From: an uncultured Flavobacteriales bacterium
Lineage (GTDB): Bacteria; Bacteroidota; Bacteroidia; Flavobacteriales; Schleiferiaceae
Reading direction: 5' to 3'
Assembly (NCBI GenBank): GCA_950073045.1
Contig: CATMQD010000006.1
Location: 1-40,735, forward strand
DNA length: 40,735 nt
A program made the position numbers and the translations under genes. Within the stretch, counting starts at the first letter, position 1. Every line of letters starts with the position of its first letter. This document shows positions 1 through 40,735 of this stretch, piece after piece. Below the pieces are notes generated by a model. The model was not told the origin of the DNA and did no database searches. It saw only the letters and a list, made by a program, of their open reading frames with translations.

Positions 1-2827
1 CACCAGCACTTAGATGCCCAGCGGGAAGCTTTCCGTAATGGTCAATTTCTATTTTAATGAAATAGGCCCTACGACGAGAAAAGCTACAGCGGTATTTATC
101 CTTAAAAAGGCCAAAACTGGTATCGGCTGTTTCACTCCGATCAGAGCCCACCAGTTCATACTTTTCACCATCACGAGAAGTATAAAAACGCACTTCCTTC
201 GGCATAAAAATCCAAGACTTTATATCCTGCATAAAGGAAGCCGAAACGGCCCCAATATTTTCCCCATCCGGACCTAGAGCCACAATAAGTTCCAAATCTT
301 TGCCTTGCCAGCCTTGCCAGTTCCCAGTGCGGAAATCATCACCGCCGTAAATATTGTCGATTAGGCTACTGGCACCCGCTGCGGTATATTGCGGATCAGG
401 ATCTACACTATAGCTTACTGAGCGATTGGTTTTTAACTTCACAAATACTGTCCCCGCTAATTTGCTGGCCTTTTTACCTGGAGCTTTTGCCATGGCATAA
501 ACTACGCTGTTGTTTCGCAATATTATCGGTTCGGTATATAGGGTTGAGTTTGTGTCTACTTGATTTCCACGGAGTGAGTAGTAGATTTTTGCTTCGGGAT
601 CGGCACAATGCAAACTAAGTACTAGACTGTCTTTAAAAACCTCATTTTCTTTTTTAAGAAAAGGCACTGGTGTGCATAACTCCTCGTTTATAGCGCTAGT
701 TGGAGCCTTTAATTCAGCACCCGGCTTCGGCCCCATCACAAAATGAAGTTCACCACCTGCCATTATCATATCGTGCTCAATCCAGCCATTGGTATAGCTT
801 TCTCCATTCCAACTTATAGATTGGATATAGGCGTTTTGAGCAGACTGGTTCTCGCAGGTAATTTTAAATAACTTCCCATTTTCGAGTTTAATTGCTGCAG
901 ACTTTACCAGCGGTGAACCGATGGCATATTGGGTGCTTCCAGGGTTTAATGGGTAAAACCCGAGGGAGGAAAGTACATACCAAGACGACATTTGTCCACA
1001 GTCTTCATTCCCGATTAAACCATCGGGTGCATTGGCATACATCTCCTTTAAAAGTCGACGCACCATGGCTTGGCTTTTTTGAGGCGCTCCCACATAATTG
1101 TAGAGATAGGCCATATGATGACTGGGCTCATTGCCATGGGCGTATTGGCCCACCAAACCAGTAATATCGGCTTGTTGGCGGCCAGAAGTAGCCTCTTGTG
1201 CACTAAAAAGCTCATCTAGTTTTCGCTCAAGGGCAGATGGCCCACCGTGCAACTTGATTAGTCCACTAACATCTTGGGGAACATAAAAGCTGTATTGCCA
1301 AGAGTTAGCCTCAGTAAAATTGAAGTTCACTTCTGCCGGATCAAATGGCTCGGTAAACATTTGTTTTCGCTTTGGGCGCATAAAGCCCGATTCTGGATCA
1401 AAAATGTTCTTGTAATTCTGGGCTCTCCGCAGGTAATGCCGATAAACGCTGTCTTGCCCAAGCGCTTTGGCATATTGAGCAATACACCAATCATCATAGG
1501 CATATTCAAGGTTTTTAGAAACCGACTCATGTTCTTCGTCGGAAGACATGTAGCCAAATGCTTCCCAATAGGGTTTTCCCAGTTCTTCGGCATTGGCGGT
1601 GCTTAACATGGCTTCCAGCGCTAATTCTTGATCGAAATCGCGAATTCCCTTCGCATAGGCATCGACAATTACTGGAACGGCGTGGTAGCCAATCATACAA
1701 CCAGTATAATTTCCGGCTAGCTCCCACATGGGGATTTTCCCTCCCTTTTGGTATTGATCTAAAAAGGTGCGAATAAAATTTTGGCTGCGCTCTCTTTGAG
1801 TAATTGTAAAGAGGGGATGGGTGGCTCGATAAGTATCCCAAAGGGAGAAAACGGTGTAGGGAGTATGGTCGGTAGCCTGATGAATCTCTAAATCAGTGCC
1901 ACGGTATTGACCATCAGCATCATCAAAAATATTGGGGTTGAGGTAGGAGTGATAGGCCGCGGTATAGAAGATTTGCTCTTCCTCGAGAGTATTCATCTCC
2001 ACTTTAATTTTTCCGATTTCCGCCTTAAGCTTCTTAAAATCCCAATGGGGAATTTCGGCTTTTCGGTTGGCCAATGCTCCCTCCATTGATACGGCAGAGA
2101 TTCCGGTTTTTACTAGAACCTCATCAGCGGAAGCGAAAAAGAGCATAAGCTTAGTAGAGTCGGCATTATACTTTAGTTTTTCAATTTCTTGAGATAGTTC
2201 GGAATCGAAATATAAGTACTGCTTTTGTGCCCAGGCCTTGGAAATGCGGTAGCCTCGTATCCGTTTTTTATCAATTACTTCCAAATGATAATCTAGTAAT
2301 TGATCTCGGTGTTCGAGGTCGATAATAATTCCAGCCTTTCCATCTGCGGGAAAGCGATAGGCCTGCAGGCCACTGCGATCGCTGGCGCTAAGCTCTACCT
2401 GTATATTATAGTCTTTAAGCAATACTTTGTAATAGCCAGCATGGGCTGCTTCATCTTGATGCGAAAAGCGACTAGCATAGCCAGCATCTACTCCTTTTTC
2501 CGCGCCATTATTAAAATGGCCTTGGCCGGTAAAGGGCATAAATAGTACATCACCATAGTCGGAAATGCCAGTACCACTAAGGTGGGTATGTGAAAAGCCG
2601 TAAATTATAGAGTCGCTGTAGTGGTAAGCACCGCAGCCATCCCAACCTTCTAAACGGGTATCGGGGCTAAGCTGCATAAAGCCAAAGGGACTGCTCGCTC
2701 CAGGGTAGGTATGGCCATGTCCACCAGTTCCAATAAAGGGGTTTACTTTTTCGGCTAAACTGAGCTGCTTCTCAGAACAGGCGGTTATTCCAAGTAGTAA
2801 GCAAGCTCCAAATATTTTACGAATCAT
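1..2827 (-). CDS. GH92 family exo-alpha-mannosidase lipoprotein, C-terminus cut by window edge
   Basis: Probable exo-acting alpha-mannosidase trimming mannose from glycans at the cell surface or periplasm. About 942 residues are visible and the frame is still open at base 1. The start ATG shares ATGA with the stop of the upstream ROK kinase. The N-terminus has a lipobox (GITAC, Cys17). GH92 hallmarks follow in order: NPFIGTGGHGHTYPGA, GWDGCGAYHYSD, GFSHTHLSGTG (around residue 76), a DDWCIA segment, HGNEPSHHMAYLYNY, and GNEDCGQMSSWYV near residue 608 with the family's acid-catalyst Glu. After the catalytic part (about 740 residues, the usual full length) comes a chitobiase/hexosaminidase-C-type beta domain (ADPEAKIYYSLRG, about 742) and then a discoidin-like domain (about 810 to the edge, ending HYGKLPAGHLSAG). 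Coupling to a sugar kinase suggests hexose salvage. Linkage specificity cannot be told from sequence. Confidence 0.93.
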   Translation of the reverse strand, partial: MIRKIFGACLLLGITACSEKQLSLAEKVNPFIGTGGHGHTYPGASSPFGFMQLSPDTRLEGWDGCGAYHYSDSIIYGFSHTHLSGTGISDYGDVLFMPFTGQGHFNNGAEKGVDAGYASRFSHQDEAAHAGYYKVLLKDYNIQVELSASDRSGLQAYRFPADGKAGIIIDLEHRDQLLDYHLEVIDKKRIRGYRISKAWAQKQYLYFDSELSQEIEKLKYNADSTKLMLFFASADEVLVKTGISAVSMEGALANRKAEIPHWDFKKLKAEIGKIKVEMNTLEEEQIFYTAAYHSYLNPNIFDDADGQYRGTDLEIHQATDHTPYTVFSLWDTYRATHPLFTITQRERSQNFIRTFLDQYQKGGKIPMWELAGNYTGCMIGYHAVPVIVDAYAKGIRDFDQELALEAMLSTANAEELGKPYWEAFGYMSSDEEHESVSKNLEYAYDDWCIAQYAKALGQDSVYRHYLRRAQNYKNIFDPESGFMRPKRKQMFTEPFDPAEVNFNFTEANSWQYSFYVPQDVSGLIKLHGGPSALERKLDELFSAQEATSGRQQADITGLVGQYAHGNEPSHHMAYLYNYVGAPQKSQAMVRRLLKEMYANAPDGLIGNEDCGQMSSWYVLSSLGFYPLNPGSTQYAIGSPLVKSAAIKLENGKLFKITCENQSAQNAYIQSISWNGESYTNGWIEHDMIMAGGELHFVMGPKPGAELKAPTSAINEELCTPVPFLKKENEVFKDSLVLSLHCADPEAKIYYSLRGNQVDTNSTLYTEPIILRNNSVVYAMAKAPGKKASKLAGTVFVKLKTNRSVSYSVDPDPQYTAAGASSLIDNIYGGDDFRTGNWQGWQGKDLELIVALGPDGENIGAVSASFMQDIKSWIFMPKEVRFYTSRDGEKYELVGSDRSETADTSFGLFKDKYRCSFSRRRAYFIKIEIDHYGKLPAGHLSAG

Positions 2828-3783
2828 TTTTTGTTGATTTCATTCCATACTAGGGCAGAAGCGCCAAGTACGGCAGCATTTTGTTCGGTAAGGGCAGAAA
2901 TTTCGATGCGCACTTTTCCGCGGTAGAGGTAGAGCAAATAATCTTCGAAATAACGCTTAAGGGGTCCTAAAAGTAGATCGCCTGCGCGGGCCATTCCGCC
3001 GAATAAGAATATGGCCTCCGGACTGGTTATTGCAACGGCATTGGCCAAGCTAAAGGCCAATCTTTTAGCTGTATAATCCAATATTTCCAAAGCTAGTTTG
3101 TCGCCCTTGGCGGCGCTATCGCCGATATCTTTACCACTTAGTTGATCGGTCGGAATTTGGCGTAACATTGATTTTTGGGAAGACTTCGCCAGCATAATTT
3201 GAGCAGTTCTTAATAGTCCAGTTACCGAGGCATAAGTTTCTAGGCAACCCTTCCGGCCACAAGCGCAATCTCTACCATCGTGCACAATTATGGTATGGCC
3301 TAATTCACCGGCAAAACTATCATGACCATAAACCAGTTCGCCGTTGCTCACGAAACCACTGCCAACGCCGGTGCCTAGGGTAACTACCATAAAGTCTTTC
3401 AGGCCTTTAGCCTTTCCGAAAATGAACTCCCCGATGGTAGCGGCATTGGCATCATTGGTAACGAAAATGGGTTCTTTAAAGTGATTTTGAAAAAGGGCAA
3501 TGAGGTTGATAACACCCTTCCAAGGTAAGTTTGGAGCAAATTCTATAGTTCCTTGATGATGATTACCATTGGGTGCGCCAATACCAATTCCTAAAATTGT
3601 AAAGTCACCTTTTATCGCGCTAAGAGCGTTTTTAATTTCCTTAGCTAGGTCGGTCGCAAAAAGTTCGGGATCTTTATAATTACGGGTTTTAATCGAACCC
3701 TTCGCCAAAACTTCTCCTTCGGCACTTACTACGCCAAAAGGGCTATTAGTACCGCCAATGTCTATTCCAATGCTCAGTTCCAT
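2824..3783 (-). CDS. ROK family sugar kinase (glucokinase/mannokinase-like)
   Basis: A 319-residue cytoplasmic ROK-family protein that probably phosphorylates a hexose with ATP. The N-terminal phosphate-binding motif is DIGGTNS (from Asp8). The catalytic Asp is in VTNDANAA (Asp111). The ROK zinc site is present: GH at 162-163 and CACGRKGCLE with Cys173, Cys175 and Cys180. EFAPNLPWKG lies in the sugar-binding region. There is no helix-turn-helix, so it is an enzyme rather than a NagC-type repressor. Its TGA overlaps the ATG of the GH92 gene, implying translational coupling and a likely role in using released mannose or glucose. Actual sugar specificity is inference. Confidence 0.92.
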   Translation of the reverse strand: MELSIGIDIGGTNSPFGVVSAEGEVLAKGSIKTRNYKDPELFATDLAKEIKNALSAIKGDFTILGIGIGAPNGNHHQGTIEFAPNLPWKGVINLIALFQNHFKEPIFVTNDANAATIGEFIFGKAKGLKDFMVVTLGTGVGSGFVSNGELVYGHDSFAGELGHTIIVHDGRDCACGRKGCLETYASVTGLLRTAQIMLAKSSQKSMLRQIPTDQLSGKDIGDSAAKGDKLALEILDYTAKRLAFSLANAVAITSPEAIFLFGGMARAGDLLLGPLKRYFEDYLLYLYRGKVRIEISALTEQNAAVLGASALVWNEINKK

Positions 3784-3828
3784 ATTTAAACAGAAAGGCC
3801 CACAAGATAAGGATTGTAGGGCTGTGCT

Positions 3829-4485
3829 TTAATGCTTTTCAGTTTGGTAAAAAAAGGAGCGTGGATTGGGGCAGTTATTTAAATAGTACTCCGCCTCTTC
3901 TGCTTCCACTACACCGGGGTAATCACCCGAGTTTCCTTGTAAATCTTTAATAAGCTGAAAATGTAAATGAGGTGGCCAATGGCCATTTTCGGCTTCGGCT
4001 CCTAAATGACAAAGGAGCTCACCGGCTTTAAACTCCTGCCCTTTAGTATAGGCATCAAGGTCCTTTAGGGATATATGACCATATAGACTGAAATAGCTTT
4101 TTCCATTTTGCGAATGTTCCAAAATGAGGGTTGCCCCATAATCACCAGGATTATCATTAAAGCTAAAAGAGTGGACTTTTCCATCGGTGGGACAAAAAAC
4201 CGGCGTTCCCGCCTCGGCCCAAAAATCTACTCCCAAGTGAATACAGCGTTTACCCGCTTCGGTGTCGAAGTGTTTAAAGCGACTATAAATTTTCCGGTTT
4301 TCGCCATAACCCCCGATGGCATATAATCGACTTTCTTGTCGGACCTTTTGCTGAATATAGCGTCCGAGCTTTTCAGCACTATCAATAAATTTCAAATCAG
4401 GATTGTCTGCAGAAAGATTCAATTCCATGCAGGTATCAGGATTTAGCTCCAATCGAAAAAGGGGCTTTTGGGCTCGCGGTTTCAT
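3829..4485 (-). CDS. LytM/M23-type metallopeptidase domain protein without signal peptide
   Basis: A 218-residue protein with a complete M23 zinc-peptidase core: HLGVD (His83, Asp87), YGH (His137) and HLHF (His173, His175). All expected metal and catalytic positions are present. The N-terminus (MKPRAQKPLFRLELNPD) is not a signal peptide and no membrane segment is seen, which is odd for an enzyme family that normally acts on peptidoglycan outside the cytoplasm. The surroundings of the last motif (GHWPPHLHFQ, then GDYPGV and NCPNP) resemble, from memory, M23 domains fused to class III aminotransferases rather than classical murein hydrolases. It lies 45 bp upstream of the ROK kinase on the same strand and may share its transcript. 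The substrate is unknown. Confidence 0.82.
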   Translation of the reverse strand: MKPRAQKPLFRLELNPDTCMELNLSADNPDLKFIDSAEKLGRYIQQKVRQESRLYAIGGYGENRKIYSRFKHFDTEAGKRCIHLGVDFWAEAGTPVFCPTDGKVHSFSFNDNPGDYGATLILEHSQNGKSYFSLYGHISLKDLDAYTKGQEFKAGELLCHLGAEAENGHWPPHLHFQLIKDLQGNSGDYPGVVEAEEAEYYLNNCPNPRSFFYQTEKH

Positions 4486-4529
4486 ACTCCTTGCTTTGCT
4501 AGTGGGTTAAATTAATAAGGATAATCGAA

Positions 4530-4805
4530 TTAGGACCTTTTTCGACTAGCAGCCTTTCCACCACCAATTGCGGCGCTTAGTCCAATTAAAAATCCCAACC
4601 AATAAGGCCATCCGGTATTATTGAGCGCATGAATGCCGATGTCCATTCCGAAAATCTTTCCGATAACCGAAAAGAAAATGATGAAGCCATGCCAAAGGCC
4701 CCATAAAAATCCAGCGGGTTCTTCCTCAAAACCAGAAGGAGCACAGCTTGAAATTAGCCCTAAAATAAGGAGTGTAGAAGCAATGAGAGAGACTTTAGTT
4801 TTCAT
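4530..4805 (-). CDS. Small lipoprotein with hydrophobic C-terminal segments, function unknown
   Basis: A 91-residue protein. I chose the ATG at 4805 rather than an in-frame TTG nine bases upstream because MKTKVSLIASTLLILGLISSC is a clean lipoprotein signal with lipobox ISSC (Cys21). The mature part reads GFLWGLWHGFIIFFSVIGKIF, then NNTGWPYWLGFLIGLSAAIGGG, giving one or two further hydrophobic stretches and a short basic tail (KAASRKRS). The GLWHGF and GFLIG pattern recalls a conserved small hypothetical protein widespread in bacteria; I know no function for it. It sits 44 bp upstream of the M23 gene. Confidence 0.75.
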   Translation of the reverse strand: MKTKVSLIASTLLILGLISSCAPSGFEEEPAGFLWGLWHGFIIFFSVIGKIFGMDIGIHALNNTGWPYWLGFLIGLSAAIGGGKAASRKRS

Positions 4806-4869
4806 GAGAAGCAACCTTAAAATGCTTCTAAGAAGTTACGAAAACTAAACTTTGCAATCAAGTTTTTTG

Positions 4870-4963
4870 CCGATAATCGAAATTATAATTGTTTGAAGTC
4901 CAGGGGTCTATAAATTCAACTTCCGTTTATCGAAGATTATTAACCGTTTATCGAAAAGATTAT
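4870..4963. repeat. Three imperfect direct repeats in an intergenic gap
   Basis: Three related units of 17-20 bases lie between 4870 and 4963: CCGATAATCGAAATTAT (4870-4886), CCGTTTATCGAAGATTAT (4923-4940) and CCGTTTATCGAAAAGATTAT (4944-4963). The third also forms one arm of the hairpin at 4942-4975. They lie upstream of the small lipoprotein gene and could be binding sites or simply degenerate sequence. Confidence 0.45.
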
Positions 4964-4975
4964 CGGTAAACGGTT
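4942..4975 (-). terminator. Hairpin directly after the 4976-5617 gene
   Basis: Perfect 9-bp arms AACCGTTTA (4942-4950) and TAAACGGTT (4967-4975), extendable by TCG/CGG with one wobble, around a 10-base loop. On the minus strand the stem begins right after the TAA stop. No clear U-tract follows, so it may be a terminator or an mRNA end-protecting stem. Confidence 0.5.
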
Positions 4976-5617
4976 TTACCAGCCTTGCTCTTGGTATTTT
5001 GGATTGGCAGAGAACTCGGCTGCACCAATATCGAGGTCCCCAGATTTGGGAATTCGAGCAAGACCCCAATTGCACACCCGACTGTTATCATCTTCATAAG
5101 CGCGCCAAAAACCTTCATATTGATGATCACGAAAATCATCGGAAGAACGGTTCACTTCATTGGAGCTTAATTCACCATCTCTTTTTAAAAGGTAAGTACA
5201 CCAATAGCTTCCGCTGAAAATACCTACGTGCTTTTGCTCGGGGTTTTCACTGAAGAGATAGCGACCTTTAATTTTTCCTGCCGACAGCCATTCGGGATTG
5301 GGACTTTTTTTATCGAGCTCCCGCGGTAAATCTTCATCCTCAGAAATGCCTTCAATGATTAGTAGGCCTTTAAAGTCACACCGATTGCTTTTAACGATTG
5401 AATGCCCTTTAAGGTGGTAGAGGTTTTTTTGATCGACATCTTTCCAAAGGCTATCAAACTGCATGTAGATACGTTGCTTATCCTCACCTATAAAACCTAA
5501 GAACTCGGAACTAGGTATCAGAAGCTCACTTAGGTCTTGATCCAAAATAGCAGCCATGCGGCTTTCGGAGGGACTGCAAATCAGAAACGAAATCAATAAG
5601 AGTAATAGATTGGGCAT
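4976..5617 (-). CDS. Hypothetical secreted protein
   Basis: A 213-residue protein I do not recognise. The N-terminus MPNLLLLLISFLICSPSESRM looks like a signal peptide; a Cys at position 14 sits inside the hydrophobic stretch, so lipoprotein processing is possible but not convincing. The mature part is acidic with no membrane segments. It contains a YWCTYLLKRDGE segment and a C-terminal region rich in aromatic and acidic residues (YEGFWRAYEDDNSRVCNWG). Three Cys remain after the signal (in RCDF, WCTY, RVCNW). It is 40 bp downstream of the 5658-6917 gene on the same strand, with a hairpin between, so co-transcription is uncertain. Confidence 0.7.
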   Translation of the reverse strand: MPNLLLLLISFLICSPSESRMAAILDQDLSELLIPSSEFLGFIGEDKQRIYMQFDSLWKDVDQKNLYHLKGHSIVKSNRCDFKGLLIIEGISEDEDLPRELDKKSPNPEWLSAGKIKGRYLFSENPEQKHVGIFSGSYWCTYLLKRDGELSSNEVNRSSDDFRDHQYEGFWRAYEDDNSRVCNWGLARIPKSGDLDIGAAEFSANPKYQEQGW

Positions 5618-5650
5618 GACTTGCTCTTTAAAGTTTAAATTACAGAAAGG

Positions 5651-5683
5651 GCCCCGACTAATAAACCAAGGTACTATCGGGGC
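5651..5683 (-). terminator. Possible hairpin spanning the end of the 5658-6917 gene
   Basis: Arms GCCCCGA (5651-5657) and TCGGGGC (5677-5683) flank a 19-base loop that contains the TAG stop. On the minus strand the stem is followed by CCTTTCTG, a poor U-tract, so termination is weakly supported. Confidence 0.35.
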
Positions 5684-6917
5684 TGTAAACTATGTCGTTT
5701 AAGCGAATGGAAAGAGCTGGTTTATCATCCAATTGATGGTTTTTTTGATAAGCATCGAGTCCTTTGCGGATGGCAATCAGGCAAACGAAAAAGCGCTCAT
5801 AGGATATTTGCTCCCAACCTTTAAAATTAAAGTAAATACCATGTGAACATGGCTTAGCATTGGCCGCGGCATTTTCTAACTTCTTTAAGTTGAGAGGGGA
5901 CCCATTATAATATACCTGATCGTTTGCGGCGGGCATAATTAGGTGTTCCTTTTCAAAAATTGATGGAGGAAAAGGAGGCGCTGGAGGTGGAGGAATAAAG
6001 GGGTCGAAGGTAGCACTACCGTAATAGTGAATCGCTAGGTCGTAGTGTTCATATGCGGCACTATTTTGAAAGCTAAAGGCCAATCTAGTATTTCTAAGCT
6101 CAGGTTTGGGAGTACTGGCATAGGCCTGCATTAAACTCGCAACTTTCGCATTTCGATCGAGAACAAATCGCAAGGGGTAAGGGCCTGGGATATAATGCTG
6201 CCTGAAATAGTGATTATTGTATAGCGTGCTTTGATACTCACCTATAGAAAGAAGCTTTTTACCTCGGGTAGCGTAAAATTGAATTGAAGAAGGAAGCGAG
6301 TCTTTTTCCAATATAAAATACTCTTCATTAAAGGAGCGCTCTCCCAACATAGGAACCAGCAAATCGCTTTCCACGAGCTGTATATCAAATCGTTCGTAGG
6401 GATTTTTTTGAGCGATTTTTCGTTCCAGTTTTGCTATATCTACCAAGTTCCACTGACTAAAGATAAAGCTTAGACCACCTATAATTCCAGCACTTAAAAG
6501 CAAGTAGCGCAGCGCTTTTACGCGATAAACTAAAAGCAGGTTTTTCCAAAGGTTTAAGAATAGCACGCTCAGGATTAGAGGAAAAAGCCAGGGGTAATTT
6601 TGGTAAAAGTTTAGTTCCATGTCACTGCCATGAAAGGCAAAGTCAAGGCTAAAGCCAAACATAAAACTAAGCTTCACAAACCAGTGTAAAAAGGACCACT
6701 GGAGCATTCTTTGGTCATTTAAAATTCGATTGCGAGCAAAGAATGTTTTTTCTCCAAAACGGAAAGCTCTATAAAACCAAATCTCCAAAACAATGGCCAA
6801 ACCACTAATTAAACTCAGGGCCGCAAAAAACAGCTTATAGAAAAGTCTTTCATCAGCGCTAAGCGGATACACCTGATAATAGTAATTGATAGCCATAAAG
6901 CGCAGGAGGTCCAGCAT
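5658..6917 (-). CDS. Polytopic membrane protein with proline-rich linker and possible ExbD-like C-terminal domain
   Basis: A 419-residue protein I do not recognise as a whole. Four hydrophobic segments are visible at about residues 25-48, 72-92, 108-130 and 134-155. A soluble region of about 150 residues follows, then a proline-rich run (IPPPPAPPFPP, about 313-323), then a last domain of about 95 residues. That domain (LIMPAANDQVYYNGSPLNLK, then GIYFNFKG, SYERFFVCLIAIRKGLDAY) resembles the periplasmic fold of ExbD/TolR: a strand, an 'ING' turn, a helix, a strand, then 'Y-x-x-hydrophobic-x-x-hydrophobic-x-x-G'. This is a visual resemblance only. A second in-frame ATG (MAINYYY) at 6896 is an alternative start. 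It lies downstream of a strong terminator, so it probably has its own promoter. Confidence 0.75.
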   Translation of the reverse strand: MLDLLRFMAINYYYQVYPLSADERLFYKLFFAALSLISGLAIVLEIWFYRAFRFGEKTFFARNRILNDQRMLQWSFLHWFVKLSFMFGFSLDFAFHGSDMELNFYQNYPWLFPLILSVLFLNLWKNLLLVYRVKALRYLLLSAGIIGGLSFIFSQWNLVDIAKLERKIAQKNPYERFDIQLVESDLLVPMLGERSFNEEYFILEKDSLPSSIQFYATRGKKLLSIGEYQSTLYNNHYFRQHYIPGPYPLRFVLDRNAKVASLMQAYASTPKPELRNTRLAFSFQNSAAYEHYDLAIHYYGSATFDPFIPPPPAPPFPPSIFEKEHLIMPAANDQVYYNGSPLNLKKLENAAANAKPCSHGIYFNFKGWEQISYERFFVCLIAIRKGLDAYQKNHQLDDKPALSIRLNDIVYSPDSTLVY

Positions 6918-6961
6918 AAGGATACTTAGCTGGTAAAATGCGAGGCTAAAGGCTAAAGCAA

Positions 6962-6997
6962 AAAATAACCCGCCATAAAAACGCAGCGGGTTATTTT
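6962..6997 (-). terminator. Strong intrinsic terminator after the thioredoxin-domain gene
   Basis: Perfect 12-bp arms AAAATAACCCGC (6962-6973) and GCGGGTTATTTT (6986-6997) around a 12-base loop. On the minus strand the stem runs into a T-tract, fitting termination of the 9009-to-7019 transcript. Confidence 0.85.
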
Positions 6998-7018
6998 GAA
7001 TAGTTTCGGGATATGTAA

Positions 7019-8188
7019 TTAGCCTTTTAATTCTTCGATAAAGCTTTGATAGTCTTGAGTTTTAGCTCCTTGTTCTTGCGCCATCTCCAAGGCTTTTAAT
7101 TCAATTTCTAAGGCTTTTTCATTTTGGCCATTCACCGCTAGTAGGTGAGCATAGGTGTCCATAATGTGGTGTTGTGGAGAGAGCTCCACCGCGCGTTCGG
7201 CCCATTTTAAGGCGGCCTTTAAAACTTCTGGGTTTTCTACTTTTTCATAGCTGCTCCAAGCCACATTATTAAGTTCGTCGGCATCATCCCAAAGGTATTT
7301 TTTTACGCCATTTAAGGCCGTCTCGCCATAGGCTTCAAAGTCCTCATTTTTTTGGTGAGCAATTAAATCTAGGCGAAAGCCAATTTTACCACTAAGGGGA
7401 AAATCCTCACGTAAATACTCTTCGCGTAAAGCTTGATAGCTGGCCATGGCCTCTTCACTGCGAGCGCGGTAAAGTTTATTGGCTAAGCCGTAGAATAAGG
7501 TTTGCTCTATAAAGGCCATACCATCATCTGGACGAAGTTTATCAACCAGCTCGACATTACGAGCTAGGGTTTTAAAGGTGCGACTGTCTAAATTATCCGC
7601 GGCATTAGTAATAATCTCCCAATTCTCATCCGTAGTCCAGTCGTCTATTCGATACTGTTCAAAGTAGCGATCTACAATGCCATCGGGCATCATTCCTGCT
7701 GCAGAAACCGTCATGAAATAGTTTTTCATGAAAGCCGGATCTTTAAAATTGGCTTCTACATTTTCTAGTAAATAGGGTAGGTTTCGCTCTGGGTCTTTAG
7801 CTTGATTTCCGGCATCAATATAGCCTTGTGGCTCTCTGCTGGCCCCAACTTTAACTAAGAGGCGTTCCCCTTTTTCATCTAAATAAAGCAAGGTAGGATA
7901 GGCTCGCACATTATACTTTTTAGCGATATCTAGGCCTTCACCTTTTTCCATATCGATCTTTAGACAGATATAGTTTTCGTTGTAATATTCAGCTACATCG
8001 GCATCGGTAAAAATATTGGCACTCATCCATTTGCAGGGCCCACACCAAGTAGTATAGGCATCAATAAAAATGGGTTTGCCCTCTTCTTTAGCGGCGGCCA
8101 TTCCATCACTAAAGGAGATGTCACGGAATTCAATTTTTTGGGCTTGAAGGCCCACGCTCAACAGGAGGGCTAATATTAGGTAGCGCAT
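7019..8188 (-). CDS. Exported thioredoxin-domain protein with helical C-terminal region
   Basis: A 389-residue protein. MRYLILALLLSVGLQAQ is a signal peptide, so it should act in the periplasm. A thioredoxin fold occupies about residues 20-130 with the redox motif WCGPC (Cys49, Cys52) and the cis-proline loop AYPTL (Pro98), both intact. The remaining roughly 250 residues are mostly helical and end in a TPR-like stretch (LKWAERAVELSP followed by HIMDTYAHLLAVNGQNEKAL). Likely role: periplasmic thiol-disulfide reductase or DsbD-dependent reductant; the partner is unknown. It follows the DUF3298 lipoprotein by 11 bp and is followed by a strong terminator, so the two form an operon. Confidence 0.87.
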   Translation of the reverse strand: MRYLILALLLSVGLQAQKIEFRDISFSDGMAAAKEEGKPIFIDAYTTWCGPCKWMSANIFTDADVAEYYNENYICLKIDMEKGEGLDIAKKYNVRAYPTLLYLDEKGERLLVKVGASREPQGYIDAGNQAKDPERNLPYLLENVEANFKDPAFMKNYFMTVSAAGMMPDGIVDRYFEQYRIDDWTTDENWEIITNAADNLDSRTFKTLARNVELVDKLRPDDGMAFIEQTLFYGLANKLYRARSEEAMASYQALREEYLREDFPLSGKIGFRLDLIAHQKNEDFEAYGETALNGVKKYLWDDADELNNVAWSSYEKVENPEVLKAALKWAERAVELSPQHHIMDTYAHLLAVNGQNEKALEIELKALEMAQEQGAKTQDYQSFIEELKG

Positions 8189-8199
8189 AATGGTGTTAT

Positions 8200-9009
8200 T
8201 TAAGACTCCGGAATTTCGGGAGTTTTAGGGGTTAATAAATATTGGGGTTTAATAAACTCTGATAAATACTTATCGGGAATATCTACAAAAAAGTGACCCG
8301 TGGCATAGGGCGCAATATCATAGGCATTGTAATGAAAGTGTAAACCTAGGCTATCCATGGTAAAGTTCTCGGGAAAGCGGAATTGATTATCATCAAACCA
8401 AAAACCGGCATCATTTAAAGGTGCAAGCTCCGATATTTGATTTTCATTGCGAAAAAGTTGTTCACCCAAATCAAGGAGGTCACTCATTTTTCCTGGAATC
8501 ACAAGACTGTCTAAAGGCAAGTCGCGACCATCTTTAAGACGAATAAATTGCGACTGACTAAAACGGTTGGGATGTGCGCCACCAGTGTAGGCGCCGTGGG
8601 TACTTTCATAAGAAAAAACGCCGTTTCCATTATGCACTACTCGTAGGCTTTGAGAAAGATCCCAGGGGGAATAGGGCGGATAATCGCTTTTTAATAATCG
8701 TTGATATTCGGCGCTGATGGAGTCGAATAAAGCTTGATAGCTGTGTACCTCCGCAGCAAAATTGATATTGGCGGTAAGTAGGTGTTTTTGTATGCTATCT
8801 TCAATGGCTCCTAAGAGACTATCCTTTTCTCCTTTCAGCCGAATATTCTCGATGAAAAACTCGAAGTAAACCTCACCGCTATCTAGCTTCGCTTGCTTCT
8901 GGATGGTATCAATTTTATAATCTAGAGATTGGGGCGAAGGCACTTCTTTAACCGGCGGATCGCAGGAAAAAAGTAGGATAGAAAGAAGAAAGAGGGGCAG
9001 GTATCGCAT
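8200..9009 (-). CDS. RsiV-like (DUF3298/DUF4163) lipoprotein
   Basis: A 269-residue lipoprotein: MRYLPLFLLSILLFSC has lipobox LFSC (Cys16). The mature protein matches the two-part DUF4163 plus DUF3298 fold known from RsiV and PdaC. The N-terminal half has paired strands around YEFF/ENIRLKGE. The DUF3298 part has GVFSYESTHGAYTGGAHPN, DLPLDSLV, and the terminal GLHFHYNAYDIAPYATG followed by FVDIPDKYLSEFI. RsiV binds lysozyme and holds sigma-V in Bacillus, but this protein has no cytoplasmic anti-sigma segment, so only the extracytoplasmic fold is shared. Likely location is the periplasmic or outer face of a membrane. It is the first gene of a two-gene unit with the thioredoxin protein. Confidence 0.8.
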   Translation of the reverse strand: MRYLPLFLLSILLFSCDPPVKEVPSPQSLDYKIDTIQKQAKLDSGEVYFEFFIENIRLKGEKDSLLGAIEDSIQKHLLTANINFAAEVHSYQALFDSISAEYQRLLKSDYPPYSPWDLSQSLRVVHNGNGVFSYESTHGAYTGGAHPNRFSQSQFIRLKDGRDLPLDSLVIPGKMSDLLDLGEQLFRNENQISELAPLNDAGFWFDDNQFRFPENFTMDSLGLHFHYNAYDIAPYATGHFFVDIPDKYLSEFIKPQYLLTPKTPEIPES

Positions 9010-9039
9010 CTTAAAATTCTAAGGCTCTTGGATAAAGTT

Positions 9040-9047
9040 TATTTTTG
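9040..9047 (+). promoter_or_regulatory. Candidate -7 promoter box for the MBL hydrolase gene
   Basis: TATTTTTG fits the Bacteroidota TAnnTTTG box and ends 21 bases before the ATG at 9069. No good -33 TTTG at the usual spacing was found, so this is tentative. Confidence 0.35.
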
Positions 9048-9068
9048 GCCGAAACCGTAAACTAAGCT

Positions 9069-9923
9069 ATGAAATTATATTCGGTAAATCTCGGAACTTT
9101 TAAGCTCGATGGCGGAGCCATGTTTGGTGTAGTGCCAAAATCTATTTGGCAGCGCAGTGTTCCATCAGATGAAAATAATCTTTGCAATTGGGCTTTACGC
9201 CTTCTCCTAATTGAAGATGGTAAGCGATTAATTCTGGTTGATACCGGAATGGGTCATAAGCAAAGCGAGAAATTTTTTGGTTACTATTTCCGCGGTGGCG
9301 CACATGATATGGATGCGGCATTAGCAGAACATGGTTTCCATCGGGATGATGTTACAGATGTGTTTTTAACGCATATGCATTTCGACCATGTAGGTGGAGC
9401 AGTAATGTATGAAGGCGACAAATTAGTGCCAGCCTTTAAAAACGCTACCTATTGGTCCAATAAATACCATTGGGACTGGGCAGCAAATCCAAATCCTCGC
9501 GAGAAGGCTTCTTTCTTAAAGGAAAACTTTGAGCCTTTGTTAGCAGCCGATCAAGTAAAGATGATTGATGTGCCCCGCGAAAATGGCTGGTACGATACCG
9601 AGCTACCCTTTAAAGTGGTGGTGGTAAACGGTCATACCGAGGCCCAAATGCTTCCTTATCTCGAAATTGGTGATCAGAAGATTTTGTACAGCGCGGATCT
9701 TATTCCCAGCATCGGACATATTCCTTTGCCTTATGTAATGGGTTACGATGTTCGACCGCTTGATACTATGGCAGAGAAGGCTCCGATTCTACAGAAGTGT
9801 GTAGAGAATGACATCAAACTCTTTTTTGAGCATGATGCCGTAAATCAAATGGCAATGCTAAAAATGACGGAAAAGGGCGTGCGCTTAGAACAAACTGCCC
9901 GTCTACAGGATTTTAGTCTTTAA
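9069..9923 (+). CDS. MBL-fold metallo-hydrolase
   Basis: A 284-residue protein with no signal peptide. The metallo-beta-lactamase signature is THMHFDHVGG (His102, His104, Asp106, His107), giving the dinuclear metal site. It is followed by a third His in NGHTEAQ, an Asp in YSADLIP and a final His in FEHDA, so all metal ligands of the fold appear present. Overall layout (VDTGMG near residue 58, YWSN, VMGYDVRP) is like the lactonase/hydrolase branch rather than RNase Z or glyoxalase II. The substrate is not deducible. It is divergent from the DUF3298 gene across 59 bp and followed after 71 bp by the M1 peptidase gene. Confidence 0.88.
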   Translation: MKLYSVNLGTFKLDGGAMFGVVPKSIWQRSVPSDENNLCNWALRLLLIEDGKRLILVDTGMGHKQSEKFFGYYFRGGAHDMDAALAEHGFHRDDVTDVFLTHMHFDHVGGAVMYEGDKLVPAFKNATYWSNKYHWDWAANPNPREKASFLKENFEPLLAADQVKMIDVPRENGWYDTELPFKVVVVNGHTEAQMLPYLEIGDQKILYSADLIPSIGHIPLPYVMGYDVRPLDTMAEKAPILQKCVENDIKLFFEHDAVNQMAMLKMTEKGVRLEQTARLQDFSL

Positions 9924-9994
9924 TATTTTGCAGATGCCACTTTTAAAGGGCTTTTGATGATTTCCCTTGATTGGAGAATTAAAAATAAACCTCA

Positions 9995-11854
9995 ATGAAA
10001 TTTAAATTTTACTCGCTTTTAATAGCCTTACCTTTTTCTGCTTTTGCACAGGTTCCACAAGGCTATTGGCAACAAGAAGTTGATTACACCATCAATATTA
10101 GCCTGGATACCGACGATCATCAGTTTAGCGGTACCGAGCAATTGAACTATATCAACCATTCTCCGGATACTTTAACCGAAGCATTTTTCCATCTCTATTT
10201 TAACGCCTTTCAGCCGGGAAGCATGATGGATATTCGCTCGCTAAACATTCCCGATCCAGATAAAAGGGTGGGAGATCGCATAAGCAAGCTAGACCCTGAT
10301 GAAATTGGAATTCAAAAAGTTACAAGCTTAAAGCTGAATGGAAAGGCCACCTTATTAGAGGAACATGGAACGGTATTAAAAGTCTTATTTCAAGATCCTA
10401 TCCTACCTGGCGATACCGCCCATTTTGATATGGAGTTCGCAGGACAAGTGCCGGTGCAGATCCGCCGTAGTGGTCGCGATAATGAGGAAGGAGTAGACTA
10501 TACCATGACCCAATGGTATCCTAAAATGGCCGCTTATGATGAAATGGGTTGGCATCCTTACCCTTATGTGGGTCGCGAATTTTATGCTCCCTTTGGAAAG
10601 TTTGAAGTAAATATCGATTTACCGGCTGATTATAAAGTAGCGGCTACTGGCACTTTAGAGGATTATGAAGGCCATTGGACAAAGAGTGATCAAGAAAGTG
10701 AGGAAGCGCTAGACCTGCAGTTTGAAGAATTAGTGGAGATAGATGCCGACCGTCGCCAGTGGAGTTTTAGTGCTGAAAACGTACATGATTTTGCTTGGGG
10801 CGCAGATCCAGATTATATCCACACCAAAACCCCATTTGATGAGGAATTGGATCTTCATTTCTTTTACCTCCCTAAATATGACGAAAACTGGGAGCGTTTG
10901 CCCAAATATGCTTTGCAGTTTTTTCGTGAAATGAAGAATCGTTTTGGAACCTATCCCTATCCACAGTTTAGTGTAATACAAGGTGGTGATGGAGGCATGG
11001 AGTACCCTATGTGCACCATGTTAAAAGGCACCGGAAACATCAATGGTTTAATTGGTGTAACTGTGCATGAAGGAGCACACAATTGGTATTATGGAATTTT
11101 GGGTAGTAATGAAGCCCGTTACCCTTGGATGGATGAAGGCTTTACTTCCTTTGCGGAAGAAGAAGTGATTAATGCAATTCGTCGAGATCCTGTAGAAAAC
11201 CCACATGCTCGTGCCTACTCTAATCATGCCTTTTTGGTTTCCAAACCAGAAGAGAATGAGCCCCTAAGTACCATGGCCGATCGCTATGAGCGCAACCGTA
11301 CTTACGGAATAAACGCCTACTCCCGTGGGGAAATCTTTTTAGCCCAACTGCGATACATTATTGGCGAAGAAGCCTTTAATCGCGGCATGATCCGCTTTTT
11401 CGAAACTTGGAAGTTTAAGCATCCTGAGCCTTGGGACCTCGTGCGTATTATGGAGCGTGAAAGCGGTTTACAATTGGATTGGTATTATCACCAATGGGTA
11501 GAAACCACTAAGGAAATTGATTATGGAATTAGTAGAGTGGAAGCCGGCAAGGGGAGCACCGATTTTCATTTAGAGCGCTTGGGTACCATGTCTATGCCTT
11601 TAAAAATCCGTCTTTACTTACGTGATGGCTCTACCTTTAATTACTACATTCCTACTGTAGAGCAGTTTGGTGCTTATCCAGAAGACGATTATCAATACCA
11701 AAAGCCTTGGGCTTGGACCCATCCCGATTATGTGCTTAATCTGCCTATTGAGCTAGATGATATTGAAAAAGTAGTGATTGACGAAGCTGGTTTTATGGCC
11801 GATATAAATCGCAGTAATAATCAATATCCTAAAGAAGAGGGTAAGGAGAATTAA
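9995..11854 (+). CDS. Secreted M1 family zinc metallopeptidase (aminopeptidase-like)
   Basis: A 619-residue exported peptidase. MKFKFYSLLIALPFSAFAQ is a signal peptide. An N-terminal saddle beta domain (about 25-210) precedes the gluzincin core. The zinc motif HEGAH is at 358-362 and the third zinc ligand, Glu381 in WMDEGF, lies at the classic 18-residue spacing. The exopeptidase motif GxMEN appears as GGMEYPM, so the usual Asn is replaced by Tyr; that is seen in some bacterial M1 members and may affect substrate choice. It probably releases N-terminal residues from peptides in the periplasm or outside the cell. Its TAA overlaps the TAA of the convergent LysE gene within the bases TTAA. Confidence 0.92.
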   Translation: MKFKFYSLLIALPFSAFAQVPQGYWQQEVDYTINISLDTDDHQFSGTEQLNYINHSPDTLTEAFFHLYFNAFQPGSMMDIRSLNIPDPDKRVGDRISKLDPDEIGIQKVTSLKLNGKATLLEEHGTVLKVLFQDPILPGDTAHFDMEFAGQVPVQIRRSGRDNEEGVDYTMTQWYPKMAAYDEMGWHPYPYVGREFYAPFGKFEVNIDLPADYKVAATGTLEDYEGHWTKSDQESEEALDLQFEELVEIDADRRQWSFSAENVHDFAWGADPDYIHTKTPFDEELDLHFFYLPKYDENWERLPKYALQFFREMKNRFGTYPYPQFSVIQGGDGGMEYPMCTMLKGTGNINGLIGVTVHEGAHNWYYGILGSNEARYPWMDEGFTSFAEEEVINAIRRDPVENPHARAYSNHAFLVSKPEENEPLSTMADRYERNRTYGINAYSRGEIFLAQLRYIIGEEAFNRGMIRFFETWKFKHPEPWDLVRIMERESGLQLDWYYHQWVETTKEIDYGISRVEAGKGSTDFHLERLGTMSMPLKIRLYLRDGSTFNYYIPTVEQFGAYPEDDYQYQKPWAWTHPDYVLNLPIELDDIEKVVIDEAGFMADINRSNNQYPKEEGKEN

Positions 11855-12462
11855 GACCATAAAGCCCTAAGGGCGATAAAGAGACCAAAAGCTATGAGGA
11901 TGATTGAAATAATTTTTTCGATCATCCTCATTCCTTTTCCGGCCAACTTCTGCTTAAAGCGATTAGCGAAGTAAATTTTTAAGAGATCAATTCCCAAATA
12001 AACCCCAATGGTGGCGATGTAGAAGATGACCATTCTTTGCGGCTCATTATCCAGTAAGTTACCAATGGTTACGGTAGTAGCTAACCAAAAAAGGAAAACC
12101 CCAATATTTAGAAAGTTGAGTAAGAACCCTTTAACAATCAAAAAGCCCTTGCTATCAAGTTTAAGGTTTCCGGTAAACTGACTTTGCACTTTTGATTTAC
12201 GGAGGTAATAATAACCAAAGCCCATTACAGCCAAGCCAGAAAATAAACCCAGCCAAACATTGTGCTGCATTTTTTCAAGTAGTGGCCGACTTCCGAAATA
12301 GGCAAGGAGGATAAAAAAAACATCTGCCAGCACTGCACCGATATCCAAGCTAAGGGCAGCGCCTTTACCTTTGGTAATGCTGGTTTCAATAATAACGAAG
12401 AAGATAGGCCCTGCAGCAAAACTTAAGCTTAGGCCTAAAGGCAGGGCATACAGGAATTCCAA
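11851..12462 (-). CDS. LysE-family amino acid/metabolite exporter
   Basis: A 203-residue inner-membrane protein with about six hydrophobic segments. The family signature near the N-terminus is present: LPLGLSLSFAAGPIFFVIIE, followed by TSITKGKGAALSLDIGAVLADVFF. Length is typical for LysE/RhtB transporters. It probably exports an amino acid or related small molecule; the substrate cannot be assigned. It follows the coiled-coil membrane protein by 10 bp and is the last gene of the rnr run. Its stop codon overlaps that of the convergent M1 peptidase gene, leaving no room for a terminator between them. Confidence 0.88.
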   Translation of the reverse strand: MEFLYALPLGLSLSFAAGPIFFVIIETSITKGKGAALSLDIGAVLADVFFILLAYFGSRPLLEKMQHNVWLGLFSGLAVMGFGYYYLRKSKVQSQFTGNLKLDSKGFLIVKGFLLNFLNIGVFLFWLATTVTIGNLLDNEPQRMVIFYIATIGVYLGIDLLKIYFANRFKQKLAGKGMRMIEKIISIILIAFGLFIALRALWS

Positions 12463-12472
12463 GTTTCAGCTT

Positions 12473-12868
12473 TTAAGACTCTGCTTCTTTTTGCGATTTT
12501 AGAGCGTCGAAATCCTTTTGCAGGTTTTGCAAATCAGATTCTAGTTTAGCGGCTTCATCAGCTTTAGCTTTAAGCTCCTCATTTTTATTACGAAGGTCTT
12601 GCTCTAGTTTAGCGATGTCAGCACGGCGCTCTTCCAGCTCTGTTTTAAGACCATTAATATGTCCATTAAGATCTTTAATTTCCTTTTGTAAACCAGAAGT
12701 GGTAATGGTGTTATAAGCGATATAACATAGGAAACCAACGGCAAACACAATATTGGTATATAGGGGTTTGCTGGGATTGTCTCCCATTACAAAATACATG
12801 ATTAAAGCAGCGGCAACGACCAAAGTTCCTACAATAAGAACTAGTGTTTCCATTTTCTTTCTATCCAT
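12473..12868 (-). CDS. Two-TM membrane protein with C-terminal coiled coil
   Basis: A 131-residue protein of unknown function. Two transmembrane helices (about 7-28 and 38-54) are followed by a long, highly charged coiled coil (about 58-128) with heptad-like runs such as LKTELEERRADIAKLEQDL. Both ends of the helical pair probably face the cytoplasm, placing the coiled coil there. A GAGGGA sequence just before the ATG at 12868 is an unusually good Shine-Dalgarno for this genome and supports that start; METLV at 12853 is the alternative. It lies 43 bp downstream of RNase R and 10 bp upstream of the LysE gene. Confidence 0.8.
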   Translation of the reverse strand: MDRKKMETLVLIVGTLVVAAALIMYFVMGDNPSKPLYTNIVFAVGFLCYIAYNTITTSGLQKEIKDLNGHINGLKTELEERRADIAKLEQDLRNKNEELKAKADEAAKLESDLQNLQKDFDALKSQKEAES

Positions 12869-12911
12869 TCCCTCGTAATTAGCTTGGTTGAGTTTTTAAA
12901 AGTACATTTTT

Positions 12912-15044
12912 TTAAACGGGTACAAAGTCTAGTTGCTTCTTCTCTAGGTCGGCGTTTTTAACTTGAATGGCAATCTCGTCTCCTAGTTGAAAGACCTTGC
13001 CATAGCGCTCTCCCACGATACAGAAATTGGACTCATCAAAACTGTAGTAGTCGTCTTTAAAGTCACGAATTCGAATCATGCCTTCACAATGATTATCGCG
13101 TAATTCTACAAACACCCCCCATTCGGTAACTCCAGAAATGGTGCCCATAAAGGTCTCGCCAACCTTATCCTCCATAAATTTCACTTGCATGTATTTCACC
13201 GATTCGCGTTCGGCTTCGGTAGCTACTCTTTCACGGTCAGAGCTATGCACACAAAGATCCTCATAATGATCGCGACCAGGAGATTTACCACCATCAAGAT
13301 AGTGCTGTAAAAGTCGATGTACCATTACATCCGGATAGCGTCGGATAGGTGATGTAAAATGCGTGTAATAGGCGAAACTTAAGCCGTAGTGACCAATATT
13401 ATCGGTGCTGTACACCGCTTTAGCCATGGAGCGAATCGCTAATTTGGAGATCATATTATCCTCTGGCTTGCCCTTCACTTGCTTTAACATGGTGTTTAAG
13501 CTTTTACTGATGGCACGAGAACTATTATAGCTAACCTCGTATCCAAATTGCTTCACGAAAGTGCCAAGGTCCCGCAATTTATCAGGATCTGGATCATCGT
13601 GAATGCGATAAACAAAGGTATTGCCGCTCGGTTGATTTCCCTTTTTACCGATGAACTCAGCTACTGAGCGATTGGCCAATAGCATGAACTCCTCAATCAG
13701 ATGATTGGCTTCCTTAGACTCTTTAAAATAAACCCCGGTGGGATGGTTATTTTCATCGAGGTGGAATTTTACTTCCGCACGATCGAAGGCTAGCGCGCCG
13801 TCTTGCATGCGGTCGGCGCGCATTTTTAGCGCAAGATCATTCAGGATGTTTATTTCTTCGCTTAATGGACCTTCTTTACTTTCAATTACAGCCTGGGCAT
13901 CCTCATAGGCAAAGCGGTGGTCGCTATAAATCACCGTTCTTCCAAACCACCGATTATGCACTTTCGCTTGATGGTCTATTTCGAAGACCGCCGAAAAACA
14001 GAGTTTCTCCTCATTGGGACGTAAGGAACAAACGCCATTGGATAGCTTTTCGGGCAACATTGGAACAACACGATCTACTAAATAAATAGAGGTTGCTCTT
14101 TCAACGGCTTCCTTATCGAGGACGGAGTTTTCTTCGATGTAGTGACTAACATCGGCAATGTGCACCCCGATTTCGTAATTCCCGTTTTCTAGCTTCTGGA
14201 AAGAGATGGCATCATCAAAATCTTTTGCATCTGCAGGGTCTATAGTAAAGGTTAGAACTTCCCTAAAGTCGCGGCGTTTTGCAATTTCCTTTTCGGTGAT
14301 TTGATCAGGAATACGTTCTGCTTCTAGCTCTATTTCCTTTGGGAAGTCTCGGGGTAAGCCGTATTCTGCGAGAATAGAATGTATTTCTACCTCATGGTCA
14401 CCGGGATTTCCTAAAACTTCGGTTACTGTGCCGAATGGAGAGGAGGCTTTTGGTGGCCAGTCGGTAATTTTAACAACTGCTTTTTGGCCGTGTTTGGCCC
14501 CATTAAGGTTTTCCTTCGGGATGTATATATCCACAAGCATCTTACGACTATCAGGAACTAAGAAGCCGTAGTTTTTAGAAAGTTCTATGGTACCTACAAA
14601 CTCCGTTCGGGCTCTTTCTAGGATTTCTACAATCTCACCTTCTGGCTTTTTATTCTTTCGTTGGGCATACATCAACACTTTAACAATGTCGCCTTGCAGG
14701 GCCGTCATCGTATTCTTAGGAGTAATGTATACGTCTTGCTCTAGCTCGTCGCTAATTACATAAGCGGATCCTTTGGTGGTTAAATCCACCTTGCCGGTGA
14801 TATAGTGGTCGGTGTGTTTGTAACGGAATTTACCGCGAGCGGGCTCTTCCACAAGGTCCTGCTTTCGCAGAGAGGCCAAAGCTTGTAAAACCATATCTCT
14901 TTCATAATGGTCTTGGATGCCAAGCTTGGCAGAAATTTGTTTGTAGTTAAATTGTTTGAGACGATCTTCTCTCAAAACGCCAAGAATCGCCTTTTCGATC
15001 TTGGCTAAGCGCTTCAGGCGCTTTTGCGATTTTTTAGGTTTCAT
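12912..15044 (-). CDS. rnr: Ribonuclease R (RNB family 3'-5' exoribonuclease)
   Basis: A 710-residue cytoplasmic exoribonuclease that degrades structured RNA from the 3' end. Domain order is standard: a winged-helix N-terminal region (about 15-80), OB/cold-shock domains (about 85-220), the RNB catalytic domain with TIDPADAKDFDDAISF (acidic metal ligands), GVHIADVSHYI and FTSPIRRYPDVMVHRLLQ, and a C-terminal S1 domain (VGETFMGTISGVTEWGVFVEL). Length matches bacterial RNase R and catalytic positions are intact. The basic N-terminus (MKPKKSQKRLKRLAK) is usual. It heads a minus-strand run with the coiled-coil protein and the LysE exporter. Confidence 0.97.
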   Translation of the reverse strand: MKPKKSQKRLKRLAKIEKAILGVLREDRLKQFNYKQISAKLGIQDHYERDMVLQALASLRKQDLVEEPARGKFRYKHTDHYITGKVDLTTKGSAYVISDELEQDVYITPKNTMTALQGDIVKVLMYAQRKNKKPEGEIVEILERARTEFVGTIELSKNYGFLVPDSRKMLVDIYIPKENLNGAKHGQKAVVKITDWPPKASSPFGTVTEVLGNPGDHEVEIHSILAEYGLPRDFPKEIELEAERIPDQITEKEIAKRRDFREVLTFTIDPADAKDFDDAISFQKLENGNYEIGVHIADVSHYIEENSVLDKEAVERATSIYLVDRVVPMLPEKLSNGVCSLRPNEEKLCFSAVFEIDHQAKVHNRWFGRTVIYSDHRFAYEDAQAVIESKEGPLSEEINILNDLALKMRADRMQDGALAFDRAEVKFHLDENNHPTGVYFKESKEANHLIEEFMLLANRSVAEFIGKKGNQPSGNTFVYRIHDDPDPDKLRDLGTFVKQFGYEVSYNSSRAISKSLNTMLKQVKGKPEDNMISKLAIRSMAKAVYSTDNIGHYGLSFAYYTHFTSPIRRYPDVMVHRLLQHYLDGGKSPGRDHYEDLCVHSSDRERVATEAERESVKYMQVKFMEDKVGETFMGTISGVTEWGVFVELRDNHCEGMIRIRDFKDDYYSFDESNFCIVGERYGKVFQLGDEIAIQVKNADLEKKQLDFVPV

Positions 15045-15050
15045 GTTTTA

Positions 15051-15058
15051 CAAATTTA
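15051..15058 (-). promoter_or_regulatory. Candidate -7 promoter box for rnr
   Basis: On the minus strand TAAATTTG (15058 to 15051) matches TAnnTTTG and lies 6 bases before the ATG at 15044, which would make the transcript almost leaderless. No matching -33 element was found, so support is weak. Confidence 0.3.
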
Positions 15059-15269
15059 CGTTAGAGTTTTCGGGAATAGATTACCTGAGCATGAAATTGC
15101 TGAGGTAGATCCACTTTAGAGCATCTTGACAGAGCTAAAAACCTAGACCAATGAGTTTACGCTGTCCCAACACAGAATAAGGAGTGGTAGTGTTTTACTC
15201 ATCCAAAGCGGACTTCGCTTGTATTACTATTACTATCCACCTAGATTAGCTCAATCATAAATCCTGAAA
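15059..15269. other. Intergenic region between rnr and T9SS protein gene
   Basis: The divergent gap between rnr and the 15270 gene. It should hold the promoter of the plus-strand gene, but I found no clear TAnnTTTG box, RNA gene or long inverted repeat in it. Confidence 0.5.
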
Positions 15270-17582
15270 ATGAAAAAATTAATTCTTCTTTGCTTATTAT
15301 GTTGTGGCTTTTTCGCTCACAGCCAAGTTTTTGCACCTGTTGGCCAAGGTTTACCTCAAAAACCTTCGATGAGTGCAAGTGACAATTCGAGTGTTTATTA
15401 CGGCTATACATTCGGTAACCCCGGACAAACCCATGTTCATAAATGGAATGGCTTTTCTTGGTCGGCCTTGCCCTTATTTAATGGTTATAGTTCCGATTTG
15501 TTTGTCTTTCAAGGCGATATATACTTAGTAGCTATTAACTATTCACTTCCTTATGGCAGCAGCATTTATAAAATGGAAAATGGTAGCTGGCAGCAGAAGG
15601 GACAAACCTTTCAAGGTTATGTTACTGATATTGAGCAAATGAACAATCAAGTAATTCTAGCAGGGGCGATTAACGATGCCTCACTTGGGGCAGTAGGTTT
15701 AGTTAGCTTCGATGGTTCTTCGGTTAGCGCTATTTATCCCGCCAAACAAACAGATTCTATCCAAGGAATAGCCTATATCCAAAATCAACTTTGGGCAGTG
15801 GGAAGCTTCGGCTCACAGGCGGGTACCGACACTAGTTCGGTTATGAAATACAATGTTCAGAATTCGGAGTGGGAATATCCCGCCACTAAAAAATCAGGTC
15901 TCAACTACAGTTACTTTTTAAAAGAAATTTTCGAGTTAAACGGTAAGGTGTATACCCTTAGACAGTATAACTCGGGTATATATGAGGTACGCAACGATTC
16001 ATTAATCTTATTACCTAATATCAACTTGCCTTATTATACCGCTGATGTTGTCGTTCACAATAACATCGCCTATATAGGAGGATCCGCTTTTTCGAGCTTC
16101 GATGGCACAGGTGCCAGCCAAATTACTCCCTGGCCAGCTAATTCTTATCTCCTAAACCTAGTAGGAAACGACATTTATGTGAGCACCCATAGTGCTCAAT
16201 TTGCAGGTATAAACCTTAACTATGTCTTCAAACTTGGTTTAAATAATTTGGCTTTGGTTCAAGGAACCATTTACGATGATAAAAATGCAAACTGCAGCTA
16301 CGATGCCGGAGAGCCTAGTGGGGTTTCAGCCGGTTATACTTATAGCTTAGGAGGCAACACTATTTTCATAGGTGCCACCGGCTCTTATAGTTTGCTCTTG
16401 CCAACAGGCACTTATGCTATAAATAACCTGCATACTATTGATCCGATTGATCAATACCTGCAGCATCGCAGCTCGTGCAGCGGACAAAGTTCCATCACCG
16501 TTCAAGGCGGGCAGAATTATATTCATGATATACCATTTGAACACGATGGTACTATGGATCGAGCAATCGAATTAAGCAGCTTCTCTTCCGGAAGATTAAG
16601 ACAAGGTTTTGACGAAAATCTATTGTTGGAAGTTTATAATCCAGGTGGCGACTTTTCAGGAATTGTAGACATTGAAATTGATTTAGCCCCCAATTTAACC
16701 TACGTAGGTACCAGCCCTTATTTCACCGGACAAAGCAATGGCACTTTGAGCTTTCAGGTAAATGGTATTAATGAAAGAGAGCGATTCAGTATTCCTGTAC
16801 TTATAAATGTTGGGCTCGGAACCACCATCAATGATACCCTTTGCATCAATAGTCGTATTGTGGCTAACAGCAATGATGCGAACCCTATGAATGATACAAG
16901 TAATATCTGTTTAAGGGTATCTGCCGCCCATGACCCGAACGATAAAAGAGCCAATGTAGAAGCCAGTTTACCAGGTTTATCAGAGCTCGACTATCATATT
17001 CGTTTCCAAAATACCGGAACCGATACGGCTTATAAAGTGGTGGTGGTTGATACTTTAGAAAGTTATTTTGACCCATCAAGCATTGCCCTAGGCTCTTGTA
17101 GTCATCCTTATACTTTTAGAGTGGAAGGTGAAAATATCTTAGTCTGGACCTTCGATAATATTCGCTTACCCGATAGCACCACTAACAATCTTGCAAGTCA
17201 GGGCTTTATTAAATTCACCATTGATGTTGACGCCAGTTTACCCATAGGCTCGGTAATTGATAACGATGCTGAAATTTACTTCGATTATCAGCCTCCAGTG
17301 CATACCAATCACGCTCAAACCTTTATTGTTGACGAGCTTTCGATTGCGGAGAACAGAGAAGCTCCCGACTTTAGGCTTTATCCAAATCCATTTAGGAACC
17401 AGCTCATTGTAGAAACCAAAGCAGCAAATGAGACCTTGGTGCTTTATAATTTACAGGGTGAGAAATTAAGAGAATTTAAATTTGAGAAAGCGGCCAAGTA
17501 CGAGCTTAAGCTTCAGGAGCTAGAAGCTGGAGTCTATTTAATGAAAGGTAGCAATAGCAGTTACAAGATAATCAAGCAATAA
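15270..17582 (+). CDS. Secreted T9SS cargo protein with propeller-like N-terminus and type A sorting domain
   Basis: A 770-residue surface or secreted protein. Signal peptide: MKKLILLCLLCCGFFAHSQ. Residues about 20-325 carry repeated short strand motifs (VHKWNGFSWSALPLFNG, IYKMENGSWQQKGQTF, LVSFDGSSV) typical of a kelch/galactose-oxidase-like propeller. Residue 329 on begins an SdrD-like segment (GTIYDDKNANCSYDAGEPS). About 552-685 is a DUF11/DUF7619-type beta domain opening AHDPNDKRA and containing YHIRFQNTGTDTAYKVVVVD. The last about 73 residues are a T9SS type A sorting domain (FRLYPNPFRNQL, LYNLQGEKL, LEAGVYLMK). It is therefore expected to cross the outer membrane through the T9SS. The ligand is unknown. 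Confidence 0.9.
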   Translation: MKKLILLCLLCCGFFAHSQVFAPVGQGLPQKPSMSASDNSSVYYGYTFGNPGQTHVHKWNGFSWSALPLFNGYSSDLFVFQGDIYLVAINYSLPYGSSIYKMENGSWQQKGQTFQGYVTDIEQMNNQVILAGAINDASLGAVGLVSFDGSSVSAIYPAKQTDSIQGIAYIQNQLWAVGSFGSQAGTDTSSVMKYNVQNSEWEYPATKKSGLNYSYFLKEIFELNGKVYTLRQYNSGIYEVRNDSLILLPNINLPYYTADVVVHNNIAYIGGSAFSSFDGTGASQITPWPANSYLLNLVGNDIYVSTHSAQFAGINLNYVFKLGLNNLALVQGTIYDDKNANCSYDAGEPSGVSAGYTYSLGGNTIFIGATGSYSLLLPTGTYAINNLHTIDPIDQYLQHRSSCSGQSSITVQGGQNYIHDIPFEHDGTMDRAIELSSFSSGRLRQGFDENLLLEVYNPGGDFSGIVDIEIDLAPNLTYVGTSPYFTGQSNGTLSFQVNGINERERFSIPVLINVGLGTTINDTLCINSRIVANSNDANPMNDTSNICLRVSAAHDPNDKRANVEASLPGLSELDYHIRFQNTGTDTAYKVVVVDTLESYFDPSSIALGSCSHPYTFRVEGENILVWTFDNIRLPDSTTNNLASQGFIKFTIDVDASLPIGSVIDNDAEIYFDYQPPVHTNHAQTFIVDELSIAENREAPDFRLYPNPFRNQLIVETKAANETLVLYNLQGEKLREFKFEKAAKYELKLQELEAGVYLMKGSNSSYKIIKQ

Positions 17583-17603
17583 GCCTAACATTTTTGAAAA
17601 TTA

Positions 17604-17639
17604 AAAAGCCGCCATCTTCATTTGAAAATGGCGGCTTTT
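17604..17639. terminator. Bidirectional intrinsic terminator
   Basis: Perfect 12-bp arms AAAAGCCGCCAT (17604-17615) and ATGGCGGCTTTT (17628-17639) with a 12-base loop, A-rich on the left and T-rich on the right. It sits between two convergent stop codons and should serve both strands. Confidence 0.9.
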
Positions 17640-17659
17640 ATCGTTTTATGCTTTTTCCT

Positions 17660-19618
17660 TTAGTTCAGAATTAGATTTCCAGTATTTCGGTATCCTGAAT
17701 TGTCCTTGTACCAATCTTCATAATTGCTGCCACTGCTTTGGGCCCAAGTATTAAAGTAGTTGTAGGCAGTGTTTATAGCTTTATTTTCTTCAGGATAACG
17801 GAACTCATGAATGATATTAATGGCCCAAGGCAAATTATTATCATTACGATAATAAATACCTGTAGCTGGGTTTGTAGCATCATGTACGGTATTAAAGTAA
17901 CTAGCATCTGCTAAATCCGTGGGTTCCATATCTGCCAAGTGTACTTCTCGGCCACGAACACCATCTACAATCATAAAAGGATTAAAAGGTGCAGAACCAA
18001 TTAAACTTGGATCAATAGGATTTGTAAAATTGATCACCACCGTAATTTCTTCACCAACGGAGATTGGTTGACCTCTTTCGGTATTTATATAAAGTCCCGT
18101 TCCTAAACGAGGAATATTATCGTAGGCATCATCAAACACAATTACGGTAGCGCCATCATTATGGTTCGCTTCTAAGCCTTTAGCATCTAAGCTGATGTAG
18201 TTTTCAGTTAGATTATATCCACTAACCGAACTAATTAAATTGGGATCGATATCCATTTTAAAGCCTAATCCATTGCGGAAGGAAGCACCAATCGCTTTAA
18301 CCCGAAACTTAGCTTCCAAACGCACTACTTGATTATTAGCATTGGCTATTTGGGTAAAACGGTAATTAACTACTAAATCGTTAAAATCATAATCTCCTTG
18401 TGAGGGCCATAAGTCCTCAAAAGCTAAAGACCCCCAACCAATATCAGAAGGAGTGTAAGTAGCCTCCGCCGCATTCGGGTCATTGGGGAAGTCGTCTAAA
18501 GCATCAATAACTCCGTCGTTGTCAGTGTCAACATTTTCCAAGTCCTCCACGGCACATTTATAAGAGCCTAGGTCGTTAATTTTATGAGGATAAGTGTTTA
18601 CCACGGACCAGGCACCATCGTACTTATCCATTTCAATAAGTTGAGAATTTGCATCATTGGTGGCTAAGTACAAACGATCATTTCGATCGATCGCCATGGA
18701 AGTGGGTTGAAAAGGAAGGTTCTCGGCACTGATTCGTGTAGCATTGGCCACATTTCCAGAAATATCTATTCGATATAAACCAGAGAAACAACACATGTAA
18801 ATAGTAGAGTCTTGAGAAATAGCCACATCACCACCACCAACGGGAGACTCAAGTCCAGAAATACTAAAGGTATTTACTACTTGATTTGTAAGAGGGTTTA
18901 AGGTGTACATCACCTCATTTTTTGCGATATATAATAAGCCATCTACTGGATTATACTCCATTCGAGGATAACTTCCATTAAAAGGATTACCATTTTGAGC
19001 TACGTGAAAAGTTTGGTTCGCATAGTCGTAATAGCGTAAGGTGTTATTTGTATTGTAATATACCTTCTCATTTTCTTGATCTACCGCGCATGCAATTGAA
19101 CCACCACCAACTAAATCTGGCAAAGGTGTGGCAGTGTAATTTCCGCTTTCTACGTCAATAGTGTAAAAACCGCCTTGACCATTAACCGCATATAAAGTTT
19201 CGGAACAACCATTGGACTTTCCTCTTTTATTATAAGTAATAGAAGCGCTGTTGCCAGAGATATTTATAAACTCAGAGCTAATTGCCCCATTGGCATTACG
19301 CACTACTTTTACTCGATCGCAAAAAGTAGGTAGTGTTAACACTGCCTGACTGCTATTCCCCTGAGCTAGAAAGCTTGCTACCTTTTCTTCATTTTGACCG
19401 TCGAAAGAAGCAAATACAGTGTACTTTACACGATAGGTCTCCGTGTCAGTAATGTTTAAGGTAATTTGTTCTTCGGTACGAAAATCAAAATCAGGGCTTA
19501 CCTGCAGGTCTTCAATTGACACACTAGGGTCTATACTGTTACTAGCATTAGGGTCCTCATCTTTTTTACAGGCGGCAAGAATGAGCAAGGAGAGTAATAG
19601 TAAATGAATACGTTTCAT
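17660..19618 (-). CDS. LruC-domain lipoprotein with propeller-like region
   Basis: A 652-residue lipoprotein; MKRIHLLLLSLLILAAC gives lipobox ILAAC (Cys17). Residues about 140-355 form repeated strand motifs (LYAVNGQGGFYTIDV, RMEYNPVDGLLYIA, LYRIDISG, LYLATNDANSQLIEMD) consistent with a beta-propeller. A calcium-binding type-3 motif DTDNDGVIDALDDFPND is at about 363-379. The LruC domain follows from about 391 with its diagnostic GWGSLAFEDLWPSQGDYDFN, then DLVVNYRF, and runs to the end (YNYFNTWAQSSG). LruC proteins are common in Bacteroidota and Leptospira envelopes with no settled function. It is transcribed away from the sigma-factor operon and converges with the T9SS gene. Confidence 0.9.
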   Translation of the reverse strand: MKRIHLLLLSLLILAACKKDEDPNASNSIDPSVSIEDLQVSPDFDFRTEEQITLNITDTETYRVKYTVFASFDGQNEEKVASFLAQGNSSQAVLTLPTFCDRVKVVRNANGAISSEFINISGNSASITYNKRGKSNGCSETLYAVNGQGGFYTIDVESGNYTATPLPDLVGGGSIACAVDQENEKVYYNTNNTLRYYDYANQTFHVAQNGNPFNGSYPRMEYNPVDGLLYIAKNEVMYTLNPLTNQVVNTFSISGLESPVGGGDVAISQDSTIYMCCFSGLYRIDISGNVANATRISAENLPFQPTSMAIDRNDRLYLATNDANSQLIEMDKYDGAWSVVNTYPHKINDLGSYKCAVEDLENVDTDNDGVIDALDDFPNDPNAAEATYTPSDIGWGSLAFEDLWPSQGDYDFNDLVVNYRFTQIANANNQVVRLEAKFRVKAIGASFRNGLGFKMDIDPNLISSVSGYNLTENYISLDAKGLEANHNDGATVIVFDDAYDNIPRLGTGLYINTERGQPISVGEEITVVINFTNPIDPSLIGSAPFNPFMIVDGVRGREVHLADMEPTDLADASYFNTVHDATNPATGIYYRNDNNLPWAINIIHEFRYPEENKAINTAYNYFNTWAQSSGSNYEDWYKDNSGYRNTGNLILN

Positions 19619-19765
19619 TGTTCTTCGTTTTTTACGATCAGCGCAAAGGAACGAATACCATCTTTGGCTATCCTTGCAATTCGATGAATGGCCAATATTG
19701 CTCGATAGTCTGCAGGGTTAAAAATCAAGGGATTAAGTGTAAATTGAAAAAAAATTAACCGCTTG

Positions 19766-19795
19766 GGCAACCCTTTCTAAAATAAAGGGTGTCAT
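19766..19795 (+). promoter_or_regulatory. Candidate ECF-type promoter with hairpin upstream of the sigma gene
   Basis: GCAACC (19766-19771) resembles the AAC-type -35 element used by ECF sigma factors, and GTCAT (19791-19795) resembles their GTC -10 element, with 19 bases between. An inverted repeat ACCCTTT (19770-19776) / AAAGGGT (19784-19790) occupies the spacer. The -10-like element ends about 20 bases before the sigma ATG. Autoregulation is inferred. Confidence 0.4.
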
Positions 19796-19816
19796 GTATA
19801 TGTAGCCTCCAAAAAA

Positions 19817-20380
19817 ATGGGAATAGTTCGCAACCTACCAAGCTCAGAAAAACGTCTGGTGAAGCAGTGCCTTCGCGGAGACCATGAAGCGCAGCGCGAA
19901 CTTTACGACCGCTACAGCGGAGAAATGCTAAGCGTTTGCCGCAGGTACACCCAAAGTTTGGAAGATGCCGAAGAAGTTCTTTCCAATGGTTTTATAAAGA
20001 TTTTTAGTCGCCTCGATCAATATCGTGGAGAAGGAGCCCTCGGGGCTTGGATACGTCGGATTATGGTTCGGGAGGCGCTAAACTTTATTCGCTATAAAAA
20101 GAATCTCTTCGTAGAAGTTGAAGAGGAACGTCAATCGGAATTTGGTCACAGTAATGTAAAAGACCATTATGATGCAGAGCATTTACTGCGCATGATTAAC
20201 GAGCTTCCTACCGGATACCGAACGGTTTTCAACCTCTATGCCATCGAAGGTTATAATCACCGGGAAATCGGCGAAATGCTTGAGATTTCGGAGAATACCA
20301 GCAAGAGTCAACTGAGTAAAGCTCGTCGACAATTGCAACAGAAATTGAGTGAATACGAATTAATAGCAAAGAATAACTAA
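19817..20380 (+). CDS. ECF RNA polymerase sigma factor
   Basis: A 187-residue group 4 (ECF) sigma factor. Region 2 spans about residues 15-85 (LVKQCLRGDHEAQRELYDRY, DAEEVLSNGFIKIFSRLDQY), with the promoter-melting segment GALGAWIRRIMVREALNFIRY. Region 4 spans about 115-172 (INELPTGYRTVFNLYAIEGY, HREIGEMLEISENTSKSQLSKARRQL), with its recognition helix in the last part. Regions 1 and 3 are absent, as usual for ECF factors. It is the first gene of a four-gene unit; only 1 bp separates it from the anti-sigma-like gene. It should direct transcription of an envelope-related regulon, probably including this operon. Confidence 0.95.
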   Translation: MGIVRNLPSSEKRLVKQCLRGDHEAQRELYDRYSGEMLSVCRRYTQSLEDAEEVLSNGFIKIFSRLDQYRGEGALGAWIRRIMVREALNFIRYKKNLFVEVEEERQSEFGHSNVKDHYDAEHLLRMINELPTGYRTVFNLYAIEGYNHREIGEMLEISENTSKSQLSKARRQLQQKLSEYELIAKNN

Positions 20381-20381
20381 T

Positions 20382-21104
20382 ATGAGTTCCAAGCATCCTA
20401 TCGACGCGCTTTTTGAGAAGGAGCTCAAAGAGCATCAAAGCAGCCCTAATGAGGCCGTTTGGGAAAAAATTGCCGCTAATCAGCAGGGGACTAAACCCAA
20501 AAGAGAAGGAATCTTTTTCCTTCGTGCAGCATCAGTGTTACTATTGGTTGGTTTAAGTTCCTTTTGGTACCTCAACCGTCATTCTGGGGACATAGGCATT
20601 CAACCATCTAATGCGCAGCAAGAATTTGTGGCTGGGCCAGATGATAAGCCGGAAAACAATACCGACGAGCCAGAGAACACCCAAACCAAGGAACCAAAGA
20701 ATGCGAAGGCAAAAGCGTCTAAAACAGAGCCCAAGCAAAAAGTAAAAAAGGCAAACTCTAAAAAAGGAACCGCTCGAGTGATTCCAATTTTACAGCAAAA
20801 GATCTCAGATCCAGTTTTAGCTTTAAATGATTTAAATAGCATTGATTTAGAGGAAAACCTTGAGGGAGTTGAAACAATTGATGATCCAGATGTACTCAAA
20901 ATTCGGGTGAACTTATCCGATATCAAAGGGGATTATCAAACAAACCCGAAAGCCAAGAAAGATCTTCGTCAGCGGATGTGGGCCTATGCTTCCTCTCAAT
21001 ACGAAAGGGTAAAAGCAGGAGAAGGTTTGGAATTACCAAATACCGATGATGCCAAAATCGAAATTCCTTTACCAGACTTTATTAACCGTCGATTTAGTAA
21101 GTGA
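20382..21104 (+). CDS. Single-pass membrane protein, probable anti-sigma factor
   Basis: A 240-residue protein. The short cytoplasmic head (IDALFEKELKEHQSSPNEAVWEKI, split as a 'D-x-L-F... P-x-x-x-W-x-x-I' pattern) resembles the N-terminus of Bacteroidota anti-sigma-type proteins encoded after ECF factors. One transmembrane helix lies at about 46-65 (FFLRAASVLLLVGLSSFWYL). A Lys/Glu/Pro-rich periplasmic linker (about 80-130) follows, then a more ordered C-terminal part (about 160-240) with DVLKIRVNLSDI and LRQRMWAYASSQYERVK. No canonical zinc-binding HxxxCxxC motif is present. The role as sigma antagonist rests on gene order, topology and the head pattern. Its TGA shares an A with the next ATG. 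Confidence 0.8.
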   Translation: MSSKHPIDALFEKELKEHQSSPNEAVWEKIAANQQGTKPKREGIFFLRAASVLLLVGLSSFWYLNRHSGDIGIQPSNAQQEFVAGPDDKPENNTDEPENTQTKEPKNAKAKASKTEPKQKVKKANSKKGTARVIPILQQKISDPVLALNDLNSIDLEENLEGVETIDDPDVLKIRVNLSDIKGDYQTNPKAKKDLRQRMWAYASSQYERVKAGEGLELPNTDDAKIEIPLPDFINRRFSK

Positions 21105-21520
21105 TGAAATTTTTAGCAAGTCTATTACTACTCACCTCCCTTTCCTTTCAGGCGCAAGCCCAAAGCGAGGCAAGAAAAAAGGAATTAACGGAGGAACTTA
21201 AAAAGGAACTGATTGCTATTGGCGATAATATTTCAGAGCTAAGTCGACTAATGGCCGACGATTTAGAGCAGGAGCTTCAAGAGGACAGTCTTAAAGTTCG
21301 GATGAAGGAAGTGAAAAAGGCCATTAAAGAGAATCAAAGAAAAATTGTGGAGTACAGCAAAGAGCTAAGCCGCGATTATGAATTGGATGAAAATCAGAAA
21401 GAACTTTTAAAAGAAGGCGCCCGAGCATTTGGTGAAAGTATGCGCCTATTCGGGGAAGCGATGTCGCTTATGGCTCGTGACCTTAGCCAAATGATTGAAG
21501 AAAAGATAAATGAAGAATAA
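21104..21520 (+). CDS. Small secreted alpha-helical protein of the sigma operon
   Basis: A 138-residue protein. I chose the ATG at 21104 (TGATG overlap with the anti-sigma gene) over a GTG one codon earlier. MKFLASLLLLTSLSFQAQAQ is a signal peptide. The mature protein is almost entirely charged, helical and coiled-coil-like, with two helical blocks (about 22-90 and 95-138). The second block holds LDENQKELLKEGA and FGESMRLFGEAM (109-120), which line up with a segment of the next gene product. No enzyme motif is visible. The expected location is the periplasm. It may act as a sensor or adaptor for the sigma system, which is inference. Confidence 0.8.
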   Translation: MKFLASLLLLTSLSFQAQAQSEARKKELTEELKKELIAIGDNISELSRLMADDLEQELQEDSLKVRMKEVKKAIKENQRKIVEYSKELSRDYELDENQKELLKEGARAFGESMRLFGEAMSLMARDLSQMIEEKINEE

Positions 21521-21557
21521 ACCATCAAACAAAATGAAGCAACGAATTAAAACAAAC

Positions 21558-22859
21558 ATGAAAATGAAAAAGTCAATTTTAGCAGCCCTGTTGGTGGCTT
21601 TTGGTTTCGGCCTTTCGGCTCAAACTGATACCAACGCCCGCAAGAAAATCGAGATTCAAATCGAAGAAAATACCCTAGAATTTAAGGCTCCCAAAGATGC
21701 TAATATGTCAAGCATGATTGGTTTTGCCACTACTCAGGTAACTCGATTACAAGCAAACCATGAGCGTATTCTTCGTCGTATCGACGAGCAAGAAAAGGCC
21801 GGTAACCTTAGTGAAGAAGAAGCAGATGTTCTCCGTGATCAGGCCAATGAAAGCTTCGAGGCTAGCATGGAGCGTTTTGAAGACTTAATGGAAAACTGGG
21901 GCGAATCTTATGCCGAGCGCATGGAAGCTTGGGCTGAAGAGTATGAAGCTGGAATGGAAGCTTGGAGCGAAGAAATGGAGCGCTCTATGGAAGCCGATTC
22001 TGCCCAAATGGGAAAAGCACCTATGATTCCACCAATGCCCCCTCTACCACCAATGCCAGAAGCCATCCAAGACTCCGGTAAAAAGAAAATTATTATTTCT
22101 AAAGATGGAGTAATCATCGGCGATCAAGAAATTGAAATTGAGCGTGAGGAGGAAGAAGAGGATTTAGATATCGATGCCAGTGAATTATTCGAGCGTTTAG
22201 GAAAGCGCAAGTCCACTAGTATTAAGCGTACCGAAGATTATTTTGACATTGCCTTTGGTTTTAACCAGCAATTAGAAGATGGTCAATATTTGATTGAAGG
22301 TGGATCAGGAGAACTTGATTTTTGGAAATCTACCTCATTTAATATGGGTATTGGCTACAAAACTCGCATTGGTAGCCCTTACAGCAAGTTCTACATTAAG
22401 TATGGTATCGACTTCTCTTGGCATAACTTCCGTTTAAACGGATCGGATGTATTAGACGTGAATGCGGACAGTTCTTACTTCACTAGCATTGGTGTTTCTA
22501 ATGTGTATGAAAAGAACAAGTACCACATTGCCTACTTTAATGTTCCATTAATGTTGCAGTTTGATTTCAGCGAAGCTGGAGATCGTGATGAGGCCTTTAC
22601 AATTGGTGTAGGTGGTTATGGCGGAGTTCGCCTGATGGCTAAGCGTGAATTAGAGTATAGCACCCCTGTTTATCGTAAGGTAGAGGAAAAGGCTTACGAT
22701 GACTTCTTCACCAACCAGTTCCGTTATGGATTAATGGCTCAAGTAGGATACAAATCCTTTAAGGTAACCGCGTCTTACGATATGAATGAGTTTTTCCGCG
22801 ACAACAAAGGTCCCGGTGCTTATAATATGATGAACGTAACGCTAGGCTTTAGCCTTTAA
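21558..22859 (+). CDS. Helical-stalk outer-membrane beta-barrel protein of the sigma operon
   Basis: A 433-residue protein from the ATG at 21558, where MKMKKSILAALLVAFGFGLSAQ is a clean signal peptide; in-frame ATGs at 21510 and 21534 would add a poor leader and the first overlaps the previous gene. Residues about 50-150 are a charged helical region containing FEASMERFEDLM (100-111) and three 11-residue repeats (ERMEAWAEEYE, AGMEAWSEEME, RSMEADSAQMG). A Met/Pro run (MIPPMPPLPPMP) and a short beta segment with a Glu-rich tract follow. From about 220 on, alternating aromatic strands (FDIAFGFNQQLEDG, FNMGIGYKTRIG, FTIGVGGYGGVRL, FRYGLMAQVGYKSFKVTASY, NVTLGFSL) indicate a small outer-membrane barrel ending in a hydrophobic last strand. 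No enzyme motif is seen. Confidence 0.85.
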   Translation: MKMKKSILAALLVAFGFGLSAQTDTNARKKIEIQIEENTLEFKAPKDANMSSMIGFATTQVTRLQANHERILRRIDEQEKAGNLSEEEADVLRDQANESFEASMERFEDLMENWGESYAERMEAWAEEYEAGMEAWSEEMERSMEADSAQMGKAPMIPPMPPLPPMPEAIQDSGKKKIIISKDGVIIGDQEIEIEREEEEEDLDIDASELFERLGKRKSTSIKRTEDYFDIAFGFNQQLEDGQYLIEGGSGELDFWKSTSFNMGIGYKTRIGSPYSKFYIKYGIDFSWHNFRLNGSDVLDVNADSSYFTSIGVSNVYEKNKYHIAYFNVPLMLQFDFSEAGDRDEAFTIGVGGYGGVRLMAKRELEYSTPVYRKVEEKAYDDFFTNQFRYGLMAQVGYKSFKVTASYDMNEFFRDNKGPGAYNMMNVTLGFSL

Positions 22860-22867
22860 GCAAACAC

Positions 22868-22924
22868 TTACCCGAATCGTGTGCCGGGTAATTTATAGAA
22901 AGCGACTCTGGAGGGGGTCGCTTT
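22868..22924 (+). terminator. Double hairpin terminator of the sigma operon
   Basis: Two hairpins follow the barrel gene: TTACCCG/CGGGTAA (22868-22874 and 22885-22891), then AAAGCGAC/GTCGCTTT (22899-22906 and 22917-22924) followed by a T-run to 22928. The second has the form of an intrinsic terminator. Confidence 0.85.
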
Positions 22925-22939
22925 TTTTATTTTTGAAAG

Positions 22940-23386
22940 ATGAACTGGATTTTAAAAAACTGGGCTGAGCTTGAAATAAGCGAGCTTTATGCGGCTTATA
23001 AATTGCGCACAGAAGTATTTGTAGTGGAGCAAGGCTGTGCCTACCCAGAGGTGGATGAACACGACCCCCATTGCAAACATCTTTTTGCCTGGGATGGCGA
23101 AGCACTGGCGGCTTATGCACGAATTTGTCCGCCAAACACCGTTTATTCCGAAACCAGTTTAGGCAGAATAGTAGTAGCCGAAAAGTATCGTGGAAAAGGC
23201 TTGGGAAAAAAACTCATGCAAAGGGCACTAAAGGCTTTAAAAGAAGACTTCCCACAAGAGCGGATTAAAATTCAAGCCCAGGAATACCTCGAGGACTTTT
23301 ATGCTTCTTTTGGATTTCAAACCATCACCGAATCCTATCCCGATGTGATGGTGATGCATGTAGATATGGTTTTAGCGGAGAATTGA
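22940..23386 (+). CDS. elaA: ElaA-type GNAT N-acetyltransferase
   Basis: A 148-residue GNAT protein matching the ElaA subgroup: YKLRTEVFVVEQGCAYPEVD, EHDPHCKHL, then LGRIVVAEKYRGKGLGKKLM, which contains the acetyl-CoA pyrophosphate loop (R-G-K-G-L-G), and IQAQEYLEDFYASFGF near the C-terminus. Full length for the family. The substrate amine is unknown. A TATTTTTG box (22928-22935) ends only 4 bases before the ATG, so a nearly leaderless transcript starting right after the upstream terminator is possible. Confidence 0.9.
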   Translation: MNWILKNWAELEISELYAAYKLRTEVFVVEQGCAYPEVDEHDPHCKHLFAWDGEALAAYARICPPNTVYSETSLGRIVVAEKYRGKGLGKKLMQRALKALKEDFPQERIKIQAQEYLEDFYASFGFQTITESYPDVMVMHVDMVLAEN

Positions 23387-23633
23387 GCTTTGCTCGATTC
23401 AACATATAGATCACAGGGAGAATAGAGCTAAACCCTATCATTTTTTACCATAAAAGCCGCAAAGCTTTGGTGACGCATGGGAAGTTGCCTCCTTGCTCAG
23501 TATAAATCGCAAAAGGTCTCTGCGCTATAACAGATAAGTCCTAATTATTAAAAAAGTCCATTACACCAGCAGAATCTAATCTAACAGCGACTGCAAGGAG
23601 CGTACTAATTACTAACTACTTAGTACTTAGAAT
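23387..23633. other. Intergenic region between elaA and paaE
   Basis: The gap between the convergent elaA and paaE genes. I see no RNA gene and no strong terminator, only a small inverted repeat ACTAA/TTAGT (23611-23624) close to the paaE stop. Confidence 0.5.
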
Positions 23634-24776
23634 TTAATCATCATAGCTGATAACCACTTTTTCACTGCGAGGATGACACTGACAGGTAAGTACATAACCG
23701 TCTTCCACCTCGTCGTCCTCGAGGGCATAATTCATTTCCATTTCCACCTCGCCTTCAAGCACCTTGGCGCGACAAGTACAGCAAACCGCTCCTTTACAGG
23801 CATAGGGCACATCGGCGCCAGCGTCGAGGGCGGCATCTAAAATGCAATCGCCATCACTATCTAAGCCAAAATGGGTTTCATCGCCATCCAGAATAACCGT
23901 AACCTGCGAATCGATTTTCTTGGTGCTTTCTTTCCCAACTTTAGTTTTCCCAGCAATGCTTTGTGCAGGAGAGGTGAAAAGCTCATAATGGATGAGGTCT
24001 TTAGAAACGCCCATTGATTTAAGCTCTTCGCTTACACTGTTAATCATGGCCTCTGGTCCGCACAAGAAATAGCCATTCACTTCTTTAATATCAAAGAAAC
24101 GCTCAGCAAAGGTTTTACACTTATCCTGATCAATTCGGCCTTTAAGATAATCTGTACCCTGATCTTCGCGGCTAAGTACATGATGTACTTCGAGGCGATT
24201 CATGTAGCGATTTTTTAAGGCTTCAATTTGTTCCTTAAAAACTACCGACCCTGCTGTTTTATTTCCATAGAAAAGGGTGAAGGTCGAATTAGGCTCGTTT
24301 TCTAATACCGATTTTAATATGCTAAACACCGGAGTAATTCCCGAGCCTGCAGCAAAACCCACATAGTTATTACTAGCTTCTGGGTTTATTACAGCGGTAA
24401 AGTTGCCATCAGGAGTCATCACCCGCATGGTATCTCCAGCACTAAGTTCATTATTAGCCCAGGTAGAAAAACGACCGCCTTCTACTTCTTTAATCGCTAC
24501 TCGTAATTCTCCATCAAATGGACTAGAACATAAGGAGTAAGAACGGCGCACCGCCTCTCCATTTATTTTAGTCTCTAATGTTAAATATTGACCAGGAATA
24601 AACTGGTAATCCGCCGCCAAGTTTTCCGGTACTTCAAAAGCTACCGAAACACAATCACTGGTTTCGCGAATTATATCTAATACCCGTAAATCGTGAAATA
24701 CTGGGCGCGCTCCTTTCTTTTCAGGAGTGAAAAGCGAAGTCGTGTTAGATTTCGCCTTTTTGAAAAAGTTAAACAT
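23634..24776 (-). CDS. paaE: Phenylacetyl-CoA epoxidase reductase subunit PaaE
   Basis: A 380-residue flavin/iron-sulfur oxidoreductase that passes electrons from NAD(P)H to the PaaA di-iron centre. An N-terminal FAD domain has RRSYSLCSSP (flavin binding). An NAD domain has GFAAGSGITPVFSILKS and the GYFLCGPEAMI end motif. The C-terminal plant-type 2Fe-2S ferredoxin domain has CKGAVCCTC (C-x4-C-x2-C) and the fourth Cys in YVLTCQC. Order FAD-NAD-ferredoxin is the PaaE layout and the length is close to known PaaE. It is divergent from paaABCD across about 113 bp, so the reductase can be expressed from its own promoter; in Enterobacteria paaE is instead in line after paaD. Confidence 0.93.
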   Translation of the reverse strand: MFNFFKKAKSNTTSLFTPEKKGARPVFHDLRVLDIIRETSDCVSVAFEVPENLAADYQFIPGQYLTLETKINGEAVRRSYSLCSSPFDGELRVAIKEVEGGRFSTWANNELSAGDTMRVMTPDGNFTAVINPEASNNYVGFAAGSGITPVFSILKSVLENEPNSTFTLFYGNKTAGSVVFKEQIEALKNRYMNRLEVHHVLSREDQGTDYLKGRIDQDKCKTFAERFFDIKEVNGYFLCGPEAMINSVSEELKSMGVSKDLIHYELFTSPAQSIAGKTKVGKESTKKIDSQVTVILDGDETHFGLDSDGDCILDAALDAGADVPYACKGAVCCTCRAKVLEGEVEMEMNYALEDDEVEDGYVLTCQCHPRSEKVVISYDD

Positions 24777-24794
24777 AGAATCGATCTATTTCCG

Positions 24795-24826
24795 CAAAAG
24801 TACATTCTTAAGGCCTTTGGAACAAT
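24795..24826 (-). promoter_or_regulatory. Candidate paaE promoter
   Basis: Minus strand: ATTG (24826-24823) as -33, a 20-base spacer, then TACTTTTG (24802-24795) as a full TAnnTTTG -7 box, about 18 bases before the paaE ATG. Both element sequence and spacing fit the Bacteroidota housekeeping promoter. Confidence 0.6.
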
Positions 24827-24838
24827 TCCAGATAGGCC
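24812..24838. promoter_or_regulatory. Imperfect inverted repeat in the paaE/paaA divergent region, possible operator
   Basis: Nested arms GGCCT (24812-24816) / AGGCC (24834-24838) and TGGAA (24818-24822) / TTCCA (24826-24830) around CAA. It overlaps the candidate paaE -33 element and lies upstream of the paaA -7 box, as expected for a regulator acting on both genes. No regulator gene is in the window. Confidence 0.4.
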
Positions 24839-24858
24839 AATGTTTTAAATGGAGATAC

Positions 24859-24866
24859 TATCTTTG
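24859..24866 (+). promoter_or_regulatory. Candidate paaA -7 box
   Basis: TATCTTTG matches TAnnTTTG, 23 bases before the paaA ATG at 24890. No well-placed -33 element was found, which could mean activator dependence. Confidence 0.45.
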
Positions 24867-24889
24867 TGTCACTCTCAAAAAAGACGATT

Positions 24890-25846
24890 ATGACGAAAGA
24901 AATGAACCTCGAAGAACGCTTCCAGGCCTATGTGGATGGAGAGAATAAGGTAGAGCCGAAAGACTGGATGCCCGAAAAATATCGGAAAACCCTGATTCGT
25001 CAGGTTTCTCAGCACGCTCACTCTGAGGTGGTTGGGATGCTTCCAGAGGCAAACTGGATTACTCGCGCACCATCCTTACGAAGAAAAGTGGCCCTTTTAG
25101 CGAAAGTTCAAGATGAAGCTGGACACGGTCTTTATTTGTACAGCGCAGCCGAAACTTTAGGAGCAGATCGCGTCGATATGATTGACGATTTGCTTTCTGG
25201 CAAGGCCAAATACTCGAGTATTTTTAATTACCCTACTCCAACTTGGGCGGATATTGGCGCTATTGGTTGGTTAGTAGATGGCGCTGCAATCGCCAATCAG
25301 GTGATGCTGTGTCGTACCTCTTATGGTCCTTACAGCCGAGCGATGGTGAAGATTTGCAAAGAAGAAAGTTTCCATCAGCGTCAGGGATATGAGATTTTGC
25401 TCACCTTAGCTAAGGGAACTCCAGTGCAAAAACAAATGGCACAAGATGCCCTAAACCGCTGGTGGTGGCCATCTTTAATGATGTTCGGCCCTACCGATGA
25501 TAATTCACCTAACTCGGCGCAATCCATGAAATGGAAAATTAAGCGCAAGAGTAATGATGAACTTCGTCAGGAGTTTATCGATAAAACGATTCCTCAAGCC
25601 GAGTATCTGGGACTTACTGTTCCTGATCCTGATTTAAAATGGAATGAAGAGCGCGGTCATTACGACTTTGGCACCATTGATTGGGAAGAATTCTATCAGG
25701 TGATTAAAGGCAACGGCAAGTGTAATAAGCAACGTTTACGTGCCCGCCAAAAGGCTCATGCTGAAGGCGAATGGGTGCGCGAGGCCGCCAATGCTTACGC
25801 TGAAAAACAAGCCGCTCGTAAATCACAAGAAGGAAGCGCAGCATAA
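24890..25846 (+). CDS. paaA: Phenylacetyl-CoA epoxidase catalytic subunit PaaA
   Basis: The 318-residue di-iron subunit that epoxidises the ring of phenylacetyl-CoA. It matches PaaA closely: [57 protein letters not shown]. Glu46, Glu76 and His79 fall in the carboxylate-bridged iron motifs, with a second EESFHQRQG motif around residue 158. I start at ATG 24890 ([11 protein letters not shown]); a GTG 24 bases upstream lies within the -7 box and is unlikely. Length is as expected. It is followed after 37 bp by paaB and works as a complex with PaaB, PaaC and PaaE. Confidence 0.97.
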
Positions 25847-25857
25847 AAGAACCAAAC

Positions 25858-25869
25858 CGGCTTCGGCCG
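25858..25869 (+). other. Small UUCG-type hairpin between paaA and paaB
   Basis: CGGC-TTCG-GCCG forms a 4-bp stem closed by a C(UUCG)G tetraloop, 11 bases after the paaA stop. Too short to terminate on its own and without a T-tract; it may stabilise the 3' end of the paaA message. Confidence 0.35.
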
Positions 25870-25883
25870 AACCTACATAAGCT

Positions 25884-26174
25884 ATGAGTACAAAAGATAA
25901 CTGGAAGATCTGGGAGATCTTTATCCGCTCCCGCAATGGCTTAAGCCATAAACACGTGGGAAGCCTTCATGCACCAGATGCAGAAATGGCCATAAAAAAC
26001 GCCCGCGATGTGTATACCCGTCGTAGCGAAGGGGTGAGCATTTGGGCGGTTCCATCGGAGTCGATAACCGCTTCTTCACCCGATGAGTCGGAACCACTTT
26101 TTACTCCAGCCGACGACAAAGTTTATCGTCACCCTACTTTTTACGAAATCCCGGATGAGGTAGGCCACATGTAG
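25884..26174 (+). CDS. paaB: Phenylacetyl-CoA epoxidase subunit PaaB
   Basis: A 96-residue small subunit bridging PaaAC dimers. Typical PaaB sequence: WKIWEIFIRSRNGLSHKHVG, SLHAPDAEMAIKNARDVYTR, RSEGVSIWAVPSESI. The C-terminal VYRHPTFYEIPDEVGHM is also characteristic. Length matches the family. It lies between paaA and paaC in canonical order. Confidence 0.95.
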   Translation: MSTKDNWKIWEIFIRSRNGLSHKHVGSLHAPDAEMAIKNARDVYTRRSEGVSIWAVPSESITASSPDESEPLFTPADDKVYRHPTFYEIPDEVGHM

Positions 26175-26200
26175 GCCCCTGATCTTTCAAACGTATTACC

Positions 26201-26953
26201 TTGAAAGAACATTTATTAGAATATACCCTGCGCCTTGGCGATAACGCCCTCATTCTTGGTCAGAGACTAGGACAATGGTGCGGACATGGACCCATCCTTG
26301 AGCAAGATATTGCTCTTTCTAATATCGCCCTCGATCAATTAGGTCAGGCACGTATGCTTATGCAATATGCGGCCGACCAAAAAGGGGAGGGCTACACCGA
26401 AGATAAAATGGCCTTTTTCCGTGACGTTACGGAATACCATAATTGTCTTTTGGTAGAATTAGAAAATGGAGATTGGGGTCGCACTATAGTTCGCCAGTTT
26501 TTATTCGATACCTATAATTACTTCTTTTATACCGCTCTCCTTTCGTCGGCAGATGAAAGACTGAAAGAAGTAGCGCATAAGGCGATAAAAGAAGTTACCT
26601 ATCACGCACAGTGGAGTGCCGAATGGGTAATTCGTTTAGGCGATGGAACAGAAGAGAGTCACCATCGGGTGCAAGAATCCTTAGATGATCTTTGGGAATG
26701 GACCGGCGAATTATTTGATATGGATGAGGTGGACCAAGCCATGCTGGAAGCAGGTATTGGTGTAGACCTTAAGGCAATCAAAGAACAATGGGACCAAAAG
26801 GTTTCTGAGATATTAGACATCGCCACCTTAAAACGCCCCGAGGATGCTTGGCATCAAACGGGTGGCAAACAAGGGGAGCATAGCGAATACCTAGGCTATG
26901 TTTTAGCCGAAATGCAGCACCTGCCTCGGATGTACCCAGAGGCGGAGTGGTAG
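26201..26953 (+). CDS. paaC: Phenylacetyl-CoA epoxidase structural subunit PaaC
   Basis: The 250-residue structural partner of PaaA, a degenerate ferritin-like subunit. Motifs: YTLRLGDNALILGQRLGQWC, GHGPILEQDIALSNIALDQL, GQARMLMQYAA, YHAQWSAEWVIRLGDGTEES. The start is TTG at 26201 (MKEHLLEYTLRLGDN): an in-frame stop at 26180-26182 leaves no upstream ATG, and the next internal Met would remove conserved sequence. A TTG start could tune PaaC output relative to PaaA. It is 26 bp after paaB. Confidence 0.95.
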   Translation: MKEHLLEYTLRLGDNALILGQRLGQWCGHGPILEQDIALSNIALDQLGQARMLMQYAADQKGEGYTEDKMAFFRDVTEYHNCLLVELENGDWGRTIVRQFLFDTYNYFFYTALLSSADERLKEVAHKAIKEVTYHAQWSAEWVIRLGDGTEESHHRVQESLDDLWEWTGELFDMDEVDQAMLEAGIGVDLKAIKEQWDQKVSEILDIATLKRPEDAWHQTGGKQGEHSEYLGYVLAEMQHLPRMYPEAEW

Positions 26954-27022
26954 TAGGATATATAAAGTCAATCACTTTTGCGAACTTTTGCGGGTTTGCT
27001 TCTTTGTGCTTAAATCATCTTC

Positions 27023-27499
27023 ATGGATCAAATTTGGAACATACTTAAAAACGTATCCGACCCTGAGATTCCAGTACTCACTGTGGTAGATATGGGGGTG
27101 GTTCGAGAAGTTGAAGAAAAAGATGGAAAGGTATTGGTGAGTATTACCCCAACGTATTCTGGCTGTCCGGCGATGAACGAAATTGAAAGCAATATTCGTT
27201 GGGCATTAGAAGAAGCAGGGTATAATGAGGTGGAGGTGAAAACCATTCTTTCTCCACCTTGGACTACCGACTGGATGACCGATGAAGGGAAGGCTAAGTT
27301 GCAGGAATACGGAATCGCTCCACCGGAAGGTAGCTCCGCCGATAAATCGGTTCTTTTTGGCGAAGCCAAAAAAGTAATGTGTCCGCGCTGTAAATCAAGA
27401 AACACTATTATGGTTTCCCAGTTCGGATCAACAGCATGCAAGGCTTTATACAAATGCGATGATTGTAAGGAGCCTTTTGACTATTTCAAATGTTTATAA
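27023..27499 (+). CDS. paaD: Phenylacetate epoxidase maturation factor PaaD
   Basis: A 158-residue protein of the MIP18/DUF59 family, thought to help assemble or insert iron into the epoxidase. The DUF59 signature is DPEIPVLTVVDMGVV and the conserved Cys lies in TYSGCPAM. The C-terminal part has four Cys in two pairs (CPRC and CDDC) forming a zinc-ribbon-like unit, typical for PaaD. Length is normal. It is the last paa gene of this block; the next gene in line is an unrelated giant T9SS protein. Confidence 0.95.
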   Translation: MDQIWNILKNVSDPEIPVLTVVDMGVVREVEEKDGKVLVSITPTYSGCPAMNEIESNIRWALEEAGYNEVEVKTILSPPWTTDWMTDEGKAKLQEYGIAPPEGSSADKSVLFGEAKKVMCPRCKSRNTIMVSQFGSTACKALYKCDDCKEPFDYFKCL

Positions 27500-27757
27500 T
27501 TGCGATTTCCTGTTAGAAAAAGGGCTTTAAATTCACTCATATAGAGCCCATTACGCCGCCTGATACAATTTATTTAACAGCCTAATCGATTTAAGTACAG
27601 CGGATATTGCTTATCTTCGGCAGCCATGATTAAAACTAATCTGCCTATGTAGCATTCCCCTCACTTGGAATTTAGAAATCACTCTGCATACCGATTTCTG
27701 ATTCTTTGATAACCCGTTCGGCTCTGCCGAATTTATTTCTCACTTAAACCCTATAAA
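27500..27757. other. Intergenic region between paaD and the giant T9SS gene
   Basis: It contains a 6-bp stem TTCGGC/GCCGAA with a 3-base loop (27717-27731), which lies in the likely 5' leader of the T9SS gene. No clear terminator of the paa unit and no full promoter consensus were found. Confidence 0.4.
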
Positions 27758-30700
27758 ATGAAGAAGTTATTACTAAGTCTTCTAGGCTTGGCAGCGACTG
27801 GTGTTTCCTATGGACAATGCCCTCTTACAGGTCCTGCTACTTTGCCTTACATTCAAAATTTTAACTCGGTCTCCGGCTACACACAAAATGATACTATTTT
27901 TATGTGTGAGCCATCTGCGCGCTGGGAGTTTCAATCTCCTGGTACAAATGCCGAATTCTATATGGGCCGACCGAGCTCAACTGGTGGTCCACAATCCGAT
28001 TTTCAAGGCGTATCTCTAGCTATGTCTTCGGCAGCAGATGCTGATACTGCGAATATTATTTTAACCATAGACCTTTCGAATATCACGGCAAGTGCCCCAG
28101 AGGATATTTGGTTAAACTTTTATTATGCCGATTATGCCGATGAAGTAGATGCTGCGGATCAAATTTCCGTGCGTGGATCTAACTCTGATACTTGGGTTGA
28201 CCTCATTAACTGGAGTAGTGGAGCCTCAAATGATTGGCAAATTGGGCGCTATAAATTAGACTCAATTTTTACCGCTAATGGTCAGAGTTTTAGCGCTACC
28301 ACCCAAGTTAAGTTTACGCAAAACGATAATGCTACTGTAACTGGAAATGATGGCTTTGGATTGGATCAAGTAAGCATTGAGTCTAATAATACCGCCATGC
28401 CAACTAATGTTTCCATTAGCAATGTAACAGCTACCACTGCAGATGTTAGCTGGACAGGAAGCGCACCTCATACTCAAATTGCGGTAGGAGCATTAGGTTT
28501 TTACTGGCCATCTGCTGCCACCCAAGATTTCAGTGGGGTATCTACTGGTTCTTTAACTGGTCTTAGTCCCGCAACCGAGTATCAGGTTTGGTTGCGCGAT
28601 AGCACTGCATCAGGTGATGTGAGCTTATGGAGAGGACCTTTCTCTTTTACTACTTCTTGTATTCCATATACTGCTCCGTTTTTCACAGACTTTGAATCTA
28701 CCAATGATGGTGATGTGGAGAATTGTTGGCTACAATATAACAGTTACAGCACCCTTGCTTATGCTAGGGTAGAAGCGCTTTCAAGCACCAATGCCACTCA
28801 ACCTTTAAGTGGTTCTAATGTATTGGAAATGTATGCCTACACTAGTTTTTCAGCTGGTGATACATTAGTGGCCATAAGCCCCGAGTTTGGTGATATGACT
28901 GCAGGGGATAAACAGGTTCGTTTTCATTTGGCCTCTAACGATGATGCCAACAGCCTCTATATCGCTACCATGGATAATAACACACTTAATGCATCCATTA
29001 CGATTCTTGATACAATCGACATTATAGCATCGAATACCTGGCAAGAAGTTATTTATCCATTAACAACCGCCAATGGTTATAATGGTACCGATACCTATAT
29101 TGCATTAATTCACGATCTATCAGGTGGAACCTTCGACGACATCTACATTGATGATTTTAACTATGAAGTTATTCCTGCTTGTCCAAAAGTAACTGGTGTT
29201 AGCTTTAGTAACATTGGTTTCGATAATGCGGATATGTCTTACATCCTTAATGGAGACTCTCTTCAATTAGAATGGGGTCCAGCAGGTTATACCCAAGGTA
29301 CAGGCTGTGTTGTTTCTGTTGCGAATAATGGAACGATTAATATCAACAATACCCTAGACCCCGGTTGTGCAATTGGTTTAGGCGCCTCCACTACTTATGA
29401 TGTTTATGTGAGAAATAACTGTACATCTAGTGGTGATGGCTTTTCGATTTGGAGTGGTCCATTTAGCTTTACAACTGCTTGTGCTCCTACTATGGCTCCT
29501 TTTACTGAGAATTTTGATTCTTGGGACCCAGGTACTGGAAGCACAACAGCAAATAATGATAGTATCAGTTCTTGCTGGAGCAGAGATCCAATCGCTGGCT
29601 CAGGCTCCTACCTTTGGTTAGTAGATAATAATGGAACCGGTTCAAGTAATACTGGACCTAGCACTGATAATTCGGGAAGCGGAAATTACTTATACACCGA
29701 GGCAAGTAGCGGATCAACTGGTGATATAGCATACCTATATAGCCCTTTGATTGATGTAAGCGGACTGAGCTTACCATACGTACAGTTTTATTTACATGGT
29801 ACCGGTGATGATTTAGACCGATTAGATCTTGAGTACTTAGATAATGGCACTTGGACTCCCCTTATTACTGTAATTGGCGAACAACAAGCGGCAATAGCAG
29901 ACCCATTTATGTTAATGGCAGATACCCTTGACAATCTAAGTGGAACTATTACTCAATTACGTTTTAAGGCTACCCGCGGAACTAGTTTCGAAGGAGATTG
30001 GGCAATAGATGAATTAAGCGTTATCGAAACCCCAAGCTGTACACCCAGCACCGCCTTTATGGTTGATAGCGCAACCGGTAACACTATTTATACCAGCTGG
30101 ACCGCAGGCGCGGGTACTAGTTTTATCATTAATGCAGATACTACCGGATTTACTCCAGGAATGGGAAGATATGGTGATACTGTAAGCTTAACTAATGGTG
30201 CAATTACAGGATTAATGCCATCTACTGACTATGACATTTACTTAAAAGATGTTTGTGGCGGAGGTAATGGAAGTAGCATGTGGGTTGGACCAATTAATGG
30301 CCGTACCGCTTGTCCTGCAGTTTACTCTAGTCCTGTACTATTCGATTTAGAAGACCTAAGTATTGGTAATCGCGTAGACTTTGTTAACTGTTGGTCTACT
30401 GATAAAACCAGCAATCCACGCTGGGAGGTAGAAACCGCATCAGGGAGCAATTTAAACTCTACCAATACCGGTCCCTTCTTCGACAAAACCTTAAATGGAG
30501 TAGCTGGTGGTAACTATTGGTTCTTAGAAACTTCTGGTGGCAGCTTAGGAAATGAGGCAAATTTAAACTCTCCACCTATTGATTTGTCCGGAATGACGGA
30601 GCCTAGCCTTTACTTCTGGTTCCATATGTATGGCGCCGATATGGGTAACCTACATATTGATATTGAGAACCAAGGCACTTGGTATAATGATTATTTCCTT

Positions 30701-33700
30701 ATTCAAGGTCAGCAGGATACTGCTGGTAATGATGATTGGAATCAATTGGAGCTTAACTTGGCTTCATTTGTAAACGATACAATTCGTATTCGCTTCCGTG
30801 GGGAAAGAGGAAACGGGTTTACCTCGGATATGGCTATTGACGATATCGAGATTGCCGAAGCTAGCGATTGTAACTTACCAGTTAACCTTCAAGCTACTAA
30901 CTTAACCGCTACCTCTACCGATATTACTTGGTCTTCCTATGGCGATGAATTTAATCTAGTATGGGGTCCCTCAGGGTTTTTACAAGGAACCAACACTGCT
31001 GGAGGTACTGTTATTAACAACACCACTGCACCTGTTTCTATTACTGGTTTAAACCCTAATACAGCCTACGATATCTACGTACAAGATACATGTGATGAAA
31101 GCATTTGGACTGGTCCATTAACCATTCAAACGCCATGTCTTTCTGCATTAGCTGGTGGTACTTATACCATTGGTACTAGTCCTAGCGATGACTTTGCCAC
31201 TTTTGATAGCGTTGCTACCTTATTAAATGGTTGCGGTATTAGTGGTCCAGTTATCTTTAATATCCAGCCAGGTACTTATGTAGATAATTTACACCTTCAG
31301 TTTGTACCAGGTGTAACCAGCACCAACACCATTACCTTTAACGGTACTAATGGTCAGGATAGCTTAATTTACAACGGACAATCTTATCAGAGTACCGTAC
31401 TTATCGAAGGAACCAAGTATGTTACTCTAAACGATATGACCATTGTGAATAATGGTACTTCAGAGTCCTTCGGCATCATGCTAAAGGATAATTCTGATTC
31501 TGTAACTATCAGTAATAACACCATTTTAATGGATACTACTGGTTCGGGAATCGACATCACCGCTATCCTCACGGCATCGGTTTACGATAATGACCTTAGC
31601 GAAGGTTCAGAAGTAGATTACTTGACCATTGTTGGCAATGAGATTATTGGTGCTGTTTATGGTATCAACCTCGAGGGTGATGGTACTGGCGACTTTAGTA
31701 TTGGTCATCGCATCTTAAATAACCATTTGTCAAGTCAGGTTACCTACGGTATCTACTTAGACGAATTACAGGATATTGAGATCATTGGCAATACCATCGA
31801 TAATGTGCGCGGAACAACCGACGGTATCTATGCTTTCGACTTAAACGATTTCCGAGTAGAGAATAATGCCATCTATGTAAGTGATTACGGTCTTTACATT
31901 ACTGATGGTAACGATGGTTTCGCGCCAGCAAGCCGCTCCACCCTCATCAATAATATGGTAAGCAGTACCAGTGATTATGGCATCTACTTAAACGACTTTG
32001 AGTTAGTTGAAGTTTACCATAATACGGCCTATGGATCTCCCGGTATGGCTATTAATGATCAGGATAGTGTGTGGGTAATCAATAACGTTTTCGTTTCCGA
32101 TAACGATTTTGCTTTCGAGTCATTCGATAACTTTAATGGTTCCGAAACAGTTGATTACAATGCCTACGAGTCCGGAAATAGCAATGCTTTTGATATTGGC
32201 ACTTCATCCTATGCGGATCTTGCTGCTTGGGTAGCGGGCGACCCTGCTCACAATGCAAACAGTGTAGAAGGTGACCCGGTATTTATTAGCAAGCCAGATG
32301 ATCTTCACCTTATTGGCACTTTAGCTAATGATGCTGGTGACAACAGCCTTGGAATTACTACCGATATTGATGGCGATACCCGTCCACAAGCACCTTCTAC
32401 TATTGTAGATATGGGAGCCGACGAATACACGCCTTTAGCCGATGATGCGGAAATGGTGGAAATTATTGCTGAGTTTGGTTGTGGCGATAGCGCTACTGCG
32501 GTTAGCGTGGTATTCCGAAACCTTGGTCAAAATACCATCACTAGCTTACCAATAACTGTGGATTTAACCGGTGGACTAACTACTACTTTAAATGCAACTT
32601 ATTCTGGTAGCTTAGCCTCATTGGATATGGATACTATGTTAGTAGGTACATATAATACTTACTCTGGGGTTCAAGGTATAATGATCGACGCTTCTGTAGC
32701 CTTAAGTGGTGATCAAGATTTAAGCAACGATAGCTTAAGTGTCGGTCCAATTGACTACTTACCTTACGAGCCTATTGGAATTGATAGTAGCTACTGTATC
32801 AATGACACAAGCGCTATGTTAACCGCAAATCCACTCACTGGTGTAAGCTACGAATGGTTTGCTAGTAACAACGCTAATGATACCATTCCTGTGGCTTCTG
32901 GCGACACCTTAGCAGTTGCGGCAAGTAGTGCATTAAGTACTTACTACCTTGCCTACGCATCTGCTGTAGACAGCCTCGGAACTTCCTTTGGGGGTGGTAA
33001 TGGTCAAAATGGTAATGTATTCGACATTATGCCAATTAGTAATATAGAGATTACTGGTTTTGATGTGAACCTTGATGCCACTACCGCGGAGAATGTAACG
33101 GTATTTGTTCGAGCAGGAACTGGTGTAGGAAATGAGGCTTCTTTAACCGGATGGTCTTTATTAGACAGTATGACGGTAACTGGAAACGGCGCCGGTAATG
33201 CTACACATATTCCTTTTACCACTCCATATTTAGCGCTTGCAGGTCAGACCTATAGTTTTATGGTCTTAACCACTACCGCTCAAATGGATTATACCAATGG
33301 TACCGCCGTGGGTAATGTATTGGCTCAAAACACCGACTTAGTTATTTACGAAGGTGCCGGTATTTCTTGGCCATTATCCTCTGTGTTTACACCTCGTTTC
33401 TGGAACGGACGTATTTATTATAACACTGATGCCTGTTCAGATATCCGCGTGCCCGTTAACTTAACTCTTGGCACAGATACGGCAACTGCTAGCTTTAGCA
33501 CCACGGGAACACAGCCTACCTTTAACTTCGATGCCAGTGCATCTGTTAATGCTGATGTTTACACTTGGGACTTTGGCGATGGTAATAATGGTACTGGTGT
33601 AACTACTAGTCATACTTATGCCAACAATGGTGTTTATACCGTTACCCTTACGGTAGATGATACCACCGGTTGTTCTAGCATGGCTACTGATACTACCTCA

Positions 33701-33988
33701 ATTGAAGTTACCATAGGAATCGAGGAAAACCCATTAGAGCAGTCTCTAGCGGTGTATCCTAACCCTGCTACAGATCGTGTATTAGTGGACTTTGACCTTG
33801 TGAACAGTTCTAATGCAACTATCCGTTTAATGGACGCTCAAGGGCGTGTATTAGTGGAAGTAGCAGAGAAAGCACAAGGCTCTAAATTCCACCGTACAAT
33901 TGATGTTAGTCAATTAGCTAATGGAGTTTATATGATCGAAATTGAATCTGGAGACCTGATTGCTCAGCGTCGCCTTAGCGTTCAATAG
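27758..33988 (+). CDS. Giant modular T9SS surface protein (jelly-roll/FN3 repeats, beta-helix, PKD, sorting domain)
   Basis: A 2076-residue cell-surface or secreted protein. Signal peptide MKKLLLSLLGLAATGVSYGQ. Four tandem modules of about 275 residues follow (about 20-301, 301-574, 574-851, 851-1127). Each joins a MAM/jelly-roll-like beta domain (PYIQNF or PFTENFDSW start, WAIDELSV or MAIDDIEI end) to a fibronectin type III domain (LSPATEYQVWLRD, PNTAYDIYVQD), with a Cys at each boundary (FTTSC, FTTAC, RTAC, QTPC). About 1129-1551 is a right-handed beta-helix (ISNNTI, IIGNTI, VENNAIYV, INNMVSST, ending DMGADEY). A CARDB-like domain, an Ig-like segment (YEWFAS) and a further beta domain (1742-1894) come next. 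A PKD domain (YTWDFGDGN) is at about 1910-1980 and a type A sorting domain (LAVYPNPATDRV) is last. Adhesin or polymer-binding role is inferred; no catalytic motif was recognised. Confidence 0.93.
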   Translation: MKKLLLSLLGLAATGVSYGQCPLTGPATLPYIQNFNSVSGYTQNDTIFMCEPSARWEFQSPGTNAEFYMGRPSSTGGPQSDFQGVSLAMSSAADADTANIILTIDLSNITASAPEDIWLNFYYADYADEVDAADQISVRGSNSDTWVDLINWSSGASNDWQIGRYKLDSIFTANGQSFSATTQVKFTQNDNATVTGNDGFGLDQVSIESNNTAMPTNVSISNVTATTADVSWTGSAPHTQIAVGALGFYWPSAATQDFSGVSTGSLTGLSPATEYQVWLRDSTASGDVSLWRGPFSFTTSCIPYTAPFFTDFESTNDGDVENCWLQYNSYSTLAYARVEALSSTNATQPLSGSNVLEMYAYTSFSAGDTLVAISPEFGDMTAGDKQVRFHLASNDDANSLYIATMDNNTLNASITILDTIDIIASNTWQEVIYPLTTANGYNGTDTYIALIHDLSGGTFDDIYIDDFNYEVIPACPKVTGVSFSNIGFDNADMSYILNGDSLQLEWGPAGYTQGTGCVVSVANNGTININNTLDPGCAIGLGASTTYDVYVRNNCTSSGDGFSIWSGPFSFTTACAPTMAPFTENFDSWDPGTGSTTANNDSISSCWSRDPIAGSGSYLWLVDNNGTGSSNTGPSTDNSGSGNYLYTEASSGSTGDIAYLYSPLIDVSGLSLPYVQFYLHGTGDDLDRLDLEYLDNGTWTPLITVIGEQQAAIADPFMLMADTLDNLSGTITQLRFKATRGTSFEGDWAIDELSVIETPSCTPSTAFMVDSATGNTIYTSWTAGAGTSFIINADTTGFTPGMGRYGDTVSLTNGAITGLMPSTDYDIYLKDVCGGGNGSSMWVGPINGRTACPAVYSSPVLFDLEDLSIGNRVDFVNCWSTDKTSNPRWEVETASGSNLNSTNTGPFFDKTLNGVAGGNYWFLETSGGSLGNEANLNSPPIDLSGMTEPSLYFWFHMYGADMGNLHIDIENQGTWYNDYFLIQGQQDTAGNDDWNQLELNLASFVNDTIRIRFRGERGNGFTSDMAIDDIEIAEASDCNLPVNLQATNLTATSTDITWSSYGDEFNLVWGPSGFLQGTNTAGGTVINNTTAPVSITGLNPNTAYDIYVQDTCDESIWTGPLTIQTPCLSALAGGTYTIGTSPSDDFATFDSVATLLNGCGISGPVIFNIQPGTYVDNLHLQFVPGVTSTNTITFNGTNGQDSLIYNGQSYQSTVLIEGTKYVTLNDMTIVNNGTSESFGIMLKDNSDSVTISNNTILMDTTGSGIDITAILTASVYDNDLSEGSEVDYLTIVGNEIIGAVYGINLEGDGTGDFSIGHRILNNHLSSQVTYGIYLDELQDIEIIGNTIDNVRGTTDGIYAFDLNDFRVENNAIYVSDYGLYITDGNDGFAPASRSTLINNMVSSTSDYGIYLNDFELVEVYHNTAYGSPGMAINDQDSVWVINNVFVSDNDFAFESFDNFNGSETVDYNAYESGNSNAFDIGTSSYADLAAWVAGDPAHNANSVEGDPVFISKPDDLHLIGTLANDAGDNSLGITTDIDGDTRPQAPSTIVDMGADEYTPLADDAEMVEIIAEFGCGDSATAVSVVFRNLGQNTITSLPITVDLTGGLTTTLNATYSGSLASLDMDTMLVGTYNTYSGVQGIMIDASVALSGDQDLSNDSLSVGPIDYLPYEPIGIDSSYCINDTSAMLTANPLTGVSYEWFASNNANDTIPVASGDTLAVAASSALSTYYLAYASAVDSLGTSFGGGNGQNGNVFDIMPISNIEITGFDVNLDATTAENVTVFVRAGTGVGNEASLTGWSLLDSMTVTGNGAGNATHIPFTTPYLALAGQTYSFMVLTTTAQMDYTNGTAVGNVLAQNTDLVIYEGAGISWPLSSVFTPRFWNGRIYYNTDACSDIRVPVNLTLGTDTATASFSTTGTQPTFNFDASASVNADVYTWDFGDGNNGTGVTTSHTYANNGVYTVTLTVDDTTGCSSMATDTTSIEVTIGIEENPLEQSLAVYPNPATDRVLVDFDLVNSSNATIRLMDAQGRVLVEVAEKAQGSKFHRTIDVSQLANGVYMIEIESGDLIAQRRLSVQ

Positions 33989-34010
33989 TCTATAACTCTT
34001 TGATAATCTA

Positions 34011-34047
34011 TAAGCCCCGGTGCCTATGCATCGGGGCTTATTATTTT
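34011..34047 (+). terminator. Strong intrinsic terminator of the giant T9SS gene
   Basis: Arms of 13 bp with one G-T pair, TAAGCCCCGGTGC (34011-34023) and GCATCGGGGCTTA (34028-34040), loop CTAT, then TTATTTT. Confidence 0.9.
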
Positions 34048-34113
34048 CAGCACAAACGAGAGCTCTTTCCAATTCATTCTATCTTTTTCATACCTTCAAG
34101 CTAAATCTCTGCA

Positions 34114-35019
34114 ATGAACCGACTTATACCCTTATTGCTCTTTAGTTTGGGCCTCAGTGCCCAAAGTTTTGTGAGCTTCCCCGATTCTAATGCCCGCTGG
34201 ATTAACAGCTATTCTATTTTAAACACCAGCGGCCAGTTTTATTATTACGACTTAGCTCATACCCTTAAATTTTGCCTTTCGGCAGAAGACACCCTTATAA
34301 ACAATAGAAGCTACTCTAAGATTAGCTATTGTGGAGTGAGCACCGCTTATTTTGGCGCTATTCGCGATACTGCTGGACAAGTCTTCGTGGTACCTGCAGA
34401 TAGCTCGGAAGCTATTCTATTGTATGATTTCAATCTTTTACCGGGTGATACCCTGAGGAATATTTACTCCCTAGGTTTTGGTAATTACTGGCCTGGAGCG
34501 ATCCCAAGATTCGAGTATTTGGGCGACACCATAAACCCATTAATTGTGCAGCATGTAGATACGGTCTACACTTCACGCGGTCTACAGCGAATTGTTTATC
34601 CCGGCACTAGCGGAGGTCCATGGATTGAAGGCGTGGGCAATTCACAAGGACTCTTTTGGGATCCATTTGCTAATATCTCTAACTTTCAAATAAAGCTGGA
34701 ATGTATGAGCATTGGCGATTCAATTTATTACGATGGACACATTTACCCTCCCAGTTCTGCGCTTGCTGGTCCCTGCGATCTTAGCCTAGATCAGCAAACA
34801 GAAGAAGATCCGACCCTTAACCTTTATCCAAATCCATCAAAAGGACATCTAAACCTTAACAATCAAGAGCCAGGTACTCTAAAGGTTTATCACCTTAATG
34901 GAGCCTTGATTGAAAGTCATGATATAGATGTCAAGGCCCATTTAAACTTAAAGCACCTTGCCAAAGGTCTATATGTGCTCGAATTCGGCAATACCCGATT
35001 CCGATGGTTAAAAATCTAG
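34114..35019 (+). CDS. Small T9SS-secreted protein of unknown function
   Basis: A 301-residue protein. Signal peptide MNRLIPLLLFSLGLSAQ. The body (about 20-220) has the look of the short 'hypothetical plus sorting domain' proteins frequent in flavobacteria: WINSYS, SKISYCG, GAIRDTAGQVFVVPADSSEA, LYDFNLLPGDTL, RIVYPGTSGGPWIEGVGNSQ. The GTSGGPW sequence recalls a serine-protease oxyanion loop but no His/Asp partners in a trypsin-like frame are apparent, so I do not call it a protease. The last about 75 residues are a type A sorting domain (LNLYPNPSKGHL, VYHLNGALI, LAKGLYVLEF). It converges with the propeller lipoprotein genes across only 19 bp. Confidence 0.88.
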   Translation: MNRLIPLLLFSLGLSAQSFVSFPDSNARWINSYSILNTSGQFYYYDLAHTLKFCLSAEDTLINNRSYSKISYCGVSTAYFGAIRDTAGQVFVVPADSSEAILLYDFNLLPGDTLRNIYSLGFGNYWPGAIPRFEYLGDTINPLIVQHVDTVYTSRGLQRIVYPGTSGGPWIEGVGNSQGLFWDPFANISNFQIKLECMSIGDSIYYDGHIYPPSSALAGPCDLSLDQQTEEDPTLNLYPNPSKGHLNLNNQEPGTLKVYHLNGALIESHDIDVKAHLNLKHLAKGLYVLEFGNTRFRWLKI

Positions 35020-35038
35020 AAGCTGCTTGGTCCTTTGT

Positions 35039-35197
35039 CTAAAGCACTTTCGGTTGTTTCGCACAATAGAGGTAGTAGCCATCTTGGAAATAAAGTTTCC
35101 CAGTTTCGGGATCGATAGTAATGCTGCTTCTAATATCAATATCATTGAGCTCCCCCAGCTTAGCAGGAGTAGCGAGGTTTTCACCGGTGGCAATATC
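35039..35197. repeat. 159-bp exact repeat, unit 1 (3' end of propeller copy 1)
   Basis: Bases 35039-35197 are identical to 36336-36494 at a constant offset of 1297. Identity stops abruptly on both sides: one end is exactly the stop codon, the other is inside codons for VITDIATG. Read directly from the sequence. Confidence 0.95.
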
Positions 35198-36250
35198 CGT
35201 TATGACTAATTGAGCAGCAGAGGTATAGTATAGTTTCCCTTGATAGTAGCTGTAGTCACCTTCGCCATAGCCAGATGGATAACCATCAACTACCCGGTTT
35301 ATAAAACCCTTTTCTAGGTTTAGATAGGCTATTTTCGGTCGATCGGCATTTACAATTAGTTGATTATCGTAAAAGCCGATATAATTGATTTTAGCAGCAA
35401 CTGGACCAGAGCCTAAAGCCGTATTAAGGTTCCGCAACCAGAGGGTTTCACCTGTTTCTAAATCCAAACAATAAACAGAGCTTACATAGCGCCCATAGAC
35501 TTTACCATTGTACACTTTAGGCGAAAATGGAATGTCGCCTCCTGGGAAATCCCGATTTCTCCAGAGGAGGCTGTCAGCGGTGATATTATAAGCAAACACC
35601 TCCATGCGATCTATAGGATGGGTGGATCGATTTTGCCAAAGCACAATTTCATCACCATTTGGCAGGCTTCCAAAACCAATGCCGTCAAAAAAGGGACTCA
35701 TTTTTCCATTCGCGGTAAAACTGTAAATGGTCTCCCAATTATTCTGATCAATTGGAGTGCGCAATACAGAAGCTGTTTTTTCACCAGAATACTGACAAGT
35801 GTAAACGAATCCATTATTACCATAGATAAATGCGCTTTGATCACTGTTTGTTGTAGAGGCCCATTGTATTTGTCTGGTCTCTAGGTTTATACAGTCATGA
35901 GAACTCATGGTTTGTAGAACGAGATACTCTCCTTCTTGGTAGTATTTATCAGTCCAATACCAAGTAGAACCATCAATATAGTCCGACCAAATATCTACCA
36001 CTATGCCTGTGGCTGTATCCACAAATAGAATAGGAGATTGTTGATTGAATAAATAATCCTCGGTGCTAACCACTACCAGACTGTCATAAAGAACGGGGTT
36101 CATTCCAGTAACAAATAGTCCATTTGTAATTGGAGTTTTCCAAAGGACTTCAAATTGATCAGCTTTATCGGCAATAGTTGAGGAGGGCCTGGTTTCCTTA
36201 CAGGAACTCAATAAGGTAATGAGACCTAGAAGGTGGATCATTAAAAACAT
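35039..36250 (-). CDS. PQQ-like beta-propeller lipoprotein, copy 1
   Basis: A 403-residue lipoprotein when started at ATG 36250: MFLMIHLLGLITLLSSC carries a lipobox (LLSSC, Cys17). The frame stays open upstream to 36490 but that part reads the neighbouring paralog's 3' end out of frame, so it is not coding here. Propeller blades show PQQ-type repeats: VLWKTPITNG, CINLETRQIQWASTT, NITADSLLWRNRDF, VYCLDLETGETLWLRNL, VITDIATGENLATPAKLG, LYFQDGYYLYCAKQP. No PQQ-dehydrogenase catalytic residues are seen, so it is likely a binding or scaffold propeller. It is paralogous to the adjacent upstream gene (402 residues). The last 159 bp are identical between the copies, whereas other parts differ. The function is unknown. 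Confidence 0.87.
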   Translation of the reverse strand: MFLMIHLLGLITLLSSCKETRPSSTIADKADQFEVLWKTPITNGLFVTGMNPVLYDSLVVVSTEDYLFNQQSPILFVDTATGIVVDIWSDYIDGSTWYWTDKYYQEGEYLVLQTMSSHDCINLETRQIQWASTTNSDQSAFIYGNNGFVYTCQYSGEKTASVLRTPIDQNNWETIYSFTANGKMSPFFDGIGFGSLPNGDEIVLWQNRSTHPIDRMEVFAYNITADSLLWRNRDFPGGDIPFSPKVYNGKVYGRYVSSVYCLDLETGETLWLRNLNTALGSGPVAAKINYIGFYDNQLIVNADRPKIAYLNLEKGFINRVVDGYPSGYGEGDYSYYQGKLYYTSAAQLVITDIATGENLATPAKLGELNDIDIRSSITIDPETGKLYFQDGYYLYCAKQPKVL

Positions 36251-36335
36251 CTCAAACCTCTTATCTTCTCTGAAGTATGAATACATCGCCATATATCCCA
36301 CATATTTAGAATCCTGAAGCAAAGCAGCAACTGCC

Positions 36336-36494
36336 CTAAAGCACTTTCGGTTGTTTCGCACAATAGAGGTAGTAGCCATCTTGGAAATAAAGTTTCCCAG
36401 TTTCGGGATCGATAGTAATGCTGCTTCTAATATCAATATCATTGAGCTCCCCCAGCTTAGCAGGAGTAGCGAGGTTTTCACCGGTGGCAATATC
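36336..36494. repeat. 159-bp exact repeat, unit 2 (3' end of propeller copy 2)
   Basis: Second copy of the exact repeat at 35039-35197, same orientation. The high identity here contrasts with the many synonymous differences elsewhere in the two genes. Confidence 0.95.
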
Positions 36495-37544
36495 TGTTAT
36501 GACTAATTGTGCAGCGGCCGAAAAATAGAGTTTACCCTGATAATAGCTATAGTCACCTTCCCCATGACCATTTGGGTAACCATCCACTGCTTTAAAGATA
36601 GAACCATCCTTTGGTGACAAGTAAAGCACTTTGGAACCGTAGCCATGCACAATGAGTTGATCATTGTAAAAGCCGATATAATTTGCCGCCCAAGGAAGGT
36701 AGTTATGATCAAAGACAGAGTTATATCCTCTAGTCCAAAGTGTTTCACCAGTTTCAAGGTCCAAACAGTATAGTCCATCATTTAGCGGGCCGTAAACCTT
36801 GCCATTATAAACTTTCGGTGGAAAGGGGACCTCGAAGTCAAGAAAGTCCCGATTCCGCCAGAGCAAGGAATCCGCGGTAATATTAAAAGCAAAGACTTCC
36901 ATACGATCTATGGGGGTCCTAGTTCGATTTTGCCAAAGCACAATTTCATCGCCATTAGGCAGGCTTCCAAAGCCAATGCCATCAAAAAAGGGACTCATTT
37001 TCCCATTCGCCGTAAAACTGTAAATGGTCTCCCAATTATTCTGATCGATGGGGCTGCGTAAAACAGATGCTGTTTTTTCACCAGAATACTGACAAGTGTA
37101 AACAAATCCATTATTACCGTAGATAAAGGCACTCTGCCTAACATTAGTGGTAGAAGCCCATTGTCTTTGCCTAGTTGCCAAGTTTATGCAGTCTGTAGAA
37201 TGCATGGTTTGCAAAACCAAGTATTCACCTTTGTTGTAATAGCTGCTTGAGGTATAAACAGCCACACCATCAATATAATCCGACCAAGTATCTATTACCT
37301 CTCCATTTGTGTTATCGAAGAATATTAACGCGACCTTATCGTCATAGATTTCATATTCGGTGTTCATTATTACCACACTGTCAAATAATATTGGATTCAA
37401 ACCAAGCACGGCCGGACCATTGGTTATTGGAGTTTTCCAAAGGATTTGAAAAACATCAACATTTTTACTAGGGTCATTTTGGTTACTCCTTGTTTTACAG
37501 GAGCTTATAGCTAGGTTAAAACTTAGGAAGAGGTAAGTGAACAT
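36336..37544 (-). CDS. PQQ-like beta-propeller lipoprotein, copy 2
   Basis: A 402-residue lipoprotein from ATG 37544 (MFTYLFLSFNLAISSC, lipobox AISSC, Cys16). An in-frame ATG at 37610 would overlap the lipase gene and place a poor leader before the signal; the chosen start gives almost the same length as copy 1. Blades match copy 1: ILWKTPITNG, CINLATRQRQWASTT, NITADSLLWRNRDF, LYCLDLETGETLWTRGY, then the same last 52 residues. The middle stretch around SAFIYGNNGFVYTCQYSGEK is also nearly identical in protein but carries synonymous changes. The gene starts 13 bp after the lipase stop and ends 85 bp before copy 1, consistent with one operon. Confidence 0.88.
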   Translation of the reverse strand: MFTYLFLSFNLAISSCKTRSNQNDPSKNVDVFQILWKTPITNGPAVLGLNPILFDSVVIMNTEYEIYDDKVALIFFDNTNGEVIDTWSDYIDGVAVYTSSSYYNKGEYLVLQTMHSTDCINLATRQRQWASTTNVRQSAFIYGNNGFVYTCQYSGEKTASVLRSPIDQNNWETIYSFTANGKMSPFFDGIGFGSLPNGDEIVLWQNRTRTPIDRMEVFAFNITADSLLWRNRDFLDFEVPFPPKVYNGKVYGPLNDGLYCLDLETGETLWTRGYNSVFDHNYLPWAANYIGFYNDQLIVHGYGSKVLYLSPKDGSIFKAVDGYPNGHGEGDYSYYQGKLYFSAAAQLVITDIATGENLATPAKLGELNDIDIRSSITIDPETGKLYFQDGYYLYCAKQPKVL

Positions 37545-37557
37545 CTTGTTTGAGCTA

Positions 37558-39120
37558 CTATTTTTCTTCCAGATAAAACTCATCACCATAAATTCCTTTA
37601 AAAAGCTCAACTAACCGATCCCTTGTTTCAAAACAATTCCGCTCTTGCATATGATTGGTATTCTCCATCCTTGCTCTAGGATCAAAGGCCACCCCAGGCA
37701 TCCCTGTTTGCGAAGAAACCGGTACCACCCCATCACTTTCTTCTTCTATAATTTGGTGTCGCATGCGTGGGCTAATGTAGCAGTTGGAATAGCCATTGGG
37801 ATTACAATCGCCAGGGCTAGCCACTATGGTATCGAGAATCATTAAGCCATTCACAGTCATTTGTGCACATTGACAGTGATAACCATCAATCCAAGAAGTG
37901 TCGCGACGAGCACCGATAAAGCGCTTCCAATTCATATTAGAATGGCCAAGCCATTGGTAGGCATTCCGATATTGGATAGCCTTTTGTTCATATTGGTGGG
38001 CGTAGTAAGATAAGATACCGGTACCTGGTATATGCCAAAAGCTGATAAATGCTAAATGCCGTAATGATCTTGCTTTGCTGGCCTTTTCAGATTCTTTAGC
38101 AACATAATCGTTGTACTTATCATTTATCATTTGAGGAAAGCCCCCATCGTCATTAAAGCCAAAGGGATTAGTACGAAGAATAGGCGCGCCAAGGTTTACG
38201 GAGTCTGTGGTATAAGTCATGGTGTGTAAAACCCGCCACAATACCGGCTCCTCTTCCACACCATAAAAGTTTACTCCTTTAGTATAAACTGTATCCTGCA
38301 AAGTGAAGGGTGCCAGACTATCATTTAAGAAAGCAGCGCCTTGAGCATAATCAACACCAATGGGCTTTCTTATGGAGTTTACTAGGTAAGGAAGAGCCGT
38401 TTGCTGAAAGGCATTACAGGCCGACCGCGCTATTGATCCCACATTGGAAGCAGAAATAGCAGAACGCCACCACATGGAACCATCCAAGAAATTATTAATC
38501 TCCGCTGCACCTAATGCTGTGCAACCATCCATTAGCCAGGGCATTACCATTCCAGTATCGGAGGTGCTATTAATAATCGGGGCTCCTTTATGAGGCGAAC
38601 CAAAGGTGGCGATATGCCGGAATTGTTCGGGATATAAGACAGAATCTTTGTGGTTTTTAAAGCGAATGGCCCGGGCCACAATCCCACCCTGACTGTGTGC
38701 GATGGCGAAATTATGTTTTACCGCTAGGGTATCTGTACGAGGATTATTAATGCGCCAAAACTCCATATCTTGATTGATACGTCCCGCTGCATCCGGCAAA
38801 GGATCATTCTTTTCGTAGGCGGTATACACCACCGTTTTGCCATATACCTTCCTTACGGGATAGCCCGCTACTTGGGTGGAGGTTTGATCTTGAGTAACAA
38901 GCTGCACACGGCCCCAAGAGTTGAAGTTACCAGCAATACCATGAATCCAAAAAACCACTTTAGGATCTAGGCTATCGGACATCCCTGTCAAAGTGTGATT
39001 AGAAACAACATCCGGGTTTTCACTAGCCAAGCGCATGGAGTCGGTGGCGATATAAACTACCTGAGCATTAACGAAAGAGGCCGTGCTAAGTAGAATTAGG
39101 AGAAAAATTAGTTTTTTCAT
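37558..39120 (-). CDS. Secreted alpha/beta-hydrolase, lipase/esterase-like
   Basis: A 520-residue exported hydrolase. Signal peptide MKKLIFLLILLSTASFVNAQ. VVFWIHGIAGN (about 56-65) is the oxyanion-hole HG motif and AIAHSQGGIVARAI carries the nucleophile Ser143 in the AHSQG elbow. A late acid residue in ESDGVVPVSS (about 462) and a His in NTNHMQE (about 490) complete a plausible Ser-Asp-His triad in lipase order. A long insert between the elbow and the acid residue (about 160-450) contains several Cys (DGYHCQCAQ, GDCNPNGYSNCY). No sorting domain is present, so it likely stays periplasmic or is retained by partners. It is 4 bp after the T9SS gene and 13 bp before propeller copy 2. Confidence 0.87.
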   Translation of the reverse strand: MKKLIFLLILLSTASFVNAQVVYIATDSMRLASENPDVVSNHTLTGMSDSLDPKVVFWIHGIAGNFNSWGRVQLVTQDQTSTQVAGYPVRKVYGKTVVYTAYEKNDPLPDAAGRINQDMEFWRINNPRTDTLAVKHNFAIAHSQGGIVARAIRFKNHKDSVLYPEQFRHIATFGSPHKGAPIINSTSDTGMVMPWLMDGCTALGAAEINNFLDGSMWWRSAISASNVGSIARSACNAFQQTALPYLVNSIRKPIGVDYAQGAAFLNDSLAPFTLQDTVYTKGVNFYGVEEEPVLWRVLHTMTYTTDSVNLGAPILRTNPFGFNDDGGFPQMINDKYNDYVAKESEKASKARSLRHLAFISFWHIPGTGILSYYAHQYEQKAIQYRNAYQWLGHSNMNWKRFIGARRDTSWIDGYHCQCAQMTVNGLMILDTIVASPGDCNPNGYSNCYISPRMRHQIIEEESDGVVPVSSQTGMPGVAFDPRARMENTNHMQERNCFETRDRLVELFKGIYGDEFYLEEK

Positions 39121-39124
39121 CAGT

Positions 39125-40180
39125 TTAGATTTTAGTTAAGGTTTCAGAGTAAAGACCTTGCTGAGTTTGTACCAGAATAATCAATGGGCCAGCAGGGTAG
39201 GTAGAAGCATCAAGAACCAAAAGGTCGCGATTAACCGAAGGGTTAAGATGAGTGTGGACAATATTGCCCATATAGTCTCTTACTTGAACTTGAGAAACCA
39301 CCGCTTCAGGGATGCCTTTTAAAACTACCTCATACTCTCCTTCTACAGGATTTGGAAAGATTTCAATATGTGCAGCGTCGGTGTATTTTTCCACCTTATT
39401 TCCAAAGTCTTCAATTACATGATTATGGAAAGTGGTAATGCTTACTTGGGTGATGGGATTAGGCAGGTCAAGGCGAGTTTCGCGAACCTCCTCTAATTTG
39501 GGAACATAGCCATAAGGTGCATAAAGCATGTACTCATGTCGAGTTTCATAGCGCCGGCCTTCATAAGTATAGGTCGCCACAATACTGCGATCATTAGGGT
39601 CAATAGTCATTTCATGACCGGCGCCTGACAATTTGAAAGATTGATCCGGGAAGATTTCAAAATGCGCCCCATTATCGATGGCTTCTTGAATAAAATCATC
39701 ATGCTTAGAAGGAAAGAACATCATTATTGGTCGCCAACCATTAGTGTTGTTTTCGTTAATCCTGCCTTGCATGGTGGCTAATTCCGCAGAATTATGATCG
39801 ATCTCCGATACTACCGCGCCTAGGGAATCGTAGGTGATGCTTTTTGTAGGAGTGATAAGCGACAAATGAGCGGGGCTCATCCATTCCTCGAGCTTAGTTA
39901 TCTCAAGGTTCTCAATTTGGAAGTAAGGCTCTAGATTATTATTAACACCCAAGCATTGAATGCTATGATGTTTTAAGGGTTTCAAATAATCCCGCTCTCG
40001 GAGATCGAGGTCCTCGATACTTAATCCAATAGGAATTTCGGCATAAGAGCTTTTAAAAGATTCGTAGCGATAGCGCGCTACTGTTTGCTCATTAATAGGA
40101 TTGTTTTGACTGGACTGCCCAAGTGCACTTAGACTTATTAGCAAAAGAGCGCCGATTAAGGTGGTTTTAATCATTTTCAT
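39125..40180 (-). CDS. T9SS type A sorting-domain protein, first gene of the lipase cluster
   Basis: A 351-residue secreted protein. Signal peptide MKMIKTTLIGALLLISLSALGQ. The body is not recognised; it contains EVETR-type antiparallel strand runs (EMTIDPNDRSIVATYTYEGR, YETRHEYMLYAPYGYVPKLE, ITQVSITTFHNHVIEDFGN). The last about 80 residues are a type A sorting domain (IEIFPNPVEGEYEV, VQVRDYMGNIVHTH, YPAGPLIILVQT). It is followed after 4 bp by the lipase gene, indicating tight coupling; whether it binds the substrate or the lipase is unknown. Confidence 0.87.
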   Translation of the reverse strand: MKMIKTTLIGALLLISLSALGQSSQNNPINEQTVARYRYESFKSSYAEIPIGLSIEDLDLRERDYLKPLKHHSIQCLGVNNNLEPYFQIENLEITKLEEWMSPAHLSLITPTKSITYDSLGAVVSEIDHNSAELATMQGRINENNTNGWRPIMMFFPSKHDDFIQEAIDNGAHFEIFPDQSFKLSGAGHEMTIDPNDRSIVATYTYEGRRYETRHEYMLYAPYGYVPKLEEVRETRLDLPNPITQVSITTFHNHVIEDFGNKVEKYTDAAHIEIFPNPVEGEYEVVLKGIPEAVVSQVQVRDYMGNIVHTHLNPSVNRDLLVLDASTYPAGPLIILVQTQQGLYSETLTKI

Positions 40181-40469
40181 CTGCGAATGATTGAGGTTTA
40201 TTTAAACACCAATGCCTTTAGCTTCTGGCTTAAAGCCAATTAATTCTGTAAAGACATGATTACGAGCTGCTAATAACCGAAAGACAAATACGAGCTCATA
40301 GGCGTAACACGCCCGTGAGTCAAAAAAAATATTGCGTATTACGCACATCCTCACGATTTTGAGAACAGAATGTTCAAAAGAGGAACCATTTGTTACACAA
40401 GTATTAATTCAAGTACCTCCTTAAATTCCCCTAATCCCAAATCCCTAAATTCGCGGCAAAAGAAATTCC
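40181..40469. other. Divergent intergenic region with several inverted repeats
   Basis: It separates the T9SS/lipase cluster from the paaG-like gene. Palindromes: GGCTT-A-AAGCC (about 40227-40237); CTCA..GGCGT-AAC-ACGCC..TGAG (40295-40319); TGCGTA-T-TACGCA (40333-40345); GAACA-GAA-TGTTC (40363-40375). No full Bacteroidota promoter consensus was found. Confidence 0.55.
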
Positions 40470-40735
40470 ATGTCCGAATTTATCCTCAGCTCTCAAAACG
40501 GCGGTGTGCTTACTCTAACCATGAACCGCTCCGATAAATACAATGCCTTTGTGCGCGAAATGGCCTTGGCCTTACAAGATGAATTAGCGCACGCGCAAAG
40601 TGATAAATCCATCCGTGCGGTACTTCTTACTGGTGCAGGCAAAGCATTTTGTGCGGGTCAGGATTTAGCCGAAGCTACCGACCCTAATGGACCAGAACTC
40701 ACCAAAATTGTAACCGAGCATTATAATCCTATTAT
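40470..40735 (+). CDS. paaG: Enoyl-CoA hydratase/isomerase, PaaG-like, cut by right edge
   Basis: The first 88 codons of a crotonase-family protein: MSEFILSSQNGGVLTLTMNR, then a typical helix and VLLTGAGKAFCAGQDLAEAT, and EHYNPI. The AFCAGQDL oxyanion-hole loop and the EHYNP sequence fit PaaG (1,2-epoxyphenylacetyl-CoA isomerase, also called PaaB in older naming), the enzyme that acts on the epoxidase product. General enoyl-CoA hydratases differ in this part, and the presence of paaABCDE in the same window supports the call. The rest lies outside. Confidence 0.82.
   Translation, partial: MSEFILSSQNGGVLTLTMNRSDKYNAFVREMALALQDELAHAQSDKSIRAVLLTGAGKAFCAGQDLAEATDPNGPELTKIVTEHYNPI

Follow-up and report, generated by a model that had tools for sequence, protein, structure and literature searches.

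We document a four-gene operon on the plus strand of the window analyzed here (the whole 40,735-nucleotide stretch of DNA from an uncultured Flavobacteriales bacterium), encoding, in order, an ECF sigma factor, a single-pass anti-sigma-like protein, a small secreted helical protein, and an outer-membrane barrel protein. The operon follows a conserved promoter motif, belongs to a sigma/anti-sigma/barrel triad that recurs across the class Bacteroidia, and encodes a small protein homologous to the helical hairpin of the neighboring barrel. We suggest that it could be an autoregulated, envelope-sensing operon in which the anti-sigma and barrel proteins would form a two-chain bridge, with the soluble copy of the hairpin acting as a tuner, a reading to which we give an even chance of being correct. 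The features on which the argument draws are as follows.

19767..19795, plus strand: putative ECF promoter, GCAACC-N17-TGTCAT, ending about 21 nt 5´ of the sigma ATG
19817..20380, plus strand: ECF sigma factor, 187 aa (Pfam, NCBIfam, and structure matches)
20382..21104, plus strand: anti-sigma-like protein, 240 aa (alignment of 22 orthologs; position and topology)
21104..21520, plus strand: small secreted helical protein, 138 aa (TGATG overlap; helices; profile match to the barrel stalk)
21558..22859, plus strand: outer-membrane barrel protein of the 8-stranded type with an N-terminal helical hairpin, 433 aa (PF13568, AF2, Foldseek)
21705..21995, plus strand: barrel stalk, a helical hairpin of residues 50-146 with its turn at G82 (AF2 helices; G82 conservation)
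22020..22058, plus strand: Pro-rich linker PMIPPMPPLPPMP from stalk to barrel (sequence)
22897..22926, plus strand: intrinsic terminator with a 13-pair stem and T tail, closing the operon

Sigma factor, anti-sigma-like protein, and promoter

The tight packing described in the original prediction was borne out in both coordinates and sequence, with a 1-bp gap, a TGATG overlap, and a 37-bp gap ahead of the ATG at 21558. The product of the first gene consists of sigma regions 2 and 4 only (Pfam Sigma70_r2, 1.7e-13, and Sigma70_r4_2, 4.9e-16). It matches TIGR02937 at 1.1e-27, scores under the TIGR02985 cut-off, matches the structure of E. coli SigE at 2.7e-13, and is similar to CnrH at E 2.6e-5. 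The next gene encodes a single-pass membrane protein, the arrangement by which an ECF factor and its membrane anti-sigma are recognized.

An alignment of 22 orthologs divides this second protein into a cytoplasmic part (~1-43), a transmembrane segment (~44-64), a disordered-looking periplasmic tether rich in Lys, Pro, and Glu, and a conserved C-terminal tail (~190-240). It has no Pfam family, and none of the 22 proteins carries a FecR domain. Position and topology point to an anti-sigma role, and in the triads described below the gene always sits between the sigma and barrel genes. The absence of a TonB receptor, remarked on earlier, also holds, as none is encoded in the operon.

AAC in the -35 element and GTC in the -10 element are typical of ECF promoters generally. 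The pattern GCAAC-N17-19-[TCA]GTC[AT] was present 5´ of the sigma gene in 35 of the 59 loci where that gene is a close ortholog, compared to a mean of 0.14 and a maximum of 1 in shuffled sequences, and in none of the 37 loci with a distant sigma factor. With an ECF-type promoter conserved ahead of the sigma gene, the natural reading is that the operon would be autoregulated. A CGT-box -10 motif of Flavobacterium psychrophilum has been assigned to ECF factors, including a sigma/anti-sigma pair (PMC9723704).

The strict motif has a single match in the genome of the window, the promoter of the sigma operon itself. A relaxed form, GCAACN-N16,17-TGTCA, was near background (0-3 control matches per strand and genome) and gave few extra candidates, of which two recurred: a gene for a secreted protein of ~140 aa (four genomes) and a quinone-oxidoreductase-like gene (three genomes). 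For the latter, GCAAC-N17/18-TGTCA lies 21-26 nt 5´ of the start in three genomes of the genus, making this gene a candidate for a second target.

Divergent from the operon, a gene at 17660-19618 (minus strand) encodes a DUF4842 protein with a lipoprotein-like signal, and an ORF of similar size occupies its place in two close relatives. Just 3´ of the operon, at 23634-27499, are phenylacetate degradation genes, namely a PaaE-like reductase gene on the minus strand followed by two PaaA/PaaC-family genes and paaD on the plus strand, with a 96-aa ORF (25884-26174) between the two PaaA/PaaC-family genes. Farther on, a 2076-aa ORF with an N-terminal signal peptide (27758-33988) adjoins a gene (34114-35019) whose product has a T9SS sorting tail.

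The barrel stalk and its soluble relative

The barrel protein belongs to PF13568 (E 2e-7; 31.7 bits against a Pfam cut-off of 27), as do most of its relatives, 34 of 40 of which match at E 1e-3 or better. The AF2 model has a pLDDT of 90+ across most of the barrel, and Foldseek matched it to OmpA (1.2e-6) as well as to Ail and OmpX. Ahead of the barrel, the model places helices at residues 50-80 and 86-146, followed by the Pro-rich linker. G82 is near-invariant among 40 barrels, and the turn G-x-[LI]-[ST]-x-E is common to hairpins across the Flavobacteriales sampled. The hairpin is expected to be periplasmic, as it stands N-terminal to strand 1 of an OmpA-type fold.

The small protein was modeled with moderate confidence (mean pLDDT 64) as helices 5-57, 61-91, and 96-137, the final two of which are the counterpart of the barrel hairpin. 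Foldseek found only generic three-helix bundles for it (best E 0.06), and searches of the small and anti-sigma proteins against Pfam and NCBIfam returned only coiled-coil or low-complexity noise. The original prediction had drawn attention to LDENQKELLKEGA followed by FGESMRLFGEAM in the small protein and to LSEEEADVLRDQA followed by FEASMERFEDLM in the barrel protein, and proposed that the two line up with one short gap. All of these segments are present in the window proteins, and profile-profile alignment reproduces the pairing with a single-residue gap.

How far this likeness exceeds what any two amphipathic helices would share is the critical question. BLASTP found no match between the two window proteins. 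When six small proteins from the genus of the window were compared by hhalign with the hairpin of 18 barrels, the probability was 81% and the score 35.0, against maxima of 20.6 for 150 shuffles that preserve heptad phase and 17.3 for 100 plain shuffles, and 13.1 for the reversed sequence. With query and template swapped, the score falls to 25.7 (25%), near the 25.5 reached by OmpH/Skp, a natural helical control taken from the same genomes. For the small proteins that occupy this operon position in four sister genera, the match to the hairpin had a probability of 98% and an E of 1.5e-14, with E ~1e-14 in both query/template directions and a maximum of 22.2 for heptad-preserving shuffles; the window-genus and sister-genus small proteins in turn matched each other at 88% (heptad-preserving shuffles, maximum 15.9). 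Because the evidence from the window pair has these caveats, our case for homology is built on the sister-genus proteins, the shared synteny, and the specificity of the matches.

With respect to specificity, the top non-self match of the small-protein profile in the genome of the window was the barrel hairpin (1.4e-10; the next, 1e-3), while with the window-genus profile alone the whole-genome scan gave the barrel only E 0.005. Across 196 genomes of the order, all matches at or below 1e-6 were operon small proteins or barrel hairpins. In the PDB, the profile matched apolipoproteins, including ApoA-IV (E 6.8e-7; 32.9 bits, compared to 34-43 bits for the hairpins), and a profile of the stalk matched nothing better than 0.033. 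In one genus the barrel stalks read ERMERFGESMEAWGE, near the RAFGESMRLFGEAM of the window small protein, and Pro-rich tails like the PMIPPMPPLPPMP linker end several sister-genus small proteins. At the level of sequence, homology between the small protein and the barrel hairpin beyond a generic coiled coil was confirmed, so the generic outcome that was to count against the original prediction did not arise. As candidates for the identity of the small protein, a Spy/CpxP chaperone and a CnrX-type metal sensor were rejected, with LTXXQ (PF07813) detected in none of 13 members and Metal_resist (PF13801) in 0 of 13.

All operons bearing the small gene belong to a single clade of the barrel tree (support 99/100), within which three members (G004, G015, and G059) lack the gene, indicating that it is dispensable. 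With this distribution, one gain and a few losses are enough. The stalks and the small proteins lie on opposite sides of one branch (96/61), and every small-bearing operon that is not truncated at the edge of a contig contains the sigma/anti-sigma/barrel core. Most simply, the 5´ portion of the barrel gene would have been duplicated once, with later losses; the copy would have kept a signal peptide and a hairpin, together with a Pro-rich tail in several genera, and would then have changed faster.

Reach of the core and proposed mechanism

Of 295 genomes sampled from the class Bacteroidia, 162 encode relatives of the barrel. An ECF sigma gene lies upstream, on the same strand and within 2.5 kb, in 96 of the 127 barrel loci examined, and the sigma/anti-sigma/barrel order recurs in many families, with many such operons lacking the small gene. 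Conservation of synteny beyond close relatives, on which the original prediction had staked part of its case, thus holds for the core but not for the small gene, which is limited to one clade of one family; its pairing of a sigma/anti-sigma system with a barrel and a secreted protein that share a homologous helical part is supported, and its interpretation as a whole, in which the two hairpins may compete for or pair through one interface and the barrel may signal to the anti-sigma protein, partly so.

The barrel itself is constant, while the domain at its N-terminus varies between a hairpin, a short acidic linker, and DUF2807 (E down to 3.5e-44). Such exchange of a periplasmic domain would be expected if each lineage had its own partner for it. 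Sigma factors are more distant in operons of the DUF2807 type (E ~1e-9 to 1e-15). At four loci, a DUF2807 (head GIN) domain stands at the N-terminus of a PF13568 barrel; because an ECF sigma gene precedes two of these barrels (L100 and L245), the domain may serve as a module for periplasmic signaling or anchoring. At one further locus (L230, 3415-4494), a single ORF runs from the front part of an ECF sigma protein straight into the barrel with no anti-sigma gene between; this looks like a deletion or an assembly join, a true fusion also being conceivable.

In the mechanism we favor, the single-pass protein would anchor the sigma factor to the inner membrane and reach across the periplasm with its disordered tether and conserved tail. 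The barrel would be the outer-membrane counterpart, its hairpin facing the periplasm, and we infer that the anti-sigma tail contacts the hairpin or the barrel. If correctly assembled barrel were damaged or missing, tail contact would be altered and the sigma factor freed. The soluble hairpin copy could occupy the same partner without a barrel and compete, setting a threshold or giving feedback; it is in this way that the paralog probably tunes the sensor. We favor contact between tail and hairpin because the tail is conserved, the periplasmic domain is exchangeable, and the hairpin has been duplicated. Three observations count against a bridge: no sigma gene was detectable in 31 of the 127 barrel loci, though a few of these are at contig ends; no fusion of an anti-sigma protein to a barrel of this family was found among the 127; and the small gene is dispensable. 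The barrel proteins of the window and its relatives come from their own gene, with a signal peptide at the start. More tentatively, the two-chain bridge between tail and hairpin could operate throughout Bacteroidia with swappable periplasmic modules, and one flavobacterial lineage would have added a soluble competitor that adjusts the set-point, a generalization that is possible but rather doubtful.

The main rival to the bridge is that the barrel and the small protein are outputs of the system, an OmpA/OmpX-like barrel and a Spy-like chaperone that stabilize the envelope, with a conventional anti-sigma protein sensing envelope trouble in some other way and the hairpins serving as chaperone or membrane-binding helices. 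This is possible, if rather doubtful. The near confinement of the strict promoter motif to the apparently autoregulated operon would make its own products the main output, the small family does resemble amphipathic helices of the apolipoprotein type, and an ECF/anti-sigma pair followed by a Spy chaperone gene, CirYZ, is known from Phocaeicola (PMC13114119). However, the small protein has no Spy/LTXXQ or Metal_resist match, and outputs alone leave unexplained both the class-wide locking of the barrel to a sigma/anti-sigma pair with a swapped periplasmic domain and the duplication of a barrel domain beside the anti-sigma gene.

Convergence offers a different account of the hairpin itself, in which the similarity reflects amphipathic heptads rich in Met, Trp, and Glu, and the small gene arose independently. 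The missing BLASTP match, the ApoA-IV match, the fall of the window-genus profile to the level of OmpH when swapped, and its weak barrel match in the genome scan speak for this account. It is unlikely and largely disfavored, given the sister-genus match in both directions far above heptad-preserving shuffles, non-self matches in 196 genomes only to hairpins of the same barrel family, the stalk profile with no PDB match below 0.033, the shared hairpin turn, the Pro-rich tails, the adjacency of the genes, and their restriction to one clade. A still more remote alternative, to which we assign very little probability, makes the small protein a CnrX-like periplasmic sensor of a ligand such as a metal, reporting to the anti-sigma protein, with the barrel a co-regulated porin. 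The gene set does follow the outline of CnrYXH, the helices are Met-rich, and the sigma factor resembles CnrH, but Metal_resist is absent from all 13 members, and a gene missing from most operons of the class cannot encode the core sensor.

Relation to known ECF systems

The closest parallels to the proposed bridge are the envelope-spanning anti-sigma factors Dma1/Dma2 and Reo, with Das1/Das2 and EcfO, of Bacteroides and Phocaeicola, in which an ECF gene likewise lies beside that of an anti-sigma protein with a transmembrane segment and disordered tether. Dma2 consists of an N-terminal sigma-binding domain, a transmembrane segment, a disordered tether, and a barrel, and regulates mainly its own operon together with some PULs (PMC13088901). 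Reo has the same architecture and is regarded as a sensor of outer-membrane stress (PMC9308784, PMC13114119). As in the window, an outer-membrane barrel is part of the same unit, and the chiefly own-operon regulation of Dma2 is a further likeness. Dma and Reo are single chains, whereas the window anti-sigma and barrel proteins are two chains from separate genes; the window system also has a hairpin (elsewhere DUF2807) on the periplasmic side of its barrel and an extra soluble paralog of that hairpin. By analogy, the operon is probably a split functional relative of Dma/Reo that works as they do, and we stop short of calling it a member because it lacks the one-chain feature and the barrels are likened by description only. 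In the literature searched, a partial coverage, no account of Dma/Reo-type operons with a barrel gene of their own was found.

Other systems share parts of this plan. CnrYXH of Cupriavidus combines an ECF factor, a short membrane anti-sigma protein, and a helical periplasmic protein in one operon; the window has the same set but lacks Metal_resist and has an outer-membrane barrel in its conserved core. In CirY/CirZ with Spy of Phocaeicola vulgatus, too, a small helical protein of the periplasm comes after an ECF/anti-sigma pair, though no barrel is reported in the available text of the source, and the window small protein lacks the Spy/LTXXQ signature and is homologous to a barrel hairpin. In FecI/FecR/TonB-receptor and SusC/D-type ECF signaling, a periplasmic domain of an outer-membrane protein is likewise thought to signal to the anti-sigma protein, but the window operon has neither a TonB-dependent receptor nor FecR, its sigma factor scores below the TIGR02985 cut-off, and its small OmpA-type barrel takes the place of a 22-stranded receptor. 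The PF13568-DUF2807 (head GIN) barrels of Bacteroidia are of the same barrel family and partly share the sigma/anti-sigma/barrel order, but have DUF2807 in place of the hairpin and more distant sigma and anti-sigma proteins. The known examples of outer-membrane sensing in Bacteroidota, Dma and Reo, are single envelope-spanning proteins. If the bridge is real, it would be a class-wide, two-gene form with exchangeable domains and a natural soluble half, such that the contact could be tested by adding or removing that half.

Follow-up and report, generated by a model that had tools for sequence, protein, structure and literature searches.

Organization of the locus

The window, i.e. the whole 40,735-nucleotide stretch of DNA that was analyzed, carries two tandem BamB-like lipoprotein genes, A and B. 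They close a conserved unit in which the gene for a T9SS-type protein is followed by that of a secreted PGAP1-like hydrolase and then by that of a propeller lipoprotein. The features considered here are the following:

39125-40180, minus strand: first gene of the unit, encoding a 351-aa secreted protein with a weak T9SS C-terminal sorting tail, found at the same place in relatives
37558-39120, minus strand: secreted PGAP1-like serine hydrolase (520 aa; Pfam PGAP1), directly upstream of B and in the same orientation
36336-37544, minus strand: gene B, BamB-like beta-propeller lipoprotein (402 aa)
35039-36250, minus strand: gene A, BamB-like beta-propeller lipoprotein (403 aa); the ATG at 36250 was picked as start by the signal peptide, the ORF remaining open further upstream
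36888-37127, minus strand: central, putatively older and partly homogenized block of gene B (alignment codons 141-220), delimited by synonymous divergence
35591-35830, minus strand: the corresponding central block of gene A (alignment codons 141-220), with 0.36-0.49 A-B synonymous differences per site
35291-35440, minus strand: part of gene A with strong divergence (alignment codons 271-320), a short way ahead of the tract
36336-36494, minus strand: 159-bp tract, gene B copy, an exact match to 35039-35197 (2 copies genome-wide)
35039-35197, minus strand: 159-bp tract, gene A copy (last 52 codons and stop), an exact match to 36336-36494 (2 copies genome-wide)

The hydrolase matched Pfam PGAP1 with 25.8 bits (cut-off 24.3), and the 351-aa protein scored 19.0 bits against Por_Secre_tail, below the cut-off of 27. 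By inspection of its sequence, the hydrolase begins with a signal-peptide-like stretch. Residues S143, D463 and H490 were invariant in all 26 rows of a hydrolase alignment from which L044 and L068 had been omitted out of the 27 relatives' loci, and from the known fold they would form the catalytic triad.

A 26-row lipoprotein profile, built from 23 of the 27 hydrolase loci together with A, B and L030, matched BamB structures (E = 1.9e-18), which places the family among PQQ-like propellers; Cys16, following the signal peptide as in bacterial lipoproteins, was invariant in 26/26 rows. PQQ_2 was matched by 16 of the 26 members. The family thus shares a lipoprotein signal and PQQ-like repeats with BamB and other PQQ_2 propeller lipoproteins, but differs in occurring in one to four copies beside a hydrolase, and the two window proteins remain below the PQQ_2 cut-off (24.3 and 25.5 bits against 27.6). 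Both also fall far below the cut-offs of the BamB equivalogs, so that they are called BamB-like rather than assigned to the outer-membrane assembly factor BamB. In small-genome relatives the lipoproteins are more distant and escaped the profile of nearer relatives, yet profile-profile alignment connected them with 96.6% probability. No usable AlphaFold model resulted for the lipoprotein (3-row alignment, pLDDT 42) or for the hydrolase (2-row alignment).

The surroundings were compared with those of G003, a relative with a single lipoprotein copy at the locus. Nine flanking genes showed 64-94% identity, six of them above 80%; for the three-gene unit the values were 56-67%. The window also encodes, at 27758-33988, a T9SS protein of 2076 aa (MAM, PKD and fn3 domains) that G003 lacks at the corresponding, otherwise colinear position.

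Divergence between genes A and B

The preliminary description of this locus had reported an identity of 159 bp reaching the stop codon, and this was confirmed: positions 35039-35197 equal 36336-36494 at an offset of 1297, the second-longest exact run at that offset being 35 bp, and no further copies of the tract were found in the 3.47-Mb assembly. The stop codon (TAG, minus strand) sits at the low end of the tract, and identity runs inward from it. As no similarity between the A and B copies was detectable 3' of the stop codons or 5' of the start codons, the 3' edge simply lies where homology stops, and the informative boundary is the one upstream (35197/36494). At that edge the tract is followed by one synonymous difference, four identical codons, a second synonymous difference, one identical codon and three consecutive amino-acid changes.

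In a codon alignment including G003, synonymous differences between A and B amounted to 0.51-0.98 per site in codons 1-140 and 221-344, and were lower in the central codons 141-220. In the last 59 codons (345-403) they dropped to 2/40, i.e. 0.05 per site. In these same codons, A and B differed from G003 at 0.77 and 0.76 synonymous differences per site, respectively, and the tract DNA itself is therefore unconstrained. The layout proposed in the preliminary description, with diverged 5' ends, a moderately similar middle and an identical end, holds in that the end is identical and the genes differ elsewhere. Divergence is, however, not simply greatest at the 5' end, codons 271-320 being among the most diverged, and the moderately similar middle is itself a partly homogenized block.

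Among the 550 sites variable between A, B and G003, the longest run of A=B agreement was 37, and it was still 18 when only silent codons were considered; as the maximum in 20,000 shuffles was 14, chance is excluded. The longest run was 7 for A=G003 (reached in 321/20,000 shuffles) and 5 for B=G003 (3,544/20,000). Two-of-three agreement shifted from A=G003 to A=B at the two blocks, with site counts (A=B/A=G003/B=G003) of 37/0/0 in the tract, 49/4/17 in the central block and 22/45/27 in codons 61-140. A scan for blocks of low synonymous divergence between A and B gave a log-likelihood ratio (LLR) of 24.9, the best of 300 shuffles reaching 10.3.

By their sequences, A and B are old paralogs. In the protein tree outside the blocks, A grouped with G003 (FastTree support 0.95), and on this grouping the duplication would precede the split from G003, B having been lost there. 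This older date is only suggestive, because the IQ-TREE AU test gave P = 0.055 for A+B outside the blocks (0.044 in codons 221-344 and 0.24 in codons 1-140 alone) and because inside the tract, where A+B was the best tree, the alternatives were not rejected at the level of the protein (AU P = 0.34).

Origin of the identical 3' end

Recent gene conversion, as put forward in the preliminary description, is strongly supported for the A/B pair by synonymous divergence, the outgroup, permutation tests and the independent arrays of relatives. Very probably, the 3' end of one old tandem paralog was recently overwritten by its neighbor, and a mid-gene segment earlier, through interlocus gene conversion. 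Over most of their length, A and B are close to saturation at synonymous sites. Homologous recombination between the neighboring copies would have written the 3' end of one over the other, the tract ending at the stop codon since alignable DNA ends there. The central block would represent a second, older conversion event that partly homogenized the genes.

An assembly artefact, in which two differing 3' ends were collapsed to one consensus placed at both sites, appears highly improbable. The window makes up one entire contig of a draft in 348 contigs, and another copy of the family in this genome is broken at contig ends, which would suit such an error. The contig nevertheless runs through both copies with distinct flanks, a collapse cannot yield the older, partly diverged mid-gene block, and a like block of 140 identical codons occurs between copies a and d of G005, a genome assembled in one contig.

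There is also only a slim chance that an intragenic exchange generated a transient third copy and that A became a chimera carrying the 3' end of B when one copy was subsequently lost. Unequal crossing-over events generally occur in tandem arrays, and the one to four copies present at this locus across genomes fit with them. Two events would be required, however, and the downstream flank of B would be expected to accompany the exchanged 3' end of A, where no similarity was found.

Strong constraint on the 3' ends, exerted by a conserved role of the last blade or by a signal in the RNA, would fit an identity that starts exactly at the stop codon, but its probability is close to nil: it was ruled out by the divergence of both copies from G003 and by the conservation analysis of the family, in which the tract was no better conserved than the remainder among nine other members (mean column identity 0.414 in the tract, 0.505 in the central block and 0.374 in the remainder; tract against all else, P = 0.95), and an Rfam search of the window found no RNA family. 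A fit of the A/B differences on conservation predicted 18.1 amino-acid differences in the tract, and none was observed.

Probable gene conversion in the arrays of relatives

The lipoprotein was found in 15 of 99 genomes by BLAST, the genome of the window included, and in 13 of 88 genomes of the family by profile search. Copy number at the syntenic locus is one in G003, two in the window and four in G005, a genome in a single contig, and in each case the same two genes lie upstream. Beside their own versions of these two genes, G004 carries three copies, the third being frameshifted, and G019 four. The frameshift (L032, approximately 5094-6301, G004:C5) reflects either decay or a sequencing error. 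A probable tandem pair was also seen in G010 (L050 and L016, G010:C3), its first lipoprotein copy being too diverged for the profile of nearer relatives. A further lipoprotein of the window's own genome is apparently one gene split over two contigs (L038 at the end of G000:C95 and L037 at the end of G000:C4), with no hydrolase within 3.4 kb upstream.

All 16 within-array pairs of the four arrays (A/B, G004, G005 and G019) were scanned for blocks of low divergence at synonymous codons. For six of them, none of 300 shuffles matched the observed block:

A/B: codons 352-403 (0/300 shuffles)
G005 a/d: codons 189-328 (0/300 shuffles)
G005 c/d: codons 48-147 (0/300 shuffles)
G004 b/c: codons 1-202 (0/300 shuffles)
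G019 b/c: codons 15-45 (0/300 shuffles)
G019 b/d: codons 77-212 (0/300 shuffles)

The remaining ten within-array pairs were matched in 2 to 177 of the 300 shuffles. None of the 13 between-genome pairs reached 0/300. Among these, G005 copies a, b, c and d gave 3, 8, 3 and 36 of 300 against G001a, pairs that make imperfect controls, the copies of G005 being mosaics too; G005e/G001b gave 18 and the other between-genome pairs at least 68. Switching of partners along the arrays was clustered in G019 and G005, equally few switches being obtained in 13/5000 and 21/5000 shuffles, respectively. For G004 b/c, the scan gave 0/300, whereas no signal came from the longest-run test (2963/5000 shuffles).

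The preliminary description had set conversion against an identity shared by all gene parts in related strains; when this was checked on related species, their arrays showed patchy identity instead. Conversion thus recurs in this lipoprotein family without being bound to the 3' end, the converted blocks of three relatives' arrays lying at the front, middle or back of the genes. Converted blocks would persist where the copies are similar enough for pairing and where the exchange is tolerated.

These positions rule out a 3'-end rule, and with it a homogenized end as a general property of the family. The related proposal that a variable front diversifies ligand binding was not supported either: some of the strongest divergence falls late in the gene, in codons 271-320, and the amino-acid differences between A and B follow the columns that are variable family-wide (Spearman -0.33). 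Nor is positive selection on variable loops claimed here, given this same correspondence and A-B synonymous sites near saturation.

Interlocus gene conversion and the resulting concerted evolution of bacterial paralogs have been described (PMC6053082), including between babA and babB of H. pylori (PMC3444412, PMC4552749). The likeness lies in segments that are closer to each other within a genome than to their orthologs, in local, sharp-edged tracts and in the involvement of tandem or related surface-protein genes. By contrast, the blocks of the A/B family are short, vary in place and belong to a lipoprotein of environmental Bacteroidota, and they are known here from sequence rather than as phase or antigenic variation.

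Distribution of the unit and possible role of the lipoproteins

The hydrolase was found in 25 of the 99 genomes. Of the 15 genomes that have the lipoprotein, 13 are among these, the other two being G006, where a fragment lies at a contig edge, and G013. In the streamlined genus g12 it was near universal (8/9 genomes searched). A hydrolase profile run on 395 sampled genomes of the phylum (E ≤ 1e-20, top candidates per genome scored) recovered only the window's own protein. An ORF of similar size stands before the hydrolase at 26 of its 27 loci in relatives (L042-L068), L068 being the one exception, and a lipoprotein-compatible ORF follows it in all 27, some of these ORFs being cut by the locus end. 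Of the 22 loci measured, 16 show a 4-nt overlap between the hydrolase gene and the lipoprotein gene; in the window, these genes are 13 nt apart. At L068 (G014:C2), a full-length lipoprotein gene adjoins a hydrolase truncated to 324 aa, from which the nucleophile region is missing. PADLOC found nothing among the four proteins tested. A small literature search, part of which was too broad to speak for absence, showed no description of the unit among the titles and abstract openings listed.

The most likely role of the lipoprotein, with about even confidence, is to bind the hydrolase encoded just upstream, as a beta-propeller anchored in the envelope, and to escort or restrain it. It would be made in step with the hydrolase, its probable binding partner, and its copy number would shift by tandem duplication.

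By analogy with the Tli lipoproteins that act against T6SS lipases, A and B might instead be immunity-like partners shielding the cell from the hydrolase, which we consider unlikely. The position of the lipoprotein gene directly after the hydrolase gene with the frequent 4-nt overlap, the pairing of a single hydrolase with two to four lipoprotein copies and the own-genome copy that lacks a hydrolase nearby are all compatible with immunity. The published Tle3/Tli3 system (PMC9860674) shows that hydrolase-lipoprotein pairs of immunity logic exist; as a likeness to the unit here, it joins an alpha/beta hydrolase, with an HSQG nucleophile and a structure close to that of palmitoyl thioesterases, to an outer-membrane lipoprotein, there the immunity protein. 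Tli3 is described as a new fold in that paper, which nowhere uses the word propeller, whereas the window lipoproteins are BamB-like; export differs as well, T6SS effectors of the Tle type having no signal peptide and the window hydrolase starting with a signal-peptide-like stretch of its own. No delivery module was identified, and the near-universal presence of the hydrolase in the streamlined genus is unlike the patchy distribution of toxins.

A broader reading, in which a T9SS-type protein, a signal-peptide-bearing PGAP1-like lipase and tandem BamB-like lipoproteins make up a family-restricted envelope system, is doubtful at best. The lipoproteins would there neutralize or license the lipase, and conversion among the two to four tandem copies would keep the fold-bearing segments alike and let the contact loops diverge.

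The findings point to a conserved hydrolase-propeller lipoprotein unit, a modestly interesting operon whose third gene is the one to multiply. Gene conversion as a process is already well known, and the A/B pair is a real and well-supported instance of it. It offers a clean, controlled case, from an environmental bacterium, of patchy conversion affecting tandem paralogs of old age, and the same process is seen in the independent arrays of its relatives.
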